Shown piece after piece: positions 1 to 64,000 of a stretch of DNA of 64,000 nt; position 1 is the stretch's first letter; every line of letters starts with the position of its first letter. The position numbers and the translations under genes are program-made. Below the pieces are notes generated by a model. The model ran no database searches and was not told where the DNA came from. It was given only the letters and a program-made list of their open reading frames with translations. This DNA comes from Ruminococcus sp. Its GTDB lineage: Bacteria; Bacillota; Clostridia; Lachnospirales; Lachnospiraceae. The stretch is taken from the NCBI GenBank assembly GCA_023663085.1, contig JAMPIB010000004.1:38297-102296 (forward strand), given 5' to 3'.

Positions 1-864
1 AAAAGACCTACGAAATTCTCCAAAGAGCATCTTCGTACTCTGGAGATCATTTTTGAACATTATGGAAGACTGCTGTCAACATCGCTTCCTGTATATCTGA
101 GGAAGAGCGTACAGGTGGAAGTGACGAGTTCTGAAACAGTAATTTTCTCGGAATTCAGTAACGCACTCTCCAATCCACTGATCCTGGGGATCGTTAATTT
201 TCAGCCGCTTGGCGGAATGATTCTCGTGGAACTGGCATCCAATCTGGGATTTGCCATGATCGACAGAATGTTGGGCGGGCAGGGATTGCCGCTTGAAAAG
301 AACAGGGATTTTTCAGAGATAGAAATGACTATCGTTGAAAAAATGTTAGTGGTCTGTATGCAGCTTATGCGGGAACCATGGAGAAATGTAGTAGATATCA
401 ATCCGGTATTGGAAAGGATTGAAACGAACTCCCAGTTTGCACAGATCATTGCACCGAATGATATGGTGGCCATTGTCACGCTGGATATCAAGATCGGTGA
501 TGTAGAAGGTTTGATGAATATCTGTCTGCCGTTCTTTACGTTAGAGAGCGTAATGGATAAGTTGAATACCAAGTTCTGGTATGCCAACATGCAGGAACAG
601 GATGAAGAAGAGTACGATGAATATATTGAGGCGCTGCTGCGCAGGGTGAATGTTCCTGTCAAGGCGGTGCTTGGAAAGAGCAAAATATCAGTCACTGATT
701 TCGTCAACTTACAGCGAGGCGATATCATACGATTAGATACCAATGTAGATAATGATTTGAATGTCTATGTTGGAAATATAAAAAAATTTACCGCATTACC
801 CGGCTCCAACAAGGATCGGTATGCTGTTAGAGTAACGTCGGTATTTAGAGAGGGGGAAGAATAG
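1..864 (+). CDS. fliM: Flagellar motor switch protein FliM (5' end outside window)
   Basis: FliM is the middle protein of the C-ring switch; it binds phospho-CheY and FliG and sets rotation direction. The reading frame is open from the first base (KRPTKFSKEHLRTLEIIFEH...), so the 287 visible residues are a 5'-truncated gene lacking roughly 45 residues, including the EIDALL CheY-binding peptide. A CheC-like middle domain is followed by a C-terminal SpoA (FliN-like) domain near VPVKAVLGKSKISVTDFVNL. A GTG at 115 could be mistaken for the start, but upstream codons clearly belong to the family. fliY begins 4 nt after the stop. Identity is firm from sequence and gene order. Confidence 0.96.
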   Translation, partial: KRPTKFSKEHLRTLEIIFEHYGRLLSTSLPVYLRKSVQVEVTSSETVIFSEFSNALSNPLILGIVNFQPLGGMILVELASNLGFAMIDRMLGGQGLPLEKNRDFSEIEMTIVEKMLVVCMQLMREPWRNVVDINPVLERIETNSQFAQIIAPNDMVAIVTLDIKIGDVEGLMNICLPFFTLESVMDKLNTKFWYANMQEQDEEEYDEYIEALLRRVNVPVKAVLGKSKISVTDFVNLQRGDIIRLDTNVDNDLNVYVGNIKKFTALPGSNKDRYAVRVTSVFREGEE

Positions 865-868
865 GAGC

Positions 869-2107
869 ATGGACGGAGGAATGTTATCACAGGATGAAAT
901 AAATGCCCTGCTTAACGGCGGAGGAGATTCTGACAGCGGCGCTGATACTCCGGCGGACGCATCAGCGGATATCGACGAGAGTCTGGTAACTGAGATCGAG
1001 CGTGACGCCATTGGTGAAGTTGCCAATATCAGTATGGGATCTTCGGCGACAACATTGTATTCTCTTGTTAATCGAAAAGTAAATATTACCACGCCGGTCG
1101 TAACACTGGCCCGCTGGGAAAATGTACTGACGGAATATGAGAGACCATGCGTATTTATTCAGATCAAATATACGACCGGTCTGGATGGATCGAATATCTT
1201 GATTTTAAAGGAACATGATGTTAAAGTTATTACTGACCTGATGATGGGTGGTGATGGAAGTAATACGGACGGAGAACTGGGAGAACTGCATTTGAGTGCG
1301 ATCTCCGAGGCGATGAACCAGATGATGGGGTCTTCGGCAACATCTCTTTCCACGATGCTTGAGAAGATGATAGATATCTCGCCTCCGGAGGCCAGTCTGG
1401 TTGATTTGACAGAGTATAAATCGGGCAGCGATATAGCACCATTTCTGGGCGGAACGTTTGTAAGGATCATGTTCCATTTGCAGATTGATGATCTGGTAGA
1501 CTCAACGATCATGCAATTATATCCGATAGATTTTGCAAAAGAGGTTTGCAGTACATTCCTGGGATCGCAGAGCGATTCGGGCGAACCGGAACCGGCCCCC
1601 GCACCACAGGCTGCCGCACCGGCTCCTGCACCTGCACCACAGGCAGCGCCCGCACAGGCCGCACCGCAGATGGATATGAGTCAGATGCAGGGTATGCCGC
1701 AAATGCAGATGCCACAGATGCAGATGCCGCAGATGGATATGAGCCAGATGCAGATGATGCCTCAGATGCAAATGATGCCACAGATGCAGATGATGCCGCA
1801 GATGCAGCCTAATATGAGTATCCAGCCGGCACAGTTCCAGAACTTTATGGGCGATTTCAATCCGAATCAGCCACAGGAGAACATCGAACTGATCAAAGAT
1901 GTACCGTTGGAAGTTACGGTAGAACTTGGTCGGACTTCAAAATCCATTTCAGATATTTTGGACTTTGCACCCGGCACGATCATTGAACTTGACAAGATCG
2001 CGGGTGAACCGATAGATGTACTTGTAAACGGTAAATTCGTAGCCAAGGGCGAAGTCGTAGTCATCGAAGAAAGCTTTGGTGTCAGAGTAACGGAAATTAT
2101 AAAGTAG
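869..2107 (+). CDS. fliY: Flagellar motor switch phosphatase FliY
   Basis: FliY is the Gram-positive switch protein that combines a CheY-P phosphatase with a FliN-type SpoA domain. Residues 5-16 (MLSQDEINALLN) form the FliM-like CheY-binding peptide. Two CheC-type active sites are visible, each ExxN followed 23 residues later by P: EVANISMG...P and EAMNQMMG...P. This suggests catalytic competence. Residues about 235-310 are a low-complexity A/P then M/Q-rich linker with repeated PQMQM units. The C-terminal SpoA domain starts near IELIKDVPLEVTVELG. It is 412 residues long, slightly longer than usual because of the linker. It sits between fliM and cheY as expected. Confidence 0.95.
   Translation: MDGGMLSQDEINALLNGGGDSDSGADTPADASADIDESLVTEIERDAIGEVANISMGSSATTLYSLVNRKVNITTPVVTLARWENVLTEYERPCVFIQIKYTTGLDGSNILILKEHDVKVITDLMMGGDGSNTDGELGELHLSAISEAMNQMMGSSATSLSTMLEKMIDISPPEASLVDLTEYKSGSDIAPFLGGTFVRIMFHLQIDDLVDSTIMQLYPIDFAKEVCSTFLGSQSDSGEPEPAPAPQAAAPAPAPAPQAAPAQAAPQMDMSQMQGMPQMQMPQMQMPQMDMSQMQMMPQMQMMPQMQMMPQMQPNMSIQPAQFQNFMGDFNPNQPQENIELIKDVPLEVTVELGRTSKSISDILDFAPGTIIELDKIAGEPIDVLVNGKFVAKGEVVVIEESFGVRVTEIIK
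1669..1815 (+). repeat. Tandem M/Q-codon repeat inside fliY
   Basis: The DNA is a degenerate tandem array of CAGATGCAGATG(CCN) units encoding MPQMQM-like repeats between the phosphatase and SpoA domains. The reading frame stays open throughout. It is a flexible linker likely to vary in copy number between strains. Confidence 0.85.
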
Positions 2108-2145
2108 TATAGGATTAAAATAATATGTAATAGGAGAAGAAGAGA

Positions 2146-2508
2146 ATGGCAAAGAATATTTTAGTATGTGATGATGCAGCATTCATGCGTATGATGATCA
2201 AGGATATCCTGACAAAGAACGGATATAACGTTGCTGGCGAGGCTGAAAATGGTGCGAAAGCTGTTGAAAAATATAACGAGCTGAAACCCGACCTCGTACT
2301 TATGGATATCACAATGCCTGAAATGGATGGTATCCAGGCACTTAAGAAGATCAAAGAGGGTGATCCGGGCGCTATGGTCATCATGTGTTCTGCTATGGGA
2401 CAGCAGGCGATGGTTATCGAGTCTATCCAGTCCGGTGCTAAAGACTTTATTGTAAAGCCGTTCCAGGCGGATCGTGTATTGGAAGCTGTTAAGAAAGTAG
2501 TGGGTTAA
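2146..2508 (+). CDS. cheY: Chemotaxis response regulator CheY
   Basis: This 120-residue single-domain receiver carries the chemotaxis signal from CheA to the switch proteins FliM/FliY. The acidic pair D9-D10, phosphoacceptor D54 (VLMDITMPEMDG), S82 and K104 (VKPF) are all present. There is no output domain. The start is supported by AGGAGAAGAGA upstream. It lies directly after its phosphatase fliY and before fliO, the usual order in Clostridia. Confidence 0.95.
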   Translation: MAKNILVCDDAAFMRMMIKDILTKNGYNVAGEAENGAKAVEKYNELKPDLVLMDITMPEMDGIQALKKIKEGDPGAMVIMCSAMGQQAMVIESIQSGAKDFIVKPFQADRVLEAVKKVVG

Positions 2509-2898
2509 ATGATACTGACTGTTTCAGACAGTACAAATTCCTATCTGCAGTTTGTGACTATACTTATTATATTTGTTTTCGTACTGGCGATCACTTATCT
2601 TACGACCAGATGGATCTCCGGATATCAGCGGAGTAAAAACGCAGGAACCAATCTGGAAGTGATAGAGTCTTTTCGGCTTGCGGATAATAAGTATATTCAG
2701 ATTATTCGTGTTGGGCAGAAATATTTGGCAGTTGCGCTGGGCAAGGATTCTGTTACAATGTTGACAGAGATTCCAGAGGAACAGCTTATACTGTCAAGCG
2801 GTGAGACGAATAAACAGTTAAGTTTTAAAGAATTATTTGAAAAAGTACAAAAGAAAACTTTGCTGGAAAAAGAAGATGACCGAAATAAGAGTGAGTAG
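2509..2898 (+). CDS. fliO: Flagellar biosynthesis protein FliO
   Basis: FliO is a small membrane protein that helps assemble the FliP-containing export gate. The 129-residue product has one membrane segment at about residues 13-34 (FVTILIIFVFVLAITYL) followed by a basic cytoplasmic part with the family-like NLEVIESFRLADNKYIQIIRVG. The ATG follows the cheY stop with no gap, so translation is probably coupled. The family is poorly conserved; the assignment relies on topology plus position before fliP. Confidence 0.88.
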   Translation: MILTVSDSTNSYLQFVTILIIFVFVLAITYLTTRWISGYQRSKNAGTNLEVIESFRLADNKYIQIIRVGQKYLAVALGKDSVTMLTEIPEEQLILSSGETNKQLSFKELFEKVQKKTLLEKEDDRNKSE

Positions 2899-2908
2899 GC
2901 GATAAAAG

Positions 2909-3802
2909 ATGAAAAAATATTTTTCCGGACATCATGTGAAAAAACTGATATGCCTGCTTTTCCTTGCAGGCATATTATTTACCGTTACATTTGCCCACGA
3001 GAAAGATATTGTTAATGCGACAGGCGGTCTTGACCATGTAGAGACTCACCTGACTGGGGATACAGAAGAAAGAACCAATATCAATGAACCCGGTGTTTCA
3101 GAATCCGAGGAAGATCTGCAGGAATTAAATATTGCGAATACCGTGACGGTCACATACAACGATGGTAATGGTACGTTAAACGGAGCACTCCGGATATTAC
3201 TTACCCTTACTCTTATTGCTATTGCACCGTCATTGATTATTATGTTAACCTCGTTTACGAGGATTATCATAGTACTGCATTTTACCAGAGCGGCGCTCAA
3301 TACGCAGACGGCTCCGCCGAACAATGTACTGATCGGGCTGGCGCTGTTTTTGACGTTTTTTATCATGCAGCCGACGATTTCCACCATCTATACGGAGGCA
3401 GTCGTGCCGTTCGAGGCGGGTGAACTGGATCAGGAAGAGGCATTTTATGCGGCCATTGAACCGATCAGGGAATTTATGTATCCGCATACACAGTTAAAGG
3501 ATGTCGGTCTTTTCTTAGAAGTCAGCCGTACAGACTGGGATGGGGAGAATCTGGATGATATTCCGTTCAGTGTGCTGGTGCCGAGTTTTATCATCAGTGA
3601 ATTGCGGACAGCCTTTATCATCGGATTTTTGATATATATTCCGTTTATCGTAATCGACATGGTAGTCGCCTCGACCCTGATGGCCATGGGTATGATGATG
3701 CTGCCGCCGACAACGATATCAATGCCCTTCAAGATTCTGTTATTCGTACTTGCGGATGGCTGGAATCTTGTGATCGGAGAACTTGTGAAGACGTTCTACT
3801 GA
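2909..3802 (+). CDS. fliP: Flagellar export gate protein FliP
   Basis: FliP is a core subunit of the FliPQR export gate. The 297-residue protein starts with a signal-like hydrophobic segment (LICLLFLAGILFTVTFA), then a non-conserved spacer. The conserved body follows from about residue 100: LTLIAIAPSLIIMLTSFTRI, QTAPPNNVLIGLALFLTFF and VLVPSFIISELRTAFIIGF. It ends with the typical LVIGELVKTFY. The extended N-terminus is common in Gram-positive FliP proteins. Confidence 0.96.
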   Translation: MKKYFSGHHVKKLICLLFLAGILFTVTFAHEKDIVNATGGLDHVETHLTGDTEERTNINEPGVSESEEDLQELNIANTVTVTYNDGNGTLNGALRILLTLTLIAIAPSLIIMLTSFTRIIIVLHFTRAALNTQTAPPNNVLIGLALFLTFFIMQPTISTIYTEAVVPFEAGELDQEEAFYAAIEPIREFMYPHTQLKDVGLFLEVSRTDWDGENLDDIPFSVLVPSFIISELRTAFIIGFLIYIPFIVIDMVVASTLMAMGMMMLPPTTISMPFKILLFVLADGWNLVIGELVKTFY

Positions 3803-3840
3803 CAGAGCAGGACGGATGAATGAGAATGGAGGAATTTTAG

Positions 3841-4110
3841 ATGACAATAGATGACGTGACTGCGGTTGCTTCGCAGGCTCTGTTTACGATCATCAAGTGT
3901 GCGGCGCCGGTTTTGCTTGTTTCTTTGTGTGTGGGCCTTATTGTCAGTATTTTTCAGACGGTAACTTCCATTCAGGAGCAGACGCTTACCTTTGTACCGA
4001 AAGTGCTGGCGATCTTTCTGACGATCATACTGCTTGGTCACTGGATGTTGAATAATATGGTAGAGTATATGATAACTCTGTGGGAGAATTTTAGCATATA
4101 TATAAGATGA
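3841..4110 (+). CDS. fliQ: Flagellar export gate protein FliQ
   Basis: This 89-residue protein has two transmembrane hairpin helices (ALFTIIKCAAPVLLVSLCVG and VLAIFLTIILLGHWMLNNM) separated by the conserved SIFQTVTSIQEQTLTFVPK loop that marks FliQ. It forms the export gate with FliP and FliR. A GGAGG lies 8 nt before the ATG. Length and order are standard. Confidence 0.95.
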   Translation: MTIDDVTAVASQALFTIIKCAAPVLLVSLCVGLIVSIFQTVTSIQEQTLTFVPKVLAIFLTIILLGHWMLNNMVEYMITLWENFSIYIR

Positions 4111-4161
4111 TTGTTGATCGTCAGACAATTATCAATCAACTGATAATATTGGAGCATTGAC

Positions 4162-4941
4162 ATGATAGATATTTCTTTTTCTTATGCAGATTTAGAGTTT
4201 TTTTTACTGATTCTGGTTCGCGTGAGCTGTTTTGTTTATATTGCTCCTTTTTTTGGGATGAGTAATACACCGAACAGGGTTAAGGTAGGGCTTTCTGTTT
4301 TCCTGGCCTATCTGCTGTTTGCCTGTCTCGATCATACGGAGGTTGTTTATGATTCGGTGCTGGGATATGCGCTGATCGTCATGAAAGAAGCGGTGACGGG
4401 GCTTCTGATCGGCTGGGGAGCACAGCTTTGTATGACGGTAGCTTCTTTTGCCGGCAGTATAGCGGATATGGAAGTCGGTCTTTCCATGGTCAATCTGATG
4501 GATCCTCTGACAAGACAGAATGCAACGTTCAGCGGTGTATTTTATCAATATATGTTTTCTTTGTTTTTAATTATTACCGGTATGTATCAGTATTTATTAA
4601 GAGCGTTGATCGATACGTTTACTCTGATACCGGTGGGTGGAGCTGTTTTTAACATGGATTCGCTGCTTACCTCGGCGATCCAGTTTATGAGTGATTATCT
4701 CATTATCGGCTTTCGTATATGTCTGCCGATTTTCTGTGTTATATTATTACTGAACTGCGTTTTGGGAATACTGGCCAAAGTCGCGCCGCAGATGAACATG
4801 TTTGCAGTAGGTTTGCAGCTTAAAGTGCTGGTGGGGCTTAGTGTAATGTTTCTGACAGTGCGGATGCTTCCGGGCGCGGCGGATTTTATCTTTAAGGAAA
4901 TGAAGTCGGTCATTGCATCTTTTGTGGAGGGGATGATATAA
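4162..4941 (+). CDS. fliR: Flagellar export gate protein FliR
   Basis: FliR completes the FliPQR gate. The 259-residue protein is mostly membrane helices, with family features FFLILVRVSCFVYIAPFFG near the start and LLNCVLGILAKVAPQMNMFAVG near residue 200. The start is preceded by TTGGAG. flhB begins 1 nt after the stop, so the two are probably translationally coupled. Confidence 0.95.
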   Translation: MIDISFSYADLEFFLLILVRVSCFVYIAPFFGMSNTPNRVKVGLSVFLAYLLFACLDHTEVVYDSVLGYALIVMKEAVTGLLIGWGAQLCMTVASFAGSIADMEVGLSMVNLMDPLTRQNATFSGVFYQYMFSLFLIITGMYQYLLRALIDTFTLIPVGGAVFNMDSLLTSAIQFMSDYLIIGFRICLPIFCVILLLNCVLGILAKVAPQMNMFAVGLQLKVLVGLSVMFLTVRMLPGAADFIFKEMKSVIASFVEGMI

Positions 4942-4942
4942 G

Positions 4943-6055
4943 ATGCTCTTAGAATATGATCTCCAGTTTTTTGCAAAGGATGGGCCCGGCGGTGAGAAGA
5001 CCGAGGAGCCTACCGCCAAGAAACTCCAGGATGCCAGAAAAGAAGGACAGGTTGCCAAGAGTAAGGAGATCACCAACGCTTTTGAACTTTTGACACTGTT
5101 TCTGGTACTGAAATACTGGACATCCTTTCTGGGCGATTCCTTTGTGGGAATATTCCGTAATATCTATACGCAGATACCGGAATATATCAAACTTTATGAT
5201 GGGTACCTGCAGAATACAACATTCCGGACAATTTTTATCCGCGTTATGGTGAGGCTGCTCATTATGATCGGGCCGGTGCTGCTTTTGGGTTTTCTGGTGG
5301 CTTTTATCTGTGATGTGGTACAGGTTAAGTGGAGACCGACAGGCAAGCCGCTGCAGCCGAAGTTTAATAAACTCAATCCGGTCAATGGATTTAAGAGAAT
5401 TTTTTCAGTCAATTCCTTAATGGAACTGGTAAAATCGTTATTGAAAATAGGAGTTATCGTATATGCGGTCTATTCTTATCTGAGAAAGAATATGCCCAGT
5501 ATTTATCTGCTGTACGGCCTTTCTCTGAATGAAGCCATTTTAGAGATTGGTAATCTGGTCATCAATCTGGGGTTCCGCATCGCGATTTTCTATATGCTGG
5601 TTGCGATCATCGACTATGTCTATCAGAAGATAAAGTTCAAGAATGACATGAAGATGACCAAGCAGGAAGTCAAGGATGAATATAAGAACCAGGAAGGTGA
5701 TCCGCAGATCAAGGGCAAGCAGAGACAGCGTATGCAGGAGGCGTCCAGAAGACGTATGATGCAGCAGCTGCCGGAGGCGGATGTCGTCATTACCAACCCG
5801 ACGCATTATGCGGTGGCTATTAAATACGACCCGGAGAAGTATGACGCACCTTATGTAGTGGCCAAAGGCGTGGATTATCTGGCACAGAGGATCAAGGACA
5901 GAGCCAGAGAGCACCACATTGAAATAGTAGAGAACAAACCGCTTGCCAGAATGCTTTATGCCAATGTGGAAGTCGGCAGCGTAGTACCGCCGGAGCTCTA
6001 TCAGGCGGTTGCGGAAGTACTTGCTTTCGTATATCATTTACAGGGGAAAGTATAG
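4943..6055 (+). CDS. flhB: Flagellar export switch protein FlhB
   Basis: FlhB controls the export switch from rod/hook to filament substrates. The N-terminus has the typical GGEKTEEPTAKKLQDARKEG. Four membrane helices follow to about residue 235, then the cytoplasmic autocleavage domain with N285-P286-T287-H288, the self-cleaving motif, intact. It is 370 residues, normal length. The last codons and stop lie inside a 20-bp tandem duplication that extends into the gap before flhA. Confidence 0.96.
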   Translation: MLLEYDLQFFAKDGPGGEKTEEPTAKKLQDARKEGQVAKSKEITNAFELLTLFLVLKYWTSFLGDSFVGIFRNIYTQIPEYIKLYDGYLQNTTFRTIFIRVMVRLLIMIGPVLLLGFLVAFICDVVQVKWRPTGKPLQPKFNKLNPVNGFKRIFSVNSLMELVKSLLKIGVIVYAVYSYLRKNMPSIYLLYGLSLNEAILEIGNLVINLGFRIAIFYMLVAIIDYVYQKIKFKNDMKMTKQEVKDEYKNQEGDPQIKGKQRQRMQEASRRRMMQQLPEADVVITNPTHYAVAIKYDPEKYDAPYVVAKGVDYLAQRIKDRAREHHIEIVENKPLARMLYANVEVGSVVPPELYQAVAEVLAFVYHLQGKV

Positions 6056-6090
6056 AAATATAAGGGAAAGTATAGAAATATAAGGGAAAG
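6044..6090 (+). repeat. 20-bp tandem duplication spanning the flhB stop codon
   Basis: The unit GGGAAAGTATAGAAATATAA occurs twice head to tail (6044-6063 and 6064-6083), followed by a partial third copy (GGGAAAG). The first copy contains the flhB stop TAG. The partial copy forms the start of the flhA ribosome binding site GGGAAAGGAGG. It looks like a recent slippage duplication. Confidence 0.9.
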
Positions 6091-6101
6091 GAGGAGACGA
6101 T

Positions 6102-8144
6102 ATGGGAAGTTTAAAGAAAGCGGATGTCGGTGTGGCAGCATATCTGCTGGCGGCATTCATCATGCTTATCATTCCCATCTCTTCGCAGCTTCTGGATGTG
6201 CTTCTGGCCTGCAATATCGCGGTGGCCTTTACCATCATGTTCGGCTGTATGTTTGCCAATGAAGTACTGAAGATGTCCTATTTCCCGACGATCCTGCTGT
6301 TTACCACGGTATTCAGGATCGCCCTTAACGTGTCCTCTACAAGACTTATTTTGACGACCGGCGATCCGGGTAATGTTGTCGAGACTTTCGGCCAGTATGT
6401 AGGCGGCGGTGATATCATCGTCGGCTGTATCGTATTTATCATTCTGATCATCATCCAGTTTATGATAATCAACAAAGGTTCTGAACGTGTGGCTGAGGTA
6501 ACGGCGAGATTTACGCTGGATGCCATGCCCGGTAAGCAGATGGCGATTGATGCCGATTTGAATACGGGCGCCATTACGGATGCAGAAGCCAAGCAGCGCC
6601 GTGATAAGATTCAGGAAGAATCCAGTTTCTTCGGTTCCATGGATGGTGCCGTTAAGTATGTAAAAGGAGATGCGACGGCAGGTCTTCTGATCACGGCGAT
6701 CAATATCATCGGCGGTATCGCCATGGGTGTGCTGCGGCAGGGACTGGAACTGAATGACGCGCTGAATAAATTTACGATATTAACGATAGGTGATGGTCTG
6801 GTAAGCCAGATACCTTCGCTGCTTATCTCTCTTTCCACCGGTATTCTGGTCACCAAGGGTTCCAAGGATGCGGATTTTGGTACCGTACTGCTCAGTCAGT
6901 TGTTCGGTGTGCCGAAAGTCCTTTATCTGGTGGGCGCCGTGCTTATTCTGCTCGGTGTGGCCACGCCGTTAAATCCCATTATCTTCATCGGTCTGGGACT
7001 GGCCTTTGTCGTTGTCGGAAGAGTTATCGCGGGCACCATAGAAACGGCGGAGATCGAGAGAGAAGTGGATGTGGAAGAAGTGGAGGCGGAGGAGATCAGA
7101 CAGCATGAAAACGTTACTTCCCTGTTACAGGTCGATCCGATCGAACTGGAGTTTGGTTACGGTATCATCCCGCTGGCGGATGTGAATCAGGGCGGTGACT
7201 TGTTAGACCGTGTCGTAATGATCCGTAGGCAGATCGCTCTGGAACTTGGTACGGTCGTGCCTATCATCCGTCTGCGTGATAATATTCAGTTGAACCCGAA
7301 CCAGTATATCATTAAGATAAAAGGCGTGCAGGTAAGCGAAGGTGAGATTCTCTTCGACCATTATATGGCCATGAATCCGGGGTATGTAGAAGAAGAAATT
7401 ACGGGTATCCCGACGTTTGAGCCTTCTTTCCATCTGCCTGCCATCTGGATCACAGAAGGACAGAGGGAGCGTGCGGAGAGTATGGGCTATACGGTTGTCG
7501 ATCCGCCGTCCATCATCGCCACGCATCTGACGGAGATCATCAGGCAGTACATAGCGGAACTGCTGACCAGACAGGATGTACAGAACCTTGTCAACAATTT
7601 AAAAGAGTCCAATCCGTCTCTGGTGGAGGAACTTGTGCCGAAGCTGCTTGGACTTGGCGAGATACAGAAAGTATTACAGAATCTCTTAAGCGAAGGTATT
7701 TCCATAAGAGACCTGCTTACCATATTTGAAACACTGGCGGATTATGCGCAGTCCACGAGAGATACGGATATTCTGACGGAGTATGTCAGACAGAGTCTCA
7801 AACGTGCGATCTCCAACAAATTTTTCCCGTCTAATGAGACGACCAGCGTCGTGACGCTCGATCCGAAGCTGGAGCAGGAGATCATGGGCAGCGTGAAGCA
7901 GACAGAACAGGGCGCTTATCTGACGCTCGATCCGGCCAAGACCAAAGCTATCATGGATTCGGTCGGTACGGAGACCAAGAAACTGGAAGATCTGGGCAAG
8001 ATCCCGATCGTTATCACTTCGCCGATCGTCCGTGCTTACTTTAAGAAACTGACAGAAGATTATTTCCGTGATCTGGTGGTTGTATCTTATAATGAAGTGG
8101 AATCCAATATTGAATTACAGTCTGTTGGGATGGTGACAGCATAA
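6102..8144 (+). CDS. flhA: Flagellar export apparatus protein FlhA
   Basis: FlhA is the large export-gate protein whose cytoplasmic ring receives substrate-chaperone complexes. The 680-residue product has eight predicted membrane helices in its first ~310 residues. These include the conserved loop LTTGDPGNVVETFGQYV...GSERVAEVTARFTLDAMPGKQ and VSQIPSLLISLSTGILVTK. The soluble C-terminal domain (about 340-680) contains DPIELEFGYGIIPLAD. GGGAAAGGAGG precedes the ATG. The stop overlaps flhF by one base (TAATG). Confidence 0.97.
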   Translation: MGSLKKADVGVAAYLLAAFIMLIIPISSQLLDVLLACNIAVAFTIMFGCMFANEVLKMSYFPTILLFTTVFRIALNVSSTRLILTTGDPGNVVETFGQYVGGGDIIVGCIVFIILIIIQFMIINKGSERVAEVTARFTLDAMPGKQMAIDADLNTGAITDAEAKQRRDKIQEESSFFGSMDGAVKYVKGDATAGLLITAINIIGGIAMGVLRQGLELNDALNKFTILTIGDGLVSQIPSLLISLSTGILVTKGSKDADFGTVLLSQLFGVPKVLYLVGAVLILLGVATPLNPIIFIGLGLAFVVVGRVIAGTIETAEIEREVDVEEVEAEEIRQHENVTSLLQVDPIELEFGYGIIPLADVNQGGDLLDRVVMIRRQIALELGTVVPIIRLRDNIQLNPNQYIIKIKGVQVSEGEILFDHYMAMNPGYVEEEITGIPTFEPSFHLPAIWITEGQRERAESMGYTVVDPPSIIATHLTEIIRQYIAELLTRQDVQNLVNNLKESNPSLVEELVPKLLGLGEIQKVLQNLLSEGISIRDLLTIFETLADYAQSTRDTDILTEYVRQSLKRAISNKFFPSNETTSVVTLDPKLEQEIMGSVKQTEQGAYLTLDPAKTKAIMDSVGTETKKLEDLGKIPIVITSPIVRAYFKKLTEDYFRDLVVVSYNEVESNIELQSVGMVTA

Positions 8145-9403
8145 TGATAATCAAAAAATTTTTGGGAAAAACTGAAGCCGAGGCAATCGAAAATGCCAAG
8201 AAAGAACTGGGCGCCAATGTCGTTGTCATGAATGTAAGAAACGCCAAGCGCAAAGGTCTGTTTGATTTCTTAAAGCCGCAGATGGTAGAAGTTACGGTCG
8301 CTCTCGAAGAGGAGGCTCCGGTCAGTGAAGATCCGGTCTCCGCAGATGTAAAGGCCGCGGTCTCGGCCATCAATGACGTGGTCGTTTCCAGCATCAATAA
8401 CGCGCAGGCGGCGCAGCCGGAGCCCAGACAGTCTGCGGGACTTTTGGGCGGACAGGAAGAGTTTGCCGCTAAGGGCGGATTTGATAAGAAAGAAAACAAT
8501 GCCATCGAAGAGCGGCTGGACAGTTTACAGTCTCTGTTAGAGCAACAGCTCCAGAAACCCGAAGAGGAGAAAAAAGAAGAGGAAAAGAGGGAAGAACCGG
8601 TCAGCGAGACAGATAAGTTCATGAAACTGCTGCATTCCACAATGATCGAGAATGAAGTGGATGAAACGTATGCCGGACAGATCATCGAAGAGATAGAGAA
8701 GATCAACAAACCCAACAGTCCCTTTGATTTTGCCCTTGCCAATACCTATCAGAAAATGATACTGAAATTCGGCAAGCCTGTCGGTATCACACCATCGGAA
8801 AAAGGTGTCAAAGTAATCTTTTTCGTAGGGCCTACGGGTGTCGGTAAGACCACGACCATAGCCAAGATCGCCTCCAGATTCCAGGTGGATGATAAGAAGA
8901 AAGTGGCGCTTTTAACGGCGGATACCTATCGTATCGCGGCGGCGGAGCAGCTCCGTACCTATGCCAATATACTGGAAGTGCCTTTCCGTATCGTTTATGC
9001 GATAGAAGAAGTAGAGCAGGCGCTGATCGATTTCAAGGATTATGACTATATCCTGGTGGATACGGCGGGACATTCCTATCAGAATACGGCGCAGAAGGAA
9101 AATATGAGCCGTTTCATCCATTCGGTTGATGGTCTGGTGGAAAAAGAGGTATTTCTGGTCTTAAGCGCCACGACCAAATATAAGGACTTGATAAGCATCG
9201 CGGATGCCTATAAAGAGATGGCTGACTATAAGCTGATCTTTACGAAACTGGATGAGACGACGACACTCGGAAATCTGCTGAATCTGAAACTTTACACCGG
9301 CGCGCCGCTTTCTTATGTGACGCACGGGCAGAATGTACCGGATGATATCGAGAACTTTAATCCACAAAAGACGGTCAAGAGATTGCTTGGCGGAAAGAGC
9401 TAA
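8144..9403 (+). CDS. flhF: SRP-like GTPase FlhF (flagellar placement)
   Basis: FlhF is an SRP-family GTPase that sets flagellum number and position together with FlhG. The N-terminal region (1-100, MIIKKFLGKTEAEAIENAKK) and an acidic linker precede the NG domain. The P-loop GPTGVGKTT has K235 and T236; DTAGH is the G3 motif and TKLDE the G4 motif. It is 419 residues. It overlaps flhA by 1 nt and is followed closely by flhG. Confidence 0.95.
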   Translation: MIIKKFLGKTEAEAIENAKKELGANVVVMNVRNAKRKGLFDFLKPQMVEVTVALEEEAPVSEDPVSADVKAAVSAINDVVVSSINNAQAAQPEPRQSAGLLGGQEEFAAKGGFDKKENNAIEERLDSLQSLLEQQLQKPEEEKKEEEKREEPVSETDKFMKLLHSTMIENEVDETYAGQIIEEIEKINKPNSPFDFALANTYQKMILKFGKPVGITPSEKGVKVIFFVGPTGVGKTTTIAKIASRFQVDDKKKVALLTADTYRIAAAEQLRTYANILEVPFRIVYAIEEVEQALIDFKDYDYILVDTAGHSYQNTAQKENMSRFIHSVDGLVEKEVFLVLSATTKYKDLISIADAYKEMADYKLIFTKLDETTTLGNLLNLKLYTGAPLSYVTHGQNVPDDIENFNPQKTVKRLLGGKS

Positions 9404-9415
9404 GGAGGACAGGAA

Positions 9416-10291
9416 ATGGATCAGGCTGAACAACTGAGAAATATAATAAAAGCAAGCAGCCAGCCTCAACGACCATTGGCAAGAGTCATCACCGTTACAA
9501 GTGGAAAAGGCGGTGTCGGGAAATCAAACGTAGCGATCAATCTTGCTGTCCAGTTTAAGAAAATGGGACAGCGGGTTATTATACTGGATGCGGATTTCGG
9601 ACTTGCGAACATAGAAGTCATGTTCGGCGCGGTACCGAAACATAACTTGTGCGATTTAATTTATCAGGGCAAAAATATCCGTGAGATCATTACCTGGGGG
9701 CCTATGGATATCGGTTTTATATCCGGCGGGTCAGGGATTGCGGGAATGTCCAATTTAAGCAGGGAATATCTGACTTATATCATCAAGAACCTTTCGGAAC
9801 TGGATGAAATGGCGGATATCATCATCGTGGATACCGGAGCCGGTATTTCCGATGCAGTCGTGGAGTTTCTGGTGGCGAGCGGTGAGATCCTGCTCGTAAC
9901 AACGCCGGAGCCGACTTCTATCACGGATTCTTATTCGCTTGTAAAGGCGCTGAACAGGCATCCGCGGTATTCCAAAGAAGTTTCACATGTGAAGGTGATC
10001 GCCAATAAGGTGGAAAACGGGCAGGAAGGCAGGCTTTTGTTTGAAAAGCTGGATACGGTCGTGGCGAGGTATTTAAAGATACCGCTTACCTATCTGGGGA
10101 TGGTGCCGCAGGATCCGCAGTTAGCCAAGGCTGTTATGCAGCAGATGCCGGTCTCCATTCAGAATCCGGAGAGCAAGTCTGCGCAGGCATATGAGATGCT
10201 GGCGGCCAAACTGATGAATAAAGAACTGAATAAGACCCTGACGAAACGTGGTATGGCGGCATTTTTTTCGCATATTATATCAAAAAGATAA
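9416..10291 (+). CDS. flhG: MinD-like ATPase FlhG (FleN/YlxH)
   Basis: FlhG is a ParA/MinD-type ATPase that activates FlhF and limits flagellar number. The N-terminal peptide MDQAEQLRNII matches the FlhF-activating DQA motif. The deviant Walker A is GKGGVGKSN (residues 30-38), with DADFGLAN and the VDTGAG Walker B. It is 291 residues. The start is supported by AGGAGGACAGG. It lies 12 nt after flhF. Confidence 0.95.
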   Translation: MDQAEQLRNIIKASSQPQRPLARVITVTSGKGGVGKSNVAINLAVQFKKMGQRVIILDADFGLANIEVMFGAVPKHNLCDLIYQGKNIREIITWGPMDIGFISGGSGIAGMSNLSREYLTYIIKNLSELDEMADIIIVDTGAGISDAVVEFLVASGEILLVTTPEPTSITDSYSLVKALNRHPRYSKEVSHVKVIANKVENGQEGRLLFEKLDTVVARYLKIPLTYLGMVPQDPQLAKAVMQQMPVSIQNPESKSAQAYEMLAAKLMNKELNKTLTKRGMAAFFSHIISKR

Positions 10292-10313
10292 TTTGGAAGA
10301 GAGATGACAGCAA

Positions 10314-11075
10314 GTGGAGATTATACTTTCTAAATATATCGAACCGGGCAACCGGATAGAATTACAAAAAGTCAGAAGACTGCGGGAGGACGATGACGAG
10401 AAGCGTAAAGTATACGGAAGTCAGTTGATCGATATTATTTCCGATGACAGAATTGAGATTTCCATGCCAATGGAAAAAACAAAGCTGATACTTCTGCCGG
10501 TAGGCGGAGAGTACGATCTGTTCTTTTTTACGAAAAACGGTCTGTACCAGTGTTATGCCAGGGTAATTGAACGGTACAAGACGAACAATATGTTTCTGGT
10601 GCAGCTTGAACTGACGAGTAATTTAAGAAAACATCAGAGGAGAGAATACTACAGATTCAGCTGTGCGCTGGAAATGAATTCCAGACCGTTAGAAAGAGAA
10701 GAGGTACGGGCGATCGAGAAAAACTCCGATCTGCTCAATTCCGGACTTTTAGTGCCGGAACTGCCTTTGCAGAGGAGCGTCATTGCCGATATAAGCGGCG
10801 GCGGACTGCGTTTTGTGGCGGAATATGCCTATGATGTTGACAGTCTGATCCTGTGCAAATATAATCTGTGGATGGAGGGGGAATCAAAGGAATATACCCT
10901 GTGCGGAAAAGTATTATCCGTCAAACAGGTTGAGAACCGGCCGGGATTTTACGAGCACCGCGTACAGTATATCAATATGGATAAAGGTAACAGAGAAGAA
11001 ATTATCAAGTATATTTTCAATGAAGAGCGCAAAACGTTGAAACAGATGAACGATGAAACACTTTCATATGAATAA
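10314..11075 (+). CDS. PilZ-domain c-di-GMP receptor, YcgR/flagellar-brake type
   Basis: This protein likely links c-di-GMP to motility. The start is GTG. Residues ~1-100 form a YcgR-N-like beta domain (RIELQKVRRL...DRIEISMPME). The PilZ domain begins at RKHQRREYYR; R110 and R114 make the RxxxR half and D159-x-S161-x-x-G164 (DISGGG) the other half of the c-di-GMP site. A 38-residue insertion rich in charged residues lies between the halves. Its position between flhG and cheB fits a motility role. A diguanylate cyclase lies about 13 kb downstream. Confidence 0.88.
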   Translation: MEIILSKYIEPGNRIELQKVRRLREDDDEKRKVYGSQLIDIISDDRIEISMPMEKTKLILLPVGGEYDLFFFTKNGLYQCYARVIERYKTNNMFLVQLELTSNLRKHQRREYYRFSCALEMNSRPLEREEVRAIEKNSDLLNSGLLVPELPLQRSVIADISGGGLRFVAEYAYDVDSLILCKYNLWMEGESKEYTLCGKVLSVKQVENRPGFYEHRVQYINMDKGNREEIIKYIFNEERKTLKQMNDETLSYE

Positions 11076-11089
11076 GAAGGGGTAGGATT

Positions 11090-12163
11090 ATGAAAAATAT
11101 CTTAGTTGTTGATGATTCTGCACTCATGAGAAGGGTGCTTTGTGATATAATAGACAGCGATGAAAGATTCCATGTACAGGACAGAGCTACGAACGGACTG
11201 GAAGCATTGGATCTGCTTACGAAAAAGACATATGACGCGGTCATTCTGGACGTCAATATGCCTCGTATGAACGGGCTGGAACTTTTAAAGGAACTGCGGA
11301 AACAGAAAATCTCGGCCAGGATCATGATGGTCAGTACCGATACGAGCGAGGGAGCCAAAACAACTCTGGATGCTCTGGAACTCGGCGCTCTGGATTTTGT
11401 GCACAAACCCGGAACGGCGATGGACTGCCGGACTGATGCGTTTAAGGAGACGCTGCTGCGGACGCTTTCAGCGGTCGTGGATTCCAGACTGCAGGCTTTC
11501 AGCAAGCCGTCCTTTACGCGCGAGTCGTTAAGACCGGAAAGAAAAGTAGTCGAACTTGTCGGCAGACGTTCGGCGGCAGTTCCCGGTAATAAGATCGTGG
11601 CGCTGGCCAGTTCTACGGGCGGCCCCAAGGCATTACAGTCAGTCATTCCCAAACTGCCTAAGAATCTGAAGGCGCCGGTCGTTATCGTACAGCATATGCC
11701 GGTAGGCTTTACGGCATCTTTGGCGGAACGTCTGGATTCTCTGAGTGAAGTCCATGTGAAGGAGGCAGCGGAAGGAGATGTACTGGAGGCCGGAGTTGTC
11801 TATATCTCGAAGGGCGGAAAACATCTGAATGTCGTAGGAGATGGGAGTAAGTATACGATCCATTATTCAGATGAACCGAGCAGAGAAGGGGTAAAACCCT
11901 GTGCGAATTATATGTACGAGTCCCTGCGGGAGAGCAGATTTGACCAGATCGTATGCGTGGTCATGACCGGTATGGGCGCTGACGGTACAAAGGGAATCAC
12001 AAATCTGAAAGAAAAAAAGAAACTGCATGTCATTGCGCAGGAGGCGGAGTCGTGCGCGGTGTACGGTATGCCAAGAAGCATAGTGAACGCGGGACTGGCA
12101 GATCAGATCGTGCCGCTTGAACAGATCGCGCAGGAAATAATAATGAACGTGGGGGTAAGATAA
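11090..12163 (+). CDS. cheB: Chemotaxis protein-glutamate methylesterase CheB
   Basis: CheB demethylates (and deamidates) chemoreceptors once phosphorylated by CheA. The receiver domain (1-120) has D8, D9 and phosphoacceptor D54. The C-terminal esterase domain holds the catalytic triad S175 (ASSTGG), H202 (QHMP) and D298 (GMGADG). It is 357 residues, normal. The ATG has AAGGGG upstream and the gene ends 1 nt before cheA. Confidence 0.96.
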   Translation: MKNILVVDDSALMRRVLCDIIDSDERFHVQDRATNGLEALDLLTKKTYDAVILDVNMPRMNGLELLKELRKQKISARIMMVSTDTSEGAKTTLDALELGALDFVHKPGTAMDCRTDAFKETLLRTLSAVVDSRLQAFSKPSFTRESLRPERKVVELVGRRSAAVPGNKIVALASSTGGPKALQSVIPKLPKNLKAPVVIVQHMPVGFTASLAERLDSLSEVHVKEAAEGDVLEAGVVYISKGGKHLNVVGDGSKYTIHYSDEPSREGVKPCANYMYESLRESRFDQIVCVVMTGMGADGTKGITNLKEKKKLHVIAQEAESCAVYGMPRSIVNAGLADQIVPLEQIAQEIIMNVGVR

Positions 12164-12164
12164 G

Positions 12165-14348
12165 ATGGATGTAAGCCAATATTTGGACATTTTCCTTGAT
12201 GAAACAAACGAGCATTTGGAGAATCTGAACACACAGATCCTCGCCCTGGAGCAGGAACCCGACAATATGGATACGATCAATGAGATCTTCCGTGCGGCGC
12301 ATTCCTTAAAGGGTATGGCGGGTACTATGGGATATAAGAGGATGCAGACTCTTACCCATGATATGGAAAACGTATTTTCTGAAGTCCGTAACGGAAATAT
12401 CAAGGTCAAGGCCCATATGATCGATATTCTTTTCCAGTGTCTGGATGCTCTGGAGGAGTACAGTACCAATGTCAGGGAAAGTGCCGATGAGGGTACGAAT
12501 GACAATGAGCCGCTGATCAAACAGTTAAACGCCATCCTCAAAGGGGAAGACGCAGATGAGCCGGAAACAGAGAGCGCAGCGCCGGCGGCAGAAGCAGCGG
12601 TGCAGCAGCCTGCGGCACAGGAACCGGCAGAAGCTGATGCAGGCAAAAAGAAATGGTTGAATATCCAACTCGGAGATTCCGAAAAGACAGTGATCACAGA
12701 GGCTAAAAATCAGGGAAAACAGATTTATGGCATGACAGTGACCGTGCAGGAAGCATGTATTCTGAAAGCGGCCAGAGCCTTTCTTGTATTTAAAGCGGTA
12801 GAGGAATTTGGCGAGATCGTACATTCGAGTCCGTCCACACAGGATATTGAAGATGAGAAATTTGAACTGGATTTCAGTCTGATCGTTATCGCAGATGCAC
12901 CGTTAGATAAAGTGCTTGAGGCGGCTAAGAACGTATCGGAAATAGAAGACGTTACAGGTGATATCTATCAGATTGATAAGGGTTCGGCAGCAGCCGGCGG
13001 CGCAGCGGAAACGGCCAAAGAAGAAGCTGCACCGGACAGGGAAGAACCGGCCAGGACGGAAGTGGCGGAAACTACTAAGAAAGAAGCTGCCAGTGAGAAA
13101 CCGGATAAGGCGGAGACACAGACGACTGCCCCGGCTCCGGCCCAGCAGGCTGCAGGCAAAAATGACAAAAAGCCGGCGGCAAGTAAACCGATCGTCAACA
13201 GAACGGTCAGAGTGGATATTGAGAAACTCGATAATCTGATGAACCTTGTCAGCGAGCTTATCATTGCCAAGAACTCTCTGGTATCGGCATCTGCGACAGT
13301 AGAGGGCAATGCCAATTCGGAAGTAAACGACCAGATCGAATATCTGGAGAGCGTTACGACTTCCCTGCATGAGTCCGTTATGAAAGTACGAATGGTACCG
13401 ATCGAGAGCGTTGTCACGAAATTCCCGCGTATGATCCGCGACTTATCCAAGAAGCTGGATAAGAAGATGGAATTATATATGTCTGGTGAAGAGACAGAAC
13501 TTGACCGTACCGTAGTAGATGAGATCGGCGATCCGCTGATGCACCTGTTGCGTAACTCGGCGGACCATGGTCTGGAGTCGGCGGAAGTCCGTAAGGAGAG
13601 AGGCAAGCCGGAAGTCGGTTCCATTTTCCTGGACGCCTATCAGGATGGTAATAACGTTGTCATCGAAGTACGTGACGACGGTAACGGTATTGATACAGAG
13701 GCGGTTAAGAACAAAGCGATAGAGCGCGGCGTCATCACACCGGAACAGGCTGAGATGATGAATGAGAAAGAGACCATCGATCTGCTTTTCAATGCGGGAT
13801 TCTCTACGGCCAAGAAAGTGTCCGACGTATCCGGAAGAGGCGTTGGTCTGGATGTTGTAAAATCCAAGATCGAGGCACTGAGCGGTGAAGTGGAAGTCAA
13901 GACGAAACTTGGCGAAGGCAGTATCTGGATCATCAGACTGCCGCTGACACTGGCTATCATTCAGGCATTGATGGTAGTTATCGGCAATGAGAAATATGCG
14001 ATTTCTCTGGGCTCTATCCAGACGCTTGAAGATATATCGCCGGAAGAAGTGAAATTAGTACAGAACAAAGAAGTCATCCATTTGAGGGATAATGTTATCC
14101 CGTTAGTCAGAATGGCTGAGATCCTGGATACGGAAAGTTCCAAAGATCCGAGCGAGAACCTGATCGTAGTCATCGTCAAAAAAGGCGATAAACAGGTAGG
14201 TCTGGTAGTGGATGAACTGATCGGACAGCAGGAGATCGTTATTAAGTCTATGGGCAAATACATCAATAAGAGTAAGATCATCAGCGGTGCAACAATCCTC
14301 GGTGATGGTGAAGTGGCTCTTATTCTGGATGCCAACGCTTTGATTTAA
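12165..14348 (+). CDS. cheA: Chemotaxis histidine kinase CheA
   Basis: CheA phosphorylates CheY and CheB in response to receptors. Domains in order: HPt with phospho-histidine H46 (FRAAHSLKGMAG); P2 CheY-binding domain about 165-270; an A/P/E-rich linker; P3 dimerisation helices from about 345; P4 ATPase with N box HLLRNSADHGLE, G1 RDDGNGID and G2 GRGVGLDVV; P5 CheW-like domain to the end. It is 727 residues and appears complete. Confidence 0.97.
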   Translation: MDVSQYLDIFLDETNEHLENLNTQILALEQEPDNMDTINEIFRAAHSLKGMAGTMGYKRMQTLTHDMENVFSEVRNGNIKVKAHMIDILFQCLDALEEYSTNVRESADEGTNDNEPLIKQLNAILKGEDADEPETESAAPAAEAAVQQPAAQEPAEADAGKKKWLNIQLGDSEKTVITEAKNQGKQIYGMTVTVQEACILKAARAFLVFKAVEEFGEIVHSSPSTQDIEDEKFELDFSLIVIADAPLDKVLEAAKNVSEIEDVTGDIYQIDKGSAAAGGAAETAKEEAAPDREEPARTEVAETTKKEAASEKPDKAETQTTAPAPAQQAAGKNDKKPAASKPIVNRTVRVDIEKLDNLMNLVSELIIAKNSLVSASATVEGNANSEVNDQIEYLESVTTSLHESVMKVRMVPIESVVTKFPRMIRDLSKKLDKKMELYMSGEETELDRTVVDEIGDPLMHLLRNSADHGLESAEVRKERGKPEVGSIFLDAYQDGNNVVIEVRDDGNGIDTEAVKNKAIERGVITPEQAEMMNEKETIDLLFNAGFSTAKKVSDVSGRGVGLDVVKSKIEALSGEVEVKTKLGEGSIWIIRLPLTLAIIQALMVVIGNEKYAISLGSIQTLEDISPEEVKLVQNKEVIHLRDNVIPLVRMAEILDTESSKDPSENLIVVIVKKGDKQVGLVVDELIGQQEIVIKSMGKYINKSKIISGATILGDGEVALILDANALI

Positions 14349-14367
14349 CGAAAGGGGGACAAGTAGA

Positions 14368-14820
14368 ATGGATGAATTAAAAGTAGCCGGTGAAACAATA
14401 CAGTTTATCGTGATCAGACTGGGTGATGAACAGTACGGTATAGATATCAAATATATTGATAATATTTTAAGGATGCCGAGCATTACGAGAGTGCCCAAGG
14501 TGGCGCCTTATTTAAAAGGGGTCATCAATCTTCGCGGTGAAGTGCTTCCCGTTATGAGTATCCGCATCAAGATGGGTCTGGAAGAGGACGTCATCACCAA
14601 ATCAAGCAGGATCATTGTATTAAAAATGGAACAGTTGGGTATGATCGGTATCATCGTGGATGAAGTGAAAGAAGTCGTCACGCTGGAAGCAGATCAGATT
14701 GAAAAAGTGGCGTATGATTCCAAAGACGAGAAAGACAATTTTATTTCCGGGATTGGTAAATGTGAGGGCGGCTTGATCTCCCTGTTAGACTTAAACCAGG
14801 TTGTGCCGGAAAATTCCTAG
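14368..14820 (+). CDS. cheW: Chemotaxis coupling protein CheW
   Basis: This 150-residue single-domain adaptor couples chemoreceptors to CheA. Family features are FIVIRLGDEQYGIDIKYIDNILR, TRVPKVAPYLKGVINLRGEVLPV and GIIVDEVKEVV. GAAAGGGGGA precedes the ATG. It lies between cheA and cheC. Confidence 0.95.
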   Translation: MDELKVAGETIQFIVIRLGDEQYGIDIKYIDNILRMPSITRVPKVAPYLKGVINLRGEVLPVMSIRIKMGLEEDVITKSSRIIVLKMEQLGMIGIIVDEVKEVVTLEADQIEKVAYDSKDEKDNFISGIGKCEGGLISLLDLNQVVPENS

Positions 14821-14831
14821 GAGGTTAGCGA

Positions 14832-15449
14832 GTGAGTGAATTAAGTTTTGATGAAATGTCCCAAGAATATTTTGATGTTCTGAAGGAATTGGGGAATATC
14901 GGAGCCGGAAATGCAACAACGGCACTGGCGCAGATGTTACAGTGTAAAGTAGATATGTCTGTGCCGAAAGTCGGACTTCTGGAGTTTAAGGAAGTCGGCG
15001 AAGCCATGGGCGGCGAAGAACAGATCATGGCCGGCATCTATCTTGGTGTAGAAGGTGATATCGCCGGCAGCATCATGTTTCTGGTGGAGAAAGAATCGGC
15101 AAGGTTTCTGGTATCCAAGCTGATGGGAATGCCGCTTGAGGGAGATGAATTTTCCGAAATGGAATTATCGGCGCTCAAAGAGGTTGGTAATATCATAACG
15201 GGAGCGTATCTGAATTCTCTTTCGGCGATAACGAATTTGAAGATTTTCCCGACAATCCCGGATATGACAGTGGATATGGCAGGGGCGATCATGAGTGTAC
15301 CGGCGATACAGTTTGGCGCCGTAGGTGACAGAATGTTATTGATCCAGACACAGTTTTTTGATGAAGTGGCGATCAATGGATATTTTATTCTGATTCCGGA
15401 TATGGAATCTTATGGTAAAATATTATCTGCTTTAGGTATGGCAGTTTGA
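14832..15449 (+). CDS. cheC: CheY-P phosphatase CheC
   Basis: CheC removes phosphate from CheY-P and is stimulated by CheD. Both active sites are intact: ELGNIGAGN with P 23 residues after the N, and EVGNIITGA with the same spacing. The start is GTG, with AGGAGG 5-10 nt upstream overlapping the cheW stop region. It is 205 residues. The cheC-cheD pairing is typical of Gram-positive chemotaxis. Confidence 0.95.
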   Translation: MSELSFDEMSQEYFDVLKELGNIGAGNATTALAQMLQCKVDMSVPKVGLLEFKEVGEAMGGEEQIMAGIYLGVEGDIAGSIMFLVEKESARFLVSKLMGMPLEGDEFSEMELSALKEVGNIITGAYLNSLSAITNLKIFPTIPDMTVDMAGAIMSVPAIQFGAVGDRMLLIQTQFFDEVAINGYFILIPDMESYGKILSALGMAV

Positions 15450-15483
15450 GAATAGTTATAGTGAAGGTGGGAGATTCAGGAAC

Positions 15484-15975
15484 ATGGCTCAGGTGATAAA
15501 GGTCGGTATGGCCGATTTAAATGTATGCGTTAGTCCCGATGGGATAACCACATTGGGACTAGGTTCGTGTGTAGGAATTGCAATAAGAGATCCTGTAACA
15601 AAAATCGGAGGATTGGCACATATTATGCTTCCGGACAGTACTACGATCAGGAACAACAGCAATATCCCCAAATTTGCAGATACTGGAATTGAAGAACTTG
15701 TGAAAAGAGTTGTGGCAAAGGGCGCTAACAGATCACGGTTAGTGGCTAAGATCGCAGGCGGCGCCCAGATGTTTTCCTTTCAGAACAGCGGCAATTCGGA
15801 AACGATACGTGTCGGTGAAAGAAATGTAGAGGCATCCAAAAAGAAACTTGCACAGCTTAAAATACCGATTCTTGCAGAAGATACAGGGAAAAACTACGGG
15901 AGAACAGTAATTTTTTATCCGGAGACCGGAGATTTTGTAATCCGCGCAGTAGGGAAACCGGAGAAGACGATCTAA
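15484..15975 (+). CDS. cheD: Chemoreceptor glutamine deamidase CheD
   Basis: CheD deamidates receptor glutamines and binds CheC. The cysteine-protease-like site is visible: C29 (LGLGSCVGIA) and H46 (GLAHIMLPDS), with T23 nearby. It is 163 residues. The ATG lies 34 nt after cheC. It is part of the chemotaxis operon. Confidence 0.95.
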   Translation: MAQVIKVGMADLNVCVSPDGITTLGLGSCVGIAIRDPVTKIGGLAHIMLPDSTTIRNNSNIPKFADTGIEELVKRVVAKGANRSRLVAKIAGGAQMFSFQNSGNSETIRVGERNVEASKKKLAQLKIPILAEDTGKNYGRTVIFYPETGDFVIRAVGKPEKTI

Positions 15976-16001
15976 GGTTATTTGGATGGAAGGTAAAAGA
16001 A

Positions 16002-16478
16002 TTGGAGAAAGAACTGGAAAACAAAGAAAATCAAGGGAACGAAAACGAAGAAGAAAAGCTGATCACCGATATTGCGGAACTTGAGAGAGAAAAAGAAAGA
16101 GAACGTGAGCTGGAGCGGAAAAAGGCATTGGCGAGAGCCAAAAAAAGAAAACTGATTCCGCCTTTTGTCATGCTCTTAGCCGGTGCGATCACAAGCATTA
16201 CCATGTTTATGCTGCATTATGAGTCAAAAGACATGCTTGTTACGTTATTATGGGTGTTGATCGTCTTTTTCATCGCGGGAGAAGTGCTCAAGACGATGTT
16301 AGACCGTTTTGAAGCGCAGATCGAGAAGGAACGCATGGAAAAAGGCGAGGTCTATGAGAAAGATGCCGAGGGCGTACATACCGCTGTAAAGACTGACGAA
16401 TCCGCGCAGTCGGAGGATAACGGCGGTTCCGTTCAGGTCGAAAGAGCGGATGATGACGAAGAAGAGTTGATTTTTTAG
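16002..16478 (+). CDS. Membrane protein of unknown function in the che/fli operon
   Basis: I do not recognise a named family. The product starts with TTG (GGAAGG upstream) and has a highly charged N-terminus (ELENKENQGNENEEEKL) with a Glu/Arg coiled-coil-like stretch. Two membrane helices follow (about residues 50-72 and 78-98), then a charged acidic tail. Both ends are probably cytoplasmic. Its place between cheD and the sigma28 gene suggests co-expression with motility genes, but no function is shown. Confidence 0.75.
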   Translation: MEKELENKENQGNENEEEKLITDIAELEREKERERELERKKALARAKKRKLIPPFVMLLAGAITSITMFMLHYESKDMLVTLLWVLIVFFIAGEVLKTMLDRFEAQIEKERMEKGEVYEKDAEGVHTAVKTDESAQSEDNGGSVQVERADDDEEELIF

Positions 16479-16539
16479 GGGTATCTGATATTGATATGGA
16501 AAAGTTGCAGAAAATAATATAATGTGATGAGGAAATATC

Positions 16540-17313
16540 ATGGATGAAGCAGGCAAGAAGAAACTTTGGGAAGAATATGATAAAGCGAAATCTCCCGAAG
16601 TGAGGGAAAAAATCATATTGGAGTATGCCCCGCTCGTAAAGATGGTAGCAGGACGGCTCAGCATGTATCTGGGATATAATGTGGAATATGAAGACCTGGT
16701 AAGCTATGGCATTTTTGGTCTGATAGATGCGATTGATAAATTTGATTCCTTAAAAGACGTTAAATTCGAGACGTATGCAAGCCTGCGTATCCGGGGGGCA
16801 ATTCTGGATCAGATCCGTAAGATGGACTGGATTCCCAGAACCATCAGACAGAAACAGAAAAAAATTGATACGGCCATTAAGGAGATCGAAGCGAAATACG
16901 GCAGAAGCGCGACCGATGAAGAGATTGCCCAAAGCCTCGGTATCTCCAATGACGAATATGTTGACTGGCAGTCACAGATGAAAGTGACGAACGTTGTTTC
17001 CTTAAACGAGTTCATGGAACAGGGCAGCGAAGTTCCGACCGATAACGATTATAACCGCAGAGCGCAGTTTGACGGGCCGGAGGAAGTCATCGAGAGGGAC
17101 GAACTGAAACGCATTCTGGCAGAAGCGCTTGAACTTCTGACGGAAAAGGAACAGAAAGTCATTTTATTATATTATTATGAAGATCTGACACTGAAAGAGA
17201 TCAGTAATATACTGGAGGTGTCGGAGTCGAGGATATCACAGCTCCATACGAGAGCGTTACAGAAAATGAAGACAAAGCTCGGAAATTATATGGGCATATT
17301 AACAGAAAGATAA
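16540..17313 (+). CDS. fliA: RNA polymerase sigma-28 factor (FliA/SigD/WhiG family)
   Basis: This sigma factor directs late flagellar and chemotaxis genes. The 257-residue protein has region 1.2/2 (YEDLVSYGIFGLIDAIDKFD, FETYASLRIRGAILDQIRKMDW), region 3 (IDTAIKEIEAKYGRSATDEE) and region 4 helix-turn-helix (LTLKEISNILEVSESRISQLHTRA). These are arranged as in FliA/SigD. ATGAGG precedes the ATG. A separate weak promoter may lie in the upstream gap (TTGATA at 16491, TAATAT at 16515). Confidence 0.95.
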   Translation: MDEAGKKKLWEEYDKAKSPEVREKIILEYAPLVKMVAGRLSMYLGYNVEYEDLVSYGIFGLIDAIDKFDSLKDVKFETYASLRIRGAILDQIRKMDWIPRTIRQKQKKIDTAIKEIEAKYGRSATDEEIAQSLGISNDEYVDWQSQMKVTNVVSLNEFMEQGSEVPTDNDYNRRAQFDGPEEVIERDELKRILAEALELLTEKEQKVILLYYYEDLTLKEISNILEVSESRISQLHTRALQKMKTKLGNYMGILTER

Positions 17314-17323
17314 TGAGGTGAAT

Positions 17324-18916
17324 ATGAACGGATATTTCAGATTGATCCACGAAGAAGGTAAGACCGGCATGAAATTATTTCCCCCGACGAACGGTGGGGA
17401 ACCCGTTGCAGTAACAGATGTGACGGAGTATCTGGCAATGAAGGATATCATCTATGACAAGGGGATGCTCTACAAAGCGATAGCGGCGTCCGCAGAAAAG
17501 GAAATGGTGATCCTTCTTGAAAAGCGCACGACCTTAAAGGAAAGAGAGTGCTATAAGTTTACACTGACACCGGATAATATGCAGGCCTATGTCAGATTTT
17601 ATGCGCCTTCTATCGGCGGCGAAGAGATGACGGCGCAGGAACTGATCAACGATCTGGAGATACGCGGTATCCGTTATGGTATCTTAAAAGACGAGATTGA
17701 ATTGTGTTTTGCCAGACAGCGTGACTATGGAAAAGATATCCTTGTGGCGCAGGGAACCGAACCGGTGCACGGCACGGACGCGCGTATCGAATATTATTTT
17801 AATACGGACAAAAAGGCAAAGCCGACTTTAAAAGAGGATGGCAGCGTGGACTTTTTCCAGCTGAATGTAGTCCAGCACTGTGAAAAAGGTGATGTTTTAG
17901 CCAAGCTGATCCCGGAAGATCCGGGAGAGAACGGCACCAACGTACTCGGTGCGCGTATCAAACCGCGCGATGTGAAGAAGGCTGTTTTAAAATATGGTAA
18001 TAATATAGAGATTTCAGAAGATAATACAGCATTGACTTCTACAGTCAATGGACATGTGGAACTGGTGGAAGATACGGTCTTCGTATCTGATGTCCTGATT
18101 GTGGAAAATGTCGATAATTCTACGGGAAATATTGATTATGAAGGCAATGTACAGGTCAACGGCAATGTGTGTACGAATTTTGAGGTAAAAGCCAAAGGCA
18201 ATGTGGAGATAAACGGCGTAGTCGAAGGCGCTTATATCGAAGCGGGAGAAAATATCATCATTGCCCGCGGTATGAATGGTATGGGCAAAGGCAAATTAAA
18301 AGCCGGCGGCAATATCGTAGCGAAATTTTTACAGAGCGTAACGGTGGAGGCGGATGGTTATGTAGCGTCGGAGTCTATTCTGCACAGCACCATCATGGCC
18401 GGTACGGAAGTCAATGTAGATGGAAAGAAAGGCTTTATCACCGGCGGCAAGGTCAGCGCGGTAAATTCCATCAATGTCAAGACGCTGGGCTCGGAAATGG
18501 GAGCCGATACGACAGTGGAGGTGGGTTCTGATCCGAATCTTGTGATAAATTTACAGAATCTCATCAGCCAGGTGGAAAAAGAAAATGAAGAGATAAAATC
18601 AATCCAGCAGGTGTTGGTCACAACCAAGCAGAAGATTGCCAAAGGAGCCAAACTGACACCGGAACAGTTACAATACATGCAGACTCTGGCGGCGGCCAAC
18701 CAGCAGAAAACGGCGCTTGTCGAGCAGTATACGACGGAGATCGAAGCTTTGCAGGGGCAGCTTAAGGGCAAAGAAGGAGCCTGTGTTATCGTAAGAGGCA
18801 GCGTTTATCCGGGAACTAAAATCTGCATCGGAGATGTTTCCATGACAGTACAGAAAGAAGCGCAGTATTGCAGGTTTATCAAATCCCGCGGAGATGTTAA
18901 ACTGACAGGTATCTGA
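17324..18916 (+). CDS. FapA (DUF342) family protein
   Basis: FapA-family proteins have a lobed N-terminal region and a C-terminal right-handed beta-helix; they are common next to sigma28 genes in Clostridia and their exact role is unclear. The beta-helix repeats run about residues 250-400 (NIDYEGNVQVNGNVC, VKAKGNVEINGVVEGAYIEAGENIIIARG). A coiled-coil stretch and a final strand pair follow. I chose the ATG 5 nt after GAGG; a GTG two codons upstream (17318) is the alternative. It is 530 residues. Confidence 0.85.
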   Translation: MNGYFRLIHEEGKTGMKLFPPTNGGEPVAVTDVTEYLAMKDIIYDKGMLYKAIAASAEKEMVILLEKRTTLKERECYKFTLTPDNMQAYVRFYAPSIGGEEMTAQELINDLEIRGIRYGILKDEIELCFARQRDYGKDILVAQGTEPVHGTDARIEYYFNTDKKAKPTLKEDGSVDFFQLNVVQHCEKGDVLAKLIPEDPGENGTNVLGARIKPRDVKKAVLKYGNNIEISEDNTALTSTVNGHVELVEDTVFVSDVLIVENVDNSTGNIDYEGNVQVNGNVCTNFEVKAKGNVEINGVVEGAYIEAGENIIIARGMNGMGKGKLKAGGNIVAKFLQSVTVEADGYVASESILHSTIMAGTEVNVDGKKGFITGGKVSAVNSINVKTLGSEMGADTTVEVGSDPNLVINLQNLISQVEKENEEIKSIQQVLVTTKQKIAKGAKLTPEQLQYMQTLAAANQQKTALVEQYTTEIEALQGQLKGKEGACVIVRGSVYPGTKICIGDVSMTVQKEAQYCRFIKSRGDVKLTGI

Positions 18917-18965
18917 TCTGACAGGATGACAGACTGCGGGCCGCAGGGAAAGGGGTGTGGTTTAG

Positions 18966-19286
18966 ATGGCGATCGGACAGATCGAAATACAGGGACAGAT
19001 TACCAGGGCACAGGATTTTACGACATATAAGCATAATGAGGATACCAAAGGAATGGTAGAGCAGGCCAATGTCGGTAATCAGTTTGCCAAACAGATTGAG
19101 AACCAGATCAAGAAAGTCAATCACGGAGACCAGCCGGAGTACCACAATAAGAAGTTTGACGCCAAAGATAAAGGCAGTAACGAATACCGCGGAGACGGCG
19201 GCCGGAGAGGCAAAAAGAGAGAAAAGAAAGAAGCGGATGGGAAAGTGCTCTTAAAAGGAGTGAGCCGCATAGATATTTCTTTGTAG
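18966..19286 (+). CDS. Small charged protein of unknown function
   Basis: This is a 106-residue, soluble, basic protein (MAIGQIEIQGQITRAQDFTT...) with no membrane segment. A Lys/Arg/Gly-rich stretch (DGGRRGKKREKKEADGK) precedes the C-terminal LLKGVSRIDISL. A good AAAGGGG lies upstream of the ATG. The gene sits 12 nt before the next operon gene, and its function is unknown. The organised N- and C-terminal blocks around a variable centre suggest a real protein. Confidence 0.7.
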   Translation: MAIGQIEIQGQITRAQDFTTYKHNEDTKGMVEQANVGNQFAKQIENQIKKVNHGDQPEYHNKKFDAKDKGSNEYRGDGGRRGKKREKKEADGKVLLKGVSRIDISL

Positions 19287-19298
19287 TTTAAGAAAGGC

Positions 19299-20804
19299 AT
19301 GGTTATCAGCATGAGTATTACAGGGATAGTTTTGATCGTAGCAGGTGTTATTGTTCTGGCGCTGGGCTATCTTGTACCTGTCCGGAAAAAAGATCTCGAT
19401 ACGGAATCAATTCTGGTCAGTGAAGATGAGATCCGCAGGATGGTAGACAGAGAACTGGATAATGTAAAAACGCATATTTCCGATATCGTGGATGAGACGG
19501 TCACTTATTCCATGGAAAAGACCGAACGCTCGATGGAAAGAGTAGCAAATGAGAAGATCATGGCTGTCAATGAATATTCGGATACGGTGCTGGAGGAGAT
19601 CAATAAAAATCATAAAGAAGTCATATTTTTGTATGACATGCTAAATGATAAGCATGAAAATCTGAAATCCGCCGTGGCGGAGGCCACACAGACGACTGAT
19701 GAAGTGCGGCAGACGCTAAAGGACGCGATCATAACGGCGCAGCAGGCGGATAAAGCCATAGAGCATGTGGAGAATCTGGCCAAAGAGACCGGAGACGCTA
19801 TTATCAAGGCCATGGATGAAATGGACGGTATGGTCAAAAACGCCGCTTATGAGAGAGAAAACGCCTATCAGACACAGAACGCATACCGGCAGGAAAGGTA
19901 CGAAGACGACTATGCGCAGAATGATGGTTATGCAGATGAGAATGTCTATACCGGAGCGGAGGACTATGCCGGATATGAGACATATAAGGCGGATAAGGCA
20001 TATGAAGCGGATGCAGCGTATGCGGAAGAAGATATTTATGCAGATGATGCTTATGCGGAAGATAGCGGGCATACTGCGGGCGGATATGTGGACGCTTATA
20101 CCGAAGAAAGCCGTTATACGCAGGAAGATGAATATGCTGATGATTATGCGAATGAGGAGTATGCAGAGGATGAGAACTATGTAGAGGAAGAATCCGTATA
20201 TGAGGAGCCTTTCTACAGGGGAGCGGAACCTGCACGCGGCAGAGTGGCTGAAAAGATGCGTTTTGATGACGAAGAAGATTATTTCAGACCAATCACGCCG
20301 CCGCGGGTGAATATCATCCATGATGCGGATGGCGATTATGTAGCCGACCCGCCGCAGCCGGAACCCGCCGTAGCGAGAGAAGAAGAGCGCAGAGCAGAAC
20401 GCAGACCGGCCAGAGACGAGGAGTTTGGAGCGATCAGAGAAGAAGAGCGCAGACCGGCGAGGAAACAGCCTGCGGCCAGAAAAACGGCGGCAAGGCCCAC
20501 GGCGGACGCACCCGCCAGACAGGTACAGGCTTCGGCAGGTACACCTTCCAGAGCGGCAGCGAATCCGTCATCCAGACCGGCGTCGTCCGGCAGAGGAGCC
20601 GCAGCGCAGCGTCCGGCCGCGAGGCGGGCGGATACCAAATCTGTCAATATCCAGTTTGCCAACGGCAGGGATAATGGCAGAAACAGCAATGAACGGATCC
20701 TGGAACTGCACAAGGCCGGGAAATCCAATATGGCGATCGCCAAAGAACTGGGACTTGGTATTGGAGAAGTGAAACTGGTTATTGATCTATTTGAAGGATT
20801 ATAA
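19299..20804 (+). CDS. Membrane-anchored coiled-coil protein with C-terminal HTH-like domain (DUF6115-like)
   Basis: The N-terminus has one membrane helix (ITGIVLIVAGVIVLALGYLVPV). A long coiled-coil region follows (about 30-185), then a Tyr/Ala/Asp/Glu-rich region with YADD/YAEE-like repeats (about 195-310), an Arg/Ala/Pro-rich basic region, and a ~40-residue C-terminal helix-turn-helix-like module (NERILELHKAGKSNMAIAKELGLGIGEVKLVIDLF). The C-terminus resembles what I recall as DUF6115. The ATG at 19311 is a possible alternative start. The role is unknown; it probably belongs to the motility operon. Confidence 0.75.
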   Translation: MVISMSITGIVLIVAGVIVLALGYLVPVRKKDLDTESILVSEDEIRRMVDRELDNVKTHISDIVDETVTYSMEKTERSMERVANEKIMAVNEYSDTVLEEINKNHKEVIFLYDMLNDKHENLKSAVAEATQTTDEVRQTLKDAIITAQQADKAIEHVENLAKETGDAIIKAMDEMDGMVKNAAYERENAYQTQNAYRQERYEDDYAQNDGYADENVYTGAEDYAGYETYKADKAYEADAAYAEEDIYADDAYAEDSGHTAGGYVDAYTEESRYTQEDEYADDYANEEYAEDENYVEEESVYEEPFYRGAEPARGRVAEKMRFDDEEDYFRPITPPRVNIIHDADGDYVADPPQPEPAVAREEERRAERRPARDEEFGAIREEERRPARKQPAARKTAARPTADAPARQVQASAGTPSRAAANPSSRPASSGRGAAAQRPAARRADTKSVNIQFANGRDNGRNSNERILELHKAGKSNMAIAKELGLGIGEVKLVIDLFEGL

Positions 20805-20818
20805 ACGACAGGTGAGCT

Positions 20819-21544
20819 ATGGAATTAAAATATTATTTACGGGGTCTGGGACTCGGTATCGTTGTGACAGCTATCATCATGAGTCTGACAACTTCCAAAA
20901 CCCGTCCGATGACCGATGCGGAGATTATTTCAAGAGCGAAACAGTTAGGAATGACCGAAGAGCGGACGTTAAAAGATACGGAATCCAATGCGGAAGGCGA
21001 ACCTCAGGGGGAACCTTTTACGGATGAAGGGGCCGATGAGGAGGACGCTGCCGATGATGCGTCGCCGGACAGCGACCCGGATCAGGGAGAGACTGGAGAC
21101 GGTACTGGAGATGAAGCATCTGACGGTGATATTGTCGGGTCAGATGATACGGATGCAGATGCGTCCGTTATAGCGGCGGCGCCGGAAGAGGGCGCGGCGG
21201 ATAATACGCCACAGGATAGCGGTGAAGAAGAGGCGGCCGGTGGAATGAACCGGGCCGAAGCAGAAACTGAACAGACGGCGGATGACAGAGAGACGGGGAA
21301 TGATACTGCGCAGGAAACGCTAGTGCGTTCCAATGCTCCTATGGTCATTACGATAGGAAGTGGAGACGGTTCTTATGCAGTCAGCAGGAAACTGGCGGAC
21401 GTAGGAGCTGTTTCTTCTGCTGAAAATTTTGATACATTTTTATGTCAGAACGGCTATGATAAAAAAATCCGTACAGGAACCTATACGATTCCGGCGAATG
21501 CCAGTAATGAGCAAATGGCGAGGATCATCACGGGTGCAGAATAG
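20819..21544 (+). CDS. Membrane protein with C-terminal MltG/YceG N-domain-like module, no catalytic domain
   Basis: A short cytoplasmic start and one membrane helix (YLRGLGLGIVVTAIIMSL) are followed by a very acidic, low-complexity stalk (about 60-165). The final ~65 residues (VITIGSGDGSYAVSRKLADVGAVSSAENFDTFL...GTYTIPANASNEQMARII) resemble the LysM-like substrate module of endolytic transglycosylase MltG. The catalytic part that should follow is absent, so enzymatic activity is unlikely. It closes the motility operon. Confidence 0.72.
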   Translation: MELKYYLRGLGLGIVVTAIIMSLTTSKTRPMTDAEIISRAKQLGMTEERTLKDTESNAEGEPQGEPFTDEGADEEDAADDASPDSDPDQGETGDGTGDEASDGDIVGSDDTDADASVIAAAPEEGAADNTPQDSGEEEAAGGMNRAEAETEQTADDRETGNDTAQETLVRSNAPMVITIGSGDGSYAVSRKLADVGAVSSAENFDTFLCQNGYDKKIRTGTYTIPANASNEQMARIITGAE

Positions 21545-21569
21545 GACTTGCACACCGCGCAGATAGGAC

Positions 21570-21598
21570 TTGCGCAGATTTCTTTTTTATGTTATAGT
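21570..21598 (+). promoter_or_regulatory. Predicted sigmaA promoter for rpsB-tsf
   Basis: TTGCGC (21570-21575), a 17-bp spacer and TATAGT (21593-21598) form a good vegetative promoter with an extended -10 (TGTTATAGT). A direct repeat of ATAGGACTTGC occurs at 21541 and 21563. The predicted transcript has a leader of about 140 nt before rpsB. Confidence 0.7.
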
Positions 21599-21603
21599 AT
21601 TAA

Positions 21604-21746
21604 GGCATGTGCGGGAGATACCCGTATAGCATAGAAAAAACACATATGCCCATTATCTGTCGGTGCTTCTGACGCTGGAGTTGGCAGATGAGTCGCTTTT
21701 AGAAAAGACGGCATATGGAAGAACAAACCAAATGGAGGTAAGAAAA
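21604..21746 (+). other. rpsB 5' leader, possible regulatory RNA
   Basis: The ~140-nt untranslated leader contains a short hairpin (GCGGGAGATACCCGT) near its 5' end and ends in the rpsB ribosome binding site GGAGG. Ribosomal-protein leaders often bind the encoded protein; no known motif is recognised here, so regulation is only suggested. Confidence 0.35.
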
Positions 21747-22508
21747 ATGAGCGTTATTTCAATGAAACAGTTACTCGAAGCAGGTGTCCACTTCGGACAT
21801 CAGACAAGAAGATGGAACCCGAAAATGGCTCCCTACATCTTTACGGAAAGAAATGGTATCCACATTATAGACCTGCAGAAATCCGTAGGAAAAGTTGACG
21901 AAGCATACAAAGCGGTATTTGACGTGGCTTCTCAGGGCGGTACAATTCTTTTCGTCGGCACTAAGAAACAGGCGCAGGACGCTGTAAAGACAGAGGCGGA
22001 GCGCTGTGGTATGTATTATGTAAACGAGAGATGGCTCGGCGGTATGCTGACCAATTTTAAAACAATTCAGTCCAGAATTGAAAGATTAAAAGCAATCGAG
22101 ACCATGTCAGAAGATGGTACATTCGATGTACTGCCTAAGAAAGAAGTCATCAAACTGAAAAAAGAATGGGAGAAATTAGAGAAGAATCTGGGCGGTATCA
22201 AAGAAATGAAGAGAACTCCTGACTGTATCTTCGTAGTAGATCCCAAGAAAGAGAAAATCTGCGTTCAGGAGGCGCACACGCTTGGTATTACTCTGATCGG
22301 TATCGGCGATACGAACTGCGATCCGGAAGAACTGGATTATATCATTCCGGGTAATGATGATGCGATCAGAGCCGTAAAATTAATTGTTTCCAAGATGGCT
22401 GACGCCGTGATCGAAGCAAACCAGGGTGAAGAAGCATATGTAGAAGAAGCTGGCGAAGCTGTAGAAGAAGAGGTACAGGAAGAGGCAGCGCAGGAAGAAG
22501 CAGAATAA
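21747..22508 (+). CDS. rpsB: 30S ribosomal protein S2
   Basis: S2 is a small-subunit ribosomal protein. The sequence [27 protein letters not shown]...[16 protein letters not shown] is typical, with the S2 signature around [14 protein letters not shown] chose the ATG 5 nt after AATGGAGGTAAGAAAA; an in-frame start 28 codons upstream has no family similarity. The 253-residue protein ends in an acidic Glu-rich tail common in this group. tsf follows. Confidence 0.97.
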
Positions 22509-22536
22509 TCGTTTGATACAGGAGGAGATATAGAAA

Positions 22537-23475
22537 ATGGCTATTACAGCAGCAATGGTAAAAGAATTAAGAGAGTTGACCGGCGCAGGCATGATGGATT
22601 GTAAGAAAGCGCTCGGTGAGACCGATGGAGATATGGATGCGGCAGTAGAATATTTAAGAAAGAACGGTCAGGCCAAGGCGGAGAAAAAAGCCGGCAGGAT
22701 CGCGGCGGAAGGTCTTTGCCGTGTAGCAGTCAAAGACGATAAGACAGCGGCAGTCGTAGAAGTAAACTCTGAAACAGACTTCGTTGCCAAAAACGAAGAT
22801 TTCCAGTCTTATGTAGCGGCGGTTGCTGCACAGGCAGTAAATTCTGATGCGGCTGATCTGGATGCTTTTCTTGCGGAAAGCTGGCATCTGGATTCATCCA
22901 AGACGGTAAAAGATGCGTTAGTTGATAAGATTGCAGTAATTGGAGAGAATCTGAACATCAGAAGATTTCAGAAAGTTGTCGCAAACGATGGCTGCGTAGT
23001 CACCTATGTACATGGCGGCGGCAGGATCGGCGTTATCGTAGAAGCAGCGACCAGTGTAGTCAATGATGCGGTAAAAGAGGCGTTGACCAATATTGCCATG
23101 CAGGTTGCGGCATTATCACCGAAATATGTTTCTACAGCCGACGTATCCGAAGAATATAAGGCTCATGAGAAAGAAATCCTCACAGAGCAGATCAAGAACG
23201 ATCCGAAGATGGCAGGCAAACCCGATAAAGTTATCGAGGGCGCGGTAAACGGCCGTCTGAATAAGGAACTCAAAGAAGTCTGCCTCTTAGAGCAGGTATA
23301 TGTAAAAGCGGAAGATGGCAAACAGTCGGTGGCGAAATATATCGAGCAGGTAGCAAAAGAAAACAATGCAGACCTTTCTATCAAGTCTTTTGTCCGCTTT
23401 GAAACAGGCGAAGGAATTGAGAAAAAAGAAGAGAACTTCGCAGAGGAAGTGGCAAAGCAGATGGCGGGGAACTAA
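22537..23475 (+). CDS. tsf: Elongation factor Ts
   Basis: EF-Ts recycles EF-Tu by exchanging GDP for GTP. The N-terminal UBA-like domain (AAMVKELRELTGAGMMDCKKAL) and the core motif VEVNSETDFVAKNEDF are standard. It is 312 residues. AGGAGGAGATAT precedes the ATG. It is co-transcribed with rpsB and followed by a hairpin terminator. Confidence 0.97.
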   Translation: MAITAAMVKELRELTGAGMMDCKKALGETDGDMDAAVEYLRKNGQAKAEKKAGRIAAEGLCRVAVKDDKTAAVVEVNSETDFVAKNEDFQSYVAAVAAQAVNSDAADLDAFLAESWHLDSSKTVKDALVDKIAVIGENLNIRRFQKVVANDGCVVTYVHGGGRIGVIVEAATSVVNDAVKEALTNIAMQVAALSPKYVSTADVSEEYKAHEKEILTEQIKNDPKMAGKPDKVIEGAVNGRLNKELKEVCLLEQVYVKAEDGKQSVAKYIEQVAKENNADLSIKSFVRFETGEGIEKKEENFAEEVAKQMAGN

Positions 23476-23528
23476 GGAGTTTTTTCTGGAAGTTATATGG
23501 TAGAAGTAGAAATGGAATGAAAAAGAAG

Positions 23529-23563
23529 GCTATCGCCTATTTTTGTAGGAGATAGCCATTTTA
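23529..23563 (+). terminator. Rho-independent terminator after tsf
   Basis: GGCTATC (23529-23535) pairs with GATAGCC (23552-23558), with an inner CTA/TAG pairing, followed by a short T-rich run (ATTTTACTATT). Confidence 0.7.
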
Positions 23564-23617
23564 CTATTAAAGTAAAGTTATATAGAATGCTTGCTGTACC
23601 AGGGGGAGGAATTGTAA

Positions 23618-24865
23618 ATGTACCATTGTAACGTTTGTTTTTATCTGATAGGATGCCAGAACTGGATGACGCAGATCGTCAGGGGGATGACGCCGCTATC
23701 TAATTTTACGCATGAGATCATAGAAAGCAGATGTCTTGACAGAGAACTTACGGCGAAAGCGGATGTGATCCTGGCGGATGTACATGGTACGGACGTCAGA
23801 CAGGTATTGAATGAGATGCTTACCTGTAAAAAAGAGACGACGCAGATCATTTTGCTGGTAAATAAGGAACAGATTACCTTTTTGGATGAAAATCTTTCGG
23901 CGTTAAAGGATATCTGGTCAGCGGAGTTGAGTGAGCAGGAACTGCGTTTCCGGCTTGCCCACTGGCAGCGGGATTATAAGATGGAAAAGGATTTCTGGCT
24001 GACGAAAAATTATCTGGAGACGACGATCAACAGCGTGCCTCATCTGATCTGGTACAAGGATAAGGAAGGCGTGCACAAGAAAGTGAACGAGAGTTTCTGC
24101 AAGGCGGTCAATAAGACGATGGAGCAGATTGAGGGCCGCGGCCATTTTTATATCTGGGATATCGAACCCGACGAGTATGCCAAAGGCGAGTTCATCTGTA
24201 TGGAATCGGAATATGAAGTCATGGAGAAAAGGCAGACCTGCGTTTTTGATGAAAATGTGAAGATCGGGGACAGTATGCGGGAACTGAAGACTTATAAAAC
24301 GCCGCTCTTTGATCTTGACGGCAGTGTCATGGGTACTGTGGGCGTGGCGAATGACGTGACGCAGGAACGTATCTATGAGAGGATGATAATCAACAATGCC
24401 AACACTGATTTTCTGACAAAGCTTTATAATAGAAGGTATGTATATCAGTATATCGAGGAAAGAGAAGGCCAGCCTTTTACCATATATTATATTGATCTGG
24501 ATAACTTTAAGACGATCAATGATAAATTCGGACATCATGAAGGCGACAGGGCGCTTACCATGACAGCCGGCATATTGCGTGAATGTATGCCGGAGGCTAT
24601 GATCGCCAGGGTCGGCGGCGATGAATTTCTCATCGTGGAACTGGGAGAAAATAAGAAAGACAAGATCGAAGAGAAGAGGAAATGGTTAGAGGAGAGGCTT
24701 GACCAGGTCTATAAAAAAGACGATATGCTCTCGGCCATATCCGCCAGCATTGGCAGCGCCTATACCGATACGGGCAAGGCAGCGTTGGATGCGCTTGTGC
24801 GGGAGGCGGACAGTTTTATGTACAATGAGAAGAACCGGAAAAAACAACAGCAGAAAGTACTATAG
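23618..24865 (+). CDS. Diguanylate cyclase with PAS domain
   Basis: The protein makes c-di-GMP from two GTP. Residues ~1-115 are a receiver-like or unrecognised N-terminal domain. A PAS domain follows (about 125-250, SVPHLIWYKDKEGVHKKVNESFC), then the GGDEF domain with an intact GGDEF at 333-337 and the substrate helix DLDNFKTINDKFGHHEGD. The position five residues upstream of GGDEF reads MPEA, so the RxxD feedback-inhibition site is missing. GGGGGAGGA precedes the ATG. It is a likely partner of the upstream PilZ protein. Confidence 0.9.
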   Translation: MYHCNVCFYLIGCQNWMTQIVRGMTPLSNFTHEIIESRCLDRELTAKADVILADVHGTDVRQVLNEMLTCKKETTQIILLVNKEQITFLDENLSALKDIWSAELSEQELRFRLAHWQRDYKMEKDFWLTKNYLETTINSVPHLIWYKDKEGVHKKVNESFCKAVNKTMEQIEGRGHFYIWDIEPDEYAKGEFICMESEYEVMEKRQTCVFDENVKIGDSMRELKTYKTPLFDLDGSVMGTVGVANDVTQERIYERMIINNANTDFLTKLYNRRYVYQYIEEREGQPFTIYYIDLDNFKTINDKFGHHEGDRALTMTAGILRECMPEAMIARVGGDEFLIVELGENKKDKIEEKRKWLEERLDQVYKKDDMLSAISASIGSAYTDTGKAALDALVREADSFMYNEKNRKKQQQKVL

Positions 24866-24888
24866 AAAAGAGAAAAATCGTCCGATAT
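24863..24888 (+). promoter_or_regulatory. Possible sigma28 promoter upstream of the DUF6033-like gene
   Basis: TCCGATAT (24881-24888) matches the sigma28 -10 consensus GCCGATAT at seven of eight positions. TAGAAA, with a suitable 14-nt spacing, resembles the TAAA -35. The downstream gene starts 78 nt later. A sigma28 gene lies upstream in this window. Confidence 0.4.
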
Positions 24889-24966
24889 ATACTGTAAGGT
24901 ATTGTGTACATATGATATCTGAAACAGAAGAAATGGATTTCGCACAGGGTCAAAGGAGGACGAACA

Positions 24967-25653
24967 ATGAGTAAGATTGCAGGGTATGGCGTTCATCAGA
25001 ACAGCTATTACAACAACACAGTAAAGGATAAGCAGGCTAAAGATGCCAAAAAGGCTGATAAAACTGCGAAAAAGGATACGGTGCAGCTTAGTGCGCGCGC
25101 TAAGAAAATGTTAGAAGAGTTAAAGAAAACATACCGGAATATGGATTTCATGGTAGCCGACTACGAGAGTGAAGAAGAGGCGGCATCTTATCTGTCCAGA
25201 GGCACCAAGGAGTTCAGCGTACTGATCGATCCGGAGACACTGGAAGAGATGGCGGCGGACGAGGATGCAAAGGCAAAGTATACCGGCATTCTGGAAGATG
25301 CGGTAGGTCAGCTTAAAGATATGGAGACGCAGCTTGGCGACAAGAAAGAAGACGTAAAGCATATGGGCATTTCCATTGATAAAGAAGGGAACGTGTCCTA
25401 TTTCGCCGAACTGGAAAAGGCGTCAGAAAGACAGAAAGAGTTCATAGAAAGAACAAGAGAGAATCAGAAAGAAAGCAGGGCCGCACAGGCTAAAAAAGCG
25501 GAAGAGCAGGTGACTTCGGGGAGAACGAAGTCTACCAGAGTAGAAGCGGATTCCGTAGAGGAATTGTTAGAAAAAATAAAAGCGGTAGACTGGGATCAGA
25601 TCAAGGAAAAAGATTTACAGACGAGCGGCGGAAGGTTTGATTTTCAGGTCTAG
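24967..25653 (+). CDS. DUF6033-like protein of unknown function
   Basis: This is a 228-residue soluble, Lys/Glu-rich protein. The pattern KDTVQLSARAKKMLEELKKTYRNMDFMVADYES and SYLSRGTKEFSVLIDPETLEEMA matches a family I recall as DUF6033 in Lachnospiraceae. The VQLSARA segment resembles motifs in flagellar-associated proteins such as FlgM. The C-terminal half is coiled-coil-like. A strong AAAGGAGGACG ribosome site precedes the ATG. Its function is unknown. Confidence 0.78.
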   Translation: MSKIAGYGVHQNSYYNNTVKDKQAKDAKKADKTAKKDTVQLSARAKKMLEELKKTYRNMDFMVADYESEEEAASYLSRGTKEFSVLIDPETLEEMAADEDAKAKYTGILEDAVGQLKDMETQLGDKKEDVKHMGISIDKEGNVSYFAELEKASERQKEFIERTRENQKESRAAQAKKAEEQVTSGRTKSTRVEADSVEELLEKIKAVDWDQIKEKDLQTSGGRFDFQV

Positions 25654-25667
25654 GGAAAAGGACATCT

Positions 25668-27281
25668 ATGGAAACAGTGGAAAAAGAAATACATTCCGCG
25701 GATAAAGGGATTTTGAAGAACAAATATTATTTGTATCTGACGGAGTTTTTCGCGGGAATGTCAGTTATGGCAGTAGAACTTGGCGCAAGCAGACTTCTTG
25801 CGCCATATTTCAGTTCATCGCAGATCGTATGGACGATCATTATCGGTACCATTATGATCGCGATGGCGTTAGGGAATATCTGGGGCGGTCGGAGCGCGGA
25901 TAAAAATCCCAACCCGGACAGGCTCTATGTCCGTATGCTGATTGCGGCGGTCTGGATCGCGGCGATCCCTGTGGCGGGAAAATATGTTATCGTTGGCATT
26001 TCGGCGCTCTTAGTCTTTACGATCAGTAATAACTTTCTCATATGCGCGGCATTTCTGGCCTGTATGGTCATTTTTGTCTTCCCGCTTTTTTTACTCGGTA
26101 CGGTAACGCCGTCTCTGGTAAAATATACGGTGGACAGTCTGGATGACAGTGGGAAGACGGTAGGCGCGTTGGGGGCTTTTAATACCATTGGCAGCATTAT
26201 CGGAACGTTTGTGCCGACTTTTGTGACCATACCGGCGGTGGGGACGTCCATTACGTTCTTAATTTTTGCCGGGATATTGCTTTTGCTGGCGCTCGTTTAT
26301 TTTATCAGTACGAAAACAAAAAAGAAACAATGCGTCACGGGTGTTATTTTATTTCTGATCTGTACGCTGACAGGTGCTTCGGGCAGTTTTGCTTTCTGGG
26401 AGACGAATCTGTTATATGAGGGCGAGTCAATTTATAATTATTTACAGGTGAAAGAAACTGACAACAGTGTCATTTTATCTACCAATGTCTTATTCGGCGT
26501 GCAGTCTATCATGAAAAAGGACGGCGGCATTACGGGGATGTATTATGACTATGCGATGGCGGCTCCCGTGATGGCCGGCAAACCGGATGGCGATATTCTG
26601 ATCCTTGGCATGGGAACCGGAACTTATGCCAGACAGTGTCAGTATTATTATGGCGCGACATCTATAGAGGGTGTGGAGATTGATGAAAAGATAACCGGTC
26701 TGGCGAGAGAATATTTTGAACTGCCGGAGTCGGTCAGGGTCACGACTTATGACGGCAGAAGTTATTTGGAGGCCATTACGGGAACGTATGACGTCATTAT
26801 GGTGGATGCCTATCAGGATATCACGATCCCTTTTCAGATGTCCTCGGTGGAATTTTTTACGCTCGTGAAGGAACATCTGAATGAAAACGGCGTAATGGTC
26901 GTCAATATGAACATGCACTCGGAGGCGGAGGGCAATATCAACGCTTATCTTTCGGATACCATAGCAACTGTTTTCGATCATGTATATACAGTGGATGTAT
27001 GGGGTTCGACGAACAGAGAACTGTTCGCCACACAGAATCCGCAGGCGCTTGCCGTTTTTGAAGCAGGCCGGGAGAAGGTGGAAGATCAGGAACTGGCAGG
27101 GATGCTTGGCAGGGTAGCGGAGAATATCATGCCTTATGAAAAAGGCGGCTATCTTCTGACAGACGATAAGGCGCCGGTAGAACTTCTGGGTATGCAGGTG
27201 ATCGACGATCTGATAGAAACGGAACTTGTCTATTATAAAGATCTTTTCAAGCGGGAGGGCATTAAGGGACTCTTACAGTAA
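25668..27281 (+). CDS. Fused membrane/spermidine-synthase-like protein
   Basis: The N-terminal half (about 20-235) has seven or so membrane helices (LTEFFAGMSVMAVELGASRLLAPYFSSSQIVWTIIIG). The C-terminal half (about 280-520) is a spermidine-synthase-like Rossmann fold: ILILGMGTGTYARQC, GVEIDEKITGLAREYF and VMVDAYQD. Such fused proteins are widespread; whether they make polyamines is uncertain. The glycine-rich loop is GMGTG rather than the classical GGGDG. It is 537 residues and starts 14 nt after the previous gene. Confidence 0.85.
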   Translation: METVEKEIHSADKGILKNKYYLYLTEFFAGMSVMAVELGASRLLAPYFSSSQIVWTIIIGTIMIAMALGNIWGGRSADKNPNPDRLYVRMLIAAVWIAAIPVAGKYVIVGISALLVFTISNNFLICAAFLACMVIFVFPLFLLGTVTPSLVKYTVDSLDDSGKTVGALGAFNTIGSIIGTFVPTFVTIPAVGTSITFLIFAGILLLLALVYFISTKTKKKQCVTGVILFLICTLTGASGSFAFWETNLLYEGESIYNYLQVKETDNSVILSTNVLFGVQSIMKKDGGITGMYYDYAMAAPVMAGKPDGDILILGMGTGTYARQCQYYYGATSIEGVEIDEKITGLAREYFELPESVRVTTYDGRSYLEAITGTYDVIMVDAYQDITIPFQMSSVEFFTLVKEHLNENGVMVVNMNMHSEAEGNINAYLSDTIATVFDHVYTVDVWGSTNRELFATQNPQALAVFEAGREKVEDQELAGMLGRVAENIMPYEKGGYLLTDDKAPVELLGMQVIDDLIETELVYYKDLFKREGIKGLLQ

Positions 27282-27362
27282 TAATTTTTTCCTTTCCGGG
27301 GATATTAAAATAAGATAATAAATTGCTCAAAGAGATTTTCTTGTAGGAAAGGAAGTAAGAAT

Positions 27363-27965
27363 ATGGACTTTAAGAACAGTGAGACGAAGAAAAACCTGAT
27401 GCGCGCTTTTGCGGGAGAAAGCCAGGCCAGAAACCGTTATACGATCGCGGCGGGGCAGGCCAGGGAAGAAAAACTCTATGTGGTGGAGGCAGTATTCCGT
27501 TTCACCGCAGATCAGGAGAGAGAACATGCGGAAGTTTTTTATAAGTATCTGCACGAGGCGGCGGGAGAAAATATTGCAATAGAGGGCGCTTATCCTGTAG
27601 ATATTGCCCAGGATGCGGCGACGCTTCTGCGGATGGCACAGCATAACGAATATGAAGAGCATGACGACGTGTATCAGAATTTTGCCAACAAGGCGAAAGA
27701 GGAAGGCTTTCCGGCGATAGCCGATTCTTTCAGACAGATTGCTGAGATTGAGAAGATTCACGGGAACCGCTTCGGACAGTTCGCCGAGTGGCTGGAAAAG
27801 GGAGAACTTTTCGTATCGGATGTGGAGACGGCATGGATGTGCATGGAGTGCGGGCACATCTACCGCGGGACGCAGGTGCCGCCTGTATGTCCTGTCTGTC
27901 ACAATGACAGAGGTTATTTTATCAGACTGGAACTGGCGCCATATACAGGAAATTGCTGTATGTAA
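27363..27965 (+). CDS. Rubrerythrin
   Basis: Rubrerythrin reduces hydrogen peroxide in anaerobes using a di-iron centre and a rubredoxin-type iron. The four-helix domain supplies glutamates and a histidine (FAGESQARNRYT, DQEREHAEVF, EIEKIHGNRF). The C-terminal rubredoxin-like knuckles are CMECGHIY and CPVCHN. It is 200 residues. AAAGGAAG precedes the ATG. It is bounded downstream by a strong terminator and is probably a single-gene unit. Confidence 0.95.
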   Translation: MDFKNSETKKNLMRAFAGESQARNRYTIAAGQAREEKLYVVEAVFRFTADQEREHAEVFYKYLHEAAGENIAIEGAYPVDIAQDAATLLRMAQHNEYEEHDDVYQNFANKAKEEGFPAIADSFRQIAEIEKIHGNRFGQFAEWLEKGELFVSDVETAWMCMECGHIYRGTQVPPVCPVCHNDRGYFIRLELAPYTGNCCM

Positions 27966-27983
27966 CGGGGTAAAAAGGTCGGG

Positions 27984-28020
27984 CATGAAAGAAAGCCTGA
28001 CCTTTCTTTCATGTTTTTTT
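27984..28020 (+). terminator. Strong rho-independent terminator after rubrerythrin
   Basis: A perfect 12-bp inverted repeat, CATGAAAGAAAG and CTTTCTTTCATG with a 6-nt loop, is followed by seven T residues. An overlapping alternative hairpin (GGTCGGGC/GCCTGACC) starts at 27977. Confidence 0.9.
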
Positions 28021-28092
28021 ACAAAATCACTTTTCGTATTTCGTAAGATGTGTTATTATAGATAAGGAATATGCAAAAATGTCAAGGAGTCG

Positions 28093-29118
28093 ATGAAGAT
28101 GGCCGGAGCAGAAAGTGAAGAACGGCTTGCGCGGAGAAAGAGGATCCGTTTTCTGAAAAAGTTGATCATCTTCACTCTTGTTATGGCGATCGTGGTTCCC
28201 ACGATACTATGCGTCATTCTGGGGATACAGCTTCATATCGTGCGCGGACAGTTGAGACAACTGCAGGCACAGGCTGAGTTAAACAGTCAAGACAATATAG
28301 AAACAACTGTTATTGAAAGCATGGATGTGCCGGGGCAGGCGGCGGAAGACAGCTCTGTTGCAGACGAAGAAGAGACAGCGCTGTATACGGCGGATGGTGT
28401 GGATGTTTCCAGGCGGGACAGTTCTGGAAAAGAACCGGAGGAGGATGCAGGAGAAACACTTCCGGCGGATGAAGATATCCGCAGAGTCTATCTGACATTT
28501 GATGATGGCCCCAGCAGTAACACGAACAGGATACTGGATATCCTTGCGGAGTATGATGTGAAAGCCACTTTCTTTGTAGTAGGAAAGGAAGAGGAAGAAT
28601 ATCAGGCGTTATATAAAAGGATCGTGGACGAAGGGCATACGCTGGCAATGCATTCCTACAGCCACAAATATGATGAAATCTATCAGTCTGTGGACAGTTT
28701 TGCACAGGATCTGAGCAGGTTGCAGGAGTTTTTGTATGAAACGACGGGCGTATGGTGCAGATTCTGCAGATTTCCGGGCGGGAGCAGCAATACAGTCAGT
28801 TCGGTGGATATGAATGAACTGATAAATTATCTGGATGAACAGGATATCACATATTTTGACTGGAATGTTTCTTCCGGAGACGCTTCCAGCAATTATATCA
28901 GTCCGGAGACCATTCTGCGTAATTGTCTGACGACGCTGCCGCAATATCAGGAAAGTATTATTTTGATGCATGATGCGTCAAATAAAAATACTACGGTACA
29001 GGCCCTGCCGGAGTTGATCGAAAAGATCCAGGCAATGGATAATACCGTAATCGTTCCGATCACGGAAGATACGGAACCGATACAACATATCAGTAATGAA
29101 AGAAATGGAGGATTATAG
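28093..29118 (+). CDS. Membrane-anchored polysaccharide deacetylase (NodB/CE4 family)
   Basis: The protein likely deacetylates peptidoglycan or another cell-surface polymer. It has a basic start, one membrane helix (about 19-45), an acidic stalk, and a NodB domain from about residue 136. Catalytic and metal motifs are YLTFDDGPS (base Asp and metal Asp) and HSYSHKY (two metal His), with RFPGGSSN next. It is 341 residues and catalytic residues appear intact. The next gene's start lies 2 nt after the stop. Confidence 0.9.
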   Translation: MKMAGAESEERLARRKRIRFLKKLIIFTLVMAIVVPTILCVILGIQLHIVRGQLRQLQAQAELNSQDNIETTVIESMDVPGQAAEDSSVADEEETALYTADGVDVSRRDSSGKEPEEDAGETLPADEDIRRVYLTFDDGPSSNTNRILDILAEYDVKATFFVVGKEEEEYQALYKRIVDEGHTLAMHSYSHKYDEIYQSVDSFAQDLSRLQEFLYETTGVWCRFCRFPGGSSNTVSSVDMNELINYLDEQDITYFDWNVSSGDASSNYISPETILRNCLTTLPQYQESIILMHDASNKNTTVQALPELIEKIQAMDNTVIVPITEDTEPIQHISNERNGGL

Positions 29119-29119
29119 A

Positions 29120-30118
29120 ATGGGTTTTTTCTCAGATTTAAAGGATGATCTATCCCAGGCTGTAAACGAACTGATGCCTGAAGAAGAACTTCAGGCGGCT
29201 TTGGAAAACGGAGAGATGCCGGATATTTCCGAAGAGACTGATGATGCAGAGAAGATAGCTATGGAAATGGAGAAGGCACAGGCTCCGGCCGCTGCGCCGC
29301 AGAAAGAGAGCGCACCGACATCAGATGATCTGAGCGATATGCTGGATCGAATGGAGGCAATCTCTGCGGAAAGCGAAGTAGAGGAGCCGGTCGTGGAAGA
29401 ACCGCTCATGGAAACACCGCTTGCAGTAGAGGAACCTCTTATGGAGGAAGAAGAGGAACTTGTTATTCCGGAGATGCCGGCCGAAGAATCTGAACCGGTC
29501 ATCGAGGCTGCCACAGAGCCGATACCGGAAATAGAATCAGTAGAAATACCGGCAGCGCAAGCGCCGGAAACAGAAATAGAAAAACCGTCGCAGGAGACAG
29601 GAAGGGAAGAGAAGAAAATGGAAATGCAGGGAAATGCAACAGATGAAACAGCAGTAGTAACAGAAGGAATGTCTATTACAGGTGATATCACCTCCGGAGG
29701 CTCTTTGGAACTTATCGGAAATGTAGTCGGAAATATCGAAGTGCTCGGTAAATTAAATGTAACCGGCGGCATCCAGGGTAACTCCAAGGCTGCGGAAATC
29801 TTTGCAGAGGGCGCAAGGATCAACGGCGAGATCAACAGTGGCGGCAGCGTTAAGATCGGACAGAGTTCCGTAGTCATCGGTAATATCTTTGCCAACAGTG
29901 CTGTTATCGCAGGTGCGGTAAAAGGTGATATTGACGTACACGGCCCGGTTGTTCTGGATACTTCCGCAATTGTTATGGGAAATATCAAATCCAAATCCGT
30001 TCAGATCAATAACGGAGCCGTTATCGAAGGTATGTGCTCACAGTGTTACGCGGATGTTAATCCGACATCTTTCTTCGAAGAGATCAAGAAAGGCAAGGAA
30101 AAAGCCAAAGCAAAATAA
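29120..30118 (+). CDS. Bactofilin-like polymer-forming protein
   Basis: Bactofilins form cytoskeletal filaments from a beta-helix. Residues ~1-180 are acidic and disordered (EEPLMEEEEELVIPEMP). The beta-helix follows (about 190-315): GMSITGDITSGGSLELIGNV, VNGEI-type repeats and SVQINNGAVIEGMC. I chose the ATG 8 nt after GGAGG (29107-29111), which gives MGFFSDLKDD. The N-terminal extension is long for the family. It overlaps no neighbour and is co-directional with the deacetylase. Confidence 0.88.
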   Translation: MGFFSDLKDDLSQAVNELMPEEELQAALENGEMPDISEETDDAEKIAMEMEKAQAPAAAPQKESAPTSDDLSDMLDRMEAISAESEVEEPVVEEPLMETPLAVEEPLMEEEEELVIPEMPAEESEPVIEAATEPIPEIESVEIPAAQAPETEIEKPSQETGREEKKMEMQGNATDETAVVTEGMSITGDITSGGSLELIGNVVGNIEVLGKLNVTGGIQGNSKAAEIFAEGARINGEINSGGSVKIGQSSVVIGNIFANSAVIAGAVKGDIDVHGPVVLDTSAIVMGNIKSKSVQINNGAVIEGMCSQCYADVNPTSFFEEIKKGKEKAKAK

Positions 30119-30151
30119 TGAAAACAGCATATTGACAGGAGAGTATGGAAG

Positions 30152-30850
30152 ATGCAGCGTGTTTTATTGAAGTTGAGCGGTGAAGCATTGGCCGGTGAGA
30201 AAAAGACCGGATTTGATGACGATACGATACGTGGCGTAGCTTTACAGGTAAAACAGTTGGTAGATGATGGTATTCAGGTAGGGATCGTGATCGGAGGCGG
30301 GAATTTCTGGCGCGGACGTTCGAGCGACAGTATCGACAGGACGAAGGCGGATCAGATCGGTATGCTGGCAACGATCATGAATTGTATATATGTATCGGAG
30401 ATTTTCCGCTCCGTTGGTATGCTTACAAATATCCTGACGCCTTTTGAATGCGGGTCTTTTACGAAACTGTTTTCCAAGGACAGGGCCAACAAATATTTTG
30501 CCAAAAATATGGTGGTATTTTTTGCAGGCGGCACAGGGCATCCGTACTTTTCAACGGATACCGGCGTAGTTCTGCGGGCTGTGGAGGTAGACGCCGATGT
30601 GATCCTGCTTGCCAAAGCGGTGGATGGTGTTTATGATGACGATCCGCGTACCAATCCTGCGGCCAGGAAGTATGATGAAGTATCTATTGACGAGGTGATT
30701 GAGAAGAACCTTCAGGTGGTGGATATGACGGCTTCTATTCTGGCCAGGGATAATAAAATGCCGATGCGGGTATTCGGTCTGAATGAGAAGGACAGTATCG
30801 TGAATGCCATAAAGGGGCAGTTTGGCGGAACGAAAGTTACTGTTGATTGA
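30152..30850 (+). CDS. pyrH: Uridylate kinase
   Basis: UMP kinase converts UMP to UDP using ATP. The 232-residue protein shows VLLKLSGEALAG at the phosphate-binding start, GIVIGGGNFWRGR, and the conserved TDTGVVLRAVE plus AVDGVYDDDPR loops. AGGAGAG precedes the ATG. It is followed by frr, the normal partner. Confidence 0.97.
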   Translation: MQRVLLKLSGEALAGEKKTGFDDDTIRGVALQVKQLVDDGIQVGIVIGGGNFWRGRSSDSIDRTKADQIGMLATIMNCIYVSEIFRSVGMLTNILTPFECGSFTKLFSKDRANKYFAKNMVVFFAGGTGHPYFSTDTGVVLRAVEVDADVILLAKAVDGVYDDDPRTNPAARKYDEVSIDEVIEKNLQVVDMTASILARDNKMPMRVFGLNEKDSIVNAIKGQFGGTKVTVD

Positions 30851-30879
30851 TAATGGGAGAGGAAGGTATTTAGAATAGG

Positions 30880-31431
30880 ATGGATGACAGATTAAAACCT
30901 TATGATGGAAAGATGAAAAAGTCATACGATTTTCTGGTAACAGATCTCGGAACGATCCGTGCTGGCCGTGCCAATCCTCATGTACTGGATCGTATCAAAG
31001 TGGATTATTACGGAACGCCGACACCGATCCAGCAGGTCGGCAATATTACGGTTCCCGATCCGAGAATGATCCAGATCGCTCCATGGGAGAAAAGTCTGAT
31101 CAAAGAAATTGAAAAAGCGATCATGATGTCTGATGTCGGTATCACGCCAAGCAACGATGGCGCGGTTATCCGCCTTGTGTTCCCGGAACTGACGGAAGAG
31201 CGCAGAAAAGAACTGGTGAAGGATATCAAGAAAAAAGGCGAGGAAAACAAAGTCGCGATCAGAAATACCAGACGCGATGGTATGGATGCTTTCAAGAAGC
31301 TGGCTAAAGAGGAAGTTTCTGAGGACGAGATCAAGGAACTTAGCGATAAGCTGCAGAAACTGACAGATTCTTATATCAAAGATATTGATAAACTGGTGGA
31401 AGAAAAATCCAAAGAGATCATGACAGTTTAA
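30880..31431 (+). CDS. frr: Ribosome recycling factor
   Basis: RRF splits post-termination ribosomes with EF-G. The 183-residue sequence has GTIRAGRANPHVLDRIKVDYYGTPTPIQQ, RMIQIAPWEKSLIKEIEKAI and DIDKLVEEKSKEI, all typical. GAGAGGAAGG precedes the ATG. A hairpin terminator follows. Confidence 0.97.
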   Translation: MDDRLKPYDGKMKKSYDFLVTDLGTIRAGRANPHVLDRIKVDYYGTPTPIQQVGNITVPDPRMIQIAPWEKSLIKEIEKAIMMSDVGITPSNDGAVIRLVFPELTEERRKELVKDIKKKGEENKVAIRNTRRDGMDAFKKLAKEEVSEDEIKELSDKLQKLTDSYIKDIDKLVEEKSKEIMTV

Positions 31432-31452
31432 TAACAAAATCGAAATGTGGTA

Positions 31453-31488
31453 AGGGGATTGTAGGGGAATATCTGCTATCCCCTTTTC
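31453..31488 (+). terminator. Probable terminator between frr and uppS
   Basis: AGGGGAT (31453-31459) and ATCCCCT (31478-31484) form a 7-bp stem followed by TTTTC. Read-through into uppS is possible because the T run is short. Confidence 0.6.
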
Positions 31489-31515
31489 ACATAGGAATAA
31501 CTGGGAGGCGGACAT

Positions 31516-32235
31516 ATGGAAGCGGGCATGGTGATACCAAATCATGTGGCGATCATTCTGGATGGAAACGGCAGGTGGGCCAAAAGCAAGGGTATGCCCA
31601 GAAATTACGGGCATGTGCAGGGGGCCAAGACCGTGGAAGTCATCTGTGAAGAGGCTTACCGGATGGGCATACAGTATCTGACAGTCTATGCTTTTTCCAC
31701 GGAGAACTGGAACAGACCGCAGGAAGAAGTAGACGCGCTTATGAAGCTCCTTCGGAATTATATGAAAACCTGTTTAAAAACAGCGGCTAAAAATAACATG
31801 TGTGTTCGTGTTCTGGGCGATAAGACCGGGCTGGATGAAGATATCAGAGAGCGGATCGAACAACTGGAAGAGGCGACCAGGGAGAATACGGGACTTCATT
31901 TTCAGATCGCTTTAAATTATGGCGGCCGGGATGAAATTGTGCGCGCCGTGCGTAAGCTGGCGGAGCAGATAGAAGCGGGAACGCTTTCCAAAGAAGCGAT
32001 TACGGAGCAGTTGATCTCTGATACGCTGGATACGCAGTATCTGCCGGAACCGGATCTGCTGATACGTACCTGTAATGAACAGCGGATATCCAATTTTCTT
32101 TTATGGCAGCTTGCTTATACAGAATTTTATTTCACAAAGACAGCCTGGCCGGATTTTTCCAAAGAGGAATTGGAAAAAGCTATCGTGTCATATAATAAAA
32201 GAGACAGGAAGTATGGCGCGGTAAAAGAAGAATAG
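31516..32235 (+). CDS. uppS: Isoprenyl transferase (undecaprenyl diphosphate synthase)
   Basis: The enzyme adds isopentenyl units in cis to farnesyl diphosphate to give the undecaprenyl carrier lipid. The catalytic Asp is D16 in IILDGNGRWAK. NYGGRDEIVRA and PEPDLLIRTCNEQRISNFLLWQLAYTEFYF are family signatures. It is 239 residues. GGGAGGC precedes the ATG. Confidence 0.96.
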   Translation: MEAGMVIPNHVAIILDGNGRWAKSKGMPRNYGHVQGAKTVEVICEEAYRMGIQYLTVYAFSTENWNRPQEEVDALMKLLRNYMKTCLKTAAKNNMCVRVLGDKTGLDEDIRERIEQLEEATRENTGLHFQIALNYGGRDEIVRAVRKLAEQIEAGTLSKEAITEQLISDTLDTQYLPEPDLLIRTCNEQRISNFLLWQLAYTEFYFTKTAWPDFSKEELEKAIVSYNKRDRKYGAVKEE

Positions 32236-32259
32236 AGGAAAACAGGAAGGGTTTGGAAT

Positions 32260-33120
32260 ATGTTTCGTACAAGATTATTCAGCGGCATTGTTTTGGTCGT
32301 TCTGGCGTTTGCCGTGATCCTGGCCGGCGGATGGGTGCTGGCGGCAGTCCTGTGCGCCATTTCCCTGATCGCTTACAGAGAACTGACGAAGGCGACAAGT
32401 GTGCATACAAAAGATAAGGTGTTTAACGGGCTGGAGATTACCGGCGCTATCCTGATCCTGCTTTATTATGCGGGATTATATTTTGGTATGCACAGTATGA
32501 AAGAATATGACAGAAGTGTCATTTACTATGTGCTGGCGGCGTCTGTCATTGCTGCGATCATCGCTTTTATGTTCGTGTATGTGCTCAGTTTCCCGAAGTT
32601 TCAGGCCGGACAGGTGATGGCGGCTTTTTTTGAGTTTGTCTATGCACCGGTTCTTCTGTCTTTTCTTTATATGATAAGGCAGGGCTGGGAGCATGGCCTG
32701 TACTTATCGGGACTGGTGTTTTTATGCTCCTGGGGGAGCGATACCTGTGCTTATGCAGTCGGTGTGCTGATCGGCAGACATAAGATGGCGCCGAAGTTAA
32801 GTCCTAAGAAGTCAGTGGAGGGAGGCGTCGGCGGAGTAGCCGGAGCAGCTCTTTTATTTGGTTTATATACGTATTATGTGATAAATCCTTTTTCCACAGA
32901 GGCTTTCCGCATGAATCTGGGAGCGGCCATGTGCCTTGGGGCGGTAGGAGCGCTCATTTCCATGATAGGAGATCTGGCGGCTTCGGCCATTAAAAGAGAC
33001 TACGATATCAAGGATTACGGGAAACTGATACCGGGACATGGCGGCATTATGGATCGTTTCGACAGTATTATCATGGTAGCGCCGCTGATCTTTTTCGGCC
33101 TGTCATTCATTGCACCATAG
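32260..33120 (+). CDS. cdsA: Phosphatidate cytidylyltransferase
   Basis: CdsA makes CDP-diacylglycerol from phosphatidate and CTP in the membrane. The 286-residue protein has about eight membrane helices. The C-terminal signature SAIKRDYDIKDYGKLIPGHG and DRFDSI are present, as is GSDTCAYAVGVLIG. The gene follows uppS by 24 nt in the standard order. Confidence 0.95.
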   Translation: MFRTRLFSGIVLVVLAFAVILAGGWVLAAVLCAISLIAYRELTKATSVHTKDKVFNGLEITGAILILLYYAGLYFGMHSMKEYDRSVIYYVLAASVIAAIIAFMFVYVLSFPKFQAGQVMAAFFEFVYAPVLLSFLYMIRQGWEHGLYLSGLVFLCSWGSDTCAYAVGVLIGRHKMAPKLSPKKSVEGGVGGVAGAALLFGLYTYYVINPFSTEAFRMNLGAAMCLGAVGALISMIGDLAASAIKRDYDIKDYGKLIPGHGGIMDRFDSIIMVAPLIFFGLSFIAP

Positions 33121-33161
33121 AGAACATATGTTATTGAAAGAAATGCACAGAAGGAGTTTGT

Positions 33162-34307
33162 ATGAAAAAAATCGCAATACTGGGTTCAACGGGTTCTATC
33201 GGCACGCAGACACTGGAGATCGCAAGGAACCATCCTGATCTGGAGGTCGTGGCGCTGGCGGCAGGCAGTAATGTTGAACTTATGGAGAAGCAGATCCGTG
33301 AATTTCATCCGCGCAGGGCGGCCATGTGGAGCGAAAAAGCCGCGGCGGACTTATCGGCCAGAGTGGCGGATATGCAGGTAGAAATTGTATGCGGCATGGA
33401 GGGATTATTGGAGATCGCCGTCATAGAAGAAGCGCAGATACTGGTGACGGCTATCGTGGGTATGATCGGTATACGCCCGACGATCGCGGCCATTGAGCAG
33501 GGCAAGACCATTGCGCTGGCCAATAAAGAAACACTTGTTACGGCTGGACATCTCATCATGCCGTTAGCAAAAAAGCACGGTGTTTCTATTCTGCCGGTGG
33601 ACAGCGAGCACAGTGCGATTTTCCAGTCTCTGAACGGGGAAAAGAAAGAACAGTTGAGCAGGATCATCCTCACAGCCTCCGGCGGCCCTTTTCGTGGGAA
33701 AACGAGAGAGGAACTGACGAAGATGACGATAGAAGATGCGCTCAAGCATCCCAACTGGTCCATGGGTAAAAAAGTGACCATAGATTCGGCGTCTTTGGTC
33801 AATAAAGGACTGGAAGTCATGGAGGCAAAGTGGCTCTTTGACGTTCCCTTAGAGGCCATCGAGGTGGTCGTTCATCCGCAGAGCATTATCCATTCGGCGG
33901 TAGAATATGTGGATGGTGCGGTCATAGCGCAGCTTGGCGTGCCGGATATGAAACTGCCGATACAGTATGCGCTCTTTTATCCGGACAGAAGACCGATGCC
34001 CGGCAAAAGGGTAGACTTATTCGCCCTGGGGCAGCTTACGTTTGAAAGACCGGATATGGAGACTTTTACGGGGCTTAAACTGGCTTATGAGGCGGCCAGA
34101 GCAGGCGGCAGTATGCCGACGGTCTTTAATGCGGCCAATGAGAAGGCGGTGGCGCTTTTTATCAGACAAAAAATCGGCTTTTTACAGATCCCGGAATTAA
34201 TCGAACGGGCTATGGGGAATCATAAAGTAATAGAAAATCCTTCTGTGGAGGAAATCTTGCAGGCAGAAGCGGAAACATATGAATTGGTAGAGCAGGTGAT
34301 GATGTGA
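33162..34307 (+). CDS. dxr: 1-deoxy-D-xylulose 5-phosphate reductoisomerase
   Basis: DXR catalyses the first committed step of the MEP isoprenoid pathway. The NADPH motif GSTGSIGTQTLEI is at the N-terminus. Metal and substrate motifs LPVDSEHSAIFQ, TASGGPFRG and EVMEAKWLFDV are present. It is 381 residues. AAGGAG precedes the ATG. It overlaps rseP by 4 nt; ispG, a later enzyme of the pathway, lies downstream. Confidence 0.97.
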   Translation: MKKIAILGSTGSIGTQTLEIARNHPDLEVVALAAGSNVELMEKQIREFHPRRAAMWSEKAAADLSARVADMQVEIVCGMEGLLEIAVIEEAQILVTAIVGMIGIRPTIAAIEQGKTIALANKETLVTAGHLIMPLAKKHGVSILPVDSEHSAIFQSLNGEKKEQLSRIILTASGGPFRGKTREELTKMTIEDALKHPNWSMGKKVTIDSASLVNKGLEVMEAKWLFDVPLEAIEVVVHPQSIIHSAVEYVDGAVIAQLGVPDMKLPIQYALFYPDRRPMPGKRVDLFALGQLTFERPDMETFTGLKLAYEAARAGGSMPTVFNAANEKAVALFIRQKIGFLQIPELIERAMGNHKVIENPSVEEILQAEAETYELVEQVMM

Positions 34308-35356
34308 TCGTAACGATAATCTTATTTTTGATAATTTTCAGTATTGTGGTGATATCCCATGAATTCGGGCATTTTATCATCGGAAAAAGAAACGGTATCC
34401 GCGTGGTGGAGTTTTCGGTGGGCATGGGGCCGACGCTGTTTTCTTTCCAGAAAGGAGAGACAAAATATTCTCTGCGGCTTCTGCCTTTAGGCGGCGCCTG
34501 TATGTTTGACGGGGAAGATGGTCTTGCGGAAGAAAAAGGCGAGGCGGATGAGCATACTTTTCTGGCGGCACCTGTCTGGGCAAGGATCGCGGCTGTATTC
34601 GCGGGGCCTTTTTTTAACTTCGTACTGGCCTTCCTTTTTGCTCTGCTCTTAGTGGCTTTCAGTGGTACGGATCTTCCGGTGATATGGCATGTTTCGGAAG
34701 GGTCGGCAGCGGAAGAGGCCGGACTGATGCCGGGGGATACGATCATGAAGATCAATGGGGAGAGAACTTATCTTTCCCGCGAGATCATCCTGATCTCGGC
34801 ACTAAACCGGGGCGAAGACATGGAACTGGTGATCGAAAGGAATGGACAGGAGCAGAATGTCACGATAACGCCGCGTTACAGCGAAGAAGACGCCAGATAC
34901 TATATGGGACTGGCGACGGGGGAGCAGATCAAATGCAATCCCCTGCAGGTATTCCAGTATAGTATGTATGAGATGCGTTATTGGGTGAAGATGACCTATA
35001 AGAGTCTGTTCATGCTGCTGCAGGGACGTGTGAGCAGAAATGATGTTTCGGGCCCTATCGGTATCGCACAGATGATAGGGGATAATTATGAGGCCGCCAG
35101 GCCAGAAGGAATAACTATTGTTATTTTTACAATGATGAGGATTGTGATCTTATTGTCTGTCAACCTGGGGATTATCAATCTGCTGCCGATCCCGGCGCTG
35201 GATGGCGGCAGGCTGGTGTTTATGTTCATAGAAGTATTCCGTGGTAAACCTGTCCCGCCGGAGAAGGAAGGGATGGTGCATTTCGCGGGAATGGTGGTGT
35301 TGATGCTGCTGATGGTATTTGTCATGTATAATGATATCGTGAAGCTGATCCATTGA
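34304..35356 (+). CDS. rseP: RIP metalloprotease RseP
   Basis: This site-2-type intramembrane zinc protease has the HEFGH motif with H19, E20 and H23, a PDZ domain in the middle (AEEAGLMPGDTIMKINGERT) and the second metal motif IPALDGGRLVF. It has 350 residues and four membrane segments. It starts with GTG overlapping the dxr stop. The substrate is unknown here; in relatives it cleaves anti-sigma factors or signal-peptide remnants. Confidence 0.95.
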   Translation: MIVTIILFLIIFSIVVISHEFGHFIIGKRNGIRVVEFSVGMGPTLFSFQKGETKYSLRLLPLGGACMFDGEDGLAEEKGEADEHTFLAAPVWARIAAVFAGPFFNFVLAFLFALLLVAFSGTDLPVIWHVSEGSAAEEAGLMPGDTIMKINGERTYLSREIILISALNRGEDMELVIERNGQEQNVTITPRYSEEDARYYMGLATGEQIKCNPLQVFQYSMYEMRYWVKMTYKSLFMLLQGRVSRNDVSGPIGIAQMIGDNYEAARPEGITIVIFTMMRIVILLSVNLGIINLLPIPALDGGRLVFMFIEVFRGKPVPPEKEGMVHFAGMVVLMLLMVFVMYNDIVKLIH

Positions 35357-35407
35357 GTGTATCATAATAACCAAATACCCCCTTTATTTTTTGGATATGT
35401 TGTATTC

Positions 35408-35485
35408 TTGTCAATTTTCGATATATCGAGTATAATCATAGCAATAGAAAACAGATACGCATTGGAACGGTTTGTTTTCTATTGC
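35408..35485 (+). promoter_or_regulatory. Strong promoter with palindromic spacer and 5' stem-loop, upstream of the PP2C gene
   Basis: TTGTCA (35408-35413), 17 bp and TATAAT (35431-35436) form a near-consensus sigmaA promoter. The palindrome CGATATATCG (35419-35428) sits in the spacer, a place where repressors bind. GCAATAGAAAACA (35441-35453) and TGTTTTCTATTGC (35473-35485) are a perfect 13-bp inverted repeat. Its first arm spans the expected transcription start. Confidence 0.7.
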
Positions 35486-35621
35486 ATGAGATTTTTCTGA
35501 AAAGAACGACGGCGTATGTCGAGGTTCTTTCTCTGTTTTTCTTTGCGGGTTTCAACGCATATATCAAAACAGATTTTTAATAACCGGATCAAAAGACGGG
35601 AACATATGGGAAACGAAAAAT

Positions 35622-36365
35622 ATGGTAAGTGTATATTGGGAAAAAGGCCCGGTACGAAGCGTCAATCAGGATTCCCTTGTCGTTTTGCAGGCGCTGACGC
35701 TGCGGGGACGGGTGATGATGGCGGCCGTATGCGATGGCATGGGCGGTATGGATGCGGGAGAATATGCAAGCGGCTATCTGACAGAAGAACTGACAACGTG
35801 GTTTTATGATGGACTTCTTAAGATGATAGCCGGAAAGAAACCCTTGTGGGTCATCAGACGTTCGGCGGAGCGGAAGATCTATCAGGTAGAGAGCAGACTG
35901 CGGCGGTATGCCGATAAAAGGGGATTGGCGCTGGGAACGACGATGTCGCTGCTAGTTCTCTGGGAGAAAAAATATCTGCTCTGGCACCTTGGCGACAGCC
36001 GCATCTATCGTTTGTCTGGCGGAAAAAAGAACAGGATAAGCCTGCTGACGAAAGATCATGTGCAGGGAAATAATATGCTGACAAAGTGTGTGGGCAGTTT
36101 TGGTTTTTTCATGCCCGATTTCCGGATGGGAACCGTCCGGAAAAACGAAGCGTTTTTACTTTGCAGCGACGGCTTCTGGCGCGGGATGCAGATGCGTGAA
36201 TTCGGAGAGATGCTTTCTCCAAAGCAGATGAATAAGGAACGTTGTGACAGGCGCCTGCGGGAGATCGGACAGGCATTGATGCGCAGAGGCGAGGAGGATA
36301 ATCTTTCGGCGGTGTATGTTTTATGGCAGGAGAAGGAACAGGGCGGGCAGAGAAGAAAGTTTTGA
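35622..36365 (+). CDS. PP2C-family Ser/Thr protein phosphatase
   Basis: The protein likely removes phosphate from Ser/Thr residues using two metals. PP2C motifs are present in order: QDSLVV, VCDGMGGMDAGEYAS, WHLGDSRIYRL, LLCSDGFW and EEDNLSAVYVLW. It is 247 residues. The ribosome site is weak (GGGAAACG). The kinase gene starts 22 nt after the stop, which suggests a paired kinase/phosphatase system. Confidence 0.88.
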   Translation: MVSVYWEKGPVRSVNQDSLVVLQALTLRGRVMMAAVCDGMGGMDAGEYASGYLTEELTTWFYDGLLKMIAGKKPLWVIRRSAERKIYQVESRLRRYADKRGLALGTTMSLLVLWEKKYLLWHLGDSRIYRLSGGKKNRISLLTKDHVQGNNMLTKCVGSFGFFMPDFRMGTVRKNEAFLLCSDGFWRGMQMREFGEMLSPKQMNKERCDRRLREIGQALMRRGEEDNLSAVYVLWQEKEQGGQRRKF

Positions 36366-36387
36366 TAGCAGGACAAAGGAGGAGTCA

Positions 36388-37596
36388 ATGGATAAAATTT
36401 TAGCGGGTAAATATGAGTTTTGCAGGATTCTGGGGGAAGGCGGCAGCAGTATTGTCTATCTGGCGTGGGATAAGCATATGGAACGGTATGTAGCAATCAA
36501 GGCGCTAAAGGACAGCAAAGAACTGGAAGAGGAAACTCAAAAAAAGGAAGCCTTAAAAAAAGAGAGGGAACTGCTGAAATCGCTGAAGCATCCGATGCTG
36601 CCTGCCGTGTACGATTATTTTTGGGAAGACGGTCAGTATCTGGTGATGGAATATATACAGGGAGAAGGTTTACATAACTATATTGAAAGAGAAGGTACGA
36701 TACCGGAGAAAAAAGCCTGTGAGTGGGGAATGCAGTTATTGGGTCTGCTCTCCTATCTGCACACAAGAAATCCGCCGGTCATCTATCGTGATCTGAAACC
36801 GGAAAATATCATTGTCTGTGCGGATGGCAGTCTGCGGCTGGTGGATTTCGGCGCGGCTTTTTTTATACAATACCATAAGCCGGATCAGGATGATCTGGCA
36901 GGTACAATAGGCTATGCGGCGCCGGAGCAGTTCGGGAAAGAGGGAAACGAAGACGGCCGTGCGGATGAGAGGAGCGATATCTATACATTCGGCGCGACAC
37001 TATATCATATGCTGACAGGTTATAATCCATCTTTGCCGCCGTGCGGTATCCGTCCTGTACGGTATATGAATCCGCTGTTGACTCCCGGTATTGAACAGAT
37101 CGTCGGAAAATGCACACAGCCGGAACCGCAGAAACGGTATCAGAGTGTGGAAGAAGTCAGAAGAGCCATGATGAGTAAGGAATCTTTGGTAAAAAGGCGC
37201 ATTTTTATAAGGGACAGGACAAAAGATCGTTTTATTATCCGGACAATGGAGCAGAGAATACGTCTGACGGAGAAAAAGACGATAGGTCTGTTTCTAAGCG
37301 GAGTGGTAGTGTTCGGCATTTTGGCGGCGGCCGTTTCCTTTACGGTAAAAGGGAGAGAAGCGCCGCTGCCGGTCACACTCTATAATACGCAGGGGCAGAA
37401 AGTGCTCATCCGTTATGGGAGTGTTTATGAGCCGGAAGGGAATCTGTTGTTTGAACTGGAGCGGGAATTGTTTGAGAGACAGGGGATGCAGGAATTGTCC
37501 ATCAGCCTGACGGACTGCGAAAGCGGTGAGAGACGGGAGAGGATTTTTTACATACGGGGGAATGGGGTGGAAATAAAGGATACTCAACAGGACTAA
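36388..37596 (+). CDS. Membrane Ser/Thr protein kinase
   Basis: This Hanks-type kinase has glycine loop GEGGSSIVYLAWD, ATP lysine K38, catalytic D135 in YRDLKPEN (the usual HRD His is Tyr), and metal Asp D153 in VDFGAA. The APE-like segment and regulatory-spine region are present. One membrane helix lies at about 298-320, followed by a ~75-residue outside domain with no PASTA repeats. I chose the ATG after AAAGGAGG (36376-36383). It is 402 residues and sits downstream of the PP2C gene. Confidence 0.9.
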   Translation: MDKILAGKYEFCRILGEGGSSIVYLAWDKHMERYVAIKALKDSKELEEETQKKEALKKERELLKSLKHPMLPAVYDYFWEDGQYLVMEYIQGEGLHNYIEREGTIPEKKACEWGMQLLGLLSYLHTRNPPVIYRDLKPENIIVCADGSLRLVDFGAAFFIQYHKPDQDDLAGTIGYAAPEQFGKEGNEDGRADERSDIYTFGATLYHMLTGYNPSLPPCGIRPVRYMNPLLTPGIEQIVGKCTQPEPQKRYQSVEEVRRAMMSKESLVKRRIFIRDRTKDRFIIRTMEQRIRLTEKKTIGLFLSGVVVFGILAAAVSFTVKGREAPLPVTLYNTQGQKVLIRYGSVYEPEGNLLFELERELFERQGMQELSISLTDCESGERRERIFYIRGNGVEIKDTQQD

Positions 37597-37614
37597 AGAA
37601 AGCAGGGAATTTGA

Positions 37615-38154
37615 ATGGATAGAAATGTGAATATAATCTCAGACTCTGCCGGAAATAAGATTGTTGTGATCAATGATATTATTTTTAAAGGGAAAAGGAG
37701 CATAAACTGGAAAGAGGTAGAGAAATATTTAAGACAGTATATAGGTGAATTTTATGAAATTGCAGATACAAAAGAAATCATTTATATAGGTTCGGATTTA
37801 CCAGATGAATATGCCAATTCAAACTATACGTATCATCTAAAAGGAGCAAGTGCAAAAGCAAAAGCCAATGCAGTACAAGGACTTCCAGAAATGATAGAAA
37901 ATGCTACCAGAAAACAGTTTGAAAAGAACAGAAAAGAAAAACATAGCAAAGACGCCCGGTATGGCTGGTACCGATATGAATCAAGATTTGCATTGCCTGT
38001 TTTTGATAAAACTGGAGAAACTGAAAGATATACGGTGTTTCATGTTTTGATGCTCATAAGACATGCAAAAGATGATAAGCTTTATCTGTATGATATTACA
38101 GAAATAAAAAAAGAAACGAGAAACCTTTTCCGGTCAAATGACTTTACTCAGTAG
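37615..38154 (+). CDS. Possible phage/polymorphic-toxin-type nuclease domain protein (PBECR-like)
   Basis: This 179-residue protein is more A+T-rich than its neighbours. The segment KHSKDARYGWYRYESRFALPVF...YTVFHVLMLIRHAKDDKLYLYDITEIKKET resembles a domain I know from phage MuF and mobile-element proteins, placed in the barnase-EndoU-ColicinE5-RelE-like nuclease group. RNase activity is inferred from family memory, not shown. The gene starts 18 nt after the kinase stop, is followed by a terminator-like repeat, and looks acquired. No immunity gene is evident. Confidence 0.6.
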   Translation: MDRNVNIISDSAGNKIVVINDIIFKGKRSINWKEVEKYLRQYIGEFYEIADTKEIIYIGSDLPDEYANSNYTYHLKGASAKAKANAVQGLPEMIENATRKQFEKNRKEKHSKDARYGWYRYESRFALPVFDKTGETERYTVFHVLMLIRHAKDDKLYLYDITEIKKETRNLFRSNDFTQ

Positions 38155-38173
38155 AAGAACTCGTTTCTTTTCA
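38110..38173 (+). terminator. Terminator-like inverted repeat after the PBECR-like gene
   Basis: AAAGAAACGAG (38110-38120) and CTCGTTTCTTT (38160-38170) are perfect 11-bp arms with a 39-nt loop. The first arm lies inside the end of the gene. A second A+T-rich hairpin (AAAGAGA/TCTCTTT, 38185-38200) followed by TTT lies just downstream. Confidence 0.5.
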
Positions 38174-38260
38174 ATCAATATTTTAAAGAGATTTCTCTTT
38201 TTTGTCAACGGGAAATTATGGATTATCTTTATTGCTTATCTTTATTACTTATGAAAGCTA

Positions 38261-38290
38261 TTGTCTTCCATCGCCAGAGTGGTTTATAAT
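38261..38290 (+). promoter_or_regulatory. Predicted sigmaA promoter for ispG-polC
   Basis: TTGTCT (38261-38266), an 18-bp spacer and TATAAT (38285-38290) lie 41 nt upstream of the ispG ATG. This gives ispG its own promoter, separated from rseP by the inserted genes. Confidence 0.65.
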
Positions 38291-38331
38291 GAGATAGTGA
38301 AAAATTTTTAATCCCAAAAGAGGTAACAGCT

Positions 38332-39387
38332 ATGTACAGAGACCATACGAAAGTCGTAAAGATAGGAGACAGGGTGATCGGCGGCGGGAATCCGGTACTG
38401 ATCCAGTCCATGACGAATACAAGAACGGAGGATATCGAGGCAACAGTAGCGCAGATCTTACAGTTAGAGCAGGCCGGCTGCGAGATCATCCGTGCGACGG
38501 TACCGACAATGGAGGCGGCCGGGGCTCTTGCTAAGATCAAGGAGAGGATTCATATCCCGCTGGTGGCGGATATTCATTTTGATTATAAAATGGCGATTGC
38601 GGCCATAGAAAACGGTGCAGATAAGATCCGTATCAATCCGGGTAATATCGGCGGCAGAGAAAAGGTGGCGGCAGTCGTGGCGGCGGCCAAAGAAAGGAAC
38701 ATACCGATACGGGTCGGCGTCAACAGCGGTTCTTTGGAGAAAGAACTGGTAGAGAAGTATCATGGCGTAACGGCACAAGGAATCGTAGAGAGCGCCCTCG
38801 ATAAAGTACATATGATAGAAGAGGCGGGTTATGATAATCTGGTCATCAGTATTAAATCTTCGGATGTTTTAATGTGCGTTAAGGCACATGAGATTTTGGC
38901 TAGGAAGTCGGATTATCCGCTGCATGTGGGGATTACGGAGTCGGGGACGCTGCTCAGCGGTAATATCAAATCGGGAATCGGACTCGGTATTATTCTCTAT
39001 CAGGGAATCGGCGATACGATACGGGTATCTTTGACAGGCGATCCGGTGGAAGAGATTAAGTCGGCGAAGCTGATCCTGCGGACGCTGGGACTGCGAAAAG
39101 GCGGTATCGAGGTGGTTTCCTGTCCGACATGCGGCCGGACGAAAATAGATTTGATCAGTCTGGCGAATCAGGTGGAGGCCATGGTGGCTGATATCCCGTT
39201 AGATATCAAGGTGGCGGTCATGGGATGTGCAGTCAACGGCCCCGGAGAGGCGAAAGAGGCTGATATCGGCATTGCGGGCGGTATCGGTGAGGGGCTTTTG
39301 ATAAAGCGTGGAGAGATTGTACGGAAAGTGCCGGAAGAAGAGTTACTAAATGCGCTGCGGGAGGAACTGCTGCACTGGGACACATAG
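38332..39387 (+). CDS. ispG: 4-hydroxy-3-methylbut-2-enyl-diphosphate synthase
   Basis: IspG is the iron-sulfur enzyme of the penultimate MEP pathway step. Cysteines for the cluster lie in [12 protein letters not shown] and [17 protein letters not shown]. The TIM barrel begins [18 protein letters not shown], with [13 protein letters not shown] inside. It is 351 residues. AAGAGGTAA precedes the ATG. polC follows 15 nt downstream. Confidence 0.97.
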
Positions 39388-39402
39388 AATGGGAGAATTG
39401 TT

Positions 39403-42400
39403 TTGGCGAAGAAATTTTTTGAGGTATTTCCGACTTTAAAACTGGATAGCGGGATGATAGACCTGTTCGAGCAGGTCATGGTGGAAAAGGTTTCGGCGAC
39501 GAAGCGCAAAGATTTTCTGCGGATTTATATTTCTTCGGAGCGGCTGATCTTAAAAGAAGATATCTTCCGCGCAGAGAGAGAGATGAAAAGGCAGTTTTTC
39601 CCCAACGCGCCGCTTACGCTGCGTATTTATGAGAAGTACCGTCTTTCCGCGCAGTATAATCCGGAGAAACTTATGGATATCTACCGGGAGAGTATTTTAC
39701 TGGAACTGCGGGAGTACTCGCCGATTGAATATAATCTTTTTAAGAATGCGGATATTACCTATCCTTCTGAAAAACAGATCATGCTGACCATTGAAGATAC
39801 CGTTATGGGTAAAGGCAAGGCGGAAGAACTCGTGCGTATCCTGGAAAAAATTTATAATGAAAGATGCGGGGTATCGGTGGAGGTGCTGACAGCCTATAAA
39901 GAACATAAAGCCGGAAAGCATAAAGAAGATGACGATAAAAAACTGGCAATGCAGATCGCGGAAATTTCGGCAAGGGCAGGATATGGAAGGCAGAGCGTGA
40001 AAGAAGAAAGTATCTCCGAAGGAACAGAGTCCGGTGGCGATACGATGGAATTGACCGGAATGGTCAATGCGGACGGAGCCGATGCACATGCACAGAAAAC
40101 GGCCGGGATGAGTGTTTTGTCCGGCGGGGCAGATTCGGCTTCTGCGGCGGGTCAGGCAGCGGCGTCCGGCAAGGGCGCCGATGCCAGAAGAGCCTTGAAG
40201 CGTTCCGATAACCCGGATGTTTTATTCGGCAGGGATTTTGAAGAAGAGGCCATGCCGATAAGTGAAGTTATAGGGGAGATCGGCGATATTGTCATCCGCG
40301 GTAAAATTTTAAATATGGACAAACGTGAGATTAAAAACGAAAGAATGATTATGATCTATGACGTGTCCGATTTTACCGATACAATGACAATTAAACTATT
40401 TATTGCCAGTGACCAGTATGATGAATTGACGGCGGAAATGAAACCGGGCGCTTTCGTGAAGATCAAGGGTACGGCCATGGTGGATAAATTCGACCATGAA
40501 CTGACGGTCGGCTCTGTTTATGGTGTAAAAAAGATTCCCGATTTTACGGTGTCGCGTATGGATACCAGCGTACATAAGCGGGTGGAACTGCACTGTCATA
40601 CGAAGATGAGCGACATGGACGGGGTATCGGAAGTCAAGGATATTGTAAAACGGGCCTATAAATGGGGGCATCCGGCGATTGCCATCACAGACCACGGCGT
40701 GTTGCAGTCTTTTCCCGACGCCAATCATGTCTGGGAAGATTTATGGAAGGCCGAGAAAAGTAAAAGAAAAGAAGCGGGCGAAGAAGAACCGGACAAGCAG
40801 GATTTTTTTAAGATCATCTACGGCGTAGAGGCTTATCTGGTAGACGACTTAAAAGAAATCGTTACCAATGGTAAGGGACAGGATTTATCGGCTTCATTTG
40901 TGGTCTTTGATATTGAAACAACGGGTTTTTCTCCGGTCAATAACAGGATTATTGAGATCGGCGCCGTGAGGGTGGAAAACGGAGAGATCACGGACAGATT
41001 TTCCGCCTTTGTCAATCCGGATGTACCGATTCCCTATGAGATAGAGAAACTGACGGGTATCCGTGACGATATGGTCATAAATGAGCCGCAGATTGAGGTG
41101 ATTTTGCCGCAGTTTCTGGCTTTTTGTAAAGATGCGGTCTTAGTGGCGCACAATGCCGGCTTTGATATGGGTTTTATTATGGAAAACTGTGACAGGCTAA
41201 GTATCGGGCATGATTTTACCTATGTCGATACGGTGGGGATTGCCAGAGTTCTGCTGCCCGGACAGGCCAAACATACGTTAGACGCGGTGGCTAAGACGCT
41301 GGGTGTTTCGCTGGAGAATCATCACCGGGCGGTGGATGATGCGGAGGCGACAGCAGAGATCTTTGTCAAATTCATTCCCATGCTGCGGGATATGGGGGCG
41401 GATACGCTTGCTAAAGTGAACGCTTTGGGTAAATCCAGTCCTGATATTGTCAAAAAACTGCCGACTTATCATGCCATTATTATAGCGAAAAATAACGTGG
41501 GGCGTATGAATCTATACCGCCTCGTTTCAGAATCCCATCTGAATTATTTTGCCAGAAGACCGAGGATACCAAAGAGCCTGCTTATGGAGTACAGAGAGGG
41601 ACTGCTGCTGGGGAGCGCCTGTGAGGCGGGGGAACTTTACCGCGCGCTCTTAGATGGCAAGTCGGATGCGGAGATCGCCAGACTGGTCCGTTTTTATGAT
41701 TATCTGGAAATCCAGCCGCTGAGCAATAACCAGTTCATGATAGAATCGGAGAAACTGCCGAACATTAATTCCATGGAAGATATCATGGAGATCAATAAAA
41801 AAATCGTCAGACTGGGGGAGCAGTTCCACAAACCTGTTGTGGCGACCTGCGATGTGCATTTTCTGGACCCGGAAGACGAAGTATACCGGCGCATTATCAT
41901 GGCCGGGCAGCATTTTTCCGACGCGGATAACCAGGCGCCGTTATATCTGCGGACAACGGAAGAGATGCTTCATGAATTTGCTTATCTGGGCAGCGATAAG
42001 GCGACAGAGGTTGTCATTACCAATACGAACCGCATTGCGGATATGATAGAGTCCATGTCTCCGGTACGGCCGGATAAGTGTCCGCCGGTCATTGCCGACA
42101 GCGATAAGCAGCTGACGGATATCTGTTATAAAAAGGCGCATGAACTGTACGGTGAAACGTTACCGCAGATCGTGGAGGAGCGTCTGGAAAAAGAACTGCA
42201 TTCTATTATCTCCAATGGTTTTGCGGTCATGTACATCATAGCGCAGAAATTAGTGTGGAAATCCGTAGAAGACGGCTATCTGGTGGGTTCGAGAGGCTCT
42301 GTCGGCTCTTCTTTTGTGGCCAACATGGCGGGTATTACTGAAGTAAACTCCTTAAGTCCCCATTATCTGTGTCCGAACTGCCATTATTATGACTTTGATT

Positions 42401-43980
42401 CGGAGGAAGTGCGGGCCTTCAGCGGCGGCGCCGGATGCGATATGCCGGATAAAGACTGCCCAGTGTGCGGTAAACCGTTACAAAAAGAAGGGTTTGACAT
42501 TCCGTTTGAGACTTTTTTAGGGTTTAAAGGCGATAAAGAGCCGGATATTGATTTAAATTTTTCGGGCGAGTATCAGAGTAAGGCGCATAAGTATACGGAA
42601 GTGATTTTCGGATACGGACAGACTTACCGCGCGGGAACGATAGGGACGCTGGCGGATAAGACGGCTTACGGTTATGTGAAAAATTATTATGAAGACCATG
42701 GCGTACAGAAAAGGGTCTGTGAGATCAACCGCCTTGTTTCCGGCTGTACCGGTGTCAGAAGAAGCACCGGTCAGCATCCGGGCGGCATCGTCGTGCTGCC
42801 GGTGGGAGAGGATATCAATTCCTTTACCCCTGTCCAGCATCCGGCCAATGATATGAAAACGGATATCGTAACGACGCATTTTGATTACCATTCGATTGAC
42901 CACAATCTTTTGAAGTTAGATATTCTTGGTCATGATGATCCGACGATGATCCGTATGCTCCAGGATATGACGGGAATCGACCCGGTTAAGATTCCGCTGG
43001 ATGATAAACAGGTCATGTCTCTGTTTGCCTCTACGGAGGCGCTGGGTATTACGCCCGAACAGATTGGCGGCTGTAAATTAGGCTGTCTTGGCATTCCGGA
43101 ATTTGGTACGGAGTTTGCCATGCAGATGGTCATTGACGCCAAGCCGAAATGCTTCACCGACCTGGTGCGTATCGCGGGACTGGCGCACGGGACGGATGTC
43201 TGGCTCGGTAACGCCCAGACCTTGATAGAAGAGGGCAAGGCTACGATATCTACGGCGATCTGCTGTCGTGACGATATTATGATATATTTGATGAACATGG
43301 GCGTGGAGCCTGCGCTTTCTTTTACCATTATGGAAAGCGTGCGCAAGGGTAAGGGCTTAAAACCCGAATGGGAAGAAGCCATGATAGCGGCCAAGGTGCC
43401 GGATTGGTATATCTGGTCCTGTAAAAAAATCAAGTATATGTTCCCGAAGGCACATGCGGCGGCCTATGTTATGATGGCCTGGCGTATCGCTTATTGTAAG
43501 ATTAATTATCCCCTGGCTTATTACGCGGCATTTTTCAGTATCCGTGCGTCGGGATTTTCTTATGAACTGATGTGTCAGGGCGAGCAGCATCTGAAGAATA
43601 TGATGGCGGATTATAAGCGCAGGAGCGATACGCTAACCAAAAAAGAGCAGGATTCTTACCGCGACATGAAGATCGTGCAGGAGATGTATGCCAGAGGGTT
43701 TACATTTGTACCGATTGATATTTTTACCGCGCAGGCCAGACTGTTTCAGGTGGAAGGCGTCAATCAGCTGATGCCCTCGTTAAACAGCATCGATGGTCTG
43801 GGTGAAAAAGCGGCGGATGCGGTGGTAGAAGCCGCCAAAGACGGGCCGTTTTTATCCAAGGATGATTTCAGGCAGCGCACCAAAGTATCCGCAACGGTAA
43901 CCGAACTTATGGACAGTCTGGGACTGCTTGGTAATCTGCCGGAGTCGAACCAGATCAGTCTGTTTGATTTTGCAATGTAG
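39403..43980 (+). CDS. polC: DNA polymerase III alpha subunit, Gram-positive type PolC
   Basis: PolC is the main replicative polymerase of low-GC Gram-positives. Domains in order: N-terminal domain; OB fold (about 290-385, ISEVIGEIGDIVIRGKIL); PHP domain (H397 in HCHTKMSDMDG); inserted DEDD 3'-5' exonuclease (D503 and E505 in FDIETTGFS, HHRAVDDAEAT); polymerase core with VGSRGSVGSSFVANM and PDIDLNFSGEYQ; then HhH region. It is 1,525 residues, longer than usual mainly through an A/G-rich linker near 200-270. It starts with TTG after GGGAG. Confidence 0.97.
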   Translation: MAKKFFEVFPTLKLDSGMIDLFEQVMVEKVSATKRKDFLRIYISSERLILKEDIFRAEREMKRQFFPNAPLTLRIYEKYRLSAQYNPEKLMDIYRESILLELREYSPIEYNLFKNADITYPSEKQIMLTIEDTVMGKGKAEELVRILEKIYNERCGVSVEVLTAYKEHKAGKHKEDDDKKLAMQIAEISARAGYGRQSVKEESISEGTESGGDTMELTGMVNADGADAHAQKTAGMSVLSGGADSASAAGQAAASGKGADARRALKRSDNPDVLFGRDFEEEAMPISEVIGEIGDIVIRGKILNMDKREIKNERMIMIYDVSDFTDTMTIKLFIASDQYDELTAEMKPGAFVKIKGTAMVDKFDHELTVGSVYGVKKIPDFTVSRMDTSVHKRVELHCHTKMSDMDGVSEVKDIVKRAYKWGHPAIAITDHGVLQSFPDANHVWEDLWKAEKSKRKEAGEEEPDKQDFFKIIYGVEAYLVDDLKEIVTNGKGQDLSASFVVFDIETTGFSPVNNRIIEIGAVRVENGEITDRFSAFVNPDVPIPYEIEKLTGIRDDMVINEPQIEVILPQFLAFCKDAVLVAHNAGFDMGFIMENCDRLSIGHDFTYVDTVGIARVLLPGQAKHTLDAVAKTLGVSLENHHRAVDDAEATAEIFVKFIPMLRDMGADTLAKVNALGKSSPDIVKKLPTYHAIIIAKNNVGRMNLYRLVSESHLNYFARRPRIPKSLLMEYREGLLLGSACEAGELYRALLDGKSDAEIARLVRFYDYLEIQPLSNNQFMIESEKLPNINSMEDIMEINKKIVRLGEQFHKPVVATCDVHFLDPEDEVYRRIIMAGQHFSDADNQAPLYLRTTEEMLHEFAYLGSDKATEVVITNTNRIADMIESMSPVRPDKCPPVIADSDKQLTDICYKKAHELYGETLPQIVEERLEKELHSIISNGFAVMYIIAQKLVWKSVEDGYLVGSRGSVGSSFVANMAGITEVNSLSPHYLCPNCHYYDFDSEEVRAFSGGAGCDMPDKDCPVCGKPLQKEGFDIPFETFLGFKGDKEPDIDLNFSGEYQSKAHKYTEVIFGYGQTYRAGTIGTLADKTAYGYVKNYYEDHGVQKRVCEINRLVSGCTGVRRSTGQHPGGIVVLPVGEDINSFTPVQHPANDMKTDIVTTHFDYHSIDHNLLKLDILGHDDPTMIRMLQDMTGIDPVKIPLDDKQVMSLFASTEALGITPEQIGGCKLGCLGIPEFGTEFAMQMVIDAKPKCFTDLVRIAGLAHGTDVWLGNAQTLIEEGKATISTAICCRDDIMIYLMNMGVEPALSFTIMESVRKGKGLKPEWEEAMIAAKVPDWYIWSCKKIKYMFPKAHAAAYVMMAWRIAYCKINYPLAYYAAFFSIRASGFSYELMCQGEQHLKNMMADYKRRSDTLTKKEQDSYRDMKIVQEMYARGFTFVPIDIFTAQARLFQVEGVNQLMPSLNSIDGLGEKAADAVVEAAKDGPFLSKDDFRQRTKVSATVTELMDSLGLLGNLPESNQISLFDFAM

Positions 43981-44063
43981 GCTGTGTCATTTTGCGTTGC
44001 AGGCTTTCTTTACAAGCCGCCTGCAAAATGATATACTCAAAAACAAAAAGGAGGAATTTTGAT

Positions 44064-44639
44064 ATGTCACATGGTCACAAAGGAATTGCAGCAGACGACG
44101 CGCTGCTTAAATTACAACAGGGGAATGAAAAATATTTAAAGGCGTCCGCAAATCCGGGAGACATTTCTCCTGCGATCCGTAAAGATACCTGCGAAAACGG
44201 GCAGCATCCATATGCGATCGTGATTACCTGTTCTGATTCGCGTGTGATACCGGAGAGTATTTTTTCAGCAGGTATCGGCGAACTGTTTACCATCCGCGTG
44301 GCGGGAAATGTTGTCAATGACTTTCAGATTGGCAGCGTGGAATACGCGGCGGATCATCTGGGAACCAATCTGGTCGTAGTGCTGGGACATACGCATTGCG
44401 GAGCTGTAGGAGCGGCAGTAGCCGGAGGTGCCGAAGGCTTTATCCAGTCTATCACGGATGAAATTAAAACGGCGATCGGCGGGGAAAAAGACGAGTATAA
44501 GGCCAGCTGTCTGAACGTAAAGCACAGCATCAAAAAGATTGAAGAGAGCTTACATATCCCTGCAGGAGGAGAGAAAGACGGCGTGAAAGTAGTCGGTGCC
44601 ATCTATCATATCGACGATGGACATGTGGAGTTTATGTAA
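44064..44639 (+). CDS. Beta-class carbonic anhydrase
   Basis: The enzyme interconverts CO2 and bicarbonate. Zinc ligands lie in CSDSR (Cys and Asp) and HTHCGAVG (His and Cys). I chose the ATG 9 nt after AAAGGAGG (44048-44054); an upstream in-frame start adds 24 residues with no similarity. It is 191 residues. A strong terminator follows directly. Confidence 0.94.
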   Translation: MSHGHKGIAADDALLKLQQGNEKYLKASANPGDISPAIRKDTCENGQHPYAIVITCSDSRVIPESIFSAGIGELFTIRVAGNVVNDFQIGSVEYAADHLGTNLVVVLGHTHCGAVGAAVAGGAEGFIQSITDEIKTAIGGEKDEYKASCLNVKHSIKKIEESLHIPAGGEKDGVKVVGAIYHIDDGHVEFM

Positions 44640-44656
44640 TATAGTTTCGTTTTTGG

Positions 44657-44683
44657 GGACCGGTAATTTCACCGGTCCTTTTT
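44657..44683 (+). terminator. Strong rho-independent terminator after carbonic anhydrase
   Basis: GGACCGGT and ACCGGTCC form a perfect 8-bp GC-rich stem with loop AATTTC, followed by TTTTT. Confidence 0.92.
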
Positions 44684-44716
44684 GTGTCCATTTTTGTGCC
44701 CCTTTTTTGCTGTGTT

Positions 44717-44725
44717 CATATAATA
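44717..44725 (+). promoter_or_regulatory. Possible promoter -10 element upstream of the split gene
   Basis: CATATAATA contains a sigmaA-type TATAAT (44719-44724) and also matches the CATANNNTA pattern of mother-cell sporulation sigma factors. No convincing -35 is visible for either. It lies just upstream of palindromic element copy 1. Confidence 0.35.
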
Positions 44726-44735
44726 GAGCATACGG

Positions 44736-44965
44736 ATAATCACGAAACTCCGAGGCGGGTCGGCAGAGGGTAAAGGACGGGAGGCGGCGGAAAAAGGATT
44801 CTGCTGCAAGGCCCTATAAAAACGCCGGTGGTTAGCGAGGTTCTTCACGAGCTTAGCACCGTTGCGCTTTTTATCGGAGCGAAAGCGTGCCTTAAAGCAG
44901 AAACTTTTTCCACGCCTTCCGTCCTTTACCCTCTACCGGCTCAACCCTCGGAGTTTCGTGATTAT
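44736..44965. repeat. Palindromic structured element, copy 1
   Basis: This 230-bp sequence is nearly fully self-complementary. The outer arms 44736-44755 and 44946-44965 are perfect 20-bp inverted repeats; 44766-44780 pairs with 44919-44933 (15 bp); AGGCG/CGCCT, GAAAAAG/CTTTTTC and CTGCT/AGCAG follow. The 105-nt core (44799-44903) continues the stem with AAGGC/GCCTT, TAAAAA/TTTTTA and CGGTG/CACCG. The core is 97/105 identical to copy 2. It lies between a possible promoter and the start codon of the split peptidoglycan-binding gene. No direct target duplication is evident. Confidence 0.85.
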
Positions 44966-44996
44966 ACACAGCAGAAAGAAAAGGAGAAATGAGCTT

Positions 44997-45626
44997 ATGG
45001 CTATCGGTTACTTGCTCATACAGGCGAAAACGGCGCGTGACGCGGTTCCTCTGGAAGGCGTACAGATCAGGATCACGGATGATGAAGGACGCGGTGTGTA
45101 TGAATTGACAACGGATGAAAGCGGGAATGCGCCGCTGGTTTCTTTGGAAACGGTCGGAAAGGCTGTTTCTCTGGAACCGAATTATATCGGGAATCCTTAT
45201 GTAAGTTATAATGTTCTGGCGCTGGCACAGGGATTTAATTCTGTCTATATTGCCGGGATACCCATTTATGAGGGGGAAACGGCGATTCAGACGCTTACGC
45301 TTGTGCCGATGGAAGAGATGCAGCGTTCTCCGGAAACAATGGAAATTACCCTGAATAAACCTGCAGCCTCCATGCGCGGAGGGCGTTATCAGGAGGCGCC
45401 CGTTGAGGAACCGCGGATTTTACGGCAGGTAGTTATCCCTGACCCGATCACGGTGCATTTGGGAAGACCTTCCGTTTATGCCTCTAATGTGCAGGTCTCT
45501 TTTCCGGATTATGTGAAAAACGTCGCCAGCAGCGAAATCTATCCGACGTGGCCGGAGGCGGCCCTGCGGGCTAATATTTACGCTATCATCACCTTTGCGT
45601 TAAACAGGGTTTTTACGGAATGGTAG
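44997..45626 (+). CDS. Peptidoglycan-binding/LysM protein, 5' part of interrupted gene
   Basis: These 209 codons are the first part of a gene split by a 3,007-bp element. A beta-sandwich-like region (LEGVQIRITDDEGRGVYELTTDESGNAPLV) leads to PTWPEAALRANIYAIITFALNRVFTEW, which breaks off at a TAG created by the element boundary. The 3' part resumes with YRSRGYNFDITNS. Joining at the shared GGTA gives an uninterrupted frame. The start is supported by AAAGGAGAA. There is no signal peptide. A truncated product may still be made. Confidence 0.85.
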   Translation: MAIGYLLIQAKTARDAVPLEGVQIRITDDEGRGVYELTTDESGNAPLVSLETVGKAVSLEPNYIGNPYVSYNVLALAQGFNSVYIAGIPIYEGETAIQTLTLVPMEEMQRSPETMEITLNKPAASMRGGRYQEAPVEEPRILRQVVIPDPITVHLGRPSVYASNVQVSFPDYVKNVASSEIYPTWPEAALRANIYAIITFALNRVFTEW

Positions 45627-45645
45627 CGGAATCAACGGCAATTCG
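45622..45645. other. Left attachment junction (attL) of the serine-recombinase element
   Basis: Host sequence ends ...GGAATGGTA and the element begins GCGGAATCAACGG. The shared core GGTA is at 45622-45625. The element-side half-site has CGGAA (45627-45631), a 7-nt spacer and CAATTCG (45639-45645). These mirror TTCCG and CGAATTG at the right junction, with equal spacing. Confidence 0.85.
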
Positions 45646-45655
45646 AGAATGAGAC

Positions 45656-45671
45656 ATGCCCAAGAGGGCAT
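45656..45671. repeat. Short hairpin at the left end of the element
   Basis: ATGCCC and GGGCAT pair across loop AAGA. A similar ATGCC/GGCAT hairpin occurs at 49972-49985 outside the element. Its role is unknown. Confidence 0.55.
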
Positions 45672-45708
45672 AGGATTGCATTAAGAAGCATGAAAATGGG
45701 GAAATGCG

Positions 45709-46035
45709 GTGCTGAGCAGAGATTTTGCGTATAAGGAATCTGAGCAGGCGGAAGAGAAATGTGAGGCGTATGAACGGAAAGAGACGGAATGTGCAAAACA
45801 GGGATGGAAAGAGGTAGAATGTACAGAAACAGGGCAGGGCGGCATGAAAGTCATCGTGGAGTTTTCCCAAAAAACAGATAGCCGTGAAAAAAATACCGGC
45901 CATGAGGAAACGGTCAGGCAGGAGATACAGGAACTTCTGATAGACATGCTGCGGGAGCATTACAGGAAAAGTTCAGTCCAGAGTTCCGCCCAAAGTTCCG
46001 CAGAAAATGTTTCCGGGGGAGCAGATGTTTTATGA
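45709..46035 (+). CDS. Small protein overlapping the recombinase gene; possible recombination accessory factor
   Basis: This 108-residue acidic protein is unrecognised. The central part MKVIVEFSQKTDSREKNTGHEETVRQEIQELLIDMLREHYRK looks folded, with a beta strand and a helix, between a Glu/Cys-rich start and a Ser-rich end. It starts with GTG after GGGGAA. Its stop overlaps the recombinase ATG by 4 nt (ATGA), a sign of translational coupling. A directionality factor or recombinase partner is a guess from position only. Confidence 0.6.
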   Translation: MLSRDFAYKESEQAEEKCEAYERKETECAKQGWKEVECTETGQGGMKVIVEFSQKTDSREKNTGHEETVRQEIQELLIDMLREHYRKSSVQSSAQSSAENVSGGADVL

Positions 46036-47669
46036 GAAAAAACGTAAAAAGAGTGAGGATGTTATTACGCGTCAGTTCCAACCAGCAGTTGGAAGCGGAC
46101 GGCGATCTGTCGGTGCAAAGACAGCTTGTAAGAGAGTATGCGGAAAGTCAGCCGGACTGGAAACTGGATACGAAAGAGTATTTTGAGGGCAGTATCAGCG
46201 CTTATAAAAATGCGGTCGCAGACAGGGATATTTTACAGGAGGCGCTGGAGGATGCCAGAAAAGGGGAATATGATATTCTGGTCACTTATAAGGATGACCG
46301 TATCGGGCGCAGGATGTGGGAGATCGGCGCTTATGTCATGACTTTAAAAAACAGTGGCGTGGATATTTATACCGTAAAGGATGGCTGTATCTCGCCGGAA
46401 AGCGATGATATCATGGGACAGATGGTATTAGCTCTCAGATATGGTAACGCGCAAAAGAGCAGTTCCGATACCGGGATGAGGGTCAGGGATACGGCGCAGA
46501 AACTGGTACAGAAAGGAAAGTTCATGGGCGGTAAGGCGCCTTACGGATATGAACTTGTTTTATCGGGAGAGATCAGCAAGCATGGCCGGGCCCTGCATAA
46601 GTTAAAGATCATCCCCGCTCAGGCGGAGGTTGTCCGTTACATTTATCAGCTGTCCCTGTATAGAGAATACGGTTCTGCGAAGATAGCCAGATGTTTGAAC
46701 GAAGATTCCCGTTACCATCTTTTAGCGCCGCATGATGTCTGGAAAAGCGCGGCCATCACCAGTATCCTGACGAATCCGGTCTATGCAGGTTATACAGCCT
46801 ATAAACGTAGAGAACATAAAAATGGCAAATATCACAGACTACAGAGCAATGACTGGGTGAGGGCGGAATATCCTAATGAGGAGATCAGGATCATTGAAGA
46901 AAAAGTATGGGACAGGACACAAAAAAAACGGGAACTCCGGGCGGCAAAGTTCAGGGGAGCTGCGGAAAGTGAGAAGTTAAAAGCCGCCGGAAACAAAGAG
47001 GGAGCTTTACCTCTTATCGACATTATATACTGCGGATATTGCGGCAGAAAACTGACAAATGGAACAAAATACAGCTATTGGACAATTAAGGCCAGTGGGG
47101 AAAGACGGGCGCGTAAAATTCCAATCTACCGTTGTCAGACGGCGCGGGAAGGGATACCGCATGAAAATCCGGGTCAGTTCCGGGCGGATAAGATCGAGCA
47201 GATCGTTTATGAGCGGATCGGCAGTTATCTGAATTGTTTTTTGACGGAGGAAGATATGAAAAACAGGATGCGGACCTGGCATGATGGGGAGATGGAGGCG
47301 CTCACAGAAGAAATAGAGCACTTAAAAAAAGAACTGGAAAGAACGGTCTGCGGCATGGAAATCCTGCAAAGTCATATTCCGGAGGCCATAAACGGCGATT
47401 ATCCGCTGCGGGTCGAAGAACTGGCGGCGGTCATACAAAAACAGCGCAGGAAGAAAATGCTGCAACAGGAACAGATAAAAGAAAAGGAGAAAATCCGGCA
47501 GGAGGCAGAGAGCCGATACCATGGGTGGGAAAAAAAAGAAGAGAAATATCCAACGCCGGAACAGCTGTTTAGAGAAGCCGATGGGCATACGAAACGGGTA
47601 CTCATAGACCGTCTGGTTGAGCGGATTGATGTAGCAGATGGACAGATTCGGATACGTTTCCGGCTATAA
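46032..47669 (+). CDS. Large serine recombinase
   Basis: The 545-residue site-specific recombinase has a resolvase catalytic domain (1-~150). The nucleophile S15 is in LLRVSSNQQ, with the arginines of SVQRQLVREY and YKDDRIGRRMW. A recombinase domain follows (KAPYGYEL...LTNPVYAGYTAYKRREHKNG), then a zinc ribbon starting CGYCGRKLTNG with YRCQ, a coiled coil (EALTEEIEHLKKELERTV), and the C-terminal LIDRLVERIDVADGQIRIRF. It is probably the enzyme that integrated the surrounding element. No truncation is visible. Confidence 0.95.
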   Translation: MRKNVKRVRMLLRVSSNQQLEADGDLSVQRQLVREYAESQPDWKLDTKEYFEGSISAYKNAVADRDILQEALEDARKGEYDILVTYKDDRIGRRMWEIGAYVMTLKNSGVDIYTVKDGCISPESDDIMGQMVLALRYGNAQKSSSDTGMRVRDTAQKLVQKGKFMGGKAPYGYELVLSGEISKHGRALHKLKIIPAQAEVVRYIYQLSLYREYGSAKIARCLNEDSRYHLLAPHDVWKSAAITSILTNPVYAGYTAYKRREHKNGKYHRLQSNDWVRAEYPNEEIRIIEEKVWDRTQKKRELRAAKFRGAAESEKLKAAGNKEGALPLIDIIYCGYCGRKLTNGTKYSYWTIKASGERRARKIPIYRCQTAREGIPHENPGQFRADKIEQIVYERIGSYLNCFLTEEDMKNRMRTWHDGEMEALTEEIEHLKKELERTVCGMEILQSHIPEAINGDYPLRVEELAAVIQKQRRKKMLQQEQIKEKEKIRQEAESRYHGWEKKEEKYPTPEQLFREADGHTKRVLIDRLVERIDVADGQIRIRFRL

Positions 47670-47724
47670 ATGAACTGAATAAGCGTCGGTTTCAGTATTC
47701 TAAAACGAAAGGAATGAAAGGATT

Positions 47725-47814
47725 ATGAGTACAGCACTTATGGCAAGAAAACCCAAAAGAGATTTCAGGACAGTTGCGATCGCAAAGATTTTGATTTTGC
47801 GCTTTCTGTATTAA
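47725..47814 (+). other. Possible 29-residue ORF after the recombinase
   Basis: ATG with AAAGGATT upstream opens MSTALMARKPKRDFRTVAIAK and ends after 29 residues. It is basic and unrecognised. It could be a small peptide or a remnant of a larger gene; evidence for expression is weak. Confidence 0.25.
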
Positions 47815-47834
47815 CAGCATAGACTGTGTTTGAG

Positions 47835-47880
47835 TTGACATAGCATTTTTAATGACTTTTATAACTTTCTCTGCTATAAT
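47835..47880 (+). promoter_or_regulatory. Predicted promoter for the two-gene module in the element
   Basis: A consensus TTGACA (47835-47840) is followed after 18 bp by TTATAA (47859-47864), and a separate TATAAT lies at 47875-47880. Either could serve as the -10. The first gene starts about 45 nt downstream. Confidence 0.6.
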
Positions 47881-47925
47881 ATATCAATAAGTGCGATACA
47901 CTAAAATGAAAAGGAGTTGAGGCTC

Positions 47926-48195
47926 ATGGTTTATCCTTATATTACTTTGGCAGATGGTACGGAGATTGTGCATACGCAGATTTTTGAAGAAGATGGAATC
48001 TCAAAGGTGGAAGTCCACTTTGAACGCCCTACGGAAGATGGCTTTGATACTGCAAGGTGTCAGTTGCCTTCGTATACATGGATGACAAGAAAAGGATTTT
48101 CAGAGGGTGAAATGGAACTGTTTGAACAAATGGTGCGGAGTAACGCTCATTTATTCTACAAATATGGCGCCAATGGGGGTGTACAGATTGCCTAG
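47926..48195 (+). CDS. Small protein of a DUF4160-associated pair, unknown function
   Basis: The 89-residue protein MVYPYITLADGTEIVHTQIF...KVEVHFERPTEDGFDTARCQLPSY resembles a small family I associate with DUF4160 partners in Firmicutes. The C-terminal part is MELFEQMVRSNAHLFYKYGANGG. AAGGAG precedes the ATG. The DUF4160 start overlaps its 3' end by 8 nt. The pair has been thought of as toxin-antitoxin-like, but no function is shown. Confidence 0.7.
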   Translation: MVYPYITLADGTEIVHTQIFEEDGISKVEVHFERPTEDGFDTARCQLPSYTWMTRKGFSEGEMELFEQMVRSNAHLFYKYGANGGVQIA

Positions 48196-48466
48196 CCTCT
48201 TTATTATTGGAAGTTATAAGGTTTTCTTTTAGTCTAATGAAAATAATGAATCTATTCATGTCCATGTTACAAAAGGAAAGCCTGATGCAAATGCGACAAA
48301 AATCTGGTTGACGAAAAACGGCGGCTGCATCATTGCCAATAATAAAGACCATATCCCTGCTGGAGACTTAAATGAATTGCTGACAATTATTCAGGCGCAA
48401 TATTTTTTTATATGCGCAGAGTGGAAACGTCATTTTAAAACAGATGATATCAGATTTTATTGTTAA
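48188..48466 (+). pseudogene. DUF4160 protein, amber stop at codon 15
   Basis: A TTG start after GGGGGTG opens LPSLFIIGSYKVFF, then TAG (48230-48232), then the same frame continues SNENNESIHVHVTKGKPDANATKIWL...GGCIIANN to TAA. The HVHV-KGKP-ANA-WL-GGC pattern is DUF4160. The stop sits where relatives carry Trp (TGG to TAG is one base). The rest of the frame is intact, so the mutation may be recent, or the codon may be read through. Confidence 0.75.
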
Positions 48467-48470
48467 ACTG

Positions 48471-48508
48471 AGGCAGACAAATATGAAAATGTCCATATTT
48501 GCCTGCCT
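48471..48508 (+). terminator. Long hairpin after the DUF4160 gene
   Basis: AGGCAGACAAATATG pairs with CATATTTGCCTGCCT (one internal mismatch) across an 8-nt loop, followed by GTTATATAA. The stem is strong but the T run is poor, so it may be a terminator or an element-end structure. Confidence 0.55.
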
Positions 48509-48608
48509 GTTATATAAATACCATAATTACTATTTCCATATTATCTTATATTCGAGTTTCTCTTTTAGCTTGACTACCAACTTGTCCTCAATAACTCCTT
48601 TGTAATTA

Positions 48609-48632
48609 CGAATTGATGGTGGTTCCGGGGTA
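48609..48632. other. Right attachment junction (attR) of the serine-recombinase element
   Basis: The element ends CGAATTG (48609-48615), 7 nt, TTCCG (48623-48627), GG, then the shared core GGTA (48629-48632); host sequence resumes TCGGAGCC. The arms are the exact mirror of those at the left junction. Confidence 0.85.
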
Positions 48633-49827
48633 TCGGAGCCGCGGCTACAATTTTGACATTACCAACAGCACGGCATACGATCAGGCTTTTGTGTACGGGC
48701 GGACGACATATGAATCCATCAACCGTATCGTGGATGAGATTTTTAATGAGTATGTGCGCAGGAGAGGACAGGAAACGCCGTATTTTACATCTTTTTGTAA
48801 TGGAACCACGGTTACCTGTTCGGGACTGTCACAGTGGGGAACGGTCACACTGGCGCAGCAGGGGCTTACGCCTATCCAGATCCTTCGCAACTATTATCCG
48901 AATGATGTGGAAATCGCAGAGAGTAATACGATCAGCGGCGTTTTATCCTCCTATCCCGGAACTGCTCTGCGCCTTGGGAGCACAGGACTGGCCGTGGAAA
49001 CGATACAGACGTATTTGAACAGGATACGGAGAAATTATCCGGCCATTCCGCTGATTACTGACGAGGCTGGTGTATTCGGTAATACGACAAGAGCGGCCGT
49101 AGTGAAATTCCAGAGTATTTTTAATCTGGCTTCTGACGGCATTGTAGGAAAATCCACCTGGTATAAGATTTCTGAAATCTATACTGCCGTAACCAGGCTG
49201 GCGGAGTTAAACAGCGAGGGGACGACGCTGGGGATCGGGACGGTGCCGCCTTCTTCCGTACTGCGGCAGGGAGCGAGGGGCGAAGATGTCATTACCCTGC
49301 AATATCTTTTGAATCTGATTGCGGAATATTATCCATCGGTGCCCAGTGTGGCGCAGGATGGCATCTTCGGAAACGGTACGAGACAGGCGGTCATGGTCTT
49401 TCAGCGCCTGAAACAACTGACGCCCGATGGGATAGTCGGCGCGGCAACATGGAAAGCGCTCTATGATGTATATCGCGGCATCCAGAATAATATACCGTCA
49501 GGAGGCGCGGGCAGCGATACGATGGAATATGTCGTCCGTGCGGGCGATACGCTGTGGCTGTTAGCGCAAAGATTCGGCACAACGGTTGACGCCATCAAGC
49601 GGCTGAACGGTCTGAACGGAAATGAATTAAGTATCGGCCAGATCTTACAGATACCGGCCGGAGGCGGTTCCTCATCCTATTTTGAATATACAGTCCGCTC
49701 TGGCGATACACTGTGGCTGTTAGCACAGCGGTTCGGTACAACGGTCGATGCGATAAAGAACCTGAACGGCCTTGGCGGGAACGCTTTAAGTATCGGTCAG
49801 GTGCTGCGCATTCCGGGCGCTTCATAG
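48613..49827 (+). CDS. Peptidoglycan-binding/LysM protein, 3' part of interrupted gene
   Basis: From codon TAT at 48631 the sequence continues the split gene (YRSRGYNFDITNSTAYDQAFVYG); the six codons before it belong to the element. A segment FCNGTTVTCSGLSQWGTVTLAQQGLTPIQILRNYYPNDVEI resembles the C-terminal part of SpoIID-type proteins. Two peptidoglycan-binding_1 domains follow (TALRLGSTGLAVETIQTYLN..., VLRQGARGEDVITLQYLLN...). Two nearly identical LysM domains end the protein (GDTLWLLAQRFGTTVDAIK). Without excision it lacks a clear ribosome site. The restored protein would be 607 residues. Confidence 0.85.
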   Translation: MMVVPGYRSRGYNFDITNSTAYDQAFVYGRTTYESINRIVDEIFNEYVRRRGQETPYFTSFCNGTTVTCSGLSQWGTVTLAQQGLTPIQILRNYYPNDVEIAESNTISGVLSSYPGTALRLGSTGLAVETIQTYLNRIRRNYPAIPLITDEAGVFGNTTRAAVVKFQSIFNLASDGIVGKSTWYKISEIYTAVTRLAELNSEGTTLGIGTVPPSSVLRQGARGEDVITLQYLLNLIAEYYPSVPSVAQDGIFGNGTRQAVMVFQRLKQLTPDGIVGAATWKALYDVYRGIQNNIPSGGAGSDTMEYVVRAGDTLWLLAQRFGTTVDAIKRLNGLNGNELSIGQILQIPAGGGSSSYFEYTVRSGDTLWLLAQRFGTTVDAIKNLNGLGGNALSIGQVLRIPGAS

Positions 49828-49898
49828 AATACAGGATAATCGCAGAGAGATTTTCAGGAAGAGATTTTCAGGAAATTCTTTTCCTTGTTGAATAATAG

Positions 49899-49926
49899 TT
49901 GCCCTTTTCCCCGGATGCGATATAAT
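49899..49926 (+). promoter_or_regulatory. Predicted promoter upstream of the PsiE-like gene
   Basis: TTGCCC (49899-49904), 16 bp and TATAAT (49921-49926) lie about 145 nt before the next gene. The transcript would begin in a structured region. Confidence 0.55.
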
Positions 49927-49931
49927 AGATA

Positions 49932-50020
49932 GCGAGAGAAGGACTTCTGACTTACGCAGCAAGTCTTGCTCATGCCAGAGGGCATTTCGCGAAGAAGTTC
50001 TAAGTCTCACGCTGCATCAT
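49932..50020. other. Structured intergenic region with hairpins
   Basis: The stretch contains AGAAGGACTTCT, ATGCC/GGCAT (49972-49985), the palindrome TTCGCGAA (49986-49993) and a degenerate repeated motif ending CGCAGC and CGCTGC. It may be a repetitive extragenic element or a leader RNA. No known RNA family is recognised. Confidence 0.4.
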
Positions 50021-50072
50021 GAACGGAGGCCCCGGGGATGCGGGCACAAATATCGCAGGCTGAGAGAAAGAC

Positions 50073-50507
50073 GTGGTTATTAAGATGGATAAATTTAAAA
50101 AAAATATTCAAAAGATCGGAGAAATTCTGGAACTGTTTATGGCGGTACTGGTGCTGATCGGTGTTATCTTATCAATCTGCAGCGTATTAAAAGATTTTAC
50201 GACATTCAGCACACTTTTGAATGACACAGCATTTTTGAAAAACTATCTTGACGATATCTTTGTCATTGTGATCGGCATTGAACTACTACAGATGTTCTGT
50301 CGGCCGAATTCGGATAACATCATGGAAGTGCTGATCTTTCTGGTAGCCCGCCATATGATCGTCAGCACGACGACGCCGTATGAGGATTTTGTGTCGGTCA
50401 TCAGTATCATCCTTTTATGCGTACTGCGCCGGCATTTGCACAATACAAGGGTAAAGGAAGAATTAAAGGAAACGTCGAAAGAAAAGTCAGAGGCAGAAGG
50501 AGAATAG
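50073..50507 (+). CDS. PsiE-like small membrane protein
   Basis: The 144-residue protein has four predicted membrane helices and the segment NIMEVLIFLVARHMIVS...DFVSVISIILLCVLRRHL, which resembles the phosphate-starvation-inducible PsiE family. The C-terminus is charged (KEELKETSKEKSEAEGE). The start is uncertain: GTG here or ATG at 50085. The next gene starts 3 nt after the stop, which suggests an operon. The role is unknown. Confidence 0.65.
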   Translation: MVIKMDKFKKNIQKIGEILELFMAVLVLIGVILSICSVLKDFTTFSTLLNDTAFLKNYLDDIFVIVIGIELLQMFCRPNSDNIMEVLIFLVARHMIVSTTTPYEDFVSVISIILLCVLRRHLHNTRVKEELKETSKEKSEAEGE

Positions 50508-50510
50508 AAG

Positions 50511-51365
50511 ATGAACGCATTCAGGATTGTTACTATGCTTTTTCCGGAGGGGAAAAGAAAGGCATTGACACTAAGTTATGATGATGGCACGGTATATGAC
50601 CGCCGTCTGGTGGAGCTTATGAACCGTTACGGTATAAAAGGCACTTTTAATTTAAACAGCGGGACGCTGGGGCGGGGAGAGACGAAAGATGCCAGTGGAA
50701 AAGTAACGGAGGAGTCGGCGGTCACACTGGAGGAACTTCCAAAGCTGTATGCCGGACACGAGATTGCCACGCACGCCTCAAAGCATACGGCTCCTACAGG
50801 CTGTGGCAGCGTGGCTTTGTATGAGATACTGGAGGACAGAAAAGTATTTGAGAGCATTCTGCCTTATCTGGTGACGGGACATGCCTATCCGTTCGGGCGT
50901 TATGATAAAGAGGTTTTTGCCATGTTAAAGGCAGCAGGCATCCGTTATGCCCGCACGGTGAGATCGACGGAAAGCTTTGGACTGCCGGAAGATTTTCTGG
51001 AATGGCATCCGAGTGCGCATCATAATCATCCGCGGCTCATGGAACTGGCGAAATGTTTCTGTGAGCAGGAAAATGAGGATGAGGCGGAACTTTTTTATCT
51101 CTGGGGACATTCCTATGAATTTGCGAGAGAAGATAACTGGCAGGTGATAGAAGACTTTTTATCTTATATGGCGGGATTTGCCGATACGGTATGGATGGCC
51201 ACAAACGGGGAGATCGTCGATTATGTCACAGCCTATAAGAACCTTGTTTTTTCGGCGGACGGTTCTAAAGTATATAATCCTTCCGCGCAGACGGTGTGGC
51301 TTACGGCCAGAGGAAAAGTTTTTCGTATTGCGCCCGGTCAGGTGAATGCAGAAGGGGTGCTATAG
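50511..51365 (+). CDS. Polysaccharide deacetylase family protein (cytoplasmic type)
   Basis: This NodB-like protein has no signal peptide. LTLSYDDGTVYDRRLVELMNRYGIKGTFNLN contains the paired Asp, and ATHASKHT the two His of the metal site. VTGHAYPFGRYDKEV and a late His (YLWGHSYEF) complete the fold. It is 284 residues. GAGAATAGAAG precedes the ATG. The stop overlaps the GTG of the MATE gene. Confidence 0.85.
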   Translation: MNAFRIVTMLFPEGKRKALTLSYDDGTVYDRRLVELMNRYGIKGTFNLNSGTLGRGETKDASGKVTEESAVTLEELPKLYAGHEIATHASKHTAPTGCGSVALYEILEDRKVFESILPYLVTGHAYPFGRYDKEVFAMLKAAGIRYARTVRSTESFGLPEDFLEWHPSAHHNHPRLMELAKCFCEQENEDEAELFYLWGHSYEFAREDNWQVIEDFLSYMAGFADTVWMATNGEIVDYVTAYKNLVFSADGSKVYNPSAQTVWLTARGKVFRIAPGQVNAEGVL

Positions 51366-52753
51366 TGAAGAAAGATATTTTTTACAGTAAGATATATAAA
51401 CTGGTCGTGCCGATCGTCGTACAGAATCTGTTGAGCGCGGCGGTATCTTCTGCGGATGTGCTGATGCTGAATTATGTCGGGCAGTCTTCCATATCGGCGG
51501 TATCGCTGGCGGCCCAATACGCCAGCGTGCTTTTTATGGTCTTCTACGGCCTGGGGACAGGGGCGACGATGTTGTGCGCGCAGTATTACGGCAAGGGCGA
51601 TATGCGGGCCATTCAGGTGATAGAGGGAATTGCGCTGCGCTTTTCTCTGCTGATCTCCTTAGTCTTCGCGGGATGCTCACTGTTTATCCCAGAGGGCATG
51701 ATGCGTATTTTTACGAATGATGCGGAACTGATTACGATAGGGGCGTCATACTTACGCTGTATGAGCGTCTGTTATCTGTGCTGGGGCATCATGGAAGTGT
51801 ACCTGGCGGTGCTTCGGAGTATCGGCAGGGTGGTCATCTGCACGATGATGAACGTGCTGGCTTTTTCCCTGAATATTTTCCTGAATGCGGTGTTTATTTT
51901 CGGACTTTTTGGCGCGCCGAAGTTAGGCGCCATGGGCGTGGCGATCGCCACATCTTTGTCCAGATTGATTGAGCTTGTCGCCTGTCTTATCGTTTCGGCG
52001 CTCAGTAAGGACATTAAACTGGATTTCCGATATCTGTTTGTGAGAAATAAAGAGTTATTTTCCGATTTTGTCAGATTGTCTCTGCCGGCGCTGGGAAACG
52101 ACATCAGCTGGAGTGTGGCCTTTTCCATGTATTCCGTTATCATCGGGCATCTGGGAACGGACGCTGTGGCGGCCAATTCGTTCGTGGTAGTGGTGAGGAA
52201 TTTCGGTACGATACTGTGCTTTGGCATGGCCAGTGCGGGCGGTATTTTACTGGGCAATATCATTGGCGAGAATAAGCTGGAGGAGGCCGCGGCCGGCGCG
52301 AAGAAGCTGATGAAACTCACCATCATAACGGGAGCCATCGGCGGAGGAATCGTACTGGCGGCCACGCCGTTTGTTTTGTGGTATGCTGCGGCTTCTTTAT
52401 CGGAACAGGCCATGCACTATCTGAAATATATGCTGCTTATCAATACGTATTATGTTATGGGGGCGGCCGTCAACACGACGCTGATCGCCGGGGTGTTCCG
52501 CGCGGGAGGCGACAGCAGGTTTGGGTTTGTCTGCGATACGGTGGATATGTGGTGTTATGCCGTGCCGTTAGGGTTTATCGCGGCGTTTGTTTTAAAGCTG
52601 CCGGTGATGTGGGTGTACTTCCTGCTTTGTACCGACGAGTTTGTGAAGTGGCCCTGGGTCATTAAGCATTATCGCAGCGGGAAGTGGCTGAACAATATTA
52701 CGAGGGAGGATCTGTTTGTGGAGAATGGTGCAGAGGGAGAGAAAGGGGTTTAG
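51365..52753 (+). CDS. MATE family efflux transporter
   Basis: This 462-residue protein with about 12 membrane helices has MATE features: KIYKLVVPIVVQNLLSAAVSSADVLMLNYVG, GLGTGATMLCAQYYGKGD and VAANSFVVVVRNFG. These proteins export drugs or metabolites by Na+ or H+ antiport; the substrate is unknown. The GTG start overlaps the deacetylase stop by one base (TAGTG). Confidence 0.92.
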   Translation: MKKDIFYSKIYKLVVPIVVQNLLSAAVSSADVLMLNYVGQSSISAVSLAAQYASVLFMVFYGLGTGATMLCAQYYGKGDMRAIQVIEGIALRFSLLISLVFAGCSLFIPEGMMRIFTNDAELITIGASYLRCMSVCYLCWGIMEVYLAVLRSIGRVVICTMMNVLAFSLNIFLNAVFIFGLFGAPKLGAMGVAIATSLSRLIELVACLIVSALSKDIKLDFRYLFVRNKELFSDFVRLSLPALGNDISWSVAFSMYSVIIGHLGTDAVAANSFVVVVRNFGTILCFGMASAGGILLGNIIGENKLEEAAAGAKKLMKLTIITGAIGGGIVLAATPFVLWYAAASLSEQAMHYLKYMLLINTYYVMGAAVNTTLIAGVFRAGGDSRFGFVCDTVDMWCYAVPLGFIAAFVLKLPVMWVYFLLCTDEFVKWPWVIKHYRSGKWLNNITREDLFVENGAEGEKGV

Positions 52754-52760
52754 AGCGCTA

Positions 52761-53582
52761 ATGTCATTTATGGATTATAAGAAAAAAACAAAAACGGGAA
52801 AAGTGTTGGCTGGCATATTGACGGTTGCCGTATGCTTTTGTTTTGCGGCGGCCGGAGTCTATGCGGAGGGAAAAACGGATGATGTTGAAGATTTGACAGC
52901 GGATGGGTATGAGAATAAAAGCTTTACTTATTGCCAGAGGGCCTTTTACCAGGAACCCTATATCATCGAACTGGGCTGGAATCTGTCGGAGAAAATGGTA
53001 GGGGATGAGGAGTTTGCATCGTACCGGGAACGGTCGGTCGTTTTGCCGGATGAAAACAGTATGACGGTCTATTTCCGGGAAGGTCTTGAGGAAGAGATGG
53101 CGGATGACGCTGTGCTTACAGCGGTTGCCGGGGCGATTGGCTCCGCGGAGAAATGTGTAGAGGAAGGAAAGCTGGGAGCGCAGACAATAAATCTGGCGCC
53201 GCTTCAAAAACCGTATGTTGTTACTGTTTTGTATCTGCCGCTGGATGAAATGGATGATTTTGTGCAAAAAGCCTGGAAAAATGATGATGCGGGGCAGATC
53301 AGTTATGTAACGGATGCGTTGACTGATGAAGTCAAAATGGAATATTGCCAAAGGGCTTATGCGGAAAATAGAATGGATTTCTTTGTGATCCTATGTGATG
53401 AACTGCCGCAGGAGGAAATTGATGCGTTGGGCAGACAGTGCTATGAAGAAGACAGACTCGACTATTTTGCGGTCATATGTAAAAGCCTGTCAGAAGAGGC
53501 GAAGGCGGAATTAAGGAAAAAGGCAGGGCGGGATGGGAAAGGTGATTATTATTATATTGTGGAAGACAGCGACGAATGGTGA
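52761..53582 (+). CDS. Secreted protein with internal helical repeats, unknown function
   Basis: A signal peptide is visible (KVLAGILTVAVCFCFAAAGVYAEG). The mature protein is acidic, and its C-terminal part holds at least two ~27-residue repeats: EVKMEYCQRAYAENRMDFFVI and EIDALGRQCYEEDRLDYFAVI, plus a degenerate third. Cysteines recur at equivalent places. I chose ATG at 52761 just after the MATE stop. No named family is recognised. Confidence 0.7.
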   Translation: MSFMDYKKKTKTGKVLAGILTVAVCFCFAAAGVYAEGKTDDVEDLTADGYENKSFTYCQRAFYQEPYIIELGWNLSEKMVGDEEFASYRERSVVLPDENSMTVYFREGLEEEMADDAVLTAVAGAIGSAEKCVEEGKLGAQTINLAPLQKPYVVTVLYLPLDEMDDFVQKAWKNDDAGQISYVTDALTDEVKMEYCQRAYAENRMDFFVILCDELPQEEIDALGRQCYEEDRLDYFAVICKSLSEEAKAELRKKAGRDGKGDYYYIVEDSDEW

Positions 53583-53652
53583 GGTTTAGGAAGAGGGAAC
53601 TGTTATATCAGAGAGCGGATAAAAGCTGGAATCATGGGGGTAATATGATACA

Positions 53653-54354
53653 ATGCATAAACTGGCGATCCTTTCAGACACACACGGCCTGCTGCGGCCG
53701 GAGATAGTTGAAAAAATGCAAGGCTGCGAGGCTATTTTGCACGGCGGAGATATTGATAAACAGAGTATACTGGACGAACTGCAAAAAATCGCTCCGGTTT
53801 ATGTTGTACGCGGCAATAATGATAAAGAATGGGCGGAAAATATACCGGAGACGCTTGATGTTACCTTATATGGCGTGCGTTTTTTCATGGTCCATGATAA
53901 AATGCAGATACCTAAAGATACCACAGGTATCGACGTTATTATTTATGGACATTCTCACCAATATGAAGAAAAGCATTTAAACGGTCAGCTTTTCATCAAT
54001 CCGGGAAGCTGCGGCCCGCGGCGCTTTATCCAGCCTGTCACTATGGCGGTACTATATATCCACGATGATAAGTCCCTGCAGATTGAAAAAATGGAAATAC
54101 CAAGACACCTTTTCAGAACACAAAAACAGACTTCCGGAGATAAAGAGGTATCTGACCTGAAAGAAGATAGGATTCCTGCCGATATAAAGCGTATCATCAA
54201 AGGAATCATGCGGGATACCAGCCGGGGAAAATCCGTAAAGGAAATGGCGAAAACCTACGGTATCAGCGAATCTCTGACAGAACAGATCTGCCGCCTCTAT
54301 CTTACCCATCCGGGAGTGGATGCGGAAGGGATCATGGGAAAGATGGGATTATAA
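53653..54354 (+). CDS. YfcE/MJ0936-type phosphodiesterase with extra C-terminal HTH-like domain
   Basis: The metallophosphoesterase core (1-~155) has all metal motifs: SDTHG (D9, H11), GGDID, GNND, VHDK, GHSH and NPGSCG. An added ~70-residue tail follows (DIKRIIKGIMRDTSRGKSVKEMAKTYGISESLTEQICRLYLTHP). It looks like a helix-turn-helix and is not part of the basic family. A terminator follows. The substrate is unknown. Confidence 0.88.
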   Translation: MHKLAILSDTHGLLRPEIVEKMQGCEAILHGGDIDKQSILDELQKIAPVYVVRGNNDKEWAENIPETLDVTLYGVRFFMVHDKMQIPKDTTGIDVIIYGHSHQYEEKHLNGQLFINPGSCGPRRFIQPVTMAVLYIHDDKSLQIEKMEIPRHLFRTQKQTSGDKEVSDLKEDRIPADIKRIIKGIMRDTSRGKSVKEMAKTYGISESLTEQICRLYLTHPGVDAEGIMGKMGL

Positions 54355-54369
54355 TATAAACTTTGATTT

Positions 54370-54402
54370 AACCATGCAGACAACGAACTGCATGGTTTTT
54401 CT
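54370..54402 (+). terminator. Strong terminator after the phosphodiesterase gene
   Basis: AACCATGCAG (54370-54379) and CTGCATGGTT (54388-54397) form a 10-bp perfect stem with an 8-nt loop and a T run (TTTTTC). Confidence 0.9.
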
Positions 54403-54525
54403 ATTTCTTTTTTCTTTTGTTAAGAAATTCTTTCGATTTTCCTGCGGTTCATTTTCCAATTTACCAATTATGATAACGGTATCACCAAAAGAGTATGAAA
54501 TGCAAAAGAAAAGAGGTAAATCCAC

Positions 54526-55035
54526 ATGACTATCGACACTCTGACCCTCTATTTTACCAGATACGGCGCTGTCGCTATTTTTATTATTGTCCTGCTGGAA
54601 TATATGAACATGCCCGGATTTCCGGCTGGCGTCATTATGCCGTTATCCGGGGTGTGGGCGGCGAAGGGAAACATTCATTTTATAAACGTTATGTTTATAA
54701 CCTTAGCGGCCGGACTGTCAGGCAGCTGGATTCTATATTTTCTCGGACGGACGGGCGGAAACCTGCTTTTGGAGAAATATCTGCATAAATTCCCCAAACA
54801 CAGAGAAGCGATAGAGAAAAATTTTGCCATCATAAGAAAAAAAGGCTGTTTTGGCATTTTTTTAAGCAAATTGATACCTATGGTCAGGACATTAATTTCT
54901 ATTCCGGCGGGTGTATTAAAAATCAATTTCCTGAAATATACCATCAGTTCCGCACTCGGCGTATTCGTGTGGAATCTGGTATTTGTCGGTGCGGGATATG
55001 TTCTGGGCGACGCGGTATTCACCTATCTAAAATAG
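54526..55035 (+). CDS. DedA-family membrane protein
   Basis: This 169-residue DedA/VTT-type membrane protein has FPAGVIMPLSGVWAAKG, a re-entrant-type glycine region (GLSGSWILYFLGRTGG) and FGIFLSKLIPMVRTLISIPAGVLKINFLKY. DedA proteins act in membrane lipid flipping or proton-dependent homeostasis. AGAGGTAAA precedes the ATG. It is followed by palindromic element copy 2. Confidence 0.9.
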   Translation: MTIDTLTLYFTRYGAVAIFIIVLLEYMNMPGFPAGVIMPLSGVWAAKGNIHFINVMFITLAAGLSGSWILYFLGRTGGNLLLEKYLHKFPKHREAIEKNFAIIRKKGCFGIFLSKLIPMVRTLISIPAGVLKINFLKYTISSALGVFVWNLVFVGAGYVLGDAVFTYLK

Positions 55036-55054
55036 ACGCTTGCAAAACCTTGAA

Positions 55055-55203
55055 GCAGGACGGCAGAGGAAAAAGGCTTCTGCTGAAAGGCCCTATAAAA
55101 ACGCCGGTGATTAGCGAGGTATTTCACGAGCTTAGCACCGCTGCGCTTTTTATCGGAGCGGGAGCGTGCCTTGAAGCAGAAACTTTTTCCTCTGCCGTCC
55201 TGC
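55055..55203. repeat. Palindromic structured element, copy 2
   Basis: Perfect 21-bp arms (55055-55075 and 55183-55203) enclose a 105-nt core (55078-55182) that matches the core of copy 1 at 97 of 105 positions with no gaps. The core again pairs end to end (CTGCT/AGCAG, AAGGC/GCCTT, TAAAAA/TTTTTA, CGGTG/CACCG). The outer arms differ from copy 1 in sequence but keep full pairing. It lies between the DedA gene and the glycosyltransferase gene. Confidence 0.85.
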
Positions 55204-55263
55204 CCAGAGTTTTTCAATCACCTATTACTTATTCAAAGATATGAAAAGGAGAGGACTTCACAG

Positions 55264-56472
55264 ATGAAAATAGCGATGATGACCAATAACTATAAACCCT
55301 TCGTAGCGGGAGTACCCATCTCCATAGAACGGCTAAGCGCTGGCCTGCGGGCGGACGGCCATGAAGTGGTGGTATTCGCGCCCGACTATAAGGAGCAGAT
55401 ACCGGAAGAGGACGTTGTGCGTTATCGTGCGCTGATCAAGGGAATCGTCAACGGCTTTTCAGTGCCGGACAGTTTTGATGCCAGGATTGAAAAGAAATTT
55501 AAAGAGGGGAACTTTGACGTCATCCATGTGCACCATCCGCTGCTGATCGGCTGGAGTGCGCTGTATCTGTCGCGAAAATATGACGTGCCGCTGGTATTTA
55601 CTTATCATACGAGATACGAGCAGTATCTGCATTATATCAAGGCTTCTTTTTTACAGAACCTTGTTCCGAATTATGTAAATTGGTTTGCCGGACAATGCGA
55701 TGTCGTCTTTGCCCCTACGCCGTCCATGCAGGATTATCTGGAGCGGATCGGAGTTGGAACGACACTTGCCGTATTGCCGACGGGACTGGCAAAGGAGAGT
55801 TTTGAAACAGATGATGCAAAAGTGCTGAAACTGCGCAGAGAATTACTCGGAGAGAAAAAATACCTGTTCTGCTGTGTGGCGCGTCTGGCCAAAGAAAAGA
55901 ATCTGGATTTCCTGCTGCGGGCGCTGACGAGATATAAGTGCATCCATGCGGCGGATTTTCGTCTGGTTATCATAGGGGAGGGGCCATATAGAGATGAGTT
56001 ATGTAAACTTATAGAAGAACTCGGCCTGGAAGATGAAGTGATACTGGCCGGTAAGGTGGCCAATGAAAAAGTCAAAAATTACTGTAAAGCGTCTGACCTT
56101 TTCCTGTTCGCTTCTCTTTCGGAAACGCAGGGTATCGTGCTGTTGGAGGCGATGGCCGCAGGTACGCCGGTGTTAGCTGTCAAAGCTTCAGGCGTACAGG
56201 ATGTGGTGGTAAACGGTAAGAACGGATATATGACATATCTGTCAGAAATAGAATACAGCAACAAACTGGATGCTGTTCTTTCGGGGAACCGCGTTTATCT
56301 GGAGCGGGGCGCCATAGAGACTGCCAGATGCTATGAGATATCGGAAATTGCGAAATGGGCCGCTGTTTATTATAATGTAGCTATACAGAATCATAAACGG
56401 GATTCTTTAGATACGGGCAGACAGGAGGAGAAGAGGCTTGGAGGCATTTCATATTTTAATAGTAGAGGATGA
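55264..56472 (+). CDS. Family 4 glycosyltransferase (glycolipid-type)
   Basis: The GT-B enzyme starts MKIAMMTNNYKPFVAGVPISIERL and has DVIHVHHPLLIGWSAL, YHTRYEQYLH, the phosphate-binding region CVARLAKEKNLDFLLRAL and the EX7E motif SETQGIVLLEAMAAG. It resembles diacylglycerol glucosyltransferases. I chose ATG at 55264 (AAGGAGAGG upstream); an in-frame extension into the palindromic element is not supported. It is 402 residues. The response regulator gene overlaps its end by 35 nt. Confidence 0.88.
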   Translation: MKIAMMTNNYKPFVAGVPISIERLSAGLRADGHEVVVFAPDYKEQIPEEDVVRYRALIKGIVNGFSVPDSFDARIEKKFKEGNFDVIHVHHPLLIGWSALYLSRKYDVPLVFTYHTRYEQYLHYIKASFLQNLVPNYVNWFAGQCDVVFAPTPSMQDYLERIGVGTTLAVLPTGLAKESFETDDAKVLKLRRELLGEKKYLFCCVARLAKEKNLDFLLRALTRYKCIHAADFRLVIIGEGPYRDELCKLIEELGLEDEVILAGKVANEKVKNYCKASDLFLFASLSETQGIVLLEAMAAGTPVLAVKASGVQDVVVNGKNGYMTYLSEIEYSNKLDAVLSGNRVYLERGAIETARCYEISEIAKWAAVYYNVAIQNHKRDSLDTGRQEEKRLGGISYFNSRG

Positions 56473-57145
56473 TAAGGAGATACGGGAAGGAATAGAGATT
56501 TATCTGAAAAATCAGGGATATCAGGTATTGCAGGCAGCCGATGGCATGGAGGGGCTGGAAAAGATTAAGGAGAGCGAGATCCATCTGGCCATAGTGGACG
56601 TAATGATGCCGCGCATGGACGGAATTACCATGATGATGAAAGTACGGGAAATGGGTTATGATTTTCCGGTCATCATGCTTTCCGCCAAATCCGAGGAAGT
56701 GGATAAGATCATGGGGCTGAATATGGGCGCGGACGATTATGTGACGAAGCCGTTTACAACCATGGAACTTCTGGCAAGAGTCAATTCGCATCTACGGCGT
56801 TACCGTAAGTATCTGGAGGCGGTGGACGGAAAGCAGGATAAGGGTCGCGTCTATGTCATCGGCGGACTGGAACTGGATGAGGATGCGGTGGAAGTGACGG
56901 TCGATGGCATGCTTGTCAAACTGACGCCGTTGGAGTTTAAGATATTACTTCTTTTGATGAAAAATCCGGGCAGGGTTTTTTCGGCGGAAGAAATATATGA
57001 GCGTGTCTGGAACGAACAGCCGATCAATACGGACACGATCATGGTGCATATCAGAAGGATCCGGGAAAAGATTGAGATCAATCCGAAGGAACCGAAATAT
57101 TTAAAGGTGGTGTGGGGCGTTGGATACAAAATTGAAAAATGGTAG
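56438..57145 (+). CDS. OmpR/PhoB-type response regulator
   Basis: The receiver domain has D11, D12, phosphoacceptor D54 (AIVDVMMPRMDG) and a KPFTT lysine. The winged-helix DNA-binding domain (about 135-235) shows LTPLEFKILLLLMKNPGRVFS and VHIRRIREKI. It starts with TTG 9 nt after GGAGG. It is 235 residues. It overlaps the upstream glycosyltransferase and the downstream kinase, so the three form one operon. Confidence 0.94.
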   Translation: MEAFHILIVEDDKEIREGIEIYLKNQGYQVLQAADGMEGLEKIKESEIHLAIVDVMMPRMDGITMMMKVREMGYDFPVIMLSAKSEEVDKIMGLNMGADDYVTKPFTTMELLARVNSHLRRYRKYLEAVDGKQDKGRVYVIGGLELDEDAVEVTVDGMLVKLTPLEFKILLLLMKNPGRVFSAEEIYERVWNEQPINTDTIMVHIRRIREKIEINPKEPKYLKVVWGVGYKIEKW

Positions 57146-59525
57146 GAAAAACAGGGCGCTATGGACGGGACTCGTACTTTCTTTTCTGGCGGCGGCTTTA
57201 TTTACGCTGATGCTGCCGGAGTTTGACAGGCAGGCGGCGGCGGTCTATGAGTCGAGCCAGAATGATATGATAGAGGGGGAATATTTTATTTCCTCCCTGC
57301 TCCAGTGCAATTATATTCTTTATAAAAATATCATGGATAAGACGGATAACAAAGTCTATGCTTATGAGGAATTATATCTGTCCGAGGAATTGCGGGATGC
57401 TGTCGGGAAGGCGGAGCAGACAGATCAGGACGATGAGACATTCGGGAAGGTGCAGACCATCGCCGGGAAACAGGCCGATATCGGGCAGTTGAACAGTATC
57501 CGTTCCATGTATGCAGAGCAGATGCGCACGCAGGCGGCCCAGAGTGAGAGTATGTATACCAATGACATCGGGCAGAAAATGGATTATTATGTATTGCAAA
57601 AAGAAGCCGGGACTGTGCTGAAAAATACGGCAATGCCCATTGAAGAACTGCTTGTTACGCCAGATAATGCCGAAGATATGGTGGAAGATGCCGTAAAAAA
57701 AGCCGGGACGGATGATTACGCCTATTATGTCATCATGGATTACGACGCGGCGGGAAATTTACAGAATATCAGCGTAAGAGGACAGGATGCGGATAAACTC
57801 CTAAAACTGGTACAGACCTTAGAGAGCGGGCCGAAAGGTGTTTTTTTGCAGGGACGTGACGAGACGGAGACCTTTGCCTTATATGACAGTGAGACGAAGG
57901 AAGTGGAAAAAATGCTGACGTTCAGACAGCAGAAACCGAAAAATGTTACTTTCATCTATGCCATGACCAAGCCGCAGATAGATAATATTTTAAACAGCGA
58001 TACCGATTTTCTGTATTTTGGAGATGATATCTTTCAGTTACAGAGCGCAAACAGCTATTATTTCGTAGGCATACAGGATATTTATATGATATGTCTGGCG
58101 GGTATTTTCATTCTCACAGTGCTGGCCGCCGTATGCAGACCTGCGCTCTTGCAGGGGAAAGAGGAGAGAAAAGCCTATGTGGAAGTGATCGTGGCGGCAG
58201 TCATACTCGGCGTGGCTTTCAGTGGGGAACTGCTGGTCTGGTTTGTGCGGAGTATGGGAACGAATGTTATGTTAGAGTGGCTCAATACCTGCCTGCCGTT
58301 TAACCTGCATACAGGAATGGAATACGATATTGCAAGAATTATCATATGCTTTGGCGTTATGACGGCGCTATTCGGATTGTGGTATTTCTGCTGTCTGGAA
58401 GTGTCGGATGTTTTTGGCGGCGTCAGGAAATTTATCCGCACAAGAAGTCTGTTTTATAAATGGTGGAACGTGATCTGCGGCACGCTTAAAAAAGGCTATG
58501 AGAAATTAAAGGCGGAATTGTTTAGCGTGGATCTGGGAAAAGATATGGATAAACTTCTTAAGAAGCTGCTCTTTATCAATTTCTGTCTTCTGGTTACGGC
58601 CTGCCTGTGCTGGTGGGTTGGCATTTTTATCATAGCGGCCTATACGCTGGTTTTATATTGGGCTTTTAAAAAATATATCCATAAAATACAGGAGCAGTAC
58701 GCGCATTTATTACAATCGACAAATTCCATAGCGCAGGGCAATCTGAATAATACGTTTGGTGAGGACTTTGGGATTTTTGCTTCTTATAAAGACGAACTGT
58801 ATAAGATTCAGGATGGCTTTAAATACGCTGTGGAAGAAGAAGTTAAGAGCCAGCGCATGAAAACGGAACTGATCACCAACGTTTCACATGACTTAAAAAC
58901 GCCGCTTACCGCTATTATTACCTATATCGACCTGCTGGGGGAGGAGGATATTACGCAGGAGCAGCGCAGGGAATATCTGGCTACCTTAGAGCGCAAATCG
59001 CTGCGCCTTAAAGTGTTGATCGAGGATTTATTCGAAGTCAGCAAAGCTACCAGCGGTAACGTGAAATTCGAGCCTGTTTCCGTGGATATCGCCCATCTGA
59101 TGCGTCAGGTCTATCTGGAATATGAGGATAAGATGAAGGAGGCCGGATTGCAGGTACGCTTTGCCATGCCGGAAGAAAAGGTTATACTGTCTCTTGACCC
59201 GCAGAAGACCTACCGTATTTTTGAAAATCTGTATATCAATATCATCAAATACGCTCTGCAGGGCACCAGAGTCTTTATCACGGCGCAGCAGACAGAGAAA
59301 GAAAGGAAATGCGGCATTCATATCGAACTGAAAAATATTTCCGCGCAGGAGATTCTGGCAAATCCGCAGGAATTAAGCGAGAGATTTGTGCGGGGAGACG
59401 TTTCCAGAAATACCGAGGGCAGCGGTTTAGGTCTGGCTATCGCCAAAAGTTTTACCGAACTGCAGGGCGGCAGTTTCAGGATAGAGACGGATGCAGACTT
59501 ATTCAAGGTCGTGCTGGACTGGTGA
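57120..59525 (+). CDS. Sensor histidine kinase, multi-helix membrane type
   Basis: This 801-residue kinase is the partner of the upstream regulator. One N-terminal helix, a ~280-residue outside sensor domain and several membrane helices (about 325-520) precede the kinase. H590 lies in TNVSHDLKTPLTAII, IFENLYINIIKYA is the N box, and GSGLGLAIAKS is the G2 box. The G1 DxGxG box is replaced by IELKNISA, as in some clostridial VanS-like kinases. It starts with TTG and overlaps the regulator by 26 nt. Confidence 0.9.
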   Translation: MDTKLKNGRKNRALWTGLVLSFLAAALFTLMLPEFDRQAAAVYESSQNDMIEGEYFISSLLQCNYILYKNIMDKTDNKVYAYEELYLSEELRDAVGKAEQTDQDDETFGKVQTIAGKQADIGQLNSIRSMYAEQMRTQAAQSESMYTNDIGQKMDYYVLQKEAGTVLKNTAMPIEELLVTPDNAEDMVEDAVKKAGTDDYAYYVIMDYDAAGNLQNISVRGQDADKLLKLVQTLESGPKGVFLQGRDETETFALYDSETKEVEKMLTFRQQKPKNVTFIYAMTKPQIDNILNSDTDFLYFGDDIFQLQSANSYYFVGIQDIYMICLAGIFILTVLAAVCRPALLQGKEERKAYVEVIVAAVILGVAFSGELLVWFVRSMGTNVMLEWLNTCLPFNLHTGMEYDIARIIICFGVMTALFGLWYFCCLEVSDVFGGVRKFIRTRSLFYKWWNVICGTLKKGYEKLKAELFSVDLGKDMDKLLKKLLFINFCLLVTACLCWWVGIFIIAAYTLVLYWAFKKYIHKIQEQYAHLLQSTNSIAQGNLNNTFGEDFGIFASYKDELYKIQDGFKYAVEEEVKSQRMKTELITNVSHDLKTPLTAIITYIDLLGEEDITQEQRREYLATLERKSLRLKVLIEDLFEVSKATSGNVKFEPVSVDIAHLMRQVYLEYEDKMKEAGLQVRFAMPEEKVILSLDPQKTYRIFENLYINIIKYALQGTRVFITAQQTEKERKCGIHIELKNISAQEILANPQELSERFVRGDVSRNTEGSGLGLAIAKSFTELQGGSFRIETDADLFKVVLDW

Positions 59526-59535
59526 TCAGTACCTG

Positions 59536-59579
59536 GTAACAGTTCGGGTTTCTGATCGGCAGGAGGCTCGAACTGTTAC
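59536..59579. repeat. Inverted repeat in the gap after the sensor kinase gene
   Basis: GTAACAGTTCG (59536-59546) and CGAACTGTTAC (59569-59579) are perfect 11-bp arms with a 22-nt loop; two more pairs are possible. No T run follows, so it could be a weak terminator or a binding site. Confidence 0.6.
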
Positions 59580-59614
59580 GGTTACTCCGCTTATAGAAAA
59601 ATATGAAAAAGGAA

Positions 59615-59643
59615 TACCCAGCAGACGGATTTCATGGTATACT
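59615..59643 (+). promoter_or_regulatory. Possible extended -10 promoter for the hybrid kinase gene
   Basis: TGGTATACT contains TATACT (59638-59643) with an extended TG. The -35 region (TACCCA) is weak. It lies about 72 nt before the TTG start. Confidence 0.4.
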
Positions 59644-59715
59644 AGAACCGGACTGATTTATCACATAGGAAATTGCTTCGTAATTTTCTTGTACGGGAGC
59701 AGGGAGGATACACTC

Positions 59716-62280
59716 TTGAGTATACAGAATAAAACTGACCGGAATATCTATGAAAACCTGCTGTTTTTATTAAATGAAGATAGTTTACAGGCGGAACAGT
59801 TAAAGAACTTTATGGATGAAATGCCAGGCGGCTTTTTTATTTATCATGCGGATGGGGACGAGACATTGATCTATGCCAATAAAGCCATGCTGCGGATGTT
59901 TAACTGTACCACAATGGGAGAGTTTCAGAAACTGACCGGAAATTCCTTTAAGGGAATCGTACATCCTGACGATCTGGACAGGGTAGAGCAGAGCATTTCG
60001 GAGCAGATCGCGCAGAATAAATATGCGCTCGATTATGTGGAATACCGCATCATCTGCAAAGACGGTGAGATCCGCTGGGTGGAGGACTATGGCCATTTTG
60101 CGCATACCAAGTCCATGGGAGATATTTTTTATGTGTTCGTGGGAGACGCTACCGAGAAAAAGAAGCTGGTACAGCAGGAACAGCTCAGGCGTCTGGAGAT
60201 CATAGAAGGGCTCAGCATGGACTATGAATCTATTTTTTATGTTGATCTGGACGAAGACTGGATGAAAGCCTATCGTGTGAGTCCCAGATTTGCTGAAAAA
60301 TTCACCAAAGAAGTTTCCACGAGCAGTTTTACGGGATTTGATAAAGAATATATCGAAAAATGGGTTTATGCGGACGACCGCGAGCTTCTTTACGGCATCA
60401 GCGATCCGCAGTTTATCCGTAAGGCGCTGACAGAGAACGAGACTTTTCATATCAACTACCGCATCTATCGGGAAGAAAAAGTTGCCTACATACAACTCCG
60501 TATCGTTAATATCGGTGGCAGCGGCCCTGTTTCGCAGGTCATCATGGGTTACCGGAATATAGATGATGAAGTGATACAGGAGATGAAGCAGAAGCAGCTT
60601 TTGGAGGCAGCCCTGCGGGATGCCAATCTGGCCAATAATGCCAAGAATCTTTTTTTATCCAATATGTCGCATGACATACGGACGCCGATGAATGCCATCG
60701 TTGGTTTTATTTCGCTTATCAAAAGACATATACACGATCAGGAGAAAGTGTCCGGCTATCTGGATATGATCTCCGTTTCCAGCGACCAGCTTTTACAGCT
60801 GCTAAGCGATGTGCTGGAGATATCCCGGCTGGAATCCGAGAATGTCCATCTGCTGGAAGAAGAGTGCAGTCTGATAGATCTGGCGCATCAGGTACAGATG
60901 GAGAGCCTGCCGCAGGCGGCCGCGAAAAACATTTCAGTCTCTTTGGATATTTCCCATTTGACACATGATAATGTCTGTACCGACCGCGCGAAGCTGAAAC
61001 AGATTTTGACCTATATCGTGGATAATGCCGTCAAATATACGCGCACAGATGGCTGGGTCACGATCAGCGTGATCGAACTGGATAAAGAGCAGACTACGGG
61101 CAGTCACGCGAAGTACCGGTTCGTGATAGAAGACAACGGTATCGGTATCAAGGAAGAATTTATCGAACATATCTTTGAACCGTTCGAGCGGGAGAAAAAT
61201 ACGACTTTAAGCGGTATACACGGAACCGGTCTCGGCCTTACGATCACCAAAAGACTGGTGGAGATCATGGGCGGCACGATACAGGTTTCCAGTGTGCTCG
61301 GACAGGGCAGCAAATTCAGCGTAACGCTCCCTCTGTATATACAGACCGATTCCGCAGCCCCTGCAGAACCGGATCAGATAGTCATGCACTTTTCTACGCC
61401 GAAACGTATCCTCGTCGTGGATGACAATGAAATCAATCTGGAGATTGAAAATGAGGTATTAAAAGACGCAGGTTTTCTGGTGGATACCGCAGAAGATGGC
61501 AGTATTGCCCTGGAAAAAATAAAACAGTCAAAACCCGGTGATTATGACCTGATCCTCATGGATATCCAGATGCCCGTCATGGATGGCTACCATGCGACCA
61601 GAGCAATCCGCGAGATTGATAATCCTGTGCTGGCCGGTATTCCAATTATTGCGGTTTCCGCCAATGCCTTCGAGGAAGATAAAAAAATGGCCATCGAGAG
61701 CGGTATGAATGCGCATCTTCCGAAACCGTTAGATACGATGCGGCTGTATAAAATGATCCGCAAATTTTTAAAAGACGATAAAAAAGCGGCCAATATGGAT
61801 GCCCTTAAGATCCGGCCTATCAGAAAAGACGAATATCCACTTTTAAAAGACTTTTTGTATGAAGCCATCTATCTGCCGGACGACGCGGCGGTGCCCTCGG
61901 CAGATATCCTTGAGAAACCGGAAATGGCTGTATATATCAAAGACTTCGGCCGCACGGATGATCTTTGCCTGCTGGCGGAGGTGGATGGCAGGCCGCTGGG
62001 CGCTATCTGGTCAAGGATCCTCTCCGGAGACGTGAAGGGCTATGGTAATATCGGGCCGGATGTGCCGGAACTTGCTTTTGCCGTGAAAAAAGATTTCCGC
62101 AGACATGGCATCGGAACGAAGCTGATCAAGGAGATGTTGGAATTTTTGAAAGAGAACGGATATGAGAGAGTCTCGCTCAGCGTCAATAAGGATAATTATG
62201 CCTACCATATCTACCGGAAACTGGGCTTTCAGGTTGTGAAGGTGGGGGAAGAGGATTATTTGATGGTGTTGGAGTTGTGA
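59716..62280 (+). CDS. Hybrid histidine kinase (PAS-HisKA-HATPase-REC) fused to a GNAT acetyltransferase
   Basis: The 854-residue soluble protein has PAS domains at about 35-150 and 160-290. HisKA follows with H319 (LSNMSHDIRTPMNAI), then an ATPase with VDNAVKYT, EDNGIGI and GTGLGLTI. A receiver carries D616 (LILMDIQMPVMDG), and a GNAT domain starts near residue 697, with acetyl-CoA loop R795-R-H-G-I-G-T801. No stop or start separates REC and GNAT. I chose the TTG 8 nt after GGGAGG (59702-59707). The target of either output is unknown. Confidence 0.88.
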   Translation: MSIQNKTDRNIYENLLFLLNEDSLQAEQLKNFMDEMPGGFFIYHADGDETLIYANKAMLRMFNCTTMGEFQKLTGNSFKGIVHPDDLDRVEQSISEQIAQNKYALDYVEYRIICKDGEIRWVEDYGHFAHTKSMGDIFYVFVGDATEKKKLVQQEQLRRLEIIEGLSMDYESIFYVDLDEDWMKAYRVSPRFAEKFTKEVSTSSFTGFDKEYIEKWVYADDRELLYGISDPQFIRKALTENETFHINYRIYREEKVAYIQLRIVNIGGSGPVSQVIMGYRNIDDEVIQEMKQKQLLEAALRDANLANNAKNLFLSNMSHDIRTPMNAIVGFISLIKRHIHDQEKVSGYLDMISVSSDQLLQLLSDVLEISRLESENVHLLEEECSLIDLAHQVQMESLPQAAAKNISVSLDISHLTHDNVCTDRAKLKQILTYIVDNAVKYTRTDGWVTISVIELDKEQTTGSHAKYRFVIEDNGIGIKEEFIEHIFEPFEREKNTTLSGIHGTGLGLTITKRLVEIMGGTIQVSSVLGQGSKFSVTLPLYIQTDSAAPAEPDQIVMHFSTPKRILVVDDNEINLEIENEVLKDAGFLVDTAEDGSIALEKIKQSKPGDYDLILMDIQMPVMDGYHATRAIREIDNPVLAGIPIIAVSANAFEEDKKMAIESGMNAHLPKPLDTMRLYKMIRKFLKDDKKAANMDALKIRPIRKDEYPLLKDFLYEAIYLPDDAAVPSADILEKPEMAVYIKDFGRTDDLCLLAEVDGRPLGAIWSRILSGDVKGYGNIGPDVPELAFAVKKDFRRHGIGTKLIKEMLEFLKENGYERVSLSVNKDNYAYHIYRKLGFQVVKVGEEDYLMVLEL

Positions 62281-62290
62281 GAGGATTTTT

Positions 62291-63262
62291 ATGAATAAAA
62301 AATTGCAGGTTTTCGTTTCATCTACCTATACGGATTTAAAAGAAGAGAGACAGGCGGCTGTAGAAGCGATTCTTGATGCCGGGCATATTCCTGCAGGTAT
62401 GGAATTATTTAAAGCCGGAAATGAATCGCAATTAAAAACAATTTATAAATGGATTGATGAATCAGATGTTTATATGCTTATTCTTGGCGGACGTTATGGC
62501 TCTGTTGATCATAAATCGGGTAATAGTTATACGCAGCTTGAATACGAGTATGCCCTGTCTAAAAATATTCCCGTTTTTGCTGTCGTACTCAGTCAATCAT
62601 GTCTGACCTCGAAAATAAATTCTTTGGGTCTGGAGAACGTAATAGAACAGGGTAATCCGGATAAATATAAATCATTCAAGTCTTTTGTCATGACAAAAGT
62701 CATCAGGGAAGTGGAAGACTGCAAGGATATTAAAATCGCCATACATTCTACGCTTAATGAATTTATCAATGAGTACGACCTCTCCGGCTGGATAAGAAAT
62801 GCGAATGAAAATGATACCATACAGTTACTAAAAGACAGCAATGCCCTGTTGCGGGAGATCAATTCGCTCAATAAGCAAATCCGGGAACTTCAGGAGCAGT
62901 TAAATAAAAAATCCACCAGGCAATTTGGTAATTATTCATTTGACGAACTCGTGGAGCTGTTTAAAAAGAAGAGATTTAAAATTCCTGCGAAAGTTGCCCA
63001 GACAGATAATGATATAACGATAAATGCGCTTGACCTTTATATGACGTATAGAGATGTATTTATTATCGGTATATCGAATGATACATATGTCGAATCGGAT
63101 GAGATTATTTATGTTTTTGAGCATGTGGTGCCGTATTATATAGGTTTTGATTTCTTTGAACGGGTGAAATTGCCAAACACTACGGCTCAGAGGATACATA
63201 CGACGAAACTTGGTTCTGCTTTTTATGCGATGCTGGAGGCTGAAAATATGATGAAGGAGTAA
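62291..63262 (+). CDS. DUF4062 domain protein
   Basis: The N-terminal ~110 residues (QVFVSSTYTDLKEERQAAVEAILDAGHIPAGMELF, DVYMLILGGRYGSVD, SYTQLEYEYALSKNIPV) are a DUF4062 domain, a Rossmann/TIR-like fold often found in signalling and anti-phage proteins. A coiled coil (about 190-215) leads to an unrecognised C-terminal domain. It is 323 residues. GAGAGGATTTTT precedes the ATG. It abuts a tRNA-fragment attachment scar. Its function is unknown. Confidence 0.8.
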   Translation: MNKKLQVFVSSTYTDLKEERQAAVEAILDAGHIPAGMELFKAGNESQLKTIYKWIDESDVYMLILGGRYGSVDHKSGNSYTQLEYEYALSKNIPVFAVVLSQSCLTSKINSLGLENVIEQGNPDKYKSFKSFVMTKVIREVEDCKDIKIAIHSTLNEFINEYDLSGWIRNANENDTIQLLKDSNALLREINSLNKQIRELQEQLNKKSTRQFGNYSFDELVELFKKKRFKIPAKVAQTDNDITINALDLYMTYRDVFIIGISNDTYVESDEIIYVFEHVVPYYIGFDFFERVKLPNTTAQRIHTTKLGSAFYAMLEAENMMKE

Positions 63263-63263
63263 A

Positions 63264-63297
63264 TGGAGCATACGGGATTCGAACCCGTGAGAAAACA
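63264..63297 (-). other. 3' fragment of a tRNA gene (integration scar)
   Basis: Read on the - strand, ACGGGTTCGAATCCCGT is a complete T arm, followed by acceptor strand ATGCTCC and A. No 5' half of a tRNA lies upstream on that strand within 100 nt. Tyrosine recombinases commonly integrate at tRNA 3' ends and leave such fragments, so this is most likely an att site. The inverted repeat TGATTACT/AGTAATCA (63340-63366) lies nearby. Confidence 0.65.
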
Positions 63298-63784
63298 CCA
63301 AAAAAGCCAGTAAAATCAAAGGTTTTAGGGACGCGGAGTTGATTACTTTTGATTACATAGTAATCATTTTGGACTAAAGCTAATTATTTGTACGAGAAAG
63401 GAGAAAATTCTGTACATCGTAATTAAATATTTGGACACATAAATAACCTTATTATCGTTTGGTGATACAAGCGTATAGTAGGGTTATTTTGATGCCTAAA
63501 AAAGCATACCATTAGATGCAAGGGTTATTATCTATATGATACAGAGAGTGATACCGTATATCTGGCGTGAAAAAGAAGAAAAGACGGAAAAGCAAGTCGG
63601 AAATAGTATCAAGTGGAAGATTATTAAAATGTTGATAGAGGAAAGATGTGTGTAACGGAGTGTATCAGCAATATATGGTAGAATTTTCATTAATGGAAAT
63701 TTTCTGTTTTTATGGGTCGGATAGACCCTGTTGAGTGCATTGGAGTTTCTCAACAGAGAAACGGAAATGTGCTCAACGTTAAAC
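63298..63784. other. Gene-poor mobile-element boundary
   Basis: This stretch holds an 8-bp inverted repeat AAATAACC/GGTTATTT (about 63438-63490), a possible 39-codon ORF (63536-63655, MIQRVIPYIWREKEEKTEKQ, unrecognised), and hairpins GGGTC/GACCC and TGTTGAG/CTCAACA (63715-63765). I see no clear gene in it. Confidence 0.5.
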
Positions 63785-63801
63785 CACCCGCTATGCGGGT
63801 G
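63785..63801. repeat. Left-end hairpin of an IS200/IS605 element
   Basis: CACCCGC and GCGGGTG pair across loop TAT, 16 nt before the transposase start. Such subterminal hairpins are bound by IS200/IS605 TnpA. Confidence 0.7.
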
Positions 63802-63816
63802 CGCGACGATAGTTTT

Positions 63817-64000
63817 ATGGCAAAGCAAACAAATTCACTTGCGCATACGAAGTGGATGTGCAAATATCACATCGTCTTCACCCCTAAGTATAGACGAAAG
63901 ATTGTTTATAATCAATACAAAGCAGATTTGCGGGATATTTTGAAGCAGTTATGCAATTATAAAGGGGTGGAGATTTTAGAGGGGCATCTCATGCCCGATC
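63817..64000 (+). CDS. tnpA: IS200/IS605-family transposase TnpA (3' end outside window)
   Basis: The 61 visible residues begin MAKQTNSLAHTKWMCKYHIVFTPKYRRKIVY and continue to GVEILEGHLMPD. They match the Y1 HUH transposase family, whose catalytic His and Tyr motifs lie further on. The gene runs off the window. It follows the typical left-end hairpin. Confidence 0.92.
   Translation, partial: MAKQTNSLAHTKWMCKYHIVFTPKYRRKIVYNQYKADLRDILKQLCNYKGVEILEGHLMPD

Follow-up and report, generated by a model that had tools for sequence, protein, structure and literature searches.

Related serine-recombinase elements interrupt sleC-type spore genes of many gut bacteria at the same codon and are probably excised at spore formation

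The sleC-type genes of many gut bacteria are interrupted by related elements at the same codon, and these elements are probably cut out precisely at spore formation. The case described here lies in a 64,000-nucleotide stretch of a Ruminococcus sp. genome (the window; Lachnospiraceae, contig JAMPIB010000004.1), where an element encoding a large serine recombinase (LSR) separates the two parts of a 607-codon gene at the boundary between a Trp and a Tyr codon (Table 1). The initial annotation had proposed an element of 3,007 bp with GGTA at both junctions, whose removal would restore a single frame, and our analysis confirms the first point to the base and the second in full: the left part, which runs into a TAG directly after its last TGG, is continued in phase by the right part. 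Precise removal would hence restore the frame, as it does for elements of the skin/gin kind.

Table 1. Features of the split gene and its intervening element (window coordinates)
Feature	Position	Strand	Remarks
Palindromic repeat just upstream of gene start	44736..44965	.	arms: 20-nt perfect, 34-nt 85%
5' part of sleC-like gene, 209 codons	44997..45623	+	ends at Trp codon TGG 45621-45623
Left junction (attL), core GGTA	45622..45625	+	inferred crossover GT 45623-45624
Intervening element, 3,007 bp	45623..48629	+	phase ambiguous inside 4-bp repeat
Left element end, attP half-site	45626..45647	+	CGGAA and CAATTCG motifs
Small ORF, 63 codons from ATG 45844	45844..46035	+	candidate recombination directionality factor
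Large serine recombinase (LSR), 545 aa	46032..47669	+	Resolvase, Recombinase, Zn-ribbon domains
87-aa ORF	47932..48195	+	no match in Pfam search
DUF4160-like stretch	48239..48466	+	E=5.1e-8; read as cargo remnant
Right element end, attP half-site	48608..48628	+	CGAATTG and TTCCG motifs
Right junction (attR), core GGTA	48629..48632	+	inferred crossover GT 48630-48631
3' part of split gene, 398 codons + stop	48631..49827	+	in-phase restart at TAT 48631

The gene had been described as a LysM/peptidoglycan-binding gene, a description that is correct but incomplete, for the cut falls inside the SleC/SpoIID-like part and not in the LysM part. The window-type gene matches the pre-pro-form of the spore cortex-lytic enzyme (PDB 9h68) over residues 33-402 (E=7.3e-74) and has extra PG-binding and LysM domains beyond the SleC match, the 3' part comprising the remainder of the SleC-like region, two PG_binding_1 and two LysM domains. 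Another copy in the same genome matches PDB 9h68 with E=2.2e-131, and on these matches the window gene is best read as a SleC-like paralog and the other copy as sleC proper. SleC is the spore cortex-lytic enzyme, whose task is to open the cortex when the spore germinates, and by this identity the interrupted coding region is that of a sporulation gene, again as in the skin/gin kind. The uninterrupted gene expected in related genomes is present: in 32 of 36 same-genus relatives the right part lies within an open frame of 538-653 aa, the match being free of stops in 29 of those 32, and a two-gene arrangement lacking any uninterrupted form, which would have counted against an insertion, is not what the relatives display. 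PF08486 spans the cut position in intact relatives, one of which (L037) is 76% identical to the 5' part and 78% to the 3' part, and a gapless site was located by short pattern in 2 of 10 relatives (GAATGG/TAT and GAATGG/TAC).

A genome scan yielded 141 LSR relatives, and 79 of the best 80 lie next to one half of a sleC-type gene that is interrupted at this codon, the remaining one ending within the LSR gene; two weaker relatives outside the best 80 (G171 and G215) are not in sleC. Copies of the same record (L128, L132 and L151 for L080, L077 and L081; L122, L141 and L167 for L178, L179 and L176) were omitted, leaving 88 distinct entries in which T follows TGG in 57/57 left halves and G precedes the Tyr codon in 70/70 right halves; the Trp and Tyr codons were located by pattern near BLAST ends, so that the codon itself is imposed but the flanking T and G are not. 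Left halves are open over at least 190 codons in 56 of 57 cases, and 61 of the 70 right halves are open over their length (60 reach a stop and L107 the edge of its locus), while nine are intact up to a second junction and cut there.

The joined ends of the window element form the dyad recognised by the initial annotation, CGAATTG-7nt-TTCCG-6nt-CGGAA-7nt-CAATTCG with central GT, and its 24-nt arms agree at 16/24 positions. Over the 42 loci with both ends the arm matches average 13.7/24 (range 6-20); shuffling the right arms lowers the figure to 6.0 (99th percentile 11), and host attB arms give 5.1; hence the attP dyad is above chance and attB, as also anticipated, has none. The exceptions are L073 (6/24) and L080 (7/24). 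The core is GT at both ends in 42/42 loci, and the window element conforms to what an LSR would use, an attP dyad round a 2-bp core common to both junctions.

The element carries its own recombinase, as do those of the skin/gin kind. The window LSR has PF00239, PF07508 and PF13408 all above cut-off, matches the PHROG 95 integrase (E=4.7e-74) and has the SPbeta recombinase YokA among its PDB relatives, and R13, S15 and S16 are invariant across nine aligned LSRs in the N-terminal R-x-S-S region, which we take to be the catalytic serine region. Its best NCBIfam matches, to XisF (the fdxN-element excision recombinase, 78.9 bits) and CcrB (73 bits), are far under the curated cut-offs of 375 and 900, and membership of either family was rejected. 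In 77 of the best 80 of the 141 relatives the LSR frame extends over 500 aa or more; the Eubacterium plexicaudatum LSR (L152) has an apparent frameshift. The small ORF shares 4 nt with the start of the LSR gene, has a longer GTG form from 45709 and, by a positional rule, keeps its place in 60 of 76 LSR loci, a set hand-picked from the 80, the window and same-genus loci to the exclusion of copies, contig-edge loci, L152 and L158 (broken alignments), L102, L112 and L116. These small ORFs vary between loci, 37/60 being net acidic and 43/60 containing a loose motif that the other 17/60 fail, and a family search with the one beside the LSR gave no match. Related elements are as small as 2.7 kb, with a single LSR. 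A prophage, ICE or IME origin was rejected for the window element, whose ORFs of at least 60 aa comprise the LSR and small ORFs and include no phage structural or replication gene.

We consider it likely that the window harbours a sleC-intervening element of the skin/gin kind, LSR-borne and excised in the sporulating mother cell with rebuilding of the frame. An LSR-borne integrative element would occupy the fixed Trp/Tyr boundary of a SleC-like spore cell-wall gene, with GT as the crossover, and vegetative cells would have a broken gene. At sporulation the LSR, probably together with a small element-encoded directionality factor, would recombine attL with attR, circularising the element and rebuilding the frame in the mother cell, which is where sleC-type genes would be transcribed; the forespore would retain the element, which would thus be inherited. 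We infer excision, its timing and its confinement to the mother cell, as well as the directionality factor and the function of the rebuilt product, and the initial annotation was right to word present-day activity with the same caution: with up to two mismatches allowed, the excised attB and circular attP junctions each have 0 matches in the element's own assembly, which is not decisive for excision during sporulation, and overlapping ends indicative of circular elements occur in 0/11 whole short contigs.

A sigmaK-type promoter is found in 26/55 split left halves (shuffles: mean 0.3, maximum 2) and a looser form in 43/55 (shuffles: 4.5, maximum 9); in the window copy the 160 nt nearest the start lack a sigmaK-type motif. 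According to the excerpted text of PMC3789822, C. difficile sleC belongs to the sigmaK regulon. The window's genome carries Spo0A_C, and its sigK-like sigma factor, at 276.3 bits, falls short of the 298.65 bits set as cut-off for the family. Upstream of the small ORF or LSR, the strict sigmaE/K consensus occurs in 0/58 cases, the E-type consensus in 3/58 (shuffles 1.6) and the loose sigmaE/K consensus in 13/58 (shuffles 10.8). A mother-cell promoter on the element genes was rejected on these figures, which are not above shuffles, and mother-cell control of the recombination genes or directionality factor, a trait of the skin/gin kind, was not detected by consensus.

The alternative that fares best, though we deem it unlikely, is that of a selfish element for which sleC-type genes are a safe harbour and are left dead, in hosts that are lost or live without the enzyme, while the element spreads horizontally. 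The absence of an excised form from the assembly fits this notion, as does movement between hosts. LSR and sleC distances correlate weakly (Mantel r=0.14, 23/2000 permutations as high; r=0.07 and 353/2000 for sleC left halves), which indicates that elements move between hosts and rules out family-wide co-inheritance of LSR and sleC, and LSRs differing by 0.4% are found with sleC left halves that differ by 31.7% (L101/L103) or 8.8% (L121/L123). The weak correlation also means that many insertions may be recent, so that non-decay alone proves little. Nonetheless, the right halves are intact, if only up to the second junction in nine of them, and the split genes retain promoters. Co-inheritance is restricted to some pairs (e.g. 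L077/L081, L126/L159 and L124/L143), and in L077/L081, which are collinear and 94% identical over 10 kb, the right half has accumulated dS 0.30 and dN 0.00, in a set where dS pairs are not mutually independent; by this measure some element copies have co-diverged with a gene under purifying selection. Moreover, C. difficile that has lost SleC is blocked in germination, as the excerpt of PMC3789822 has it, which would make a dead gene costly for a spore-transmitted gut bacterium.

Still less probable is stochastic or condition-dependent excision, a switch akin to phase variation and unlinked to sporulation. No sporulation promoter was found on the element genes, and vegetative LSR expression is possible by comparison with CD1231 of C. 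difficile (PMC5025042, in part). However, sleC-type genes have no known vegetative use and many split copies bear the sigmaK-type promoter, so there would be nothing for a vegetative switch to turn on or off. That the two parts are separate working genes is hardly credible: some in-frame start codon lies upstream in the open frame of 50/70 right halves, and the LSR reads towards the right half in 39 loci, but it reads towards the left half in 22, a Shine-Dalgarno-like sequence precedes any start in 2/70 right halves only, which makes separate genes unlikely, the cut falls within one domain (PF08486), and intact relatives have one gene.

In the window's genome sleC proper is also split, by an element (L073) that contains no LSR, and thus no recombinase of its own as the skin/gin kind would have, and whose attP arms are those matching at 6/24. 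A tentative extension, which we regard as possible but somewhat doubtful, is that sleC-type genes of Lachnospiraceae are recurrently split in a programmed manner, by several unrelated kinds of element and at several codons, with each element removed in the mother cell and germination competence dependent on excision; one LSR of the window's genome, that in the sleC-like gene, would also serve the LSR-less sleC element in trans.

Excision of the window-type elements at sporulation, if true, would make germination of commensals, and hence their transmission, hinge on DNA rearrangement, in a gene that genome annotation would list as broken. Small elements visibly mobile between hosts occupy the same codon of one late mother-cell-type gene in many genera of the commensals that dominate the gut, and further sleC codons are occupied by other elements. 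The small elements also constitute a natural series of minimal forms (the smallest 2.7 kb) in which LSRs and att sites are matched, and they cleanly exemplify the idea that mobile DNA finds a safe harbour in genes needed only by a terminal cell. A split sleC is present in several cultured strains, for example Schaedlerella arabinosiphila DSM 106076, Hespellia stercorisuis DSM 15480, Mediterraneibacter catenae SW178 and Sellimonas caecigallum SW451, which renders the matter directly testable. An interrupted sleC is not reported in the titles and abstract openings of the open-licence literature searched, a scope that is no proof of absence.

Programmed gene rearrangement in sporulation is known for a handful of genes, mostly in single species. 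SPbeta reportedly resides in the sporulation gene spsM and is excised, or presumed to be, on sporulation. The words "spore" and "sporulation" are absent from the excerpt of the prophage paper PMC11318856. Like the sleC element, vfbin in spoVFB and yin in yabG interrupt sporulation genes, with excision shown or presumed on sporulation (PMC10747680, in part). As far as the excerpted sources go, however, SPbeta, vfbin and yin are prophages or prophage-like, have other targets and have been described in single strains or species, whereas the sleC codon is repeatedly occupied by diverged elements. The skinCd element in sigK of Clostridioides difficile, as the excerpt of PMC5025042 presents it, resembles the sleC element in splitting a gene of the mother-cell line, in placing its LSR directly ahead of the 3' part and perhaps in the separate small protein, a 72-aa mother-cell directionality factor, that its excision requires; it is nonetheless prophage-like, with 19 genes, and lies in a regulatory gene, while the sleC element moves from host to host and occupies a structural enzyme gene. 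In the part of PMC5595907 that describes it, gin in gerE of Bacillus cereus ATCC10987 is likewise a non-phage element that uses serine recombinases and splits a late mother-cell gene, with a short common core, dyad att sites on the element and an attB without symmetry, and its directionality factor GirX may find a counterpart in our candidate small ORF. On the other hand, gin comprises 31 genes and three recombinases in gerE, and its excision has been demonstrated experimentally, whereas the sleC element, for which we infer excision, has a single LSR and is found family-wide in sleC-type genes.

The gene interrupted in the window belongs to a pair of paralogous families, here termed A (the window type, about 607 aa) and B (intact, about 430 aa). 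B is identified as sleC by its match to the solved structure 9h68_A ('Spore cortex-lytic enzyme pre-pro-form'; E=2.2e-131, residues 20-422). A aligns with that chain over residues 33-402 (E=7.3e-74) and has PG-binding and LysM domains in addition. Pfam searches of the two parts of the window gene returned SpoIID, PG_binding_1 and LysM, some of them as weak matches. In intact relatives PF08486 crosses the position of the cut, and the whole domain is therefore found in neither part. The ends of the insertion, its phase and the 607-codon frame restored by joining its flanks were all borne out as the initial annotation gave them, and both the anatomy of the element and the identity of the gene are nearly certain.

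Features of the window element and of related loci (window coordinates unless a contig is named)
Feature	Location	Length	Description
SleC-like gene (A)	44997-49827	607 codons joined	split between Trp and Tyr codons
Window element	45623-48629	3,007 bp	
Large serine recombinase (LSR)	window element	545 aa	Resolvase, Recombinase, Zn-ribbon
Small ORF	window element		overlaps LSR start
ORF	window element	87 aa	no Pfam match
DUF4160-like stretch	window element		
Short ORF	47727-47813		directly behind LSR; begins MSTALMARK, early stop
Palindromic repeat	44736-44965	230 bp	immediately upstream of SleC-like gene
Own-genome sleC element (L073)	G000:C13:8000-22000, gene strand 3717-7447	3,728 bp	
G024 sleC element (L080)	G024:C4:26000-45500	11.3 kb	two LSRs, one per LSR subgroup
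G171 LSR locus (L168)	G171:C13:64000-79000, about 2300-9712		

Among the 42 loci for which both ends were available, elements span 2,696-11,291 bp, and every one has a GT core at each end. The attP arms match at a mean of 13.7 of 24 positions, against 6.0 for shuffled and 5.1 for host arms; the window dyad scores 16/24. Of the LSR loci compared, 39 have the LSR ending less than 200 bp from the right junction and 22 have it ending that close to the left one, and hence both orientations occur. In the window this distance to the right junction is about 0.96 kb, and the short ORF behind the LSR is possibly the beginning of a lost gene.

Within the genus, the right part of A lies inside a frame of 538-653 aa in 32 of 36 relatives (no stop interrupts the match in 29 of these), the remaining four yielding B-type matches only. 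sleC itself is cut at the identical Trp-Tyr boundary (site 1) in the window's own genome, by an element encoding a DUF5722 protein plus another of 354 aa. No LSR was found in this element, and at E<=1e-80 the genome yields no further member of the window LSR's family; a P-arm-like CGAATCACC lies 22 nt ahead of the junction, with a dyad of just 6/24. The same split of sleC is seen in G030, G008, G035, G034, G024 and G006. Element sizes across the genus are 3.2-11.3 kb, and in G002 the sleC halves lie on separate contigs. The G024 insertion looks like two tandem elements at a single sleC site.

The same codon is cut well beyond the genus. Scanning an LSR alignment against 84,980 species genomes yielded 141 relatives, and the best 80 of these are spread over many genera of Lachnospiraceae, with some from records under other titles. 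A sleC-type half was located by tblastn in 77 of these 80; in L095 and L096 the final codons of the left half are present, ending in TEW, and L156 stops within the LSR gene. The A gene is cut in four entries (the window, L104, L116 and L135), and sleC in all others. Over 88 distinct entries, all 57 left halves end in TGG followed by T, and 56 of them stay open over 190 codons or more; all 70 right halves are preceded by G, with 61 open across their whole length; the other nine end after 70-106 codons, at CPNWMT or LGD.

sleC is also found in three pieces, in 8 of 17 genomes searched whole. In G061 (L170/L171), G062 and G065 (L181/L182) the pieces are collinear, sharing a contig and a strand, and the third lies 58-66 kb away. 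In G065 a 14-bp repeat flags the outer junction pair, and the genes in between look ordinary. A second split site, between CPGWMT and QWGS, was observed in G120, G114, G094 and others (L172-L175, L180). Elements at this site bear other serine recombinases and cargo that appears metabolic by eye (e.g. sugar transport, serine dehydratase), and GGATGACC is shared in G094. Ends of putative provirus contigs in IMG/VR likewise bear sleC parts, cut after CPNWM (L189, L190), starting at ANVLAI, upstream of site 1 (L192, L193), or accompanied by a window-family LSR (L183, L185), and in L188 sleC diverges near its C-terminus; these sequences suggest further candidate integration positions in sleC.

In an even sample of 150 family genomes (149 genera, completeness at least 90%), 110 have a sleC right-half match. 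Open frames identify site-1 splits in five (G000, G199, G164, G110, G101) and second-site splits in nine (G098, G123, G120, G114, G217, G189, G125, G094 and, by its right piece only, G118), G155 being ambiguous; most others carry an intact sleC of 413-500 aa. Window-family LSRs (E<=1e-80) occur in seven, namely the five site-1 genomes plus G171 and G215, where sleC is intact. In G171 the LSR (26-30% identity) adjoins a non-sleC gene that resumes about 6 kb away, with GTPI common to both parts. Its left fragment matched no Pfam family; from its motif, we take the gene to resemble an M23 peptidase. No split gene was seen at the G215 LSR locus.

dN/dS was estimated for split pairs with dS 0.1-1.2: the median is 0.13 for right halves (range 0-0.27, 16 pairs), and values are 0.057 for left halves (15 pairs) and 0.115 for the LSR (17 pairs). 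L077 and L081 are collinear across 10 kb at 94%, and their right halves show dN 0.00 at dS 0.30, which points to constraint while the gene is split. LSR distances hardly track those of sleC right halves (r=0.14, n=47, 23/2000 permutations as high) or left halves (r=0.07, n=49, 353/2000), while the two halves agree with each other (r=0.78, n=33, 0/2000); the elements therefore move. L101 and L103, for instance, share 97% across 4.3 kb in host sleC genes 31.7% apart.

In C. difficile, transcription of sleC is driven by a sigmaK promoter and germination requires the gene, according to PMC3789822. Here, AC-N16/17-CATANNNTA lies 20-100 nt ahead of a plausible start codon in 26 of the 55 split genes, against a mean of 0.3 and a maximum of 2 in 30 shuffles. 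A less strict version of the motif is present in 43 of them (shuffles: mean 4.5, maximum 9). The motif was not found at the window copy. The palindromic repeat upstream of that gene, with 20-nt perfect outer and 34-nt, 85% inner arms, is MITE-like by shape. Ahead of the small ORF and LSR, a sigmaK-type motif did not exceed shuffles. The genome encodes Spo0A_C, and its sigmaE/K-like factors score under the sigK cut-off.

Excision upon sporulation is likely. Both gin in gerE and skinCd operate like the mechanism proposed here, as described in PMC5595907 and PMC5025042, respectively. The window element has the structure of this kind of element, with no mother-cell promoter visible on its genes, and it would operate in the manner of the skin/gin elements and is very probably one of them. 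Compared with those known, its target gene is new and its breadth unusual.
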